From IMG/VR virus record IMGVR_UViG_3300025410_000039, positions 1 to 40,584 of that record: a stretch of DNA of 40,584 bases. One strand, written 5' to 3'. Below the pieces are notes generated by a model. It saw nothing but the letters and a program-made list of their open reading frames with translations. It had not been told where the DNA came from and did no database searches. Shown here one piece after another: positions 1 through 40,584 of the stretch. How positions within the stretch are numbered: the first letter of the stretch is position 1; each line of letters begins with the position of its first letter. A program made the position numbers and the translations under genes. This DNA comes from a virus.

Positions 1-361
1 TGTTCCGCAAGTTGATTGCCCAGTGACGAATAAGTTTTGTCAAGGTATTTATTACCGGGAAATCTTTATGCCGGCTAGTTCGTTTGTTATTGGCAAAAAG
101 CATAAGACGCAGCACTTTAACATCATCCTGTGTGGTCGCGCAAAAGTTCTTATGGATAACCAGGTTCACTATATTCAGGGACCTGATTCATTCATATCTG
201 AGCCAAATGTACGTAAGGTTTTGCGTGTTTTTGAAGACATGCGTTGGGTTACAATACATCCGACTGATTTAACAAATGTAGAAAAGCTTGAGGAACTTTT
301 GGTTGAAGAACCCGAAGGTTTCAAAAAACAGGAACTGGAGGTGCTATGTCATTTGCAATAA
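1..361 (+). CDS. Cupin-like phage protein, 3' part (gene spans the contig junction)
   Basis: This is the C-terminal part of a protein of about 134 residues whose start lies at 40365; the reading frame is open at base 1. The sequence has a cupin-like pattern: IGKKHKTQHFNIILCG (two His on a strand, then Gly), a short acidic turn VLMDNQVHYI, and SEPNVRKVLRVFEDMRWVTIHPT. Small single-domain cupin-like proteins are common beside tail genes in podoviruses; their role is unknown. A GTG at 23 could be mistaken for the start, but the junction copy shows an ATG with longer open frame. It overlaps the next gene by 16 bp and contains that gene's ribosome binding site (GGAGG). Confidence 0.75.
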   Translation, partial: VPQVDCPVTNKFCQGIYYREIFMPASSFVIGKKHKTQHFNIILCGRAKVLMDNQVHYIQGPDSFISEPNVRKVLRVFEDMRWVTIHPTDLTNVEKLEELLVEEPEGFKKQELEVLCHLQ

Positions 362-834
362 TCGCAGTAAGTGTTTCAGCAGTAGGAACCATTGCTGGAA
401 CAGCTGTTAGTGCTATTGGAGCATCAGATGCTGCAAATGCTCGTGCACAAACAGACAGATACAATGCACAGGTTCAGCAGAATAATGCAACTGCTGAAGC
501 GCAACAAAGTCGTTTTGATGCACAACAGATTGCTGAAAAATCACGCAAACAGATTGCGTTACAGCGTGCTGCAATGGCATCATCTGGTTTTGACGTGAAT
601 AGTGGAACGTTTAATGATGTTTCTTTCGACACAAAACGTCGAGGAGAACTTGAACGGTTATCAAGAATTTACCAAGGTCACTTGGCTGCAAATAATTCAG
701 CAGACCAAGCTGCTTTGTTTACTGCTCAAGCTGGTAACGATCTTGCTGCTGGTCAAGCAACAATACTTGGTGATGCTTTTCAGGGATTAGGACAACTAGG
801 TCAAGAAGCAAGTAACCCCGCTTTATACAAATAA
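346..834 (+). CDS. Internal virion protein, gp14-like
   Basis: A 162-residue protein. An N-terminal hydrophobic, Ala/Gly-rich segment (residues about 2-30) is followed by a Gln/Ala-rich helical stretch (YNAQVQQNNATAEAQQ) and an RKQIALQRAAMASSGFDVNSGT segment split by a short turn. This arrangement is typical of the small internal virion (ejection) protein of T7-like phages, which enters the host envelope during DNA ejection. A strong GGAGG site lies 5 bases before the ATG, inside the upstream gene. The order after tail tubular B and before two large ejection proteins supports the call. Identity to T7 gp14 itself is an inference from position and composition. Confidence 0.65.
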   Translation: MSFAIIAVSVSAVGTIAGTAVSAIGASDAANARAQTDRYNAQVQQNNATAEAQQSRFDAQQIAEKSRKQIALQRAAMASSGFDVNSGTFNDVSFDTKRRGELERLSRIYQGHLAANNSADQAALFTAQAGNDLAAGQATILGDAFQGLGQLGQEASNPALYK

Positions 835-835
835 T

Positions 836-3097
836 ATGCCTACTGAGATTCCAACGTTTGACGAGCAACTTTCACTGGGTGTTCATGCTGAGACTGGACC
901 AACAGCAAATCCAGAACAGTTTGGTGCACAGGTTGGTGAAGCCATGCAGACCATGGGCAATAAGATTGTCGAAGGTTCTAGTAAAATCACGGACCTTGCT
1001 TCAATGTTTGGTCACATGCAAGCGCAGCAGTACGTGTCTAAAACGATGATGGACCATCGTAATGCTGTTGACAAATACATGGCAGATCCGAAGAATTATA
1101 CTGATCCGAATTTTTCGAAAAATGTTGATGAAATGCTGAAAGGTGGATTGGTTGATGCACAAAAGAATGCTCCTAATCTTCTTGCACGTAATCAGGTTAC
1201 GATTGAGTATAATGACTTGCATGCGAATAGATTGGAATCCGCTTATCGCACGCAAACTGAAGTGTCACTTCAGAAATCATTTAATGATTACGCCATTGCG
1301 CCAAATGCTTTACTTGATAACTGGCGCACGAATCTGAACAATCCAAATGTTGATGCTACTGCTGAAACATACAAGCAAACTGATGAGTTGTTCAAAAACA
1401 TTGACCGCACTTTGGGAACTGTAGCTCCTCAAATGGCGAGGGAACTGAAAGACCAGGTTACCAGTCAAATGGCCTATGGTGTGGTGAACAGCAATCCTGA
1501 CCTTGCTGAAAAGATTTTGAATCGTGGTTACCTCGAAGGTCGCACCCGGCACTTTCTAGAGGATGCAATTCAAACTGCACGGGGTGCACAGGATTTGAGT
1601 GCCAAGCAAACTGCTTTGGATTTCTCTTCTGGTCTTTTGAAGAAAGCTGAAATGTTCCCAGACCAGGTTATTCAGGGACCTGATGCCAAGTATTTCGAAG
1701 CTCATGGATTCAAACCCAAAGAAGCTTCTACAATGGCAGCGAAGATTCAGTCTCAGTTGGATGTGAACAAGGATTTCGCTACTACCCGTGATTCAATCAC
1801 TGGCATGAATGAAACTGGTTTGCTGAAAAAGCAAGACGAACTTTACAATAACTTGAAGTCCCTGGATGCCAATTCAGACAAGTTCAATCATGATTCGCAG
1901 GTGTTTGGTCGCTTACAGAAGTTCATTGAGGAGTCTCGCACTGTAATGCACGAAGACCCGATTAAGTATCTTACACAGTATAATAAAGAGATTTCGTCTG
2001 CTGCAGCGGCTTACCGCGACAATCCTTCACCAGATAAGTTCAATAACATGGTAAGCATGCAGTTAAAATACCAGGGTGCTGCACCTGTTAATTCAGAAGG
2101 TGTTGCTGCCGACGGTGACCATTACCTGAATCTTGCGATGCACGAACTTCATGTAATGGATAAACAGACTGCCGAGTCTTCTGTTAAAGACATCATGGGA
2201 TCGGGACCTAAGACTGCGGGACAAAAATTGCATAGTATTATACAACAATATCAACCCGATGTCCAAGGGATTGCGCTAAGTGACCTAATGAATCACGGTA
2301 AATTACCCATTGAGACCTATGCAATGGAGAGAACATTTGGTGCTCCGTTCTCAGATAAACTTAATGGAAGCATCCTTATGGCAAAAGAATTGCGTGAATC
2401 TGTTGGTCGTCAAAAGGGTTCTACTGAAGCTGATTTAACTAAACTGCTTGACGCCAATACCACCTGGTTAGATTGGAGCAAGAATACTGCAGCAGATAAT
2501 TTTCAACGACAAGATGTTGTTGCAGGATTCCGCAGTGCTATTCAAACACATGCACTTGGAATGATTCAAGAAGGAACCAGTCCAAAGGATGCGATTAAAC
2601 AAGCTGTTGAAGAACTTACACAGTGGAACCATGAAACCGTTCGTGTTAATGGTCGTTCAATGCAGGTGATTAAGAACCAATATACAGGTTCTGCTGAGGC
2701 ATTTGAACACGCTGTTCGTGATTCTATTAACACCCTGGATATAAACAGGATAAATTTAGTCAATGATAATCACAGTCCAATTTTTCCCGTTGCATTAATG
2801 GCAGGGCATACTGAGGTTCAAAATGAAGCTATTCGCAGCATTTTGGCAACAAAGGTATTCCCTAACCTGAATCCAGACGGAGCATCATATTCTCTATATG
2901 TACGTGGTCAAGGAAACGATTTTCAATTACGAGATAAAGAAGGCAAGCCCCTGAACATGTTGATTAAAGATTTACCAACTTACAAAATGGATGGAGTTCT
3001 TGGTGAATCAATAGAGTTTCAACGTGGTGCATTCACAACACATTGGCCAAGTCGTCCAGTGAATCCAGCACTTGAACGCCTTACTAGGAGTAACTAA
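836..3097 (+). CDS. Large internal virion protein, gp15-like
   Basis: A 753-residue, mostly helical, charged protein with no signal peptide or membrane segment. It starts one base after the stop of the gp14-like gene (TAA-T-ATG). Size (T7 gp15 is 747 residues), position between the gp14-like gene and two further large genes, and repeated amphipathic helices suggest the second ejection protein of the internal core, which helps form the trans-envelope channel. I see no lytic transglycosylase or other catalytic motif. The family assignment is by gene order and length, not by a diagnostic motif. Confidence 0.55.
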   Translation: MPTEIPTFDEQLSLGVHAETGPTANPEQFGAQVGEAMQTMGNKIVEGSSKITDLASMFGHMQAQQYVSKTMMDHRNAVDKYMADPKNYTDPNFSKNVDEMLKGGLVDAQKNAPNLLARNQVTIEYNDLHANRLESAYRTQTEVSLQKSFNDYAIAPNALLDNWRTNLNNPNVDATAETYKQTDELFKNIDRTLGTVAPQMARELKDQVTSQMAYGVVNSNPDLAEKILNRGYLEGRTRHFLEDAIQTARGAQDLSAKQTALDFSSGLLKKAEMFPDQVIQGPDAKYFEAHGFKPKEASTMAAKIQSQLDVNKDFATTRDSITGMNETGLLKKQDELYNNLKSLDANSDKFNHDSQVFGRLQKFIEESRTVMHEDPIKYLTQYNKEISSAAAAYRDNPSPDKFNNMVSMQLKYQGAAPVNSEGVAADGDHYLNLAMHELHVMDKQTAESSVKDIMGSGPKTAGQKLHSIIQQYQPDVQGIALSDLMNHGKLPIETYAMERTFGAPFSDKLNGSILMAKELRESVGRQKGSTEADLTKLLDANTTWLDWSKNTAADNFQRQDVVAGFRSAIQTHALGMIQEGTSPKDAIKQAVEELTQWNHETVRVNGRSMQVIKNQYTGSAEAFEHAVRDSINTLDINRINLVNDNHSPIFPVALMAGHTEVQNEAIRSILATKVFPNLNPDGASYSLYVRGQGNDFQLRDKEGKPLNMLIKDLPTYKMDGVLGESIEFQRGAFTTHWPSRPVNPALERLTRSN

Positions 3098-4821
3098 TGA
3101 GCGACGTATTACCACAAATCGAACCAGAGACACAGGGTCATGTAACTAAACTTGACGTCGGGTTAGGTTCATTTTTACAGCATTCTTTTCAGGCTGGTCA
3201 AACTGATTCAATGATGCGTGCAGTCAGTAATACTACTGAAGACATGCTTGCGAATCATCCTGGTAATTCCAAACTGCTTGACCCAGACACTGCCACTGAA
3301 AAATATGGTGTCGGTGACTTAAAGTTTAAGCAACCTATTCAAGAAGAACTAGCTGCGGCAATGTCTGAACGGGAGAAGACTAAAATGGACCATCAGATGT
3401 TTCTTGCGTCTGGCACTACTAAAGGTCGTTTTCTTCCTGGTATGGCAGCAAGTATTCTTGGTGCTACTGCAAATCCACTTGACTTCGGGTCAATGTTTAT
3501 TCCATTTGTTGGTGAAGGTAAAGTTCTTGAAGAAGGTTCAGTTGTTGCACGAGCCCTTTCTCGTGGATTGATTCCTGCTGAAACTATTGCGAAAAGCGGA
3601 ATTCCACTTCCAAAGTTAGTTGGTTCAATGGCACAAGCAGCCATTTGGGGTGGAATGGCTGACGTTCCCAAGATGTATGAAGCACATATCGAAGGTCAAG
3701 AACAACCACATCTCGGTGCTGATATGCTTGGTCAAGTTGCCTTTGCTGGTATTCTTCATGGTGGTCAAGCAGCATTTGCCGGTATTCTTCATGGTGTTGG
3801 TGAAGGTCTAAAGTTTCTTCGTCCTGAAACTCATGAAGCAATGTGTAAACAAGCAGTTAATGATTTCTTGAGTGACAAGGAGTTTTCTGCTCATACCTAC
3901 ATTCCGATGGATGAGCATGTATTGCAGTTCCAAGCAGTTCAAAAAGAAATCGCACTACGTCATGAAGCAGAAGGTTCCATTGACTTGAAAAAGATTGCTG
4001 AAGATTTCAAGGATAAGAATCTTGAGTATTCAGTAAATGCAGCACTGCGTCTTCCACCAGATGAACACGGTGAACAAGCAATTCATACTGGACCAACACA
4101 CTGGGCTATTCCAGGTGCTGATGAATTTCCTGAAGGAACTGAACGGGGTATGTGGACGAATAAGGGAAGATTTGTTTCAATGGAAGAAGCAGAAAAGCTC
4201 CACGGTCTTCCTCAGTCAGAACATCCTACATCTGAAAACATTCTTTATGGCGCTGAATCTCACGATGAGATGAGTCCGAATGAACGAAAGGTTTATTCAG
4301 ATTTGTTGGATAAGGGATTTTCAGATTCAGATGCAAGGGCTACGGTTAATTCTGAACGTAAAGAAAAGATGGAAAAAGCTTTCTTTAGTAAACCCGAAGT
4401 CCAAGCAGAAATTGAAAAGCAGCGCCAAGTTGCAATCGATAAGTGGGTTGAAGATAAGAAGAAAGAACTTGCGAATCCAGTGAGCAAGGAAACGTTGCAA
4501 GCAGCTGCCGAGAAAACAGTTGACGATAAAACTGTAGAGAAGTATAATGGGGATGATACTCACTTGAACAAAATGCTTGATGAAGATTTGGAAGGTCTTA
4601 CTGGTGATAAACCGGAAAAACAAGATGTGAATCCAGACTTCATGAAATATCAAGAACTTACTGAATCAATGAAAGGTAAGTCACTTGACGAAGCACATGA
4701 CATTGCTAAACAAGTAAACTATTTAAAGAACAAATATGGTGGTGCAGTTCCCCCAGAAAAGATGCCCATTCCAAATGCTATCGATGCTGCACTCGGATGC
4801 CTAATTAAGAAAATACTATGA
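3097..4821 (+). CDS. Internal virion/ejection protein (N-terminal half of a gp16-like module?)
   Basis: A 574-residue protein whose ATG overlaps the previous stop by one base (TAATG) after AGGAG. Residues about 100-240 are Gly/Ala-rich and weakly hydrophobic (FLPGMAASILGATANPLDFG; AFAGILHG repeated twice), suggesting membrane-interacting helices. Residues about 345-365 (TERGMWTNKGRFVSMEEAEKL) resemble the GRFV-type module seen in other phage virion polyproteins. The C-terminal third is charged and coiled-coil-like. A 33-bp tandem duplication at 3742-3807 produces the AFAGILHG repeat. It is coupled by ATGA to the next gene, so the pair may equal one larger gp16-type protein. Function is inferred from context. 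Confidence 0.5.
   Translation: MSDVLPQIEPETQGHVTKLDVGLGSFLQHSFQAGQTDSMMRAVSNTTEDMLANHPGNSKLLDPDTATEKYGVGDLKFKQPIQEELAAAMSEREKTKMDHQMFLASGTTKGRFLPGMAASILGATANPLDFGSMFIPFVGEGKVLEEGSVVARALSRGLIPAETIAKSGIPLPKLVGSMAQAAIWGGMADVPKMYEAHIEGQEQPHLGADMLGQVAFAGILHGGQAAFAGILHGVGEGLKFLRPETHEAMCKQAVNDFLSDKEFSAHTYIPMDEHVLQFQAVQKEIALRHEAEGSIDLKKIAEDFKDKNLEYSVNAALRLPPDEHGEQAIHTGPTHWAIPGADEFPEGTERGMWTNKGRFVSMEEAEKLHGLPQSEHPTSENILYGAESHDEMSPNERKVYSDLLDKGFSDSDARATVNSERKEKMEKAFFSKPEVQAEIEKQRQVAIDKWVEDKKKELANPVSKETLQAAAEKTVDDKTVEKYNGDDTHLNKMLDEDLEGLTGDKPEKQDVNPDFMKYQELTESMKGKSLDEAHDIAKQVNYLKNKYGGAVPPEKMPIPNAIDAALGCLIKKIL
3742..3807 (+). repeat. 33-bp in-frame tandem duplication in an ejection protein
   Basis: The 22 bases from 3742 (TTTGCTGGTATTCTTCATGG and two more) recur from 3775 with one change. 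The result is a duplicated FAGILHG segment in a Gly-rich hydrophobic region, 11 residues apart. Confidence 0.65.
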
Positions 4822-7349
4822 GCTCTCCTTGTAATCCAAATGTTAGTTCTGCCGGTAACCTATCTGAAGCAGATTCAGAAGCACTGCTTCAGCAAATGTC
4901 TAATCGAGCGAAGATTCGTTCGAATGAAATGGGAATACCGATTCAAGATGCGTTGAAAGAAATTGCTGGTGAAATCAAGGCACAGCAGGATACGATGCAG
5001 AAAATCTGGCAACGTAATAACTTGCTCAATCTGCAAGCGAAGAAGAACATGAAGGATTTGGCACGCCGATTCCCCACATTTGGTGAGGGTTTGAAGGCAC
5101 TACTTGTTGGTTCTAATAAACTGCGTCAGGCGGCTCGCTTGTCTGTGGATTACCAAGCTAAGTTCAATAACAACAAGTATTTCAGCAAGTTCATTTCGAA
5201 TCTGGAAAAAGATGGTGTGCTTGGAGATTTCAAGAAAGCTGACCCAGAATTCGTTCAAGATGTTTACCGTGAGATGGGTGGAATGTCTCCAGGACAACCT
5301 GCAAAACAGGTAACGAAAAATGAAGCGGCATTTAAAGTTGCCCAACATCTCGATAACCTGTATGCTGAAATGATTGCACGCCAGAATCGTGCAGGTGCTT
5401 TCATTACCCGCATGCCTGGTTACATCATTCGTCAAACCCATGATATGGCGGCGATTCGCTCGATGGGTTCGTTGGGAAACAATGCTCAGAGCAAGCAAGA
5501 ATCTTTCCGTGGCTGGTGGGACTTTACCAAACCACTGCTTGACATGGACAAAACGTTTCAGGGGACTGACCCGGAAAAAGTTGGTCGCATGATTCATGAA
5601 GCCCTATATACCGGTAAACATGGTCCTGCACATGAAGAAAACGATTTAGGTTATGCTGGCAAGTTCAGTGACCTTGGAAACAAGATTTCTAAGGAACGTG
5701 TTCTTCACTTCAAGGATGCCGATGCAGCATACAAATACAACCAGGCATTTGGCGTAAAGAACTTCCGTGAAGCAGTAATTTCAGACATCCACACGCGCTC
5801 ACGTCAAATCGCCTTGCTAGAGAATCTTGGACCGCACTTCGAGAGGAATTTCGAAGAAGTAATCAATGAACTGGAACAAGAAGCACGGACACATGAGAAT
5901 CCAGATGCTCACATGTCTTCATTGAAAGATTGGAAGCTTAAAGCGGATTTCAACGAAGTCACTGGTAAGAATGAATTCTCGGCGAATCCTACCTTAAGCA
6001 AGTTCACTAACTTTTTGAAAGTGAATGCCCAACTCAGTAAGATGGGTGCCGTGGTTCTTTCCAAGGTGGTTGATGCTGGTGCGATTACTTCTGAAATGGC
6101 ACACAATGGAATGGGAGCCCTATCGACCCTGGGGAAGGGATTACAGAACATGATTCATATGACACCGGATGACCGAGCATTTGCGCGGCAACTCGGTGTT
6201 GGCGTTGAATCGCTTTTAGGAAATGCTCTTTCACGATTCCACGAGCATTCATCTGTTTACGGATGGACTCATACAATGCAGAAACATTTCTACTCAATGT
6301 CCCTGTTACCCAGGTGGAATGATGCCTTGCGTTCTTCTGTAGCCACATCATTGGCAAACAATTTAGGTGAACATGCTCATTTACCACACGAGGAACTTCC
6401 AGGAGAATTAAAGAACATCCTTACACAGTATGATATAACCCCGTCACGCTGGGAACATCTTAGGTCCACGGTTTATGACCATAATGGGTCTAAGTTCATT
6501 ACACCTGACATGATTCACACTGCTGACCATAAGTTAGTAGATTTGGTAACTTCCGAGGGAATGAAACCCACTGACGCCAACATTGCGAGGATGCGGGATA
6601 AGTTGGAAACATCCCTCGGAACTTATTTTGCAGACCGTGCAGATATTGCTGTTCCGACACCTGGTGCCAAGGAACGGAAGTTTGCTACGTTTGGAACACA
6701 AGCAGGAACTCCTTTAGGAGAAGCTGTTCGTATGGCAATGATGTTTAAATCGTTTCCTATTACAATCATGAGCAAGATTCTTGGTCGTGATATATATGGT
6801 AACGGTGCTGATACAGTGAAGCAGTGGATTGCTAACGATACCAGGGGCAAGTTTAACATGGCGATGACGATTGCTATGATGACTGCGGCAGGATATGTAT
6901 CACAGGTTCTGCATGATGCAACCAAGGGCAAAGGTCCATTGCCGCTTGTGAATGACGGAAAGATTGACTGGGAAAACGTTCAGAAAATCATGGTCCGTGG
7001 TGGTTCATTAGGTCTGTTTGGCGAATCAACCATGGGTGAGTTTTCCGGTCAGTATCGTTCTTATCTTGAGTATGCTGCTGGTCCGACATTCGGACAAGTT
7101 GATAACTTGTTCAACATGAAAAATGCTGTTGCCCAAGGTAAGAATGTGAGTTGGCCAGCGACAAAATTACTCCTGGATAACACTCCGTTTGCTAATTTGT
7201 TTTACACTAGACCAATCATGGATTATTTTATATTATGGAATTTACAAGCGATGTTGAGTCCTGGGTCGCTTGAGCGTAGCGAGTCAAGAACCGAAACGCA
7301 AAATCACCAGAACTTTTTTATCAAACCAAGTGAACACATGAGGAACTAA
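4818..7349 (+). CDS. Large internal virion protein, gp16-like C-terminal module
   Basis: An 843-residue protein translationally coupled to the gene before it (ATGA overlap). A charged N-terminal coiled-coil region (about 15-110) is followed by a segment with FITRMPGYIIRQTHD (about 195-209). That Pro-Gly-Tyr-Ile context recurs in large phage virion and polyvalent proteins. Several Gly/Ala/Met-rich helices lie near residues 395-440 and 640-700 and could insert in membranes. Together with the preceding 574 residues it sums to 1417 residues, close to T7 gp16 (1318), the largest ejection protein. I see no transglycosylase motif that I can point to. Confidence 0.55.
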   Translation: MSSPCNPNVSSAGNLSEADSEALLQQMSNRAKIRSNEMGIPIQDALKEIAGEIKAQQDTMQKIWQRNNLLNLQAKKNMKDLARRFPTFGEGLKALLVGSNKLRQAARLSVDYQAKFNNNKYFSKFISNLEKDGVLGDFKKADPEFVQDVYREMGGMSPGQPAKQVTKNEAAFKVAQHLDNLYAEMIARQNRAGAFITRMPGYIIRQTHDMAAIRSMGSLGNNAQSKQESFRGWWDFTKPLLDMDKTFQGTDPEKVGRMIHEALYTGKHGPAHEENDLGYAGKFSDLGNKISKERVLHFKDADAAYKYNQAFGVKNFREAVISDIHTRSRQIALLENLGPHFERNFEEVINELEQEARTHENPDAHMSSLKDWKLKADFNEVTGKNEFSANPTLSKFTNFLKVNAQLSKMGAVVLSKVVDAGAITSEMAHNGMGALSTLGKGLQNMIHMTPDDRAFARQLGVGVESLLGNALSRFHEHSSVYGWTHTMQKHFYSMSLLPRWNDALRSSVATSLANNLGEHAHLPHEELPGELKNILTQYDITPSRWEHLRSTVYDHNGSKFITPDMIHTADHKLVDLVTSEGMKPTDANIARMRDKLETSLGTYFADRADIAVPTPGAKERKFATFGTQAGTPLGEAVRMAMMFKSFPITIMSKILGRDIYGNGADTVKQWIANDTRGKFNMAMTIAMMTAAGYVSQVLHDATKGKGPLPLVNDGKIDWENVQKIMVRGGSLGLFGESTMGEFSGQYRSYLEYAAGPTFGQVDNLFNMKNAVAQGKNVSWPATKLLLDNTPFANLFYTRPIMDYFILWNLQAMLSPGSLERSESRTETQNHQNFFIKPSEHMRN

Positions 7350-7351
7350 TT

Positions 7352-7636
7352 ATGACACAAGTAACTGTTACAGGAACTTCCACCAAGATTGTTACCTCAG
7401 GTAACAAGGACATGTTGGTGATTTACAACAACGACACCCAACCGATTTTTCTGTGTTTCGATGGAGCATGTGATTCCGTTGCTGGAACCAACCCACTGAC
7501 AACTGCGAATGGTTTTCCAGTTGCTGCTGGTAGCTTCATTGCACTGAACAATGATTCTTTTCGCAATGTCTTCAGAAATGAAGTCTGGGCGATTAGTCAA
7601 TCTGGTTCTGCTGACGTCCGCATTCAAGGAGCATAA
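7352..7636 (+). CDS. Small beta-rich structural protein, unknown role
   Basis: A 94-residue protein rich in Thr, Val, Asn and Gly, predicted all-beta: VTVTGTSTKIVTSG at the start, FPVAAGSFIALNN in the middle, and VWAISQSGSADVRIQG at the end. The pattern (strand, N.D..PIFL, Gly-Thr loop, ..AIS.SG....I) is shared by small beta-sandwich proteins in the tail or decoration region of many phages. It sits two bases after the last ejection protein and just before the tailspike candidate, so a virion role such as a fibre adaptor is plausible but unproven. Confidence 0.5.
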   Translation: MTQVTVTGTSTKIVTSGNKDMLVIYNNDTQPIFLCFDGACDSVAGTNPLTTANGFPVAAGSFIALNNDSFRNVFRNEVWAISQSGSADVRIQGA

Positions 7637-7637
7637 C

Positions 7638-9161
7638 ATGAAGAACTTACTCACAACTATCTTATTGTCCCTGGTTTGCTCGCTCCAAGCCGGTGTCACT
7701 GGTGGTTCTAGCAGCTCCTCCTCGGGCGCGGTGACGAATGGCCAAGTGGGTTTCTTTTCGCCTGCCGCAGTGCCGTCGCTTTATCTCTGGCTATCGCCTG
7801 ACCAGTTCGTCGCGCAGGGTTACACCAACGGCACGCCGCTGACCACGTTGCCGGACATTAGCGGCAAAGGCAACAACTTCGGTGTCACTACCAATTATTC
7901 GCCCGTGTATTGGTATTCTGATGCCATTGGTGGCTCGCCGGGATTTTACTTCAATGCAATTTGTGACGGCGTAGGCAACTACGTTTCCGGCGGCACTTTT
8001 GCCACAAATTCCTGCTACCAACAGAATTTCAACACCAACAGCACGATGTTTATCGTGTTTCGTGATGTGGCGGAAAATGGTTATGCAACTTTTGTTACAG
8101 CGGGAACAAATGCGAACGGTTGTTTCAACATCGGCGCAAATGTGGTTGTGCAAACAAGCACAGGCGCGGGCGGTGTGCGCGTGCAGCCAGTGACGCAGAC
8201 TGCTAATTTACAAGGCGAAGGGCGAATCAATGTCCTCGCCTTACGCATCACTAACACTGTTGGAACCTTGTGGCTCAATGGGCGACTGGCTTCTGGCGGC
8301 AACGCGGTGCCGTTTAATAGTGGCTATGGCGGGATTTTGGGCAACTGGCTGACGCTTGGAGGATTTCGCACGGCGGATTATGGCTTTACCGCATCCTACA
8401 CTTTTGGCGGCTATATCGGTGAATATCTGATTTACACCAACGCTTTGACCGATGCTCAAGTTGCGAGCATCAACGAATGGCTCACTATCGAAATTCATCG
8501 GCGCAATGGTTCTATTGTGGTTGATGGCGATTCGGTTTCTTTTGGCACCGTCGCCAGCTATCACACGAATTTGGAATACTGTTTCACGCGATTGTTTCCG
8601 CAGTTCGACATTGACACCGTTGCGGTAGGCGGACGCACTTCTGGAGCACAGCTTACAAACCAATACGGCTGGATTAACACAAAACGCCCCAGCCAGAGCA
8701 GCGAAGGGATTGTTTCTTACCTAATCGGCGTGAACGACACCGGCCTTTCGACCAATACGATTTACACGAATATCATGCTTTACGCGCAATCGGCATCGGC
8801 GGCGGGTTGGCGCGTGATTGTCCACACGCTGCCGGACACCAGCCGCACAAATAGCGGCGCGGGAAACCCATCGGGTGGCTGCGATACAAACGGCTGGCTG
8901 GCGAATCTCAACACACTCATCCGCAGTAATTATCTCAACTGGGGCATTTCGCCCTACAAAATCGCGCTGGGTGATTACGCCTCGGACACCAACATCGGCA
9001 CGGCGGGTAGCTACACGAACAGTCTGTATTTTTACACGGACGGCGTTCACATGTATGGGCCTGCGTTTGACCTGATGACGCGCAAATACGATGCGCCCAA
9101 GATTCGGGCTTGGTTGAGCGGGCTTTCGTCGCTGGCCTCGACCAATGCCATTTTCCAATGA
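7638..9161 (+). CDS. Secreted LamG-like + SGNH/GDSL hydrolase, tailspike candidate
   Basis: 507 residues from the ATG at 7638; a longer reading from 7551 would run through the preceding gene. A signal peptide (MKNLLTTILLSLVCSLQAG) and a Ser-rich linker (SSSSSSG) come first. Residues about 40-280 look like a LamG/concanavalin-type domain (LYLWLSPDQF, LPDISGKGNNF, YTNALTDAQVASINEWL). The C-terminal part is an SGNH hydrolase: block I VVDGDSVSFG, block III LIGVNDTG, block V TDGVHMYG, giving a Ser-Asp-His triad. Such enzymes de-esterify surface polysaccharides, a usual tailspike activity. GC content rises sharply about 60 bp into the gene and falls after it, unlike all neighbours. A signal peptide on a tail protein is odd, so export of the enzyme is an alternative. 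Confidence 0.7.
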   Translation: MKNLLTTILLSLVCSLQAGVTGGSSSSSSGAVTNGQVGFFSPAAVPSLYLWLSPDQFVAQGYTNGTPLTTLPDISGKGNNFGVTTNYSPVYWYSDAIGGSPGFYFNAICDGVGNYVSGGTFATNSCYQQNFNTNSTMFIVFRDVAENGYATFVTAGTNANGCFNIGANVVVQTSTGAGGVRVQPVTQTANLQGEGRINVLALRITNTVGTLWLNGRLASGGNAVPFNSGYGGILGNWLTLGGFRTADYGFTASYTFGGYIGEYLIYTNALTDAQVASINEWLTIEIHRRNGSIVVDGDSVSFGTVASYHTNLEYCFTRLFPQFDIDTVAVGGRTSGAQLTNQYGWINTKRPSQSSEGIVSYLIGVNDTGLSTNTIYTNIMLYAQSASAAGWRVIVHTLPDTSRTNSGAGNPSGGCDTNGWLANLNTLIRSNYLNWGISPYKIALGDYASDTNIGTAGSYTNSLYFYTDGVHMYGPAFDLMTRKYDAPKIRAWLSGLSSLASTNAIFQ

Positions 9162-9184
9162 AACCCTTGTCTCCATTTTGCTAA

Positions 9185-9388
9185 ATGTTGCTAACTTTCA
9201 CACTAGCTTTTAATCTCGTGACTAATGCAACATCATATCAAATTGTTTCAGCAAAGTCCCATGCTGTATTAGTCACTTGCACTAATTCTCCAGTAAAGGT
9301 TAGAGCAACTGCTGGAACATCTGTATATGCAGTTGCCTTAAACAAAGCCGGTGTGTCGAAACCGTCTAACACGATTCTGTTAAAATGA
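9185..9388 (+). CDS. Small fibronectin-III-like protein
   Basis: 67 residues with a beta pattern close to a single Fn3 domain: NATSYQIVSAK, then SPVKVRATAGTSVYAVALN and KAGVSKPSNTILL. The run ..YAV.A.N..G.S.PS.. is characteristic of the last strands of Fn3 modules. The start MLLTFTLAFNLVT is hydrophobic but could be the first strand rather than a signal. Its stop overlaps the ATG at 9385 by ATGA. It may be a surface-binding accessory of the preceding hydrolase. Fn3 assignment is by eye. Confidence 0.45.
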   Translation: MLLTFTLAFNLVTNATSYQIVSAKSHAVLVTCTNSPVKVRATAGTSVYAVALNKAGVSKPSNTILLK

Positions 9389-9423
9389 TTACGTTTTTAT
9401 TCGAAACTTTATTGGGAGGAACA

Positions 9424-9675
9424 ATGGAAAAAATGCTTAAGCATAACAACAGTCTAACTGGAATCAACACTGTTCTGTTAATCATTATTGCCTGGTTAAC
9501 ATATCAGAACCATCAAGACATTGCTTCACAGCATGAACAGATAGTAGAATTTCGTGCGGCACTGCACTATAAACTGAATACGGATGTGCCATATAACAAC
9601 CGCACAGAAGGTTTCTTACGGAGTAAAGACGTTGCCTTAACACGTAAGGAAGAAACAAACAACAAACAAAACTAA
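9424..9675 (+). CDS. Small membrane protein, holin candidate
   Basis: 83 residues from the ATG at 9424, chosen because GGGAGGA lies directly upstream; an in-frame ATG at 9385 lacks this and only adds 13 residues. One transmembrane segment (INTVLLIIIAWLTY, about residues 17-31) is followed by a hydrophilic region with a charged C-terminus (LTRKEETNNKQN). Position after the tailspike candidate and before lipoprotein-type genes fits a lysis cassette, so a holin or membrane-anchored accessory is possible. A single transmembrane segment with a C-terminal hydrophilic tail could equally be an i-spanin-like protein. Confidence 0.45.
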   Translation: MEKMLKHNNSLTGINTVLLIIIAWLTYQNHQDIASQHEQIVEFRAALHYKLNTDVPYNNRTEGFLRSKDVALTRKEETNNKQN

Positions 9676-9676
9676 C

Positions 9677-10399
9677 ATGAAAAAACTCGCATCATTTATT
9701 ATCCTGTGTCTGCTTACCATTGTGGTAGGTTGCGCACATGCTCAAACCAATACAGCCCCTGTCACTCCGTTGGCCCAGGGGCTTACTCCTGAACAACTTG
9801 CCAAAGTTGATTCGTCCATTCAGACTGTGGTTCCACTGCTTCCTGCCTCTGCTCAGAAGTATGTTGCTGCTGGTATCGGGCTCTTAAGCATCTTGGCCTT
9901 TGCTGGTCGTGCCGTTGTTGGTTGGAAAACTGGCGGTTTCTGGGGTGCATTCCGAGGTGTCTTTGGTGGCACAAACACCTTGAAGCTATTGCTGCTTGGA
10001 GCAATGATTCCTGCAATGTTGTTGCTGACTGGTTGTAACACTGTTCAAGTTGTTGATTTCAGTAAAGGAACTGGACTCGACCTTACTCTTCCGCTGGGTT
10101 ACAATGGAGCCAACGTCTTTGAACTACGTATGAAGGTTGGTCAGTTCTACACTGCGACAGCTGTTCAACCCGTGTCAACCAATTCCGTGTTTGTTCCGCA
10201 AGTTGCCATGGCATCTGGAACTCAGGGTTCTGTGATTGCTCCAGGTCTTGGTGGTGTTAATGGCAGTAACACTCTCATCAGTGCTTCATCTACTCCTGCT
10301 TCTGTTAATGGTGGCGATTACTTTGAAGCAGCTTGGGGCGGCGGTTCTGGTTCTGGTGTTAGCAATTCGGTTAGTCAAGCTTGGTCCGCTGTTAAGTAA
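9677..10399 (+). CDS. Lipoprotein-like membrane protein with two lipobox motifs
   Basis: 240 residues. The N-terminus is a lipoprotein signal (MKKLASFIILCLLTIVVGC, lipobox ending at Cys19). A second hydrophobic helix (about 61-82, KYVAAGIGLLSILAFAGRAVVG) precedes a third (about 102-119) that ends in another perfect lipobox, LLLTGC (Cys120). The remaining 120 residues are Gly/Ser/Val-rich and probably beta. The layout looks like a holin-like membrane protein fused in frame to a second lipoprotein. Neighbours are small membrane and exported proteins. A role in lysis (spanin or holin) is a guess from position. Confidence 0.45.
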   Translation: MKKLASFIILCLLTIVVGCAHAQTNTAPVTPLAQGLTPEQLAKVDSSIQTVVPLLPASAQKYVAAGIGLLSILAFAGRAVVGWKTGGFWGAFRGVFGGTNTLKLLLLGAMIPAMLLLTGCNTVQVVDFSKGTGLDLTLPLGYNGANVFELRMKVGQFYTATAVQPVSTNSVFVPQVAMASGTQGSVIAPGLGGVNGSNTLISASSTPASVNGGDYFEAAWGGGSGSGVSNSVSQAWSAVK

Positions 10400-10400
10400 T

Positions 10401-10793
10401 ATGCGCACTTTCGCCCTTGGTTTCGTTATTGGACTGCTCGCACTCATTGGAGTGCGGGCAGTCCCGCTTGATTGGGGAAACCCATCAACCAACAATGCTT
10501 TCGCTACTTGGTTCGCCTGGACCAACGGTCCAGTGCTCCGGTATTCTTTATTCTGGACTCCTCAAACCAATACTGACACTGGAACGAATTGGACTACTAC
10601 GACTAATTGGAATCAGTTTGCCGATGTAAACAGTTCTACTACCAATGTTGTTATCCCGACAAACGTGGTATTTGGGTCTAGGATAACATATGTCATAACA
10701 CTTCCTGGTGGCCTAAAGACCACGCCAATCATTCCTATTTTATTCACTAATTGGCTAGGGTTTACCATCACTAATCAGCCACAAGTTCCCTAA
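10401..10793 (+). CDS. Small exported protein, possible Fn3-like fold
   Basis: 130 residues from the ATG at 10401, directly after the preceding stop (TAAT-ATG); the frame is open further upstream, but only inside the previous gene. A signal peptide (MRTFALGFVIGLLALIGVRA) precedes a Thr/Asn/Trp-rich domain: LRYSLFWTPQTNT, TNWTTTTNWNQF, VFGSRITYVITLPGG. This resembles an Fn3-like beta sandwich, but I cannot name a family. It is the last gene of the rightward block, and its 3' end overlaps the end of the opposing SNF2 gene by 23 bp with no terminator hairpin between them. Confidence 0.5.
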   Translation: MRTFALGFVIGLLALIGVRAVPLDWGNPSTNNAFATWFAWTNGPVLRYSLFWTPQTNTDTGTNWTTTTNWNQFADVNSSTTNVVIPTNVVFGSRITYVITLPGGLKTTPIIPILFTNWLGFTITNQPQVP

Positions 10794-12219
10794 ACTTATC
10801 AAGGACTTGGAATGCTAAATCTTCTTTATGTTTCAGACGGGAAAGGACTTTGCCGTCAACTGTCCCAGGTGCAACCAAGTCGAAGTAAGTTACCTGATTC
10901 ACCTGTCCCTTGCGATGGTTGCGGTCTTCAGACTGCCACCTATCTTCAGCAGAGTCAGAGTTACTATAATAAACAGTTGTGGTAGCTTCTATCAACGTCA
11001 GACCCTTTCCACCTGTTGCGGCTGTTCCAACGAACCACTTGCAGTTAGAGTCTGTGGTAAACAGTTGAAGAGCTCTTGCACGTTCTTCGGGTGTAGTCTT
11101 TCCATAATAGTGAACTGCATGGTGTTCCATACCATTTAATGCTGCAAGAATCAATTCAACATCCCGTTGAAATGCACACCAAATAAGAACCTTGCCTTGA
11201 ACCTTTTCAAGCAGTTCCAACAAAGCAGGAATACGGTTATTAGGAATATCAATTGTATTTCCATCATCCAATTTAACGTGTCCGCAATTAATCTGATGAA
11301 GCTTATTAATCGTGGTAATTGCAGAAGTGCTAGTAAGAAGCCCCTGTTCAAACTGACTCATTGCATAAGTTTTCAAATCATCGTAAAGCTTTTTCTGTTC
11401 AGGTGTCTGTTCGACATAGATTGTTTCGTAAACCTTTTCAGGAAGATCGAGACAATCTTTCTTCAGTATTCGACTACTAAATGGTTCCAACTTTGCTGAC
11501 AACTTGTCAAGATGTCGGTAACCAACTATCTGTTGAAAGCTACGACTACCGAAACACATTTGTCGCATCTCAGCATATTCAGTTCTGAAACCAACAAATG
11601 TTCGGTGACCAAGCAATCCTGGTTGAAGAAATTCACATTGGGCGAAAACATCCAGGGGACTTTGAGTGATGGGTGTTCCAGTTAATATGCGCCTGTAATC
11701 GCATAGTCGTGCTAACTTCATTAGGTTTTTCGTGCGTTCTGATTTGACGTTCTTAATGCTGGTTGCTTCATCTACTGCAATCAACATGTAGTGCGAGTTA
11801 ATGAACTGTTTCGCAACATCAACTGCTTTCTCACCACTAAACGCTTCTACGTTTATTACCAGTATATCGAGAACGTCATCTTGTGCAAGCATAATCTCCT
11901 GCATCTTTTTGCGTTCATCAGATTTCATGGAACTGCTGTAAGTAGATATACGATACTTAATACCATGCAAGCACTTAGGCAATTCAGTAATGGGCCAATT
12001 CAGATAAGCACCTTTATCCGATATGATTATAGCACCATCGATTTCCTGTTTAAGGAACAGATATTTAATCGTGTCGATGAGTGTCAGGGATTTGCCGGTT
12101 CCCATTTCCCACCACTGTGCGTAATACTTCATATCTTTCGATTTGTTGAATATATCACGCTGATGCTGCATTGGTTCTAGACCATGTGTAAATTCAGATA
12201 CTAGATTCTTGGTTAACAT
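10771..12219 (-). CDS. SNF2-family (SF2) DNA helicase/translocase
   Basis: 482 residues. Motif I (Walker A) is WEMGTGKS at about 37-44; motif II is AVDEATSIKN at about 148-157 (DEAT in place of DEAH); motif III is RILTGTPI at about 177-184; motif VI is QSEDRNHRKGQ near 440. The QHQRDIF segment near the start is the Q-type region. This is the compact SNF2 helicase found in many phage replication blocks, an ATP-dependent dsDNA translocase likely used in replication restart or recombination. It is the most distal gene of the leftward block and has its own upstream gap with a promoter-like element at 12233-12261. Confidence 0.9.
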   Translation of the reverse strand: MLTKNLVSEFTHGLEPMQHQRDIFNKSKDMKYYAQWWEMGTGKSLTLIDTIKYLFLKQEIDGAIIISDKGAYLNWPITELPKCLHGIKYRISTYSSSMKSDERKKMQEIMLAQDDVLDILVINVEAFSGEKAVDVAKQFINSHYMLIAVDEATSIKNVKSERTKNLMKLARLCDYRRILTGTPITQSPLDVFAQCEFLQPGLLGHRTFVGFRTEYAEMRQMCFGSRSFQQIVGYRHLDKLSAKLEPFSSRILKKDCLDLPEKVYETIYVEQTPEQKKLYDDLKTYAMSQFEQGLLTSTSAITTINKLHQINCGHVKLDDGNTIDIPNNRIPALLELLEKVQGKVLIWCAFQRDVELILAALNGMEHHAVHYYGKTTPEERARALQLFTTDSNCKWFVGTAATGGKGLTLIEATTTVYYSNSDSAEDRWQSEDRNHRKGQVNQVTYFDLVAPGTVDGKVLSRLKHKEDLAFQVLDKFRELVAD

Positions 12220-12232
12220 ATGAATAACGTGG

Positions 12233-12261
12233 ATAATTTGTCTTAGTGTTTATATGTCTTT
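12233..12261 (-). promoter_or_regulatory. Promoter-like element upstream of the SNF2 gene
   Basis: The 79-bp gap 12220-12298 contains the word CTTAGTGTTTATATGTC (12242-12258), identical to that at 26219-26235. The equivalent -10 box is AATTAT (12238-12233) and the -35 is weak (AAGACA). GGATAAT and ATCCTGTT flank both copies. It probably is a regulated promoter copy. Confidence 0.45.
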
Positions 12262-12298
12262 ATTAATCCTGTTTTAATACTGAATGCCCTAAGAATGC

Positions 12299-13804
12299 CT
12301 AAATGTCATAGCAAATACCAGTTTGGGGTGTAATAATTATCAGTTTCTCTTTTGCCCTTGTTACAGCAACATACCACACACGGTGTTCATCGTCTGGTTG
12401 TGTTTGCATTTCACGATGAGTTCGTTGTGCCACATCTGTTTGTATCACAACGTTTTCAGCTTCACCACCTTTGGCACCATGAATAGTCGAAATCTTTATA
12501 CGTGGCTCATCAGTAAACTTTTCGCCACGACTAAGAGCAACTAAAAAGTATTCCCGTTCAGTTGCAGTAAGTTTATCCAATGCTACATCCCACGAACTGT
12601 TAACACATAAACCGAATTTGGTTTTCAGTTCAACAATATCAAGTAAACGACGATCAGGTAACTCTTCTACCTTGCCCTTGAATCCGTAAGTTACACCAAC
12701 ACGAACAGACATCAAATCGTATATCTTCTTTACAGATGATGCAGGAACCTGTCTACCATTACGTAAGTGTTCCCAATCACGTATTGCAATAAAGCTATCA
12801 CGCTTAAGAGGCGATTCACGGACACAATCGAATACAAGACCTTCACGCAAACAATACTGAATGTAGTTGTCTAGTAAGTAAGCATTACGGGCAAGAAGCA
12901 ACCAAGTGCCTTTGCTCATATCGATTTCATTTACGTCATTTACGTATTCAACCGCCCCATCAGCGTCCCTGGGCTCCCATTCTTTCTTTACTCTGACTTG
13001 GATACGTTCTGCAATCGACATTGCAATCTTTTGCACTTCCTTCGGGACACGGAAAGACTTACCAAGAATATCCTGATTACCAGGAAGCTGAATGAGTTTA
13101 TCCACGTCTGCTCCTGCCCATCGAAAGATCGCCTGGTCGTCATCACCAGCAATAAAGATTTCAGGAATCATGGTAAATAGCTTCTCGGCCATTCGCCACT
13201 GTAGTGGTGATAAGTCTTGTGCTTCATCGATGATTAAGCATTCGCAAGGTGGAGCTTCACCTGATTCGATGAACAGAAAGATGACATCAGTAAAGTCAAC
13301 CTTGTTGTGGGTTTGCTTATACTGTTCCAATGTCTTTTGAACCCGTTCCAAATCATACCAGTAAACATCTTCATCAGGCATTGATTCCCAGTATTCTTTA
13401 AGTGGAATCATTTTTGCTCTTGCCATGTTTTCTGCAAAGAACAATCGGTCACCAAGTGTTTGACCAGCAAACGTTCCATCATCAGCAACTGTTTTATATG
13501 TTATCGTAAGACCTAGAATCTGGCACAGTTTAATGTAATCACCTAATCCCATGATTTCGGTTTTATTGATTCCCAGTTGTTGAAATGCAAGACTGTGTAA
13601 TGTGCGGAACCATGGCAACTGTTCTTCTTGTAAGTTGAACTTAATCATCGCACGGTCTTTTGCTTCATTTGCGGCTTTACGCGTAAACGATATAAAGCAA
13701 ATCTGGTCTGGTGATAAGCCGTCGTTAATCTTCATCTGCACAATACTAAGCAGTGAAGTTGTTTTACCTGTTCCAGGTGGTCCGAATAACTTGTGTATGT
13801 TCAT
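12299..13804 (-). CDS. UvrD/PcrA-type superfamily 1 helicase
   Basis: 501 residues from the ATG at 13804, chosen because it overlaps the upstream stop as ATGA; an upstream GTG at 13825 would add seven residues. Walker A is FGPPGTGKTT (7-16); motif II is LIIDEAQDLSPLQW; motif III is IAGDDDQAIFRWAGAD; motif IV region FRVPKEVQKIA; motif V STIHGAKGGEAENVV; motif VI YVAVTRAKEKLI. The order and sequence are those of a 3'-5' UvrD-like helicase. No separate DnaB-type replicative helicase is visible in the genome, so this enzyme or the SNF2 protein may unwind DNA for the phage polymerase. Confidence 0.92.
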   Translation of the reverse strand: MNIHKLFGPPGTGKTTSLLSIVQMKINDGLSPDQICFISFTRKAANEAKDRAMIKFNLQEEQLPWFRTLHSLAFQQLGINKTEIMGLGDYIKLCQILGLTITYKTVADDGTFAGQTLGDRLFFAENMARAKMIPLKEYWESMPDEDVYWYDLERVQKTLEQYKQTHNKVDFTDVIFLFIESGEAPPCECLIIDEAQDLSPLQWRMAEKLFTMIPEIFIAGDDDQAIFRWAGADVDKLIQLPGNQDILGKSFRVPKEVQKIAMSIAERIQVRVKKEWEPRDADGAVEYVNDVNEIDMSKGTWLLLARNAYLLDNYIQYCLREGLVFDCVRESPLKRDSFIAIRDWEHLRNGRQVPASSVKKIYDLMSVRVGVTYGFKGKVEELPDRRLLDIVELKTKFGLCVNSSWDVALDKLTATEREYFLVALSRGEKFTDEPRIKISTIHGAKGGEAENVVIQTDVAQRTHREMQTQPDDEHRVWYVAVTRAKEKLIIITPQTGICYDI

Positions 13805-14319
13805 ATATATTTCTTTAATTCCCACGGTTTAATGATTTTTTTCTTTTCTTTTATTTTCGGTGGAGTAACCATTGGTGTAGGAATTGTTTCTTCCCATTTA
13901 AATGTTCCACCAGATATTTTCCATTCATCGCACCATTCGCAAACACTCATTACGAATACGCAAAGTTCTTCAAGTGTTCTTCCTTTTTCCATTGGGTCGT
14001 GACAAGCTAACCATGGAACCTTTTCAGCAAGCAAAGATTTCTCTAATGCCTTTTCTGCGATTGACCCAAAACAGATTAGCAAGTCGGGTTTTACTTCTCC
14101 AATAACTTGCTCTAAGTGAAAACTGTCAGACCCGACATAAGACCAAAAGATGTTACTGAATGTTGGTGGTCCGAAAACATTAATAAGTTTTCTACCAATG
14201 GGAGTTTGTTTCAGGCAATGTTGTTGCCACTCCTGTTCTGAACGATGCTTAAATACCGCTTCCCGTTTTATTTCAACCCACGGTTTTTCTAATATAGAAA
14301 CTATTTTAGGATTTGGCAT
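13801..14319 (-). CDS. Unknown; possible uracil-DNA-glycosylase-like fold
   Basis: 172 residues. The middle part, VIGEVKPDLLICFGSIAEKALE (split here by turns), followed by VPWLACHDPMEKG, resembles the core strands and the C-terminal His loop of the UDG superfamily (..P..vv.lG..A... then ..HP). The usual N-terminal water-activating motif is not evident. The C-terminal 30 residues are Lys/Pro-rich. It is coupled by ATGA to the helicase downstream and overlaps the primase by 14 bp, so it belongs to the replication operon. An inactive or divergent glycosylase, or an unrelated fold, are both possible. Confidence 0.35.
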   Translation of the reverse strand: MPNPKIVSILEKPWVEIKREAVFKHRSEQEWQQHCLKQTPIGRKLINVFGPPTFSNIFWSYVGSDSFHLEQVIGEVKPDLLICFGSIAEKALEKSLLAEKVPWLACHDPMEKGRTLEELCVFVMSVCEWCDEWKISGGTFKWEETIPTPMVTPPKIKEKKKIIKPWELKKYI

Positions 14320-15850
14320 TTGTTCCAGTTAATACTTTTTCGGGACTTACTAGTTCTTCAATCTCGAAAGATGTCATTTGCTTTTCGAACTTAACTTGCT
14401 GAATGACGTAGGTGTTAGTTCCCTTACCGCGTAAATTCCAGAACTTCTTACCAATTTCCCAGTCATTAAAGCAACGACTAACGTGGTGAAGTGGCATTGC
14501 CTTAAACTTCTGTCGTTCAAGATATGCAAGGAAATCACGTATACGAAAGAAGTATTCTCCATTGTGCAACCAGGGTTTACCTAGCAGTATCTCATCAGCT
14601 GTTTTCGCTTGAACACGTGACGTGCAAAAGTCTTCTAGATGCTGCCACAATTGTCCTGCTGGTGTTGCATCTTCAGGAACAGTTATTTCAGTAACCTCAC
14701 TAAGTAACTTATGAATGATTTCCTGCCACTCAGTAAGCTTAGGTAGTATCGGCATGATGTTCAATACTTCCATGCACTTGTTCTGAAATGACCTGGGGTT
14801 CTGCAAATCATCAGTAGTAAGTTCCAAACGTCCACCACCTTCGATTTCAAGGAACCAAATAGGTGGTTGTGTTTTCAATTTAGTAAGACTACCGAACTTA
14901 GGCATTCCAATATCAGAACCACCGATACCAAACTTGCATTGCCTGCACTTGGGCATATTGCAGTAATTGGAAAGAGGCACTTGCTTGCAGGTATATTGGA
15001 AATCCTTTCGCTCCACACTCTTAATAAGCCCCTGGACTTCAGTGGCTTCAAGCGGTGGCTGCATATACTTACCATTATATTCTTGAATGTAAGTTTTCCA
15101 CTGGTCGCCATGCGCCTTTTTCGCATATACTGCAAGATTAAACAATCCATTATTCCTGGTTCCCGCCGGAAATCCCATTGAAACCAGGTGATTCAAACAC
15201 GGTGGCCCACTTGTTAGGGCATCAGTAAAGTCCAGTTTCGTTGCAGACAATACAGTAAAGCTTATTGTCTTAGTTCTAGCATATTCTATGAATTTAGGAA
15301 ATGAAAGGGGATTGCCCTCCGAATCTAAGGCATATCGGGTTGTGTCAACTGCATTGAAATATGGCATATTTATCCAAGACCCAGCATCCCCGCGTTCTGC
15401 TATAATCTTGGTTTGCTTTGGGAAGATTTCTGCATTACCATATCCAAGTGTTGCAGCCATCTCACGCATCTTTAAGATGACTGGAGCTGCATCTGTGTAG
15501 GTTTCTAAAAAGAGATATAAGTGCGCGCCACCACTCTTTGTGCGGCATAGAACCAGGGGCAAATGGAGTTTCTGTATTTGTGCATTCAATGCACCTAAAT
15601 CGAGAGGGTATTCGTCAATATCGATCGCAGCGAATCTTACCCTAGAGGTTTCGTCAATTGGAATTATACCAAGCCCCTGTTTACCCAAGAGGTGATTAAT
15701 CCAGAGTTGGATGTCCACTTCTCCTTTAACTGTTGCTGCTTGCCCTTTTAACTTTCCACTACCACCATCGTTCAAATTTGCACTATACATCCCATAGGAT
15801 TTCCGATAACCATCAAAAAGTAACATTAAGTCTGGGACTAGTTCTCTCAC
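14306..15850 (-). CDS. AEP-type primase (PrimPol-like)
   Basis: 514 residues from a GTG at 15850 with GAAGG just upstream; an in-frame stop lies shortly before. The catalytic pair is AAIDIDEYP (Asp77, Asp79), then CRTKSGGAHLYLFLE (S.H motif, His110), and AEIFPKQ at about 140-146, followed by SWINMPYFNA. These are the motifs of archaeo-eukaryotic-type primases of the group that also occurs in TOTE systems and phages. The segment GTRNNGLFNLAVYAKK resembles a PriCT-like helical domain. A Cys cluster (CNMPKCRQC) may bind zinc. It supplies primers, and perhaps gap filling, for the phage DNA polymerase in place of a T7-type primase-helicase. Confidence 0.85.
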   Translation of the reverse strand: MRELVPDLMLLFDGYRKSYGMYSANLNDGGSGKLKGQAATVKGEVDIQLWINHLLGKQGLGIIPIDETSRVRFAAIDIDEYPLDLGALNAQIQKLHLPLVLCRTKSGGAHLYLFLETYTDAAPVILKMREMAATLGYGNAEIFPKQTKIIAERGDAGSWINMPYFNAVDTTRYALDSEGNPLSFPKFIEYARTKTISFTVLSATKLDFTDALTSGPPCLNHLVSMGFPAGTRNNGLFNLAVYAKKAHGDQWKTYIQEYNGKYMQPPLEATEVQGLIKSVERKDFQYTCKQVPLSNYCNMPKCRQCKFGIGGSDIGMPKFGSLTKLKTQPPIWFLEIEGGGRLELTTDDLQNPRSFQNKCMEVLNIMPILPKLTEWQEIIHKLLSEVTEITVPEDATPAGQLWQHLEDFCTSRVQAKTADEILLGKPWLHNGEYFFRIRDFLAYLERQKFKAMPLHHVSRCFNDWEIGKKFWNLRGKGTNTYVIQQVKFEKQMTSFEIEELVSPEKVLTGTNAKS

Positions 15851-15934
15851 GTAAAGCCTTCATCCTGGGAATTAAAATTGAAGCCATAGCTGGCAAGCCG
15901 AACCACTTAGTAGGTCCCACTGCGGGTGATACTA

Positions 15935-16729
15935 TTAAGCGAGATGTTCTTCAGCCGTATTATCTGGCTGAGTAATCTGCTTCTGGATAGTTCCAGCGCG
16001 CCGTGAATAATCAACGGCATCAGCAATCAGGACGGGGTCAGTAACGATAGAACCGAGTTTGATGACCCATCCACGCCAATTTCCTTTGGCATTGCTTTCC
16101 GCTGTCGTGGACAGAAGATATTTGTGAGAGTAAAACGGCGGAGTGTATTTTACACCGCTTCCGGAAGTTAACTTGATGGTTGTAGCAATGTTCAACCACT
16201 GTTTCGCTTTCTTCAACTGAGTTGACGTGAGACCAATGATGCAAGGAACCTTGTCATCACCAACGATTGCAATACCATAGAAGTAGGCTGTCGTAACAAC
16301 AATGTTACCGGAACGAAGAACGTCTTGTCCTTTTTCATTGCGTTGGCATTCAGAAAGAATGTTAGCATCGCGATGAGTCTTCACCAAGCCACCACCTTTT
16401 TCGCGAGGTGTCCATTCCATGAACAATTTTTGGTAAGTGCAGGGAATGAATTCCAATTCCTCACCAGCACCACAAACCACTGTGTTGGAAACGGAGTTGA
16501 TGATGTCACCAACTTCAGCACCATCGATTTGCTTGGTTGCGTAATCCTCGTGGTCTTGATCGATTTGAGGACTACCTTTCTGAAGAATTGACAGGAATGG
16601 AATTCCCAAATCTTCACGATTTACATTCTCGAATCCAGAGGCTTGTGCTTGACTGAAGTCATACACGGCGACTGAGGTTTGAGGAGCAGCTTGATCCATT
16701 GCATTTGACTTTTTTGTTTCTTTTGCCAT
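15935..16729 (-). CDS. Candidate single-stranded DNA-binding protein
   Basis: 264 residues. The N-terminus is low-complexity, and the core has GIPFLSILQKGSPQID at about 42-57 and VVTTAYFYGIAIVGD in the middle. Proteins with an N-terminal ..IPFL.ILQ..SP.. segment recur in podoviral replication modules beside primase genes and are often called ssDNA-binding or recombination-associated proteins; I recognise the pattern but cannot name the family firmly. The Met is preceded by AATAAGTAT, the same leader as at the gene starting at 25786. It lies immediately upstream of the primase in the transcript. Confidence 0.4.
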   Translation of the reverse strand: MAKETKKSNAMDQAAPQTSVAVYDFSQAQASGFENVNREDLGIPFLSILQKGSPQIDQDHEDYATKQIDGAEVGDIINSVSNTVVCGAGEELEFIPCTYQKLFMEWTPREKGGGLVKTHRDANILSECQRNEKGQDVLRSGNIVVTTAYFYGIAIVGDDKVPCIIGLTSTQLKKAKQWLNIATTIKLTSGSGVKYTPPFYSHKYLLSTTAESNAKGNWRGWVIKLGSIVTDPVLIADAVDYSRRAGTIQKQITQPDNTAEEHLA

Positions 16730-16733
16730 ATAC

Positions 16734-17285
16734 TTATTTGGTGGTTTTCACAGGAGTTATTTTTGTTTTGTTGCCTACGAACACTCCAAACAAATTCGTA
16801 GGTAATTCTTGACTGTTTTCAATGCGTTCACGCACAAATGATTTCAATGTCATGGGATGAACGAAAATCTTCTGTTCGGGTGTAAGCCCACGTTTAAGCA
16901 ATTCTCTTGCAACTTCTTTCGCAAGGTCATCTTCACCCTTACCAAAATTCAGAATCAAGTTATTCTTAATGATGTCACCATTTCCTGAACTACGTAACCA
17001 AGCAAAGGCTTCATCAGCACATTGCTCTGGAATCTTGCAAGCGTAGAACTTTTGGATGGTAATTTTATCTCCGGAACTAAGTTTCAGTTCACTGAGACCC
17101 ATGCCAAGAAGTGTTTCAGGTATTTGAACTTCGGCAAGATTTTTTAACTGTTCTTTCTTTGCAGAAAGTAAATCTTCCATTGCAGCAATTTCTTGCTCGA
17201 GTTTTACTTGATTATGAACCATCACCGAAACCCTGTTAAGGTCTTCGTTTGAAATGGCTTCACCAGTAAGTGGATTTTGAAGCAT
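16734..17285 (-). CDS. Conserved-looking phage protein with coiled coil, unknown function
   Basis: 183 residues. A heptad-rich helix (about 25-55, VKLEQEIAAMEDLLSAKKEQL) is followed by an alpha/beta region and a C-terminal segment LKSFVRERIENSQELPTNLF. Similar proteins sit next to the ssDNA-binding candidate in related phages as far as I recall, but I know no function. It is separated from its neighbours by only a few bases on each side, so it is co-transcribed with the replication genes. Confidence 0.45.
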   Translation of the reverse strand: MLQNPLTGEAISNEDLNRVSVMVHNQVKLEQEIAAMEDLLSAKKEQLKNLAEVQIPETLLGMGLSELKLSSGDKITIQKFYACKIPEQCADEAFAWLRSSGNGDIIKNNLILNFGKGEDDLAKEVARELLKRGLTPEQKIFVHPMTLKSFVRERIENSQELPTNLFGVFVGNKTKITPVKTTK

Positions 17286-17288
17286 ATA

Positions 17289-17591
17289 TTATGGGATGTC
17301 GATTTGTTTGCAATCATACTGGTAGTGTTCTTTATTCCACACCAGCAGATTGAGTGGTTTATCGCTAGGAAGATTTTGCCACGCAATGATCGTGGCGATA
17401 ACAATAAACACCGGACTTCCAACCAGGAGTAAGTAATCAGTTGGTTCGAATTCTTGAAGATAGTTAGAAAGGAACCGTTCGGCATCCTCGATGGATTCAT
17501 TACCACGAAGCATTATGGTAAGTTCACCATACTTCTTGGCTGGTTCAAAGTTTTTACTCGGAGAGTTTTGTATTACAAAAACGTTTTTCAT
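17289..17591 (-). CDS. Hypothetical protein
   Basis: 100 residues with an alpha/beta pattern: MKNVFVIQNSP at the start, YLLLVGSPVFIVIATIIAWQ at about 53-72, and LLVWNKEHYQYD near the end. The hydrophobic middle with Gly-Ser-Pro looks like a Rossmann-type core rather than a membrane helix. No family is recognised. It is the first gene after a strong promoter (17612-17640), with leader CAGAATTAAGAAT just before the ATG. Confidence 0.5.
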   Translation of the reverse strand: MKNVFVIQNSPSKNFEPAKKYGELTIMLRGNESIEDAERFLSNYLQEFEPTDYLLLVGSPVFIVIATIIAWQNLPSDKPLNLLVWNKEHYQYDCKQIDIP

Positions 17592-17611
17592 ATAATTCTT
17601 AATTCTGTATA

Positions 17612-17640
17612 ATAATAGAGCACTTTGTTCATCAAGTAAA
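17612..17640 (-). promoter_or_regulatory. Leftward promoter upstream of 17289-17591
   Basis: TTTACT (17640-17635), 17-bp spacer, TATTAT (17617-17612), followed by CAGAATTAAGAATTAT and the ATG at 17591. It overlaps the end of the nuclease gene and would drive the ssDNA-binding, primase and helicase genes. Confidence 0.7.
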
Positions 17641-18018
17641 CAGGAAATTTAATAATAGACCCCCATCTCTGAAAATCCGCATGCGTGGATTTACTGTCGT
17701 AACATGCAGATATTTGCCAAATGGAATAACTTCTATATCAGGAAATGTCCAAGCGCAAATGGTTTTATCTTCTGCTTGTGATAAGATAACTACTTTACCA
17801 CCAGCTTTTGCTCTACGCATTCCCCATGCAAATTGGTCAGGTCGTATCAGTGTTCTACCATTAACGAAACACTTCATCTCAATCCAGAAATGCTTCATTC
17901 CTTGGCAAATGTTTACATCGGGGGTTCCACCTTCAAGGGTGTTTTCAACTCGCACGCAATCAACATCTTTTGGAAGTTGATTACGAAACCACTGATAGAA
18001 TTTTTGTTCAGGTGTCAT
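17632..18018 (-). CDS. PD-(D/E)XK nuclease, VRR-NUC-like
   Basis: 128 residues. The nuclease core is visible: EGGTPDVNICQGMKHFWIEMKC, where Pro-Asp supplies the first metal ligand and Glu-x-Lys (IEMK) the rest; split by turn residues GMKH. A preceding helix with VRVENT and a following GRTLIRPDQFAWGMRRAKAG segment match the VRR-NUC/Hjc-like small nucleases often found in phage replication operons, where they cut branched DNA. It overlaps the upstream gene by ATGA. The promoter for the next gene overlaps its stop codon region. Confidence 0.75.
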   Translation of the reverse strand: MTPEQKFYQWFRNQLPKDVDCVRVENTLEGGTPDVNICQGMKHFWIEMKCFVNGRTLIRPDQFAWGMRRAKAGGKVVILSQAEDKTICAWTFPDIEVIPFGKYLHVTTVNPRMRIFRDGGLLLNFLFT

Positions 18019-18371
18019 TCCCGTCCCTTCATTTCTTTGGTGATGGCTGGTATCTCCAGTTTAAGGTTGTTGAAGTGAGTGAGGATGGCTTGTTGTATAT
18101 TGTGAGAAGCTATGTTTTCACCATTTTCTTCTGTGCGAATTTTTTCCATTGTTTCTGCGGTATAATAGCCTAGGCCTCGCTTACTTTCCAATCGTTCTTG
18201 TTTAGACTTTCCTTTGTTTTGTTCAGCTATCTTCGCCGCAGCTAATCCACCAGCACGATAGGCGTCGAGTTGGATTTGTTTGATTACTGCTACTTGGTCA
18301 GCGTCAGTTTGTCTTTCTCCATTTCTATACTTTTCATCTAGTATATCATTCCATTCTTCTGCTGTTTTCAT
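18015..18371 (-). CDS. Hypothetical helical protein
   Basis: 118 residues, charged and mostly helical: MKTAEEWNDILDEKY at the start, an Ala-rich AYRAGGLAAAKIAEQNKGK middle, and LTHFNNLKLEIPAITKEMKG at the end. No family recognised. ATGA overlaps at both ends link it to the mini-gene upstream and the nuclease downstream, so its expression is coupled to both. Confidence 0.55.
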   Translation of the reverse strand: MKTAEEWNDILDEKYRNGERQTDADQVAVIKQIQLDAYRAGGLAAAKIAEQNKGKSKQERLESKRGLGYYTAETMEKIRTEENGENIASHNIQQAILTHFNNLKLEIPAITKEMKGRE

Positions 18372-18508
18372 ATCTCAATCCCTTTCACTTTGCACAAGGC
18401 GATGACTCGTTGTTGCCATGTGGCGTGCTGTATCGCGAGTCGACTTAAAAATATGTCATCATGCTCCCAAAAACAGGCCATGTATTCTGATTTTTGTTTC
18501 GCTGTCAA
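18368..18508 (-). CDS. Mini-gene, 46 residues, TTG start
   Basis: A short open frame starting with TTG at 18508. It is supported by a textbook GGAGGAAG ribosome site five bases before the start, and by its stop overlapping the next ATG (ATGA at 18371-18368). The product contains YMACFWEHDDIFLSRLA and ATWQQRVIALCKVKGI, small and mixed. No family is recognised. The coupling and the ribosome site are the evidence that it is real. Confidence 0.55.
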   Translation of the reverse strand: MTAKQKSEYMACFWEHDDIFLSRLAIQHATWQQRVIALCKVKGIEI

Positions 18509-18523
18509 TGCTTCCTCCAACAA

Positions 18524-18664
18524 CTAGCAAAGATGCAGGAGTTCGGTGTCGAGGACTGGCATGAAGGGCTGTTTGTTCCAGCAAAGATATTCTTGGTTGA
18601 TTATCAGCTTCTCTGGCAACATCTTAGCCAGTGCTTGTTTGAGTTGGGGGTTGGTGGCGTTCAT
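18524..18664 (-). CDS. Mini-gene, 46 residues, coupled to DNA polymerase
   Basis: A short frame whose ATG overlaps the polymerase stop (ATGA at 18664-18661). The predicted product begins MNATNPQLKQALAKMLPEKL and continues with an aromatic-rich segment ending in LDTELLHLC. It resembles a small helical peptide. The tight overlap makes translation after polymerase termination likely. No family is recognised. Confidence 0.5.
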   Translation of the reverse strand: MNATNPQLKQALAKMLPEKLIINQEYLCWNKQPFMPVLDTELLHLC

Positions 18665-20604
18665 TTCCAATGTTCTCCTATGTTCATGTCAGTGACAACA
18701 GGGACTTGCATGCTGACACAGTTTTCTTTGGTTTGTTGTAGTTTTCTTGCATGTTCCTCAGATTCGACACCATAATTAAGTTCATCATGAACTTGCATGT
18801 ATGGTAAAATGTTTCCATGCTCTTTATGGCATGCAAGGATTGCTGCTTTCGTCATGTCAGCAGCAGACCCCTGAATTAGAGCATTCAACGCCTTGTGTGT
18901 GTTGCTTCGCTGAAGTTTGTGATTCGGCCACTTGATGTGCGCTTGGTCTTCCCTGACTGGGACAACATCTTCTCCGGCTTGTCGCATTTTGTAAGCGTCA
19001 ACTGGCTCAAAGAACTTGAAATGTCTGCGTCTTCCCAGCAAAGTCTTGATATAGCCGCGTTTCTGCGCCGTGGATGAGCACGAGTCAGCAATTTCCTTGA
19101 CAAAGGGGACTCCTTCATCAAACTTCTTAAGTATTCGATCTGCTTCCTCGAGGGTTTTGTTAAGCTTAGCGGCGAGTTTCTTTCTACCCATGCCATAGCA
19201 GCGGCCAAGATAGCAATCCTTAGCTGGCCTTCGGTCGATACCAGCTGCTTCGACCATAAGCTGGTAGATGTCGAATTTCCGATTATTTCGATACGCCATG
19301 GCAGCGAGCCGAGCGCCTGTGAAGTCACAGAGAGTTGCAAAGTGAGTGAGTATTCGCGGTTCTTGTGCGGAATAGTCGAACTTCGCCCATTTAAGATTCT
19401 TTTCATGTGGTATAAAACAGGCACGAATCATCGCGCCAATATCATTAGGTTTTCCAGATTTACGATATTTTCCAGCAGGAACTTGTTGAGGGTTTGGGTT
19501 TGCTGCAGCCATACGTCCAGTGCGAGTTCCACCTTCATCAGAAGCACACTGACGCCATTGACAATGGATTCTGTCTCCCACTAAGTTATCCAGAATCCAA
19601 CCATTCACAAAAGTGTCCCTGAGCTTGCTTAGCTCACGTAAGTCACTTAAATCGTCAAAGAAAGGATGAATGGTTCCTTCGATATAGTCTGAAGTGAAAC
19701 TAGGATTACCTGCTTCAGTTCTAGGATAGTTAATCTTCAACCTGTCGCAAATCATGGCAAGCTTTGGACCAGACCATTCGTCAATATCAGCACCGTATTT
19801 TTTCTTCATCTCGAAGCGAAGTTCCTTTTCTTTGATTTCCAGGGACTTGCTGAGAGATTGTGCTTTCTCCACGTCCATTCGTATTCCACGTTTGCGCATT
19901 TGCCACAACAGCGGAAGTAGTTCGGATTCTAGTTGGAAGATGCCTGTTAAGTCTTCTGCTTTAAGTATTTCCAGTTGTTTCTGGAATATGTGAAGTGGTG
20001 CATTGGCATCGTATTCTGCATACGGACCAACGAATTTACTGGGAAGTTTCCAGAGGCTTCCTTTTACATCTTTCAGACCGAAGTTAGCACATGCCTCTCG
20101 AAGCAATGTTTCATCTTTATGCCCACCAAGATACTTAATGCAGAGATTATCTAGCGAATTGCTTGGTGCTTCTTCGTCAATGAGAGCCTCTGCAATCTGG
20201 ACATCGATGAGTTTACTCTTGATATGTATATCTTCCGATGACAACCCCTCGAGTTCATATTGCAGATTGGCTCCGCAGACAAATCTATCGCTATCCGACA
20301 ACACATCACGTAAGAACGAGGTGACTGCACCTCTATCCATGTTGCCGCCTCCGAGATGGCCGATTGGGAAATACCAAGACCTATCAAGCGTAGACAAACT
20401 AACGCCGACAACCCTTGCATCTCCGCGGATAAATCCAGGACCTTTTGACTCGAGATTAGGGTCATGTGACTCAATATCCAGTCCAAGGGTCTTTTCACCG
20501 TTAATGTTAGGAAAGCTCTTGGGTGGAGTCCATTCGGATTTTGGTTCGAATAGAGTGCCACAGAGTCCGTCACTTGCGTCGTGATTGATGCTTTTTCTTG
20601 CCAT
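18661..20604 (-). CDS. polA: Family A DNA polymerase with 3'-5' exonuclease domain
   Basis: 647 residues. Exonuclease domain: Exo I GLDIESHDP (Asp43, Glu45), Exo II NLQYELEG (Asn113, with Glu117 where Asp is usual), Exo III YAEYD (Tyr195, Asp199). Polymerase domain: RTGRMAAANPNPQQVP, motif A KFDYSAQEPR (Asp410), O helix RRPAKDCYLGRCYG (Arg459, Lys462, Tyr470), motif C MQVHDELN (His606-Asp607-Glu608). The residue equivalent to Phe762 of E. coli Pol I is Leu466. There is no 5'-3' exonuclease domain. It is the replicative polymerase. A promoter at 20638-20666 lies inside the overlapping upstream gene, and a 46-codon gene is coupled downstream. Confidence 0.95.
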   Translation of the reverse strand: MARKSINHDASDGLCGTLFEPKSEWTPPKSFPNINGEKTLGLDIESHDPNLESKGPGFIRGDARVVGVSLSTLDRSWYFPIGHLGGGNMDRGAVTSFLRDVLSDSDRFVCGANLQYELEGLSSEDIHIKSKLIDVQIAEALIDEEAPSNSLDNLCIKYLGGHKDETLLREACANFGLKDVKGSLWKLPSKFVGPYAEYDANAPLHIFQKQLEILKAEDLTGIFQLESELLPLLWQMRKRGIRMDVEKAQSLSKSLEIKEKELRFEMKKKYGADIDEWSGPKLAMICDRLKINYPRTEAGNPSFTSDYIEGTIHPFFDDLSDLRELSKLRDTFVNGWILDNLVGDRIHCQWRQCASDEGGTRTGRMAAANPNPQQVPAGKYRKSGKPNDIGAMIRACFIPHEKNLKWAKFDYSAQEPRILTHFATLCDFTGARLAAMAYRNNRKFDIYQLMVEAAGIDRRPAKDCYLGRCYGMGRKKLAAKLNKTLEEADRILKKFDEGVPFVKEIADSCSSTAQKRGYIKTLLGRRRHFKFFEPVDAYKMRQAGEDVVPVREDQAHIKWPNHKLQRSNTHKALNALIQGSAADMTKAAILACHKEHGNILPYMQVHDELNYGVESEEHARKLQQTKENCVSMQVPVVTDMNIGEHWK

Positions 20605-20764
20605 TGTTCTTGGATTTCAAGAGTTTCTTATAGTCTAATAATAGTGCTTGGTATTCAACAAGTAAACATTGAAAACATATTCCGCGCTTACCAGGACGAA
20701 CATCTTTTAGTTCGTGATACAAGTACGGTTCTTTGCACACCCGACAAAAGTTATCTGTTAGCAT
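20570..20764 (-). CDS. Small zinc-ribbon-like protein
   Basis: 64 residues with two CxxC knuckles, FCRVCKEPY and GICFQCLLV, about 24 residues apart, followed by a Lys-rich tail (KKLLKSKNNGKKKHQSRRK). This is a zinc-ribbon-like layout with a basic, nucleic-acid-binding tail. It overlaps the thymidylate-synthase-like gene by 7 bp upstream and the polymerase by 35 bp downstream. The coding sequence also contains the -35 and -10 boxes of the polymerase promoter. Role unknown; a regulator or polymerase accessory is possible. Confidence 0.65.
   Translation of the reverse strand: MLTDNFCRVCKEPYLYHELKDVRPGKRGICFQCLLVEYQALLLDYKKLLKSKNNGKKKHQSRRK
20638..20666 (-). promoter_or_regulatory. Leftward promoter of DNA polymerase, inside the zinc-ribbon gene
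   Basis: TTTACT (20666-20661), 17-bp spacer, TATTAT (20643-20638). It lies wholly inside the coding sequence of the zinc-ribbon protein. The polymerase ATG at 20604 is about 27 bases after the predicted start. Confidence 0.65.
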
Positions 20765-21534
20765 AGTGCTTGAGAAATTGCATTAATGGTTAAATTCGGT
20801 TGTTTCCTAAGGCATTCCAATTGATTCATTAAATCATCGGGTGAATTAAACCTATGTATACCTATAATTAAATTATCCCCGTCATTTCCATTAGCAAACA
20901 CTTCTTGTGCCTGGTCTACGTGGCGTTGATACAGGTGTTTACTACCAGCAGTAACACGTAGTGTTCCCAATTCGTAATCGATTCCCTTAGTCTTGAATTT
21001 CAGAAGAAGCAACAGTGACATCATGCTAAATGTGAAGATGTCGTAAGGAAGACCAAGCCAGATATCTGATGACCGCATCCAGACGTTGCAGTTTATATGA
21101 CCTTCACGAATAAGGAATTGAAGACCGATAGTGCAGGGAATATCCTTAGAAGGAAATGGATTGGGACGCCACAATGTAATGACAGCTTGTCGTGACGACG
21201 GGTCTTCAGTAAGCTTATTCAGGACATAGTCTCTCTGTGCACAGAAGGGTGGTCCATATGCCCCGTTCATGGATTTACCATTATCTGAATACTTCTCCAG
21301 ATTTTTGCGCACATAGTCATCCAGTTCAGATTCACCTGAAAGAATCCAAAACGCTTCAGCCATCATAAACGAATAGTCGAGTTTACGTTTTAGTAACGTA
21401 ATGACAGGACTAGTCATATCAATGGTTGTTGTATGCTGTAATAATTCGTAAGTATGAAAGCCGCGTGGTTGCGCTTCATCGCCAGCCTGAATTACATCAG
21501 AAATGGCTTCAAGATATGTTTCGTTGGTGTTCAC
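20758..21534 (-). CDS. Thymidylate-synthase-fold enzyme, probable dCMP hydroxymethylase
   Basis: 258 residues from a GTG that overlaps the kinase stop (GTGA). The TS fold is clear: catalytic DIPCTIGLQF (Cys134), phosphate-binding WMRSSD (Arg154, Ser155, Asp157), GLPYDIFTF, and GSKHLYQRHVDQ (His200, Tyr202). In dTMP synthases the GLPF/Y motif is followed by Asn, which selects dUMP; here it is Asp165, as in T4-type dCMP hydroxymethylase. The C-terminal closing residues of true synthases are also absent. The reaction would be dCMP + methylene-tetrahydrofolate to 5-hydroxymethyl-dCMP. An atypical dTMP synthase remains possible. Confidence 0.75.
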   Translation of the reverse strand: MNTNETYLEAISDVIQAGDEAQPRGFHTYELLQHTTTIDMTSPVITLLKRKLDYSFMMAEAFWILSGESELDDYVRKNLEKYSDNGKSMNGAYGPPFCAQRDYVLNKLTEDPSSRQAVITLWRPNPFPSKDIPCTIGLQFLIREGHINCNVWMRSSDIWLGLPYDIFTFSMMSLLLLLKFKTKGIDYELGTLRVTAGSKHLYQRHVDQAQEVFANGNDGDNLIIGIHRFNSPDDLMNQLECLRKQPNLTINAISQALC

Positions 21535-22031
21535 AGGGATTTAGCAAAGGTTAATAGTTCCAGGCCATGTTCCTCGAGGCTGTATTTTACATGAGGAATC
21601 GTGTCAAACAAAAGGTTGTATTCAGACAAGATTGAAAAATACTTCTCCTCTGGATACTGTTCCAGTTTAGAGTGAGTTTCAAGGTGTTTCGGATAAGAAC
21701 CCGTTGATTTACAAAAGACGTAAGTCGCTTCCAGTTCCTGCATCTTTTCGTTCATTGCGTTGAAGTCATATTTGACTTGAACAGGACGCAAAGTTCTGCC
21801 GTAGCAAAACTCGCTTGGCCAATGACGGTCCATGATTACTGAACGACCGATTTTAAGGTTGTGTTCAGCTTGTGTTAACAAATCCTGGTGGTAAACTTCC
21901 ATGATTCCATGGAAAGCTTTATTACCAGAAGCATGTAGCAATACTGCATCGAAATGTGCTGCAAGATACCTGGCAAGTGTTGACTTACCAGTGGAATCCA
22001 TTCCTTCGAGAACGATGATTCTTGGTTTCAT
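21531..22031 (-). CDS. Deoxynucleoside monophosphate (thymidylate-like) kinase
   Basis: 166 residues from the ATG at 22031 (ATGA overlap with the upstream gene; a longer upstream reading is discarded). P-loop IIVLEGMDSTGKST (Lys16, Ser17), then the DR-type motif VIMDRHWPSEFCYG, and a lid-like region with KSTGSYPKHLETHSKLEQ. This is a P-loop dNMP kinase of the thymidylate kinase type. Sandwiched between a MazG-like pyrophosphatase and a hydroxymethylase-like enzyme, it probably phosphorylates the modified monophosphate on the way to a triphosphate. Confidence 0.8.
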   Translation of the reverse strand: MKPRIIVLEGMDSTGKSTLARYLAAHFDAVLLHASGNKAFHGIMEVYHQDLLTQAEHNLKIGRSVIMDRHWPSEFCYGRTLRPVQVKYDFNAMNEKMQELEATYVFCKSTGSYPKHLETHSKLEQYPEEKYFSILSEYNLLFDTIPHVKYSLEEHGLELLTFAKSL

Positions 22032-22468
22032 TGCACAAGGTCTGAAAGGTCGGGGGCTTTCCAACCCGAAGGTTTGACGATGTCGAGCTTGTCCCCCAAC
22101 GCTCCATACTTTCCGGGGTTCGTTGGCGAACAGAGTTCTTTTTGCATATTGGCGGTATGCACACGACGCCAGGCTTCCGCGATTCTATCTGGCGTAAACC
22201 CCTGAAGATGTGCGGTTCCGAGAAGAATATAAATTTCATCAACGATAGCATCGAGACAACCTTCGAGATCGCTTGTCGCATGCGCGTCAATCCATTCATG
22301 GACTTCTTCAAGTCCACGTGCACCACGAAAAGATGCTGTCTTTTCGTCCAGTAATCGAGGTTTGCCTTCATAACCGATTTTGAATTTGTGATGGAAGTCC
22401 ACCACATCTTGTGCCATGTCAGGCAAAACAGGTTTTCCAGTCATAATAGATATTGGTTGCTGAATCAT
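22028..22468 (-). CDS. MazG-like/all-alpha NTP pyrophosphatase
   Basis: 146 residues. The metal-binding helices are visible: FRGARGLEEVHEWIDA (Glu54, Glu55, Glu58) and CLDAIVDEIYILLGTAHLQG (Asp73, Asp77), followed by AWRRVHTANMQKE. This is the phage-type all-alpha (HisE/MazG-like) pyrophosphatase, which hydrolyses dNTPs to dNMPs; in modifying phages the substrate is often dCTP or dUTP. It overlaps the methyltransferase stop (ATGA) and the kinase start (ATGA), so the three genes are made together. Confidence 0.8.
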   Translation of the reverse strand: MIQQPISIMTGKPVLPDMAQDVVDFHHKFKIGYEGKPRLLDEKTASFRGARGLEEVHEWIDAHATSDLEGCLDAIVDEIYILLGTAHLQGFTPDRIAEAWRRVHTANMQKELCSPTNPGKYGALGDKLDIVKPSGWKAPDLSDLVQ

Positions 22469-23382
22469 AGTGACATGTCTTTCCAGTTAGCACTGCTGGA
22501 CCAGGGTTGTTGTATTGTTTCGATTAACGGAAATCTACCCCGCTCATAGGCAGTTGGGTTCTTTGCTTTACTCAATTCCCACAGGCAATTCCTGCTCTGC
22601 GCCGGGAACAACGGGGCGAAGATGCATGACAGGAAGTTCGTGTCATAGTATTCACGGAGCTTTTCAAAAGCTTCACTTAAGCCACCCACGTTGCGATTAC
22701 CCCAATGGTTAAGTTCATGCTCATAGTCCCTGATGGATGCAAACGTCCCATAGACGTTCTCCACCACGAATCCATGACGCTCGAAGCCCGCACCCAGGGA
22801 CTCATAGAGCATCTCATTCACGTGGTTTGCGGCACAGTCTACACGATTCCAGCAGGGCGTGGAGATGAAAAACCTGCAATCGATGTCAGTAATCTTCTTC
22901 ATGTGTTCGAGCATATCGAACATCATCTTCGGTTCAACATGTTCGAGAACTTCGAAGCAAGTAACGATATTGGGAAGCAATCCTTGTGCTTGAACATCAG
23001 ACACTGGGAATTGTTGCGGAAGTTCCACATCTGTTGTATCAAGTTCCAGAAAGTTTGTGTGTTCCCACAACTTGTGAACGAACTTCTGCGTCTTCGCTAT
23101 TTTCGCGACTTCCGAATCAAGAATAGGACCAACGTCAACACCAAGATAGATAGCAGGGGCGAGCTTAGACGAGTAAAGGGTTTTAGCAAAAGGTAACTCA
23201 CGGCCACACCCAATATCAAGAATTCGAGCAGTTTCGTAAGTTTTTCGCTCATAAAGTCGCTTAATAACGTGCGTCCAGCGCAAGCAATGAGCGATGTAAT
23301 CACGGTGAATAAACCCGCGGTCTTCTGCGTTATCGATTGACAAGAACGTCTTGTCCACTGTTTTACCTGTAGCGTTTGCCAT
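22465..23382 (-). CDS. Class I SAM-dependent methyltransferase
   Basis: 305 residues. SAM-binding motif I is RILDIGCGRELPFAKTL (about 53-69), the acidic end of strand 2 is YLGVDVG, and motif IV region is VTCFEVLEHVEP followed by FFISTPCWNR. The motif order is that of Methyltransf_11/23-type enzymes that act on small molecules or nucleotides; there is no DPPY or PC-loop typical of adenine or cytosine-5 DNA methylases. It is the first gene of the nucleotide cassette, coupled by ATGA to the pyrophosphatase. Target unknown; a base-modification step is an inference. Confidence 0.8.
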   Translation of the reverse strand: MANATGKTVDKTFLSIDNAEDRGFIHRDYIAHCLRWTHVIKRLYERKTYETARILDIGCGRELPFAKTLYSSKLAPAIYLGVDVGPILDSEVAKIAKTQKFVHKLWEHTNFLELDTTDVELPQQFPVSDVQAQGLLPNIVTCFEVLEHVEPKMMFDMLEHMKKITDIDCRFFISTPCWNRVDCAANHVNEMLYESLGAGFERHGFVVENVYGTFASIRDYEHELNHWGNRNVGGLSEAFEKLREYYDTNFLSCIFAPLFPAQSRNCLWELSKAKNPTAYERGRFPLIETIQQPWSSSANWKDMSL

Positions 23383-23393
23383 ATCATTAATTC

Positions 23394-23665
23394 TTAGTTA
23401 TTGTTTATTGGTTTACCGTCGATGGAAGAAGTGAACTTAACGGATTTTGGCATGATAACATGCTTACACTCGTTAATCATGTTCTGGGCAAGAGCTACCG
23501 CATCATCATGTGGCAGCTTGTTCATTTTTGCGATGAGACCCATGGCGGCATACCAGCCGACATAGAATGCTTGTTCAATATCTTTACGATGTTGGTCAGA
23601 AGCTGCGACAATCGCACCTTTTTCCACCATTCGTCATAGATAGGTTTTATTACCGGTTTACTCAT
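23394..23665 (-). pseudogene. Small phage gene with apparent -1 frameshift at an A5 run
   Basis: The ATG at 23665 follows the CAGAATTAAGAAT leader and a promoter, and encodes MSKPVIKPIYDEWWKK before leaving the good frame. The remainder (GAIVAASDQHRKDIEQAFYV and on to SSIDGKPINNN) is in the -1 frame, whose only start is an internal ATG at 23630. The join is the run of five A at 23623-23619 (minus strand, GGAAAAAGG). One extra A, or ribosomal slippage on G-AAA-AAG, restores a protein of about 90 residues with a helical AFYVGWYAAMGLIAK segment. It could be a real indel, an assembly error, or programmed frameshifting. No family recognised. Confidence 0.55.
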
Positions 23666-23684
23666 AAATTCTTAATTCTGAACC

Positions 23685-23713
23685 AATATAATCCAAGTTG
23701 ATTAATCCGTAAA
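23685..23713 (-). promoter_or_regulatory. Leftward promoter of the frameshifted gene and nucleotide cassette
   Basis: TTTACG (23713-23708), 17-bp spacer, TATATT (23690-23685). The leader CAGAATTAAGAAT and ATG at 23665 follow. It probably also transcribes the methyltransferase, pyrophosphatase, kinase and hydroxymethylase genes. Confidence 0.65.
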
Positions 23714-23714
23714 C

Positions 23715-24263
23715 TTATAAATTAATAATCGTTCCGGATAGATTTAAACCTTTCAAGCAATTGGATTTCAGGCCATTGGAATCTTTGTAGTAAATATCAA
23801 CTACTTCATCGGCACCAGACAATACACCATCGCCTGAAGAATTGAACACAGCAGTGAGCTGCGTATCGCTTACAAAAGTGCATGTCCAAGAATAACCATT
23901 ATCGTCTTGGAAAGTTTCAGTATCTTCGAGATGAAGTAACCCGATAGTGGAAGAATTGAATCCAACACCGTTGATTGTGATTGTAGCACCACCAGCAGCG
24001 TCAAAAGTGGTTGGCGAAATCGATGTAAGATAGAACGGAGCAGGTTGAATCTCAATCAAACCACCCGAACCAGATATGGCATTATCAATTTGATTAAGAA
24101 CATACAGGAACATTCCTGTCTGACAAGTATATGTGTAATTACCTCCAGTATAAACAACTGTAATCGTATTTACGCCAGTTGTTACGCTATACACATTAGC
24201 CGTGGGAATACGTGTCCCATCAGGGAAAATCATGTATCCCGAAATTGAAGCGGGTGTCTTCAT
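23715..24263 (-). CDS. IPT/TIG-domain beta-sandwich protein
   Basis: 182 residues, no signal peptide. Residues about 78-175 form an IPT/TIG (Ig-like) domain: FYLTSISPTTFDAAGGATIT then INGVGFNSSTIGLLHLEDT, ending DIYYKDSNGLKSNCL. The N-terminal half is another beta-rich region (FPDGTRIPTANVYSVTTGVN). Such domains usually occur in virion or surface proteins, so its place in the early replication block is unusual. It has its own strong promoter whose predicted start is only about two bases before the ATG. It might be a decoration protein, or an early secretion-independent binding protein. Confidence 0.6.
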   Translation of the reverse strand: MKTPASISGYMIFPDGTRIPTANVYSVTTGVNTITVVYTGGNYTYTCQTGMFLYVLNQIDNAISGSGGLIEIQPAPFYLTSISPTTFDAAGGATITINGVGFNSSTIGLLHLEDTETFQDDNGYSWTCTFVSDTQLTAVFNSSGDGVLSGADEVVDIYYKDSNGLKSNCLKGLNLSGTIINL

Positions 24264-24271
24264 AAATAGAA

Positions 24272-24300
24272 ACTATAACACTAATCCTTCAAGATGTAAA
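24272..24300 (-). promoter_or_regulatory. Leftward promoter of the IPT/TIG gene, near-leaderless
   Basis: TTTACA (24300-24295), 17-bp spacer, TATAGT (24277-24272). The ATG at 24263 is nine bases after the -10 box, so the transcript would start at about the start codon. Confidence 0.75.
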
Positions 24301-24319
24301 CTTGATAATTTAGGACATA

Positions 24320-25306
24320 TTAACTTATGTCAATTTTACTCCTGATGCCTACGAAGATAGGGATGCGAGGAGCTTCTTTCTCACCATACGGTTGATGACG
24401 GAAAGCAACCGTCGAACCGATTAAACTAGCTTGAGCAGTCCACAAATTCTCACGTTGTGATGCGGTAAACCCAGAACCAATCTTGAACTGAACCCCGTTC
24501 ATTTCAACAATCAAAGCACCCAATCGATTTTTACCAACCAAGTTTCCTTGGTGAGAAGACCGTTCTTGTAAACCCTTCAAACCGATGACAGGGGCGTTAT
24601 TGTTCTGCATTTCTTCTTCAACCGCAATGATTTTCGCTTCAGAAGTGTGGAACAGTTTCCACTTGATTAACCACTGTTCCCGGAACGTAGAACGTCCATC
24701 TTTGCTTGAAATCTTATATGCAGGTGAAACAGCGGTACGAAAACAAACACCTTCATAACCATCAGCGAGACACTTGGCGAAGTATGCTTGAAGGTCTTCG
24801 ATTGTATCACATCGAACAGGAATAACCTTGACACAGAATTCAGGAAGGACTGCAGCTTTCAACAATTCAACCCTATCGATATAGGGCATTGTGCGATGAT
24901 TCCACAAAACGTTGTAATCGAATACATGGTATTTGAAGTTAGGTTTCCCACCAATGCACATCAAATCCGATTGAATCTCGTGAAATGAGCGAGGACGAAC
25001 AACTTGGTCTAGCAAATCCCTCTCGCTATACGTCATGCATTCCCCATCAAGCCCTGGTTCACATTCCATCTGAATTCGATTGCGAACATAATCATTTGGA
25101 AGTGGTTTCAAACTACGGCACAAAGCAACAGACAATTGCTGTGGACCAGGGACGTCTTGAGTAGTGCTCAATCGTATACCATCCATTTTGGGAGTAGCAT
25201 ACACAGGAAGCTTGAGTTTTTTAAGATTGATTTCCAACATCCCATCTTGGTCTGTGGGGCGAATCAATGCAGCGGCGAGTAGTGGTCTAAATGAATCGTT
25301 TCTCAT
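24320..25306 (-). CDS. ATP-dependent DNA ligase
   Basis: 328 residues from the ATG at 25306, which has the CAGAATTAAGAAT leader; a longer reading from 25348 would run back into the terminator. Motif I is ATPKMDGIR (Lys40 is the adenylated lysine), motif III GLDGECM, motif IV DGYEGVCFR, motif V WLIKWK, and an OB-fold segment GVQFKIGSGFT follows. Layout and size fit the T7-like ligases that seal nicks during phage replication and repair. Transcription from upstream is blocked or lowered by the terminator at 25329-25360, and no promoter consensus is evident between that hairpin and the gene. Confidence 0.92.
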   Translation of the reverse strand: MRNDSFRPLLAAALIRPTDQDGMLEINLKKLKLPVYATPKMDGIRLSTTQDVPGPQQLSVALCRSLKPLPNDYVRNRIQMECEPGLDGECMTYSERDLLDQVVRPRSFHEIQSDLMCIGGKPNFKYHVFDYNVLWNHRTMPYIDRVELLKAAVLPEFCVKVIPVRCDTIEDLQAYFAKCLADGYEGVCFRTAVSPAYKISSKDGRSTFREQWLIKWKLFHTSEAKIIAVEEEMQNNNAPVIGLKGLQERSSHQGNLVGKNRLGALIVEMNGVQFKIGSGFTASQRENLWTAQASLIGSTVAFRHQPYGEKEAPRIPIFVGIRSKIDIS

Positions 25307-25328
25307 ATTCTTAATTCTGTATAAAGTA

Positions 25329-25360
25329 AAAGCCCGTCCCGTATTCACGAGACGGGCTTT
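25329..25360 (-). terminator. Perfect 10-bp terminator hairpin, likely bidirectional
   Basis: AAAGCCCGTC (25329-25338) pairs with GACGGGCTTT (25351-25360) around a 12-nt loop. Read leftward it is followed by TTTTACTTT. It ends the single-gene unit at 25376-25786 just upstream of the ligase gene. Confidence 0.85.
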
Positions 25361-25375
25361 GAGGAACCAGATCGC

Positions 25376-25786
25376 TTAGGCGCCCTTGGTGACTGTGATA
25401 ACACCGGCGTCAATCAAAGACTTCTGGTAATAGGTCACAATGCGACTGACCGGTTGGCGGGTGACAAGACCGGCAGTCGGCAGAGCCGCATACAAGTCTG
25501 TGCGGGTGATACCATTCGCACCAGCCGCTTCGATGGTGTTGATGATGACATTCGCCTGAGGAGCGAGCTTGCCGGGCGTGCCGTCAGCTTTCTTCGGCGC
25601 CACACCTTTGCCATCCGGACCGAGGACGCGCACAAACACGTCGTTCTTGCCCTCGTTCTTGGGCGTCTTCACTTCGGCCGCAACGGGAGCAGCAGGAGCA
25701 GCAGGAGCAGCAGGAGCAGCAGGAGCAGCAGGAATGGTTTCATTGACCGCCGAAGCGGTAACCGTGGATTTCGTTTGTTTGGCCAT
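25376..25786 (-). CDS. Ala/Pro-rich linker plus winged-helix-like domain
   Basis: 136 residues from the ATG at 25786, which follows AATAAGTAT and reads MAKQTKSTVTAS. Residues about 18-36 are an Ala-Pro repeat encoded by five tandem 9-bp units (25686-25730). The C-terminal 75 residues (VIINTIEAAGANGITRTDLY and VSRIVTYYQKSLIDAGVITV) look like a winged-helix domain, so DNA binding is plausible. It has a strong promoter (25844-25872) and a terminator directly after it, forming a single-gene unit that is probably highly expressed. GC content is higher than in its neighbours. It may be a nucleoid-like or regulatory protein. Confidence 0.55.
   Translation of the reverse strand: MAKQTKSTVTASAVNETIPAAPAAPAAPAAPAAPVAAEVKTPKNEGKNDVFVRVLGPDGKGVAPKKADGTPGKLAPQANVIINTIEAAGANGITRTDLYAALPTAGLVTRQPVSRIVTYYQKSLIDAGVITVTKGA
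25686..25730. repeat. Five tandem 9-bp units coding an Ala-Pro linker
   Basis: Five perfect copies of GGAGCAGCA inside the gene at 25376-25786; on the coding strand they give Ala-Ala-Pro repeats. Copy number is likely to vary by slippage. Confidence 0.8.
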
Positions 25787-25843
25787 ATACTTATTTTTGT
25801 TTTGTTTTGTTTTGTTGTTTCTGACGTAACCGTCATTATTGAT

Positions 25844-25872
25844 ACTATAACACACCGTCAGTCATGTGTAAA
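25844..25872 (-). promoter_or_regulatory. Leftward sigma70-type promoter
   Basis: TTTACA (25872-25867), 17-bp spacer, TATAGT (25849-25844). It drives the Ala/Pro-rich winged-helix gene (ATG at 25786), which is followed by a terminator. Confidence 0.75.
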
Positions 25873-25893
25873 CTGGAAAATGCATTTGTCGAA

Positions 25894-26127
25894 TCAGGGA
25901 TTCGTTACACGAGCAAGATGGTGACCAGAAACACCAATGATTAGTCGCCCTGGTGCAACACGGATATTGTGGTAATCATGTTCAAAGATTCCATCAACTT
26001 CGCATTCGACTTCAAGAACTTCAACTTGCTTACCCGATGCTTGAAGTTCCCACATTAATTCGTAATCAGCTTTTTCCCAACCATCGCTGGGACCGGTATC
26101 TTGCATGTTCTGTATCGTAGCATTCAT
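25894..26127 (-). CDS. Hypothetical protein
   Basis: 77 residues: acidic N-terminal half (DGWEKADYELMWELQASGKQ) and a beta-rich second half (VEVLEVECEVDGIFEHDYHN then RVAPGRLIIGVSGHHLARV). No family recognised. An extended -10 box (TGATATAGT at 26134-26142) lies a few bases upstream, and a perfect TTGACA promoter lies about 80 bp upstream, so transcription is well supported. Confidence 0.5.
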   Translation of the reverse strand: MNATIQNMQDTGPSDGWEKADYELMWELQASGKQVEVLEVECEVDGIFEHDYHNIRVAPGRLIIGVSGHHLARVTNP

Positions 26128-26208
26128 AAGAAAACTATATCACACTTTGTTAAACAAGGACACTAGGAATAGTCTTTGTGGAACATAATCATTGCATGAT
26201 TAAACGGG

Positions 26209-26237
26209 ATAATATAGACTTAGTGTTTATATGTCAA
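26209..26237 (-). promoter_or_regulatory. Leftward consensus promoter TTGACA-17-TATTAT
   Basis: TTGACA (26237-26232), 17-bp spacer, TATTAT (26214-26209), the best match to consensus in the genome. The -10 box overlaps an ATTATCCCG element (26213-26205). The spacer carries a 17-bp word shared with 12242-12258. Confidence 0.75.
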
Positions 26238-26302
26238 AATTTATCCTGTTATCAATTCCGTCACCTGGCAGTCGAACTCGTGTTGGGTGTTGGTGAAATC
26301 GG

Positions 26303-26332
26303 TCACCTGGCGGCGTGTCACCTGGCGGCGTG
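26303..26332. repeat. Tandem 15-bp direct repeat
   Basis: Two adjacent identical copies of TCACCTGGCGGCGTG, with a third partial copy (TCACCTGGC) at 26271-26279, all upstream of the consensus leftward promoter. They could be regulator binding sites. Confidence 0.65.
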
Positions 26333-26390
26333 TTATTATATCGAAGGACGGGTGATAACCCGGACTGAGCAACTGATTCGGTGGAACTAA

Positions 26391-26424
26391 AATAGCCTCG
26401 AAGTTTTGCGACGACGAGGCTATT
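26391..26424 (-). terminator. Terminator hairpin ending the small early operon
   Basis: AATAGCCTCG (26391-26400) pairs perfectly with CGAGGCTATT (26415-26424) around a 14-nt loop. Read leftward it ends in TTTT. It lies seven bases after the stop of the gene at 26431. Confidence 0.75.
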
Positions 26425-26430
26425 ATGAGG

Positions 26431-26649
26431 TTATTGAATGTGGATTTGAATCCAGCCGTTAGGTAAAATTTTGAATTTACCATAACTGAATCCGATTGTG
26501 TTTCCGTCATCCATTAAGATTCCCCAACGGCAGAAATTGCAGCCATTAAGTAGTTTCCCTGTTGCGTTTATTACGACGCCGACCTGACAGAAGAGTTCAA
26601 CTTGTTTCTCTACGTGGTCAGCGAGGTTTGTTTGGTCGATGTCAACCAT
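26431..26649 (-). CDS. Hypothetical protein
   Basis: 72 residues from the ATG at 26649; a TTG at 26667 would add six. It contains LADHVEKQVELFCQVGVVIN and a CNFCRWGILMDDGNTIGFSY segment, suggesting a small beta barrel-like fold. No family recognised. It closes a run of small coupled genes and is followed directly by a terminator hairpin (26391-26424). Confidence 0.45.
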   Translation of the reverse strand: MVDIDQTNLADHVEKQVELFCQVGVVINATGKLLNGCNFCRWGILMDDGNTIGFSYGKFKILPNGWIQIHIQ

Positions 26650-26653
26650 AAGT

Positions 26654-26770
26654 TTATTTATGTCCAAATAGGCACATTAGGATGGTTATTGTCCACATGA
26701 GAACCCATATTCCAATGAGCTTGAGGAAAGCTGCTCTGGAACGTGCTTTTTTGCGTTCTTGTGGATTCAT
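26654..26770 (-). CDS. Mini-gene: 38-residue single-pass membrane protein
   Basis: A short frame starting at an ATG that overlaps the stop of the upstream gene (ATGA at 26770-26767). The product has a basic N-terminus (MNPQERKKARSRAAFLK) and one transmembrane helix (LIGIWVLMWTITILMCLFG), a positive-inside signal-anchor. Small membrane proteins of this type are common in early phage regions and may act on the host membrane or on superinfection; the role here is unknown. Confidence 0.5.
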   Translation of the reverse strand: MNPQERKKARSRAAFLKLIGIWVLMWTITILMCLFGHK

Positions 26771-26943
26771 GTGAAGTTGTGTGGTGTGTTAAGTGAAAGA
26801 GAATCAATGTTTACCCACTTTTTCCCAGAGCCATGAAGTGGTTGGATTTCTGCTTGGTATCTTCCATAAGCAGAACGAAGGTTTAAGATTTCTACAAGGA
26901 TTGTGAGACCTTGTATTGTAATGGCAGCCTTTGTGTCTGACAT
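26767..26943 (-). CDS. Hypothetical protein
   Basis: 58 residues from the ATG at 26943 (MSDTKAAITIQGLTILVEIL); an ATG at 26967 would add eight residues and is also possible. The product is a small beta/alpha protein with YGRYQAEIQPLHGSGKKWV near the end. It is coupled by ATGA to the membrane mini-gene. No family recognised. Confidence 0.45.
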   Translation of the reverse strand: MSDTKAAITIQGLTILVEILNLRSAYGRYQAEIQPLHGSGKKWVNIDSLSLNTPHNFT

Positions 26944-27006
26944 TATGGATGATGCTGGAATTATCATATTAGGTAGTTGCGCCTTAGTAACTCCGGCGCG
27001 TTGTAA

Positions 27007-27645
27007 TTACTTGCGGGTGATGAGTTTCTCCGCGATGAGGTTAGGGCGATAATATTGGAAGATACGCCACGGGTCTTGCTTGGTCTTCAATTCGCCGGCG
27101 TGGTCTATGATGTATTGACGAAGGATGGCTTCAGTGACGAAGCGGTCCGTCTCGGTTACTGTAGCTTTATCTGAGTTAAGGACTTCACGAAAGAGCTTAA
27201 GGCAGGCTTTTGCCTGAGGCGTCTTAAGCTGCCCGTCTCCAGTTTCAGTTCCGGCACGGTATTCGCAGAGTCCGATGGTGGACTTACGACCTGACGTAGA
27301 AACAGGGACTTGGGTGGTTCTACGGTCCACTGCGATACTGATAATTTTCGCCCAGCAGTATTGTGCGGTGACTTCGATGAGCTGTTCTTTGTCAGCGTTG
27401 CATTTGAAGAGGTTTTCATGATATGTGAGGATGGTTTGTTTGTTTTCGTCGACGAATGCGTTGAAGCCTTCCCAGCATTTTTGACGTGCTTCTTTGATGA
27501 TGTGGCAGCTTTGAACATTGTCAAAGATGTAGTATCCCAAATGAACGTCTTCTACGACGAACGCGTTAACATCTTTCTTAATGTCGAGTCCGTGATAGAT
27601 TTCAGGGTTGTTTTTCACGATTTGTTGTTTCGGTTGTTTTGCCAT
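27007..27645 (-). CDS. Hypothetical early protein
   Basis: 212 residues, soluble. The middle contains KEARQKCWEGFNAFVDENKQ and the C-terminal part ATVTETDRFVTEAILRQYII followed by DPWRIFQYYRPNLIAEKLI, a helical region that could be a winged-helix-like or oligomerisation domain. I do not recognise the family. It is the largest gene in the run of small early genes (28780-26431) that are separated by only a few bases and read as one operon. Confidence 0.5.
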   Translation of the reverse strand: MAKQPKQQIVKNNPEIYHGLDIKKDVNAFVVEDVHLGYYIFDNVQSCHIIKEARQKCWEGFNAFVDENKQTILTYHENLFKCNADKEQLIEVTAQYCWAKIISIAVDRRTTQVPVSTSGRKSTIGLCEYRAGTETGDGQLKTPQAKACLKLFREVLNSDKATVTETDRFVTEAILRQYIIDHAGELKTKQDPWRIFQYYRPNLIAEKLITRK

Positions 27646-27651
27646 AATGTG

Positions 27652-27876
27652 TTATTTGTGGAATTCCGCGAATAAGCTCGCGTAGCTATCAGCTTTTGTG
27701 ATTTTGCAATTCTCGACGCTGACGAATCGGGAATCGAATTGTTCAAGTTGCCCCGCAGGTGTTGCCTTGGGCGCTGTGCGTGTTAATGCTCGTTTGTTTG
27801 AATTTGCGACACGTAGCATTGTGATGTTATTACGACGTCCGAGGACGTGGAATGATGGTTGTTGTGTGTGTTCCAT
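27652..27876 (-). CDS. Hypothetical basic protein
   Basis: 74 residues, basic in the first half (VLGRRNNITMLRVANSNKRA) and ending TKADSYASLFAEFHK in slightly altered order. The ATG follows the upstream stop by one base, with the leader CTATCTACAAA that also forms the end of the preceding gene. No family recognised. Confidence 0.4.
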   Translation of the reverse strand: MEHTQQPSFHVLGRRNNITMLRVANSNKRALTRTAPKATPAGQLEQFDSRFVSVENCKITKADSYASLFAEFHK

Positions 27877-27877
27877 A

Positions 27878-28273
27878 TTATTTGTAGATAGGCGTGAAAA
27901 ATGGATTTGGAACTATTGAGCGTAAGAAGTCAGCTTGGTTTTTGCGATCATAAGTATCAGCAGCATAAGCAGCAGCAGCAGCAGCATAAGCAGCAGCATA
28001 AGCAGAATAAGCAGCATTAGCAGCATTAGCAGCATTAGCAGCAGCATAAGCAGCAGTAGTAGCAGCTTTGTTTTTTACATGTGTAACTGATTTAGCACAC
28101 CAGTTTGCATATTTTACTGAAATTTCTTTTGAGATGTTGGTTTTTTGTAGCAGCCACCACATCCAGTCTGAACGATGGCAGGTTTCCCATGCGATGATGA
28201 GTGATGGTTGAGCAAGAGCCCAAGTAAGAGCTTCTTTGCAGGGGTTTAGTGCGATGAATTGTTCTTTTGTCAT
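27878..28273 (-). CDS. Imm5-like protein with Ala/Tyr-rich repeat
   Basis: 131 residues from the ATG at 28273 (ATGA overlap). The N-terminal part has LNPCKEALTWALAQ and WETCHRSDWMWWLL, a pattern (..C.EAL.WL.. then ..W..C.R.DWM.WL..) shared by phage and plasmid proteins annotated as putative immunity protein Imm5-like. A low-complexity Ala-Tyr-Asn segment (about 75-110) follows, then DFLRSIVPNPFFTPIYK. The coding DNA of the repeat is a CAG/CAT-AAG microsatellite at 27956-28060. Whether it is a true immunity protein is unknown; many phages carry such proteins in early regions. Confidence 0.5.
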   Translation of the reverse strand: MTKEQFIALNPCKEALTWALAQPSLIIAWETCHRSDWMWWLLQKTNISKEISVKYANWCAKSVTHVKNKAATTAAYAAANAANAANAAYSAYAAAYAAAAAAYAADTYDRKNQADFLRSIVPNPFFTPIYK

Positions 28274-28452
28274 ATGTTTGGTAAATTTACGGGATTGTGT
28301 GGATTTTCTGCGATACAAATTGATAATACGACTCCTTGGCACTCGTGTGTAAGTGGTTGCAGGTTGTCGTTAATTTTTTGAGTAAGTTCTGAGACAGTCT
28401 TATTTGAAAGGTCGTCTGTTGTAACTTCGATGATGTATTGATATATTTGCAT
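28270..28452 (-). CDS. Hypothetical protein
   Basis: 60 residues: YQYIIEVTTDDLSNKTVSEL, then a helical stretch and GVVLSICIAENPHNP. It looks like a small alpha/beta protein. The ATG is preceded by CTATCTACAAAGCATAAC, the end of the upstream gene, and the stop overlaps the next ATG (ATGA). No family recognised. Confidence 0.45.
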   Translation of the reverse strand: MQIYQYIIEVTTDDLSNKTVSELTQKINDNLQPLTHECQGVVLSICIAENPHNPVNLPNI

Positions 28453-28453
28453 G

Positions 28454-28780
28454 TTATGCTTTGTAGATAGGTAGATAGGAGCGACCGAAAGCTTTTTTTA
28501 CGAAGGAGTTCCAGCGAATCCAGAATTCTTGACGCGCTTCATCGAGGTTAGCGCCGAATGCAATAAATTTGTTTTCGTCCTTGGACAGGGTTTTATTGAG
28601 GGATTGTTTGCCATACTGTGTGAGAGTAAGGTTTTTGAAGCCGTATGCGACGGTGTTGTCTACGTTGTTAGAGTCGCAGTCATCCCGTGATTGGGAATCA
28701 GAGAGACGCTCGATATATTCTTGTCCCTCGATAATGATGGCCTGTTTTGAGGCTTTGGGGGTTCTTTGTTCTTTTTTCAT
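28454..28780 (-). CDS. Hypothetical protein, first gene of the leftward block
   Basis: 108 residues from the ATG at 28780, chosen because it follows TTCTACAAAAAAAC, the leader type used by the next genes; in-frame starts at 28825 and 28858 are possible. The product contains IIIEGQEYIERLSDSQSRDD and FGANLDEARQEFWIRWNSFV, and ends RSYLPIYKA, almost the same tail as the Imm5-like protein (TPIYK). No family recognised. No good sigma70 promoter is seen directly upstream. Confidence 0.45.
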   Translation of the reverse strand: MKKEQRTPKASKQAIIIEGQEYIERLSDSQSRDDCDSNNVDNTVAYGFKNLTLTQYGKQSLNKTLSKDENKFIAFGANLDEARQEFWIRWNSFVKKAFGRSYLPIYKA

Positions 28781-29063
28781 GTTTTTTTGTAGAATGGGAG
28801 CCAGTTCGGTTTCCTGTGTCGACATCCCATTGGCGGCCCTTCTTAATCTTGCCGCCATTAGTCGACCAGGAAATGCGAAATAGAAGATTATGTGACAAGC
28901 AGAATACGGTCAGCTCCCGCTGACCACACCTGATTGGCGCATAATGTTCGTATGGAGCAAGAACTGGTGAGCAGAAACATGAAAAAAGAATAAAGAACTC
29001 ACGAAGATGTGAATAAAATGTGCTGTTTTGCTTCTTTTGGCATAATCAGGATATGATTTTTCG

Positions 29064-29081
29064 ATATCAGATATGTAAAAA
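29064..29081. repeat. Iteron-like repeat, copy 1
   Basis: The 18-bp sequence ATATCAGATATGTAAAAA. It is identical to 29391-29408, 327 bp away. The first part is a near palindrome (ATATCAGATAT), as expected for a dimeric protein site. Confidence 0.6.
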
Positions 29082-29387
29082 TGGCATATATTGACTAATA
29101 AGTTGTAAATTATTGATTATTATACACTTATATAAAAGAAGGGGCTATATTATTATGGATATTAGTATTTTGGGGGATTTTTTCATAAATTGTTAAAAAA
29201 TTTTAAAGTGTTAATAACCTTAATAACTCTAATACTGTCATATATTTTATTATATTCTCATTGATATTAGCGGCATATTACGTCATACACGGACTTAATA
29301 TAACTGCACGGGTAATTAATAGATGGTGTCCCCGGTATCACGATTAGTTATATCTGATGCATTTGATTTTGCGGACTTTGTTCGAAT

Positions 29388-29416
29388 GTAATATCAGATA
29401 TGTAAAAAAAGGTCAA
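29388..29416 (-). promoter_or_regulatory. Leftward promoter candidate in the divergent region
   Basis: TTGACC (29416-29411), 17-bp spacer formed by the iteron-like repeat, TATTAC (29393-29388). It could start transcription of the early block, although about 600 bp of non-coding sequence would precede the first gene. Confidence 0.35.
29391..29408. repeat. Iteron-like repeat, copy 2
   Basis: Second copy of ATATCAGATATGTAAAAA. It spans the spacer of a leftward promoter candidate (TTGACC-17-TATTAC at 29416-29388), so a bound protein could block that promoter. Confidence 0.6.
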
Positions 29417-29759
29417 TTCTGATGTCAGATTTTGCCATAAATTGATGATGGAAGTTACGGGGCGCAAGCACTTTGGTGACACTTTTATCAAAATCATATC
29501 CGATATATTACTAACTAAGTAATACTTCAATCTTGGTGTCAGTCCCGTTGCCAACCGTGCCACGACCCGTCACCCACGAACCTTTGGTTCGTAATACCAT
29601 CAACCAATTTTCTCAGGAAAGTGTATTCAGGGACATGGCCCGGGGGGTCTTTTTGATGACTGACTGACGAGACACCAACCCACGCACTCTGCGGCTCAAT
29701 TCCGGAACCATTGCGGATAGGCAAAATGTAAAGGTAAATACCAATAAATAATTATCCCG

Positions 29760-29788
29760 TTTACAAAAACATGTCTATAGTCTATATT
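29760..29788 (+). promoter_or_regulatory. Sigma70-type promoter for the late (terminase) operon
   Basis: TTTACA at 29760-29765, 17-bp spacer, TATATT at 29783-29788. The element ATTATCCCG (29751-29759) abuts the -35 box. The predicted start is about two bases before the ATG at 29797, so the transcript would be almost leaderless. Confidence 0.7.
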
Positions 29789-29796
29789 AAGCGTTG

Positions 29797-30276
29797 ATGG
29801 GCAAACCAAACCAATTCGTTCCTACGGTCGAAGAAATCCGTAAAAGGATGGAAGACCCGACTTGGGTTCCTCAGACTCCGGTAGAACAGAAAATCGTAGA
29901 ACTAGAAAAGAAGGTTCGGCACTTAAGGGCTGATAAGCGAATGTCTCCAAGGGAACTGCGTGAAGGTCTGACAATGCTGTTCGAAAAGCACAACTTCAAT
30001 CCAGTCGAGGAACTGATTCTTACTGCAATGAGAACAGATGACGAAGGACTTGCAGTAAAGGTGAACATATTTCTCTCAGAGCTCCTGGTTCCCAAGCTCA
30101 AGTCGGTTGAGGTGAGTGGAAGCGTAGACCACACACATACGGTGGTTATACGTCGTTATGGTTCAGACGGAAAGATTCAAGATGAACCCATGAAGACTTT
30201 GGCGCCGAAAGATTCACCTGTCACCAGGTTGACCAAACCCGTTGAGAAAGCGATTGACGCGGAGGTGTTACGATGA
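29797..30276 (+). CDS. Terminase small subunit (candidate)
   Basis: 159 residues from the ATG at 29797. Helical N-terminal half with a charged coil (PVEQKIVELEKKVRHLRADK), then FNPVEELILTAMRTDD and LLVPKLKSVEVSGSVDHTHT. The segment PKLKS(V/I)EVSG.VD is frequent in phage small terminases just before the large subunit. The small subunit recognises packaging sites on phage DNA. Its stop overlaps the start of the large terminase (ATGA). It is the first gene after a strong promoter whose -10 box ends eight bases before the ATG. Confidence 0.7.
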   Translation: MGKPNQFVPTVEEIRKRMEDPTWVPQTPVEQKIVELEKKVRHLRADKRMSPRELREGLTMLFEKHNFNPVEELILTAMRTDDEGLAVKVNIFLSELLVPKLKSVEVSGSVDHTHTVVIRRYGSDGKIQDEPMKTLAPKDSPVTRLTKPVEKAIDAEVLR

Positions 30277-31646
30277 GTGAGATTATCTTGCCCCATAAGT
30301 GGGAGCCGCGCGATTACCAACTTCCGATGTGGGAATATATGGAAGGACAGAAAGAAGGTAAGAGGGGTGTTTGCGTTTGGCACAGACGGTCTGGTAAAGA
30401 TGTTACTGCAATTAACATTGTCTCAGTGAAGTCGCAAGAACGTGTGGGGTTATATTGGCACTTGCTTCCCACGTATAAGCAGGGACGTGCCATCGTGTGG
30501 AATGGTTTCACTCGTGATGGTAGAAGTTTCTTAGACCACTTTCACCCTGACTTGGTGGAGAGTAAGAACTCCACGGAAATGCGGATTACATTTAAGAATG
30601 GGAGCCAATACCAAGTTGTTGGGACAGACGATATTAACTCACTGGTCGGAACCAACCCAATCGGATGTATATTCTCAGAATATAGTTTACACGATCCCGC
30701 CGCCTGGGAGTATATCCGACCAATTCTCGCAGAGAATGGTGGATGGGCATTGTTCATTTACACCGCTCGTGGACGTAATCATGGATATACCCTCCTGGAA
30801 ATGTCCAAGCGGAATCCAAAGTGGTTCAGTCAGGTTTTAGTTGCTGGTGATAATGGCACACATCGTGCAGATGGGACCCCAGTTTTCAGTGATGCTCAAA
30901 TACAAGAAGAGCGGGATTCTGGTATGCCTGAGGAAATGGTGCAACAGGAATACTTCTGCTCGTTCGATTCTCCATTTGTTGGAAGTTACTATGGTCCCCA
31001 GATGTTAAATCTGGAGAAAAACGGGCATATTTTAGATGACATTCCTTATGACCCAAAAATCCCCGTTGAGACTTGGTGGGACCTAGGAATGGACGATTCC
31101 ACGACAATTTGGTTTGTCCAACGTTATGGAATGGAAATTCGGGTGATTGATTACTATGAAAACTCCGGTGAGGGATTGCAACACTACGCCAAAGCCCTTA
31201 CCGGACAACTCAGTGAGGAATCACATCGAGCCGATTACTTTTACAGTAAACATATTGGACCGCACGACATTGAGGTCCGTGAGCTTGGAACTGGTAAGTC
31301 TAGACGGGAAGTCGCCAGAGGACTGGGAATTAAATTTACTGTTGGGAAACGTCACGAGGTTATAGACGGCATAGAAGCCGTCAGGTCCCTGTTACCCACA
31401 TGTTATTTCTCCAAGCGCCGGTGCATGAGGGGCATCGAGGCTTTACGCCAGTATCGTAAGTCCTATGATGAGAACAACAAGGTGTTTCGTAATTCGCCAT
31501 TGCATGACTGGACGAGTCATGGGGCAGATGCTTTTCGCATCGGGACAATGGAATTAAAATCCCGTCCAAAGTTTGGGAATTCAGTCCCACAAGAAAGAGC
31601 TGTTGATGACCACAACTATATGGGATACAGTAACACGGCTGTATGA
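30273..31646 (+). CDS. Terminase large subunit
   Basis: 457 residues. The ATPase has VCVWHRRSGKDVTA (Walker A-type, about 33-46) and GCIFSEYSLHDP (Walker B region ending in Glu), then an IYTARGRNHG coupling motif. The nuclease domain has WWDLGMDDSTTIWF (first Asp) and a late HDWTSHGADAFRIG (last Asp). It cuts concatemeric DNA and pumps it into the prohead. GGAGG lies ten bases before the ATG. The protein is fairly short for the family but has both domains. The 3' end overlaps the next gene by 41 bp. Confidence 0.93.
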   Translation: MSEIILPHKWEPRDYQLPMWEYMEGQKEGKRGVCVWHRRSGKDVTAINIVSVKSQERVGLYWHLLPTYKQGRAIVWNGFTRDGRSFLDHFHPDLVESKNSTEMRITFKNGSQYQVVGTDDINSLVGTNPIGCIFSEYSLHDPAAWEYIRPILAENGGWALFIYTARGRNHGYTLLEMSKRNPKWFSQVLVAGDNGTHRADGTPVFSDAQIQEERDSGMPEEMVQQEYFCSFDSPFVGSYYGPQMLNLEKNGHILDDIPYDPKIPVETWWDLGMDDSTTIWFVQRYGMEIRVIDYYENSGEGLQHYAKALTGQLSEESHRADYFYSKHIGPHDIEVRELGTGKSRREVARGLGIKFTVGKRHEVIDGIEAVRSLLPTCYFSKRRCMRGIEALRQYRKSYDENNKVFRNSPLHDWTSHGADAFRIGTMELKSRPKFGNSVPQERAVDDHNYMGYSNTAV

Positions 31647-31920
31647 AAACACGACGCGTTCCTTCGAAGACGACCTTGAAAAATGCTTCAAGGAAGGATA
31701 CGTTTTTAGTGGTCCTGGCTATTTTCTTATGGGTTATCCTGTGGAAAATCGCGGTTGGTTTGTCCTCGTGGGTGTTGGCGAATTGGGAAAACTTATCTCC
31801 CTCATGCCGTATGATTTACCTTATGTTGGGTTTTCTCGTGACCCAAGTGGTGGGGGCAAGGTTAAGTGGTATTTAACAAGTAAACTTAAACAACATTATG
31901 AAAATCAAGTTAAACCGTAA
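31606..31920 (+). CDS. Hypothetical protein overlapping terminase
   Basis: 104 residues from the ATG at 31606; an upstream reading lies wholly inside terminase and is discarded. It contains WDTVTRLYENTTRSFEDDLE, GYVFSGPGYFLMGYPVEN, and GWFVLVGVGELGKLISLMP. The layout (helix, then a beta sheet with aromatic strands) is reminiscent of the small GNAT-like gp13-type phage proteins, but no acetyl-CoA motif is evident. It may be an assembly factor. The 41-bp overlap with terminase is large. Confidence 0.5.
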   Translation: MTTTIWDTVTRLYENTTRSFEDDLEKCFKEGYVFSGPGYFLMGYPVENRGWFVLVGVGELGKLISLMPYDLPYVGFSRDPSGGGKVKWYLTSKLKQHYENQVKP

Positions 31921-32122
31921 ATGGTCTGAAGGTGGTTTTGGCGGCGGTGGTCCTTCTAATTCTCCACTTCCTCCACCTCCTCCGCCGTCTAAAGGACAAG
32001 CTGCCAAGAACATTCTTGGTGAAGCCCCGAGCAAACCCAAGGTTGGTTTCAGTGACACAATCCTGGGAAACAACAGTGCCTCAACTGCTCAAGGCGCAAA
32101 GAAAACTTTACTTGGAGAATAA
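31898..32122 (+). CDS. Small Gly/Pro-rich protein before portal
   Basis: 74 residues: basic start (MKIKLNRKW), Gly run (GGFGGGG), Pro run (PLPPPPPPSK), then two copies of an NILGEAPSK / TILGNN / TLLGE type motif. Small proteins with polyproline and repeated (K)xxLG motifs recur just upstream of the portal gene in podoviruses; function unknown, possibly a virion or portal accessory. It overlaps the preceding gene by 23 bp. Confidence 0.55.
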   Translation: MKIKLNRKWSEGGFGGGGPSNSPLPPPPPPSKGQAAKNILGEAPSKPKVGFSDTILGNNSASTAQGAKKTLLGE

Positions 32123-32125
32123 CAT

Positions 32126-33760
32126 ATGACTGACAAGACCGCAGATTTTGTTGTTGGACGCTTCGATAAGATGCGGTCCATCCGTGCTCCATTTGAAACC
32201 GATTGGCAAGATGTTCGTTACTTCATCAGGCCTATCACCCAGTATGCGTCCTTCGCGCCGCAGTTACAATTCTACACAGTGATGCCTGAAACGTGCTATG
32301 ACGGCACGGCTCCGAACGCACTTGAAGAACTGGCAAGTGCGCTTCACTCTTACCTGAGTAATCCGGCTGAACGCTGGTTTGAACTTCAGGTTGAAGGTCA
32401 GAACTCCTGGGACCAAGACCTAGTAGTTGTTCAGTGGTTGCAAACTGCTTCCGACATCATCTATTCGCATTACCAACGCGAAGGTGCAATGTTGAATCTT
32501 GCACTGCATGAAACTTATATGGATATTGGTTCATTCGGAACCTGTGTCTTGAATCAAGAGTGGGATGACGATGCAGACGGATTACTGTTTGCTGCACGTC
32601 CACTGCAAACCTGTTACTTCACTGAAAACTCAAAGGGCAAAATTGACACAGTGTGTCGATACTTCTCCTGGTCCATTCGCCAACTCAAGCAGGAGTTTGG
32701 TCAACTTCCTGAAGGTGTGATGAAGTTTGCTGATGATGAGGATAAGTTAATTGATGTGGTTCACTGGGTTGGACCACGTAAAGATCGTAATACAAAGAAG
32801 TTGGATTCGAAAAACAAACATTTTGCATCCGTGTGGGTAAGTCTTTCTACTCATGAAACGCTTCTTGAATCTGGGTATGACAGTTTTCCATATGCTGTTG
32901 CACGCTGGACTAAACTTGCTGGTGAGGTTTATGGACGTAGTCCTGCGAAGAAGTGCTTGCCTGACATCAAGATGCTGAATCAGATGGAACGCACCATCCT
33001 GAAGGCTGGTCAGAAACAAGTTGACCCGCCTTTGATTCTGCGTAATGATGCCTTCATGCTTCCGATTAAGACAGCACCAGGTTCGCTAATTTTTAAAGAA
33101 GATGAAGAAGCTCAAATAACTCCATTGGAAACCAAGGGGAATCTCCCATGGGGTGAAGAAAAAGCTGACCAGAAGCGCAAGTTCATTCAACAGTGTTTCT
33201 ATTCCGATTGGATTCGAATGGAAAAGGAAAATGTTGAAATGACTGCTTACGAAGTTCAAGACCGCCGCGATGAGAAACTTCGTTTGCTTGCACCCATCTT
33301 CGGACGTCTTGTGAGTGAGTTGCATGGACCGATGATTGCACGTTCATATGACTTGCTTAACCGTCATGGTAAAATACCCAAAGCCCCTGGAATCATGGCC
33401 AAGTCGAAACTGAAGATTGGGTATCTCAGTCCTGCTGCCCAGGCGCAGTCAAGCAGTAAAGCATTGACGATTTCACGATTCCTCAATGACCTTACTCCTC
33501 TTGCACAGGTTAATCCCGATGTGTTTGATGCAATTGACCTTGACAAGGCAGTTCAGGTTTACAGTCATGCTCGTGGTATTCCTGCAATCATTTTGCGCAG
33601 TCCAGATGACCTTGCTAAGTTACGTGACCAAAAACAGAAACAACAGCAGATGGCACAAGCTGCACAAACAGCTGAACCAATCAGTAAGAGTATTAAGAAT
33701 CTTGCTGATGCTACTGCGAAATCACCTCGTAGTAATCTTCAAAACATATTACCAGGATAA
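32126..33760 (+). CDS. Portal protein (head-tail connector, T7 gp8-like)
   Basis: 544 residues. The N-terminus matches podoviral head-to-tail connecting proteins: FETDWQDVRYFIRPI, CYDGTAPNALEELASALHSY, SNPAERWFELQV. Later YGRSPAKKCLPDIKMLNQME and ENVEMTAYEVQDRRDEKLR are the usual wing/stem segments (T7-like ..GRSP....L.D...LN.. and ..TA.EV..R..E..). The Gln-rich tail (DQKQKQQQMAQAAQ) is typical. It forms the dodecameric DNA entry channel. Start follows GGAG nine bases upstream. Confidence 0.92.
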   Translation: MTDKTADFVVGRFDKMRSIRAPFETDWQDVRYFIRPITQYASFAPQLQFYTVMPETCYDGTAPNALEELASALHSYLSNPAERWFELQVEGQNSWDQDLVVVQWLQTASDIIYSHYQREGAMLNLALHETYMDIGSFGTCVLNQEWDDDADGLLFAARPLQTCYFTENSKGKIDTVCRYFSWSIRQLKQEFGQLPEGVMKFADDEDKLIDVVHWVGPRKDRNTKKLDSKNKHFASVWVSLSTHETLLESGYDSFPYAVARWTKLAGEVYGRSPAKKCLPDIKMLNQMERTILKAGQKQVDPPLILRNDAFMLPIKTAPGSLIFKEDEEAQITPLETKGNLPWGEEKADQKRKFIQQCFYSDWIRMEKENVEMTAYEVQDRRDEKLRLLAPIFGRLVSELHGPMIARSYDLLNRHGKIPKAPGIMAKSKLKIGYLSPAAQAQSSSKALTISRFLNDLTPLAQVNPDVFDAIDLDKAVQVYSHARGIPAIILRSPDDLAKLRDQKQKQQQMAQAAQTAEPISKSIKNLADATAKSPRSNLQNILPG

Positions 33761-33763
33761 TAT

Positions 33764-34048
33764 ATGGCAGACATTGTAGAAAAGTTTGACCAGATGCGGG
33801 AAGGTCTGATGCTGAAATTACGCATCAGACGTTCATATGCAACTGTGTTTTCCACTGATGAAGGTAAAACGGTTTTAAAGCATATCCTTAATGCTGCTTA
33901 TGTAGGTAAATCCACTTTTGTTGCGGGAGACCCCGAACAAACCATGCTGAATGAAGGCAGTCGCCGGTTGGCACTGTCGATACTTCGCTTGGCAACAGAC
34001 AACAATGATGAACAAATACGGTTAATTGAAGAACAACTAAAACTATGA
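33764..34048 (+). CDS. Bbp19-like small phage protein
   Basis: 94 residues. The pattern YATVFSTDEGKTVLKHILNA, then STFVAGDPEQTMLNEGSRRL and ALSILRLA matches the small Bbp19-type domain found next to portal genes (F.s.eGk.VL..L.. then ..Dp..t...eG.R.l.l.I...). It is probably a head or connector accessory. AGGA precedes the ATG, and the stop overlaps the scaffold start by ATGA. Confidence 0.65.
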   Translation: MADIVEKFDQMREGLMLKLRIRRSYATVFSTDEGKTVLKHILNAAYVGKSTFVAGDPEQTMLNEGSRRLALSILRLATDNNDEQIRLIEEQLKL

Positions 34049-34932
34049 ACAAGTATACCCGCAGAATCCTGCTTGACCCCGCTAGCATAAATGGTGGCGG
34101 TGGGACAACTCCGCCGGCTGGAACTCCGCCTCCAGGAGGAACACCTCCACTTAACGACTTTGTAAAGTCACTTCCTGCAGATTTGCAGAGTGAAAAGTCG
34201 TTACATAATATGGACAGTTCTGCGACACTGGCCAAGAGCTACATTCATGCTCAAAAAATGATTGGTGCAAAACGGTTACCTGCTCCCGAACCAACATGGG
34301 GCGATAAGGAATGGGGAACCTTTTATGACGAAGTCGGTCGTCCGAAGACGGCCGGTGATTACCAACCACCGAAGATTGAGGGCGTGGAAATCAAAACTGA
34401 TGACCCGCGTTGGAAGCAAACTGCTCAGGCACTGCATGATGCTGGTCTTACTCAGAAACAAGCTGAGAAGGTTCTTACTCGCTACTGGAACGACCAGGTT
34501 GAAGTTCAGAAACTCCAGCAAACCACAGTTGAACAGCAACGACTACAAGCTGAAGCAGCCCTTAAAACCGAATGGGGTGATAAGTATGATGTCAATATCA
34601 ACATCGCTAAATCTGTTGTTGCCAAGTTCGGAACTGACGATTTGATGACTTACATCAATGAGAAAGGTGGTAATGACCCCCGACTCATTAAAACACTTGC
34701 CAAAATTGGTGAAGCCATGTTGGAAGATAAGTCGCGTGGTGGAAGTGCTGCTGAAGGTTTGCAGGTCACTGATGCTACTCGTGCAACCCAAGAAATCAAT
34801 CGCCTGAAGATTGACAAGGACTTCCAACTGGCAATGACAAAGAAAGACCACCCCGGTCATAAGGCTGCCGTTCAGCAGTGGTTGAATCTTCACAAGATTA
34901 CTTCTCCTGGTAAGCAAGTTGAAGCGCAGTAA
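34045..34932 (+). CDS. Scaffolding protein (capsid assembly)
   Basis: 295 residues. After a Gly/Pro linker (GGGGTTPPAGTPPPGGTPP), it has an acidic, helical central region including AQKMIGAKRLPAP, DEVGRPKTAGDYQPP, LHDAGLTQKQAEKVLTRYWN, and a coiled coil with WGDKYDVNINIAKSVVAKFG. The order IGAK...P..., then GRP...Y..P, then L...GLT..QA is typical of podoviral scaffold proteins immediately before the major capsid gene. It guides capsid assembly and is absent from mature heads. Followed by a terminator/promoter region. Confidence 0.85.
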   Translation: MNKYTRRILLDPASINGGGGTTPPAGTPPPGGTPPLNDFVKSLPADLQSEKSLHNMDSSATLAKSYIHAQKMIGAKRLPAPEPTWGDKEWGTFYDEVGRPKTAGDYQPPKIEGVEIKTDDPRWKQTAQALHDAGLTQKQAEKVLTRYWNDQVEVQKLQQTTVEQQRLQAEAALKTEWGDKYDVNINIAKSVVAKFGTDDLMTYINEKGGNDPRLIKTLAKIGEAMLEDKSRGGSAAEGLQVTDATRATQEINRLKIDKDFQLAMTKKDHPGHKAAVQQWLNLHKITSPGKQVEAQ

Positions 34933-34951
34933 TCGGGACTTAATTATCCCG

Positions 34952-34981
34952 CACCTTGGGTGTTTACATCCAAGGTGTTTT
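34952..34981 (+). terminator. Stem-loop with T-run after scaffold gene, nested with capsid promoter
   Basis: Perfect 8-bp stem CACCTTGG (34952-34959) / CCAAGGTG (34970-34977) with a 10-nt loop GTGTTTACAT, then TTTT. It has the form of a Rho-independent terminator or attenuator for read-through from the portal-scaffold genes. A second small inverted repeat CGGGA/TCCCG (34934-34951) precedes it. Confidence 0.6.
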
Positions 34982-34991
34982 AGTTTATAGT
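34963..34991 (+). promoter_or_regulatory. Sigma70-type promoter for the capsid operon
   Basis: TTTACA at 34963-34968, 17-bp spacer, TATAGT at 34986-34991. The -35 box sits in the loop of a hairpin (34952-34977). ATTATCCCG lies 11 bp upstream (34943-34951). The predicted start near 34998 gives a 133-nt leader before the capsid ATG. Confidence 0.75.
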
Positions 34992-34997
34992 GTAATT

Positions 34998-35130
34998 ACG
35001 TTTGGGACAACTAGATACGTCTAGTCCCAATGATGGTGATAAGTTCACTCAGCCATGCGTGCTGAATAACGCTAGGTGGAATCCTTTCGAGGACAACTCA
35101 GCCGACCGACAGTTTAACACACTCTCTGTT
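34998..35130 (+). promoter_or_regulatory. Structured 5' leader of the capsid mRNA
   Basis: About 133 nt between predicted transcription start and the capsid ATG. The 5' end folds as TTGGGA (35002-35007) + CTAGA (35011-35015), loop TACG, TCTAG + TCCCAA (35020-35030): 11 pairs with a 3-nt bulge. A further stem TCCT-TTCG-AGGA lies at 35082-35093, and CAGC..GCTG around 35050-35064. No Shine-Dalgarno site precedes the ATG. A 5' stability hairpin or a regulatory RNA are both possible. Confidence 0.45.
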
Positions 35131-36027
35131 ATGAGTTTTTCAATTGATACCGCGCTGGTGAATGCTTACCGCGCAAACATTGAGATTCAGTTCCAGCAGA
35201 TGGGTTCTCGCTTCCGCCCCCGCGTTCGCGTTGAATCTCAGCATGCTGAATATGAATTCTATGACCGCATCGGTCCGGTTGATGCTGTTGAAGTGGTAAA
35301 CCGGCACTCCGACACTCCGCTCGTTTCTACGCCGCATGACCGCCGTCGTGTTGGTCTTCGTGCATTTGATTGGGCGGATCTGATCGATAATTGGGACCGT
35401 ATCCGCATGTTGGCCGATCCCACCAGTCCGTATGTGACGAACGCTGTTTACAGCCTCGGCCGCGCGATGGATGACACTGTCATTCAAGCAGCGTTTGGAA
35501 CTGCGTATGCTGGTGTGAACGGTTCGACCAGCGTGGCGTTTCCCAGTTCGTCCATCATTGCGGTGAACTACGTTGAATCTGGCACTGCTGCCAATTCCAA
35601 CCTAACCATTGGGAAGTTGCGGAATATCCGCTACCTCTTGAACAAAGCTGAAGCAACCACTGATATGGAAGCGGACCTCACGATTGTCGTGGACCCCTCC
35701 CAAATCCAGGCGCTGTTGCGTCAGACTGAAGTCACCAACTCGGATTACAACACCGTCAAGGCGTTGGTGTCCGGTGAGGTTGACGAGTTCATGGGCTTCA
35801 AGTTCGTCATCAGTAACCGTTTGCAAACCAATGCGAGTGGTTACCGTCAATGTATCGCGTTCGAACGCCAAGGCTTGCTCCTCGCTATCGGTGAGGAAAT
35901 CAAGGTCGACGTTGGTCCTCGTCGCGATAAACGCAACTCAATCCAGGTCTATGTGTCTGGTATGTTCAACGCTACCCGTATGTGGGAAGCGAAGGTCTAC
36001 CAGGTTCTGTGCGACGAAACCAAATAA
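35131..36027 (+). CDS. Major capsid protein
   Basis: 298 residues from the ATG at 35131 (MSFSIDTALVNAYRANIEI). The pattern RVRVESQHAEYEFYDRIGP, then NRHSDTPLVSTPHDRRRVGL, and IDNWDRIRMLADPTSPYVTN is diagnostic of the HK97-fold capsid family of podoviruses with HSDTPL..TPH.RRRV. A TTG at 35002 would add 43 residues, but it sits in a hairpin directly at the predicted transcript start, so I prefer the ATG. No Shine-Dalgarno site is visible before this ATG, unusual for the most abundant protein; a structured 133-nt leader precedes it. GC-rich codons differ from neighbours, as in highly expressed genes. Confidence 0.92.
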   Translation: MSFSIDTALVNAYRANIEIQFQQMGSRFRPRVRVESQHAEYEFYDRIGPVDAVEVVNRHSDTPLVSTPHDRRRVGLRAFDWADLIDNWDRIRMLADPTSPYVTNAVYSLGRAMDDTVIQAAFGTAYAGVNGSTSVAFPSSSIIAVNYVESGTAANSNLTIGKLRNIRYLLNKAEATTDMEADLTIVVDPSQIQALLRQTEVTNSDYNTVKALVSGEVDEFMGFKFVISNRLQTNASGYRQCIAFERQGLLLAIGEEIKVDVGPRRDKRNSIQVYVSGMFNATRMWEAKVYQVLCDETK

Positions 36028-36035
36028 GGTGACGT

Positions 36036-36314
36036 ATGGCTGAAGCAGCTCCGCAATATTCGGTCCGCATCACACTGGAAAAGATTAGTCGTGGGAACAT
36101 TGAAAACCTCAATGCCCCGATGCAATCTGTGGGTAATGGTGTTACGATTCTGACGTCTTCGGGCGCCTTGAACTTGGACTCCCCCACCCAGTGCAATGTG
36201 GAAATTAACGATGCGCAGGTGACTGGTTTGTTGGGCTACCTTGGGTTGCTCAATGCCAACATCGACACATCAGCAATCGAAACCGCTGTTGCTACGCTTG
36301 TCGCAGCCAGCTAA
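36036..36314 (+). CDS. Small head protein, unknown role
   Basis: 92 residues: VRITLEKISRGNIENLNAPM, GNGVTILTSSGALNLDSP, and an Ala/Thr-rich end (ETAVATLVAAS). It starts after AAGGTGA and lies between the capsid gene and another head-type protein in an operon with high codon optimisation. A capsid-associated or decoration role is plausible. No family recognised. Confidence 0.5.
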   Translation: MAEAAPQYSVRITLEKISRGNIENLNAPMQSVGNGVTILTSSGALNLDSPTQCNVEINDAQVTGLLGYLGLLNANIDTSAIETAVATLVAAS

Positions 36315-36331
36315 CCTGAAAGGAAAAACAT

Positions 36332-36853
36332 ATGGCAACTACAGTTATTACAAACTACTCGACCGAGTTGAACCAGGGTCCTCCTGGTAACCCGAACGTG
36401 TATGCTCCATTGCGTCCAAACCAGTTGAGCGGAAAGGTGCGCGTTGCGACGTTTACCTATACTGCTAACGGAGACCAAAACATCAATAACGCCCTGGCAA
36501 TGCTTCCGTCTGGTGCTCGTATTCTGAGTCTCAAGTGGACTCCGAGTGCGTCACTTGGAAGTGCTACGGTGTCGTTCGGTCTGGCTGGCAAGTCCGGCAC
36601 GATTGGACAAATTGATGATGGCACTGGCGCGGACACGGCCGCCCTGGGAACCACTGTCGCTGACGACACTGCGTTCTTTGGTGCCCTTGCTACGAATACC
36701 ACGGCAAATGTGTTCGTTGAGCAAGTCACTGGTGCAGCCAAAGCCTGGTTGTATCAGACTGCGAAACAGGTGTATCTGACGTTCAGTGTCTCGAACACTG
36801 CTGCCTTGACGACGCAAGTCATCAAGGGTTACATCACCTATATCGTTGATTAA
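36332..36853 (+). CDS. Beta-rich head/decoration-type protein
   Basis: 173 residues, Thr/Ala/Gly-rich and predicted beta: NQLSGKVRVATFTYTANGDQ, then ALAMLPSGARILSLKWTPSA, SATVSFGLAGKSGTIG. Proteins with an N-terminal LSGK(V/I).VA...Y.A.. and (L)PSGA.I...K pattern commonly follow major capsid genes and are virion components. AAGGA lies upstream of the ATG. A strong terminator follows its stop codon at 36867-36901, so it closes the high-expression capsid unit. Confidence 0.6.
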   Translation: MATTVITNYSTELNQGPPGNPNVYAPLRPNQLSGKVRVATFTYTANGDQNINNALAMLPSGARILSLKWTPSASLGSATVSFGLAGKSGTIGQIDDGTGADTAALGTTVADDTAFFGALATNTTANVFVEQVTGAAKAWLYQTAKQVYLTFSVSNTAALTTQVIKGYITYIVD

Positions 36854-36866
36854 GTTGGTGGTTGGG

Positions 36867-36901
36867 CGCGGGAGGGTGGTTCCTCCATCCTCCCGCGTTT
36901 T
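36867..36901 (+). terminator. Strong Rho-independent terminator after head genes
   Basis: A 13-bp GC-rich stem: CGCGGGAGGGTGG (36867-36879) with CCATCCTCCCGCG (36885-36897), one G-T pair, 5-nt loop, then TTTT. The tail tubular A ATG follows four bases later, so tail genes depend on read-through or another promoter. Confidence 0.85.
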
Positions 36902-36905
36902 ATTT

Positions 36906-37571
36906 ATGCCTGAAGGCGAACAAACATTTACTGTGGCAGCATTGCCAATTGCAAATAGTGCCCTCACACTTGTGGGCACTCGTCTTATTTCTACGGTTAA
37001 TGATGCATCAAAGGAATGCGTGTTGGTTAAACTGAATTGGGATACGTATCGTCGTTCAGTTCTTCGTGATGGTCTTTGGAAGTTTGCTAAAGAAGCAAAA
37101 CAGCTTCAGGCAGATTCCACATATCAAGCATCTTTCGGATATACTACACGGTATCCACTTCCTGCTGATTTCATTCGGTTGGTGAACTTCAATGATTTGA
37201 AGGGAAATTCTGATGGACCTGATTCTCCATACAGAATAATGAATGGTTACATATACACCAACATGAGTTATGCGAATCTGGTTTACATTGCTGATGTTAC
37301 AGATGTAAGCCAATACGACCCCCTGTTTTGTGAAGCACTGTCAACTCACATTGCGGCTAAGATTTGTAACTCACTTACAGGTTCACCTGGTGGTGCTGAT
37401 GCCTTAGAAAAGGCATATAAAGTTGCCATGCAGAAAGCTCGTTTTGTTGATTCCGTCGAAGACCCCTCGCCACAGCTCGACGTGGACACTTGGTTGCAGT
37501 CACGTGTTGGTATTCCGGGGTTATTTCGCGATCCGCAATTTCCAGCTGATACAACACCTGACTTTCCGTGA
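36906..37571 (+). CDS. Tail tubular protein A (T7 gp11-like)
   Basis: 221 residues from the ATG at 36906. Features typical of the family: VLVKLNWDTYRRSVLRDGLW near the N-terminus, FGYTTRYPLPADFIRLVNFN, then YANLVYIADVTDVSQYDPLF and FCEALSTHIAAKI. These match the gatekeeper ring protein linking portal and tail (..W...R...L....W.FA.. then YQ.Y.LP.D..R...). The ATG lies only four bases after the terminator T-run, with no ribosome binding site. The stop overlaps the next start (GTGA). Confidence 0.88.
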   Translation: MPEGEQTFTVAALPIANSALTLVGTRLISTVNDASKECVLVKLNWDTYRRSVLRDGLWKFAKEAKQLQADSTYQASFGYTTRYPLPADFIRLVNFNDLKGNSDGPDSPYRIMNGYIYTNMSYANLVYIADVTDVSQYDPLFCEALSTHIAAKICNSLTGSPGGADALEKAYKVAMQKARFVDSVEDPSPQLDVDTWLQSRVGIPGLFRDPQFPADTTPDFP

Positions 37572-40372
37572 AATTCAACGCTGTCCAAACTAACTTTACT
37601 GCTGGGGAGATTTCTCCTCTAATGTATGGTCGCACTGATATTAACAAGTATCAGAATGGCACAAAGCTTCTTCGTAATTTCGTAGTTCGTCCACAGGGTG
37701 GTATTTGCAGACGTCCTGGGACTCAATACATTAATGGTTCGAAACTTAATACACATACACGAATCATTTCGTTTATCATTTCCAATTCGCTTAGTTATGT
37801 TTTGGAATTCGGTAATCAATACATACGTTTCTATACTGGTGGTGGAATTGTTACAAGCAGTGGTAATCCAGTTGAAGTGACTACGCCTTATTTGTCAAAC
37901 GAACTTGACCAACTATATGTTGCTCAGTCGAATGACGAGATGTTCATTGCACATCCGAATCATCCACCACAAGTTCTTACCAGATTGTCCAACACATCCT
38001 GGACACTGGCACAGTATGTTCCAGAAGACGGTCCTTATATGGACATCGATACAACTGGAACCAAGGTTCGGTTTACACAATCAAGTGATTCAGTTACTGC
38101 CACAATGATTGTTGACCCGACTTCAACAATTACTGCTACAGCTTCTTCATCAATCTTTAGTTCAGGCAGTGTTGGTAAATATGTTTACTGCACCACCGGT
38201 CCACAGCCGTTCATGTTGATTGCAACATATACATCTGGGACGGTTGTATCTGGAACAATGCTTGCTGCAAGTGCTTATTTGACTTACAATGGTGTTGCTG
38301 TTTTTAACTCGGGAACAATTACGACAATCACAAACTGCTTTACTGCTTCCAGTGTTGGTAAATACATGGTAATTGGAACTGCTCTTTACCTGATAACTGG
38401 GTATACGAATGCTACACATGCAAGTGCCACAGCTCAGTCAACTGTTTCACTTGGAGTTGCTACAATTACATTAAGCGGTTCTGGAACTCTTTCATCTTCT
38501 AATGTTGGGCAATACCTGGAATATGCCATTGACGGAACATTTTACCTCACTCTAGTTCTTTCAGTAATTTCTCCAACTGTCTGCAAGGTTCAAATCATAC
38601 CGAATATCGTTGTTGATGATGGAACACTAGACATTAACATAACTACAGCAGCTGGAGTGACTTTAATAACATCTGGGTTTGCTGGAACATTTGTTCAAGA
38701 AGATTTAGGTAAATATGTTCGCGATGCCAACTCACAGACGTGGGCAAAACTTAATGGCATCGTAAACACCTCACAGGGTAATGGTAAACTAATAACGATG
38801 GTTCCATACACCTATCCATCTGCTAATGTAGTTCTTAGTGACGACCGTGTGATTTCAGGGTCTCTTCTTTTCACTAACCCAACATTAGACCCGTCTGATG
38901 TTGGTAAACAATTTCGTTTGCAGTTTGGAACATATTGGCGTTCAGCAACAGTTACTGCTGTTAATTCTCCAAACCAAGCTACTTGCACACTGAATGACTT
39001 CATGCCGATTGACTTAATCAATCCGGCAAATCCATATGCCGCAGGTCTTGCTGATAACTTTCGTCACGGTTCATGGACATCACTTAATGGTTGGCCGGCG
39101 ATTGTTGCATTTTACGACCAGCGGTTAATTTGGGCAAATACAACTTCACAACCTTCCACACTATGGTTTAGCCAACCGGGAGACTTTTACAACATGGCTC
39201 CCACAGAAGGTGATGCTACTACACTTGCTACAGATGCTATCTATGTGACCCTGGTTTCATCAGGAGCTGACCAGATTACTTGGATTAAGTCTGCACAATC
39301 ACTGATGGTTGGAACGTTTGGTGGAGAATACATGATTAGTTCTGCAACAGGTGCTGGACTTTCATCGTCTAATGTTTCAGTATCTGGACAAAGCTTTTAT
39401 GGGTCAATTGCCCCAACAACTGCTTTCAGGTTTGGTGTTGCCACACTATTTTTACAACGTGGTGGTAACAAACTGCGTGAGATGCTTTACCAGTTTCAGT
39501 ATAATGCTTTCAATTCGAAAGACATTTCGATTGTCAGTGAGCATATTATGCGCATTCGCAGTGGCGCTAAACTAATGGCATATCAAGTAGACCCGATTTC
39601 AATCTTTTGGATTGTCTGCAACAATGGTGATTTGGTAAGTTGCACGTATGAACGCGACCAGGATTTAGTCGCATTTGCTCCACACACTATCGCAGGTGGA
39701 ACAGTGGAATCGATTTGTGTTGTTCCCAATACCGGACGCGACGATGTTTACCTGGTTGTTAACAGAACAATCAATAATGCCACTGTGCGTTATATTGAAA
39801 TGATTTCACCGTTTTTCGATACTGATTCAGGTGATACTCTTTCAACAATGAATTTTGTTGACTGTAACTCGAACTACAATGGAACGCCTGCGACGACGAT
39901 TTCAGGTTTGTCCTATCTGCAAGGTCAAACAGTTTATGCTGTTGCTGATGGTAAAGTTGTTGGTCCATTTACAGTAAGTGGTGGGGGAACAATCACATTG
40001 TCTGTTGCTGCAAGCAACGTGACTGTGGGTTTGATTTACTCATCGACTGTTGGAACACTAAATCCAGATGGTGGTTCACAGACTGGAACATCACAAGGTA
40101 AACGTAAACGTGTTAGTGAATTAAGTGTCCGTGTGAAAGATTCCCTGCCTTTCCAACATGGACAAGACCTTACGAAACTGACAATGATTGATGCGCAAAA
40201 CTTTGTTGCAGATCTGAATGATTTAGGAACAGCGGGAACACTGGTAAGTGGAGATACCCGCTTTAGTGTTGATATGGCGTGGGACGTCGGCGCTGAATAC
40301 TACATCACCCAATCCCAACCAGTCCCCCTGACCATTGTATCGTTAATGCCAATTATTCAAACCAATGAATGA
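37568..40372 (+). CDS. Tail tubular protein B / nozzle (T7 gp12-like)
   Basis: 934 residues from a GTG overlapping the previous stop. The N-terminus VQTNFTAGEISPLMYGRTDI and KYQNGTKLLRNFVVRPQGGI, RRPGTQYI is diagnostic of nozzle proteins. Residues about 195-470 hold five beta repeats centred on (D/S)VGKY: GSVGKYVYC, SSVGKYMVIG, SNVGQYLEYA, EDLGKYVRDA, SDVGKQFRLQ. The central ATTLWFSQPGDFYNM-like block (TLWFSQPGDFYNMAP) is the next family hallmark. It forms the tail tip hexamer and binds the fibres. The stop overlaps the start of the cupin gene (40365). Confidence 0.92.
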   Translation: MKFNAVQTNFTAGEISPLMYGRTDINKYQNGTKLLRNFVVRPQGGICRRPGTQYINGSKLNTHTRIISFIISNSLSYVLEFGNQYIRFYTGGGIVTSSGNPVEVTTPYLSNELDQLYVAQSNDEMFIAHPNHPPQVLTRLSNTSWTLAQYVPEDGPYMDIDTTGTKVRFTQSSDSVTATMIVDPTSTITATASSSIFSSGSVGKYVYCTTGPQPFMLIATYTSGTVVSGTMLAASAYLTYNGVAVFNSGTITTITNCFTASSVGKYMVIGTALYLITGYTNATHASATAQSTVSLGVATITLSGSGTLSSSNVGQYLEYAIDGTFYLTLVLSVISPTVCKVQIIPNIVVDDGTLDINITTAAGVTLITSGFAGTFVQEDLGKYVRDANSQTWAKLNGIVNTSQGNGKLITMVPYTYPSANVVLSDDRVISGSLLFTNPTLDPSDVGKQFRLQFGTYWRSATVTAVNSPNQATCTLNDFMPIDLINPANPYAAGLADNFRHGSWTSLNGWPAIVAFYDQRLIWANTTSQPSTLWFSQPGDFYNMAPTEGDATTLATDAIYVTLVSSGADQITWIKSAQSLMVGTFGGEYMISSATGAGLSSSNVSVSGQSFYGSIAPTTAFRFGVATLFLQRGGNKLREMLYQFQYNAFNSKDISIVSEHIMRIRSGAKLMAYQVDPISIFWIVCNNGDLVSCTYERDQDLVAFAPHTIAGGTVESICVVPNTGRDDVYLVVNRTINNATVRYIEMISPFFDTDSGDTLSTMNFVDCNSNYNGTPATTISGLSYLQGQTVYAVADGKVVGPFTVSGGGTITLSVAASNVTVGLIYSSTVGTLNPDGGSQTGTSQGKRKRVSELSVRVKDSLPFQHGQDLTKLTMIDAQNFVADLNDLGTAGTLVSGDTRFSVDMAWDVGAEYYITQSQPVPLTIVSLMPIIQTNE

Positions 40373-40584
40373 AGTTGCTGAAATCGTGGATGATAAAGCT
40401 GTGGAAAAATTAGCAATAGATTTGCTTAATGTTCCGCAAGTTGATTGCCCAGTGACGCATAAGTTTTGTCAAGGTATTTATTACCGGGAAATCTTTATGC
40501 CGGCTAGTTCGTTTGTTATTGGCAAAAAGCATAAGACGCAGCACTTTAACATCATCCTGTGTGGTCGCGCAAAAGTTCTTATGG
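40365..40584 (+). CDS. Cupin-like phage protein, 5' part (continues at 1-361)
   Basis: The ATG at 40365 overlaps the end of tail tubular B. The first 22 residues (MNEVAEIVDDKAVEKLAIDL then LN) are present only here; from 40430 the sequence is the same as bases 1-155. The junction gives a 134-residue protein ending at 361. At codon 32 this copy reads His (CAT, base 40458 C) and the start copy reads Asn (AAT, base 29 A). Confidence 0.75.
   Translation, partial: MNEVAEIVDDKAVEKLAIDLLNVPQVDCPVTHKFCQGIYYREIFMPASSFVIGKKHKTQHFNIILCGRAKVLM
40430..40584 (+). repeat. Terminal overlap: copy of 1-155
   Basis: Bases 40430-40584 match 1-155 at 154 of 155 positions, the single difference being A at 29 and C at 40458. 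The overlap lies inside one gene and restores its full frame, so the contig is circular or terminally redundant, with a unit of about 40,429 bp. The mismatch indicates variation in the sampled population or an assembly error. Confidence 0.9.

Follow-up and report, generated by a model that had tools for sequence, protein, structure and literature searches.

A four-gene cassette in a viral sequence from IMG/VR (record IMGVR_UViG_3300025410_000039; the window is the whole stretch of 40,584 nucleotides that was analysed) points to a pathway for cytosine modification in phage DNA. It is highly probable that the thymidylate-synthase-fold enzyme of the cassette (TS) is a deoxycytidylate (dCMP) hydroxymethylase and that cytosine in the phage DNA is modified. 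Support for the hydroxymethylation step is good and comes from four residue switches, the TS tree, the ranking of related folds, the conservation of the cassette, and the restriction resistance of DNA from phage AXL3, which carries the same cassette; the original prediction of dCMP hydroxymethylation is upheld by this evidence. The whole pathway, from dCTP through dCMP and 5hmdCMP to the triphosphate, with the methyltransferase MT O-methylating the hydroxymethyl group to give 5-methoxymethyl-deoxycytidine (5-methoxymethyl-dC), is judged moderately likely. The broader proposal is tentative, and stands somewhat below an even chance: that MT is the first member of a class of 5-hydroxymethylcytosine (5hmC) O-methyltransferases, and that phages with the cassette carry 5-methoxymethyl-deoxycytidine in place of cytosine. 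No paper on 5-methoxymethylcytosine as a base was found in the open-licence literature.

How might the four proteins work together? The pyrophosphatase PPA would convert dCTP to dCMP, and TS would hydroxymethylate dCMP at C5, with methylene-tetrahydrofolate as the donor. In this reaction Cys134 would attack C6, Asp165 would select cytosine, and Asp131 would activate a water molecule so that the product is hydroxymethyl and not methyl; the three residues are present in TS, and their activities are predicted. The kinase KIN would rephosphorylate 5hmdCMP for use by host kinases and the phage polymerase, and the family A DNA polymerase encoded downstream would incorporate the modified triphosphate. 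With SAM as the methyl donor, MT would methylate the oxygen of the 5-hydroxymethyl group, at the stage of the nucleotide or of the finished DNA, and so yield 5-methoxymethyl-deoxycytidine. The expected outcome is virion DNA that is modified at cytosine and resistant to restriction.

Organization of the cassette

The genes and their junctions are listed in the table below. The junctions read ctATGAttc, caATGAaac, and ctGTGAaca, and the original description of four genes joined by 4-bp overlaps is correct for all three if KIN begins at the ATG at 22031; the longest open reading frame begins instead at a TTG at 22064. The kinase of a relative, MW202510, begins with the same MKP as KIN. In MW202510 a dCMP deaminase gene lies between TS and the polymerase, in the place occupied here by a 64-aa ORF. 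The order MT-PPA-KIN-TS recurs in 53 of 80 IMG/VR loci seeded with MT and in 48 of 80 seeded with TS, and the arrangement is therefore not due to chance. A plasmid search found no cassette on plasmids. TS, PPA, and MT have no match to known anti-phage defence families, and the PADLOC matches of KIN are at the level of the P-loop only.

Features of the cassette and its downstream neighbours in the window
Feature	Position	Strand	Basis
MT, class I SAM methyltransferase, 305 aa	22465..23382	minus	Pfam, conservation, AlphaFold2, HEN1/UbiG/CmoM matches
MT stop/PPA start overlap, ATGA, 4 bp	22465..22468	minus	sequence
PPA, all-alpha NTP pyrophosphatase (PRA-PH/MazG-like), predicted dCTPase	22028..22468	minus	PF01503, phrog_671, acidic residues
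PPA stop/KIN start overlap, ATGA, 4 bp	22028..22031	minus	sequence
KIN, P-loop (d)NMP kinase, predicted 5hmdCMP kinase	21531..22031	minus	profile matches, conserved residues
KIN stop/TS start overlap, GTGA, 4 bp	21531..21534	minus	sequence
TS, thymidylate-synthase-fold deoxycytidylate hydroxymethylase (predicted), GTG start	20758..21534	minus	Asp165, Asp131, Cys134, Arg115, Ser155
64-aa ORF overlapping TS end	20570..20764	minus	without family match
Family A DNA polymerase, directly downstream of cassette	18661..20604	minus	PF00476 E 9e-53

The two enzymes that would prepare and recover the nucleotide had been named as a MazG-like pyrophosphatase and a dNMP kinase, and both assignments hold. 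PPA matches PF01503 (E 2e-8, above the cut-off) and phrog_671 (E 3e-21). The acidic metal residues of its EExxE/DxxxD motif are strongly conserved: E55, E58, D73, and D77 are present in 72/72 homologues and E54 in 96%. By these sequence features PPA is assigned to the all-alpha NTP pyrophosphatases of the PRA-PH/MazG superfamily. KIN has weak dTMP-kinase and P-loop matches, a match to phrog_761 (E 2e-11), and two conserved motifs, the Walker A sequence GMDSTGKST and DRxWPSE.

The thymidylate-synthase-fold enzyme

TS matches PF00303 (E 6e-28). Alignment with the E. coli enzyme bears out the residues first picked out from the sequence: Cys134, the phosphate-binding pair Arg154/Ser155, and Asp165 in the GLPYD motif correspond to Cys146, Arg166/Ser167, and Asn177. 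Cys134, Arg154, Ser155, and the cytosine-specificity residue Asp165 are each kept in 156/156 homologues. An Asp at E. coli position 177 is a marker of phages with modified cytosine (PMC8670742). Three residues before the cysteine, Asp131 aligns with Asp145 of T4 gp42 and Leu143 of E. coli TS, and is found in 153/156 homologues, the other 3 having Asn. T4 Asp145 is essential for hydroxylation, and the residue is Leu in thymidylate synthases (PMC6400193). The combination at positions 131 and 165 is L/N in E. coli ThyA, D/N in the SPO1 dUMP hydroxymethylase, D/D in T4 gp42, and D/D in TS.

Preference for the deoxyribonucleotide is suggested by Arg115 and Ser155, which are deoxyribose-selective and invariant in 41 sequences. 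The CMP hydroxymethylase MilA has Lys and Ala at these positions for CMP, and reversal restores a preference for dCMP (PMC5175136). Trp80 and Trp83 of E. coli TS are replaced by Leu79 and Tyr82. The C-terminal closing residues of thymidylate synthases are missing, as had been noticed from the sequence, and they are missing from T4 gp42 too. One residue speaks against the reading: at the position of T4 Ser94, two before the catalytic Tyr, TS has Gly91, with Gly in 145/156 homologues. The proven hydroxymethylase of SPO1 has Ala here, so a hydroxymethylase can do without Ser or Thr at this position.

Could TS instead be a dCMP methylase, giving DNA with 5-methyl-dC as in phage Xp12, whose DNA is fully 5mC (PMC7653180)? 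According to work cited in PMC8670742, the Asn-to-Asp change alone converts the E. coli and L. casei synthases to dCMP methylases. However, TS also has Asp131 at the T4 Asp145 position, has lost both tryptophans, and lacks the C-terminal tail, which makes methylation of dCMP very improbable.

The predicted structure and the tree, both proposed at the outset as checks on the TS assignment, agree with hydroxymethylation. The AlphaFold2 model (pLDDT 94.4) has MilA entries as its nearest solved folds (Foldseek ranks 1-7), and the VIA Z values, 25.6 for MilA and 24.7 for thymidylate synthase, are a tie. In the tree, TS belongs to a clade of 33 rows (99/99) that is apart from E. coli TS and also from the gp42 clade (97/90); many branches are long, and there are open forks within the clade of TS, so the placement is claimed at the level of the clade. 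TS is 24% identical to T4 gp42. A single-sequence search of IMG/VR with TS gave no match, and its homologues there were reached by alignment-based searches.

The methyltransferase and its linkage to hydroxymethylases

The original prediction mentioned, almost in passing, that the methyltransferase might act on the modified nucleotide. That idea is retained, and we consider it probable that MT acts on the cytosine modification; its status as an afterthought is not, since MT is the distinctive part of the cassette. MT matches Methyltransf_23 in Pfam (E 5e-9), its AlphaFold2 model is confident (pLDDT 91.6), and its fold and profile matches include HEN1, UbiG, and CmoM. The four residues of the motif E144-x-x-E147-H148...H187 are invariant in 60 sequences, and in profile alignments the ExxEH part aligns with UbiG and Hen1. 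The metal ligands of HEN1 are Glu796/Glu799/His800/His860 (PMC10781085); E144, E147, H148, and H187 appear to match them, H187 by sequence position. MT is predicted to be a metal-dependent O-methyltransferase of HEN1/UbiG type, which is not a claim of membership in the HEN1 family proper.

Which atom would be methylated? The metal site, together with the position of MT in the place of the Xp15 carbamoyltransferase, makes the hydroxymethyl oxygen the most likely target, and an O-methyl product is expected by analogy. O-methylation itself is close to an even call, or slightly under. The ExxEH motif is shared with other class I methyltransferases, whose substrates vary or are unknown. HEN1 and UbiG act on a hydroxyl that has a second one beside it, a pairing that 5hmC lacks. 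Methylation of N4, giving N4-methyl-5hmdC, or of another atom is improbable. N-methyltransferases that share the fold of MT are nearly as good structural matches, and the product would have the same mass as the O-methyl product. Against this, MT contains neither the [DNS]PP[YFW] motif of exocyclic-amine DNA methyltransferases nor PCQ, in keeping with the first report that it has no DNA-methylase motif, and ExxEH...H is a metal signature of O-methyltransferases (HEN1, and UbiG for the ExxEH part).

The second line of evidence is genetic linkage. MT is found in 68/80 IMG/VR loci fetched by TS, and an Asp-type TS in 69/69 MT-seeded loci that have a TS. Viral loci with MT and without TS were considered and rejected as a separate class: in all 11, the sequence ends 0-1.6 kb past MT. 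The possibility that MT is merely common in phages was likewise rejected, with just 5/50,697 phage records containing MT and this TS present in all 5. Metagenomic viral loci with both MT and the rest of the cassette number well above 100; MT usually lies in the same transcription unit as the dCMP hydroxymethylase, and it is also found with T4-like and Xp15-like enzymes, that is, with at least two hydroxymethylase lineages. In one bacterial-genome contig (L182), an Asp-type TS is in the same genome as MT. The genome of another (L183) has an E. coli-type TS only; its methyltransferase lacks the ANH motif and was left out of the MT family, as were L187-L196. MT is a dedicated, near-constant partner of the cassette and not an incidental neighbour.

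Some Asp-TS cassettes are without MT, and MT is therefore not required for hydroxymethylation. This fits an alternative in which the product of the cassette is plain 5hmdC, or is turned into a derivative by an unrecognised enzyme, while MT has another role, such as Hen1-like methylation of RNA 3' ends or of a host target. HEN1, to which MT is akin in both sequence and fold, is an RNA 2'-O-methyltransferase, which also agrees with this alternative. Such a role is nevertheless unlikely: MT is tied to hydroxymethylases of more than one lineage, the corresponding slot in Xp15 is filled by an enzyme of a 5hmC-acting family, and among the proteins scanned in the window neither an RNA ligase nor a Pnkp partner was recognized.

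Phages are known to cap hydroxymethyl-pyrimidines with sugars and with carbamoyl or amino groups. If confirmed, a methyl cap, which is small and carries no charge, would be both a new tailoring chemistry and a new natural DNA base. Phages protected in this way would be expected to evade defences aimed at 5hmC (McrBC-like, AbaSI-like) with no need for a sugar, and 5hmC mapping based on beta-glucosyltransferase would not detect the base.

Comparison with known systems

The nearest solved fold to TS, MilA of the mildiomycin pathway, shares the Asp for cytosine and the Asp three residues before Cys, but prefers CMP (Lys133/Ala176), whereas TS has Arg115/Ser155 like dCMP enzymes. T4 gp42 shares the fold, equivalents of Asp179/Asp145/Cys148, and the lack of a C-terminal tail. 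With gp42, gp56, and its glucosyltransferases, T4 follows the same logic of dCTP removal, hydroxymethylation, rephosphorylation, and a tailoring enzyme, which in the cassette would be a methyltransferase in place of a glucosyltransferase. The T4-type likeness first proposed holds for the Asp at the specificity site, but not for descent: TS forms a separate clade and has Gly for Ser94, and PPA has no detectable homology to the T4 dCTPase gp56 (hhalign probability 0.4%).

HEN1 and UbiG share the class I fold and aligned ExxEH with MT, and a second His after the next strand is common to MT and HEN1. Unlike them, MT has no RNA-binding domains, lies in a phage operon with a dCMP hydroxymethylase, and has motifs of its own, HRDYxxH..RW at the N-terminus and APxxPxxxRN at the C-terminus.

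Stenotrophomonas phage AXL3 and Pseudoxanthomonas phage PW916 have the same order MT-PPA-KIN-TS, with all four proteins homologous; they differ in an MT that is ~29% identical, an adjacent dCMP deaminase, a longer kinase, and a siphovirus morphology. In AXL3 the cassette is gp28-gp31, published as a thymidylate pathway. Ordinary thymidylate supply (dUMP to dTMP to dTDP) would agree with automated annotation as thymidylate synthase and thymidylate kinase, but is scarcely credible given Asp165 and Asp131 and the separation of the TS clade from E. coli TS. Moreover, AXL3 has a separate ThyX-type thymidylate synthase, and its DNA is cut solely by enzymes with A/T-only sites and by 0/35 enzymes with G/C in their sites (PMC7504290). 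By itself, the resistance would fit a modified G as well as a modified C. Judging from the survey of loci, the label 'thymidylate synthase/kinase' may well be mistaken for many phage genes, and the strong linkage together with the cultured AXL3, whose DNA is restriction-resistant, makes the O-methylation proposal directly testable.

Xanthomonas phage Xp15 has the same slot order, tailoring enzyme-PPA-KIN-Asp-type TS, with recognizable counterparts of PPA (E 2.6e-24) and KIN (E 4e-9). Its dCMP deaminase and polymerase/ligase genes follow TS, whereas the deaminase is absent from the cassette of this phage. The family of the Xp15 carbamoyltransferase was shown elsewhere (metaGPA) to modify 5hmC. 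A carbamoyltransferase in Xp15 and MT here occupy one position, and the comparison shows that the tailoring slot upstream of the PPA-KIN-hydroxymethylase core is interchangeable. The slot gives a starting point in the search for other modifications, such as those of versions with a PLP enzyme.

Cassette layout and supply enzymes

The linear IMG/VR virus record of 40,584 bases has recognisable genes for tail tubular, head-tail adaptor and major head proteins, primase, helicase and a family A polymerase (Pfam/PHROGs), and the phage appears podovirus-like. The original prediction of four overlapping genes is confirmed, with the junctions ATGA, ATGA and GTGA; the cassette is followed by a 64-aa ORF and then the polymerase. 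Its statement that no glucosyltransferase is visible also holds: neither a glycosyltransferase nor a carbamoyltransferase was detected among the window proteins scanned with Pfam and PHROGs, a scan of the larger ORFs.

Cassette genes and neighbouring features of the window
Feature	Position	Strand	Observation
Methyltransferase (MT)	22465-23382	minus	overlap ATGA with PPA
Pyrophosphatase (PPA)	22028-22468	minus	overlap ATGA with KIN
P-loop kinase (KIN)	21531-22031	minus	overlap GTGA with TS
Thymidylate-synthase-fold enzyme (TS)	20758-21534	minus	last of the four overlapping genes
64-aa ORF	20570-20764		CxxC...CxxC pattern
Family A DNA polymerase	18661-20604		264.7 bits against NCBIfam DpoZ (aminoadenine-incorporating polymerase), under the cut-off of 500
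182-aa protein	23715-24263		IPT/TIG domain (PF01833, E 3e-5); amid replication genes upstream of the cassette
Low-complexity repeats in predicted proteins	25376-25855 and 27878-28342		PAA-unit run, and Ala/Asn/Tyr-rich stretch (AAYAAANAANAANAAYSAYAAAYAAAAAAYAA)

At the position of the 64-aa ORF, the relative MW202510 encodes a dCMP deaminase (L002:7783-8247), an enzyme that would otherwise divert dCMP to dUMP. The window polymerase may represent a family related to DpoZ and able to use modified nucleotides.

PPA belongs to the all-alpha NTP pyrophosphatases (PF01503, phrog_671) and has conserved EExxE...DxxxD residues. It shows no detectable kinship to the T4 dCTPase gp56, and its putative dCTPase role is therefore assigned from its position. 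KIN has a Walker A motif, DRxWPSE and dTMP-kinase-like PHROG matches. Four loci each have one ORF that matches both the PPA and the KIN profile (L093:5935-6984, L139:2810-3871, L156:5991-6992, and L160:4141-5112), an apparent PPA-KIN fusion, as expected of consecutive steps.

Assignment of the TS-fold enzyme

Is the TS-fold enzyme a thymidylate synthase? It matches PF00303 (E 6e-28), and all thymidylate synthase equivalogs score under cut-off. Alignment to E. coli ThyA and T4 gp42 bears out the residues named in the original prediction: the nucleophile Cys134 (E. coli Cys146, T4 Cys148), the phosphate-binding Arg154/Ser155, Asp165 at the site of E. coli Asn177 (T4 Asp179), and the missing E. 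coli C-terminal tail. Glu60 corresponds to Glu58/Glu60 in ThyA/gp42, Leu79/Tyr82 replace E. coli Trp80/Trp83, and Asp131 lies at the E. coli Leu143 site, like T4 Asp145. T4 Asp145 activates the water that hydroxymethylation requires, and the D145N variant yields no 5hm-dCMP (PMC6400193). Sites 131 and 165 vary independently, being Asp/Asn in the SPO1 dUMP hydroxymethylase, Asp/Asp in T4 gp42 and Leu/Asn in E. coli TS; among 156 homologues, Asp occupies site 165 in all and site 131 in 153. Arg115 and Ser155, both invariant among 41 relatives, correspond to the residues reported from work on MilA to determine deoxyribose recognition (PMC5175136). The T4 Ser94 signature is absent from the window enzyme, which has Gly91, and likewise from the SPO1 hydroxymethylase.

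The CMP hydroxymethylase MilA is the closest structure to the AlphaFold2 model (pLDDT 94.4): it takes Foldseek ranks 1-7 and reaches a VIA Z of 25.6 (rmsd 2.6 over 245 residues), a tie with TS at Z 24.7. In the tree the window enzyme falls within a 33-row clade (99/99), separate from the T4 gp42 clade (97/90), and E. coli TS has its own branch. Thus, the proposal of a T4-type dCMP hydroxymethylase stands as to hydroxymethylase but not as to the T4 clade; inferring activity from residues, tree and fold, we conclude that the enzyme is a deoxycytidylate hydroxymethylase of a non-T4 clade.

Linkage and chemistry of the methyltransferase

The methyltransferase METHYLTRANSFERASE is part of the cassette system. 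Its relatives occur in only five of 50,697 phage records (AXL3 twice, PW916, MW202510, and MW202621), all with a window-type TS cassette, while TS-fold matches occur in 2,238. An IMG/VR scan found 247 MT relatives; of 80 loci fetched, 69 contain TS, always with Asp at 165, and the remaining 11 stop 0-1.6 kb past MT, before TS could appear. Conversely, MT is present in 68/80 TS-seeded loci. Whichever gene served as seed, all matched genes of a locus lie on one strand. The two sets share contigs; with TS clustered at 90% identity across both, MT accompanies 92 of 106 clusters. It also occurs with hydroxymethylases beyond the window clade, sister to Xp15 (L057/L060) or to T4 gp42 (L086/L087), and two bacterial-genome records show such pairings (L186, L182/L198). 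When the window is compared with MW202510, conservation is highest for MT (74%, against 50% for PPA, 44% for TS and 41% for KIN).

In the Methylococcaceae MAG TMED69, one genome carries a relative of MT and a T4-like hydroxymethylase of Asp/Asp type that are not adjacent (L182, on a 305 kb contig, and L198); they lie about 55 kb apart if on the same contig. Both may derive from a jumbo phage that ended up in the MAG bin.

Which group does MT methylate? Its fold is that of a class I SAM methyltransferase (model pLDDT 91.6), and, as originally noted for DNA-methylase motifs, a motif search found neither N- nor C5-methyltransferase motifs. A diverse set of 60 members shares E144, E147, H148, and H187 without exception, and in profile alignments ExxEH lines up with UbiG (E 1.7e-7) and Hen1 (E 7e-7). 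The HEN1 metal ligands Glu796, Glu799, His800, and His860 sit in short helices that follow strands 4 and 5 (PMC10781085); the MT residues likewise follow the corresponding strands, 139-143 and 170-177. The best VIA matches include CmoM (Z 19.3, rmsd 3.5 over 214), which methylates a carboxyl group on the C5 side chain of a tRNA uridine, and HEN1 (Z 16.9, rmsd 2.7 over 189), which lies inside a tied group. The simplest reading is O-methylation of the 5-hydroxymethyl group. However, HEN1 and UbiG substrates offer the metal two neighbouring hydroxyls, whereas the partner in 5hmC would have to be N4, a weakness of the O-methyl reading.

Tailoring enzymes and restriction resistance in other phages

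Eight cassettes lack MT in the entire record. Xp15 has the gene order carbamoyltransferase-gp38-gp37-TS-dCMP deaminase, where gp38 is a PPA relative (E 2.6e-24) and gp37 a KIN relative (E 4e-9); carbamoyltransferases of Xp15-like phages act on 5hmC (PMC8670742). A glucosyltransferase adjoins the TS-fold gene in Lactobacillus phage ATCCB, Brevibacterium phage LuckyBarnes, and Maribacter phage Molly. MT thus sits in a slot that hydroxyl-tailoring enzymes use.

In two of the eight MT-less loci, the gene immediately upstream of PPA in an Asp-type hydroxymethylase cassette encodes a PLP-fold enzyme (PALP, threonine-dehydratase-like; L140:3918-5477, L164:4804-5796), with unknown families (phrog_13881) farther upstream. 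These loci are candidates for a further route of cytosine hypermodification, akin to the hypermodification of thymidine by PLP enzymes. Another MT-less locus encodes a 533-aa C5-cytosine-DNA-methylase-like protein (L131:4655-6253; weak PF00145/phrog_116 match) beside a phrog_14998 protein (L131:3631-4659), a family also matched at L157:1125-2171. Pelagibacter phages HTVC119P (L004:8008-9292) and HTVC200P (L006:7894-9172) have Asp-type hydroxymethylases annotated as thymidylate synthase; HTVC119P gp15, a hypothetical gene just upstream, is a KIN relative (E 6e-40). Because neither MT nor PPA was found near these hydroxymethylases, both phages may carry plain 5hmC.

AXL3 (L003, gp28-gp31) has the same four genes as the window. 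Of the 37 enzymes tried, only two cut its DNA, each recognising an A/T-only site, and 35/35 G/C-site enzymes fail; its authors favoured a thymidylate pathway, and AXL3 also has a ThyX-type enzyme (PMC7504290). Judged by its residues, the AXL3 TS would be a dCMP hydroxymethylase, which would explain this otherwise unexplained resistance. The share of enzymes resisted is 81.9% for T4gt (5hmC), 89.9% for Xp12 (5mC) and 94.3% for glucosylated T4 (PMC7653180). AXL3 fits capped 5hmC better than plain 5hmC, a comparison that is only suggestive as enzyme panels differ between studies.

The hydroxymethylcytosine interpretation is thus supported, and extended by MT. A recent paper lists glycosylation, amination, and carbamoylation on the phage hydroxymethylcytosine handle, and not methylation (PMC12783734); no paper on the methoxymethyl base turned up in the open-licence literature searched. 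Hydroxymethylcytosine phages are a known kind; the new element is a methyltransferase family as near-constant cassette partner, which predicts an unreported base.
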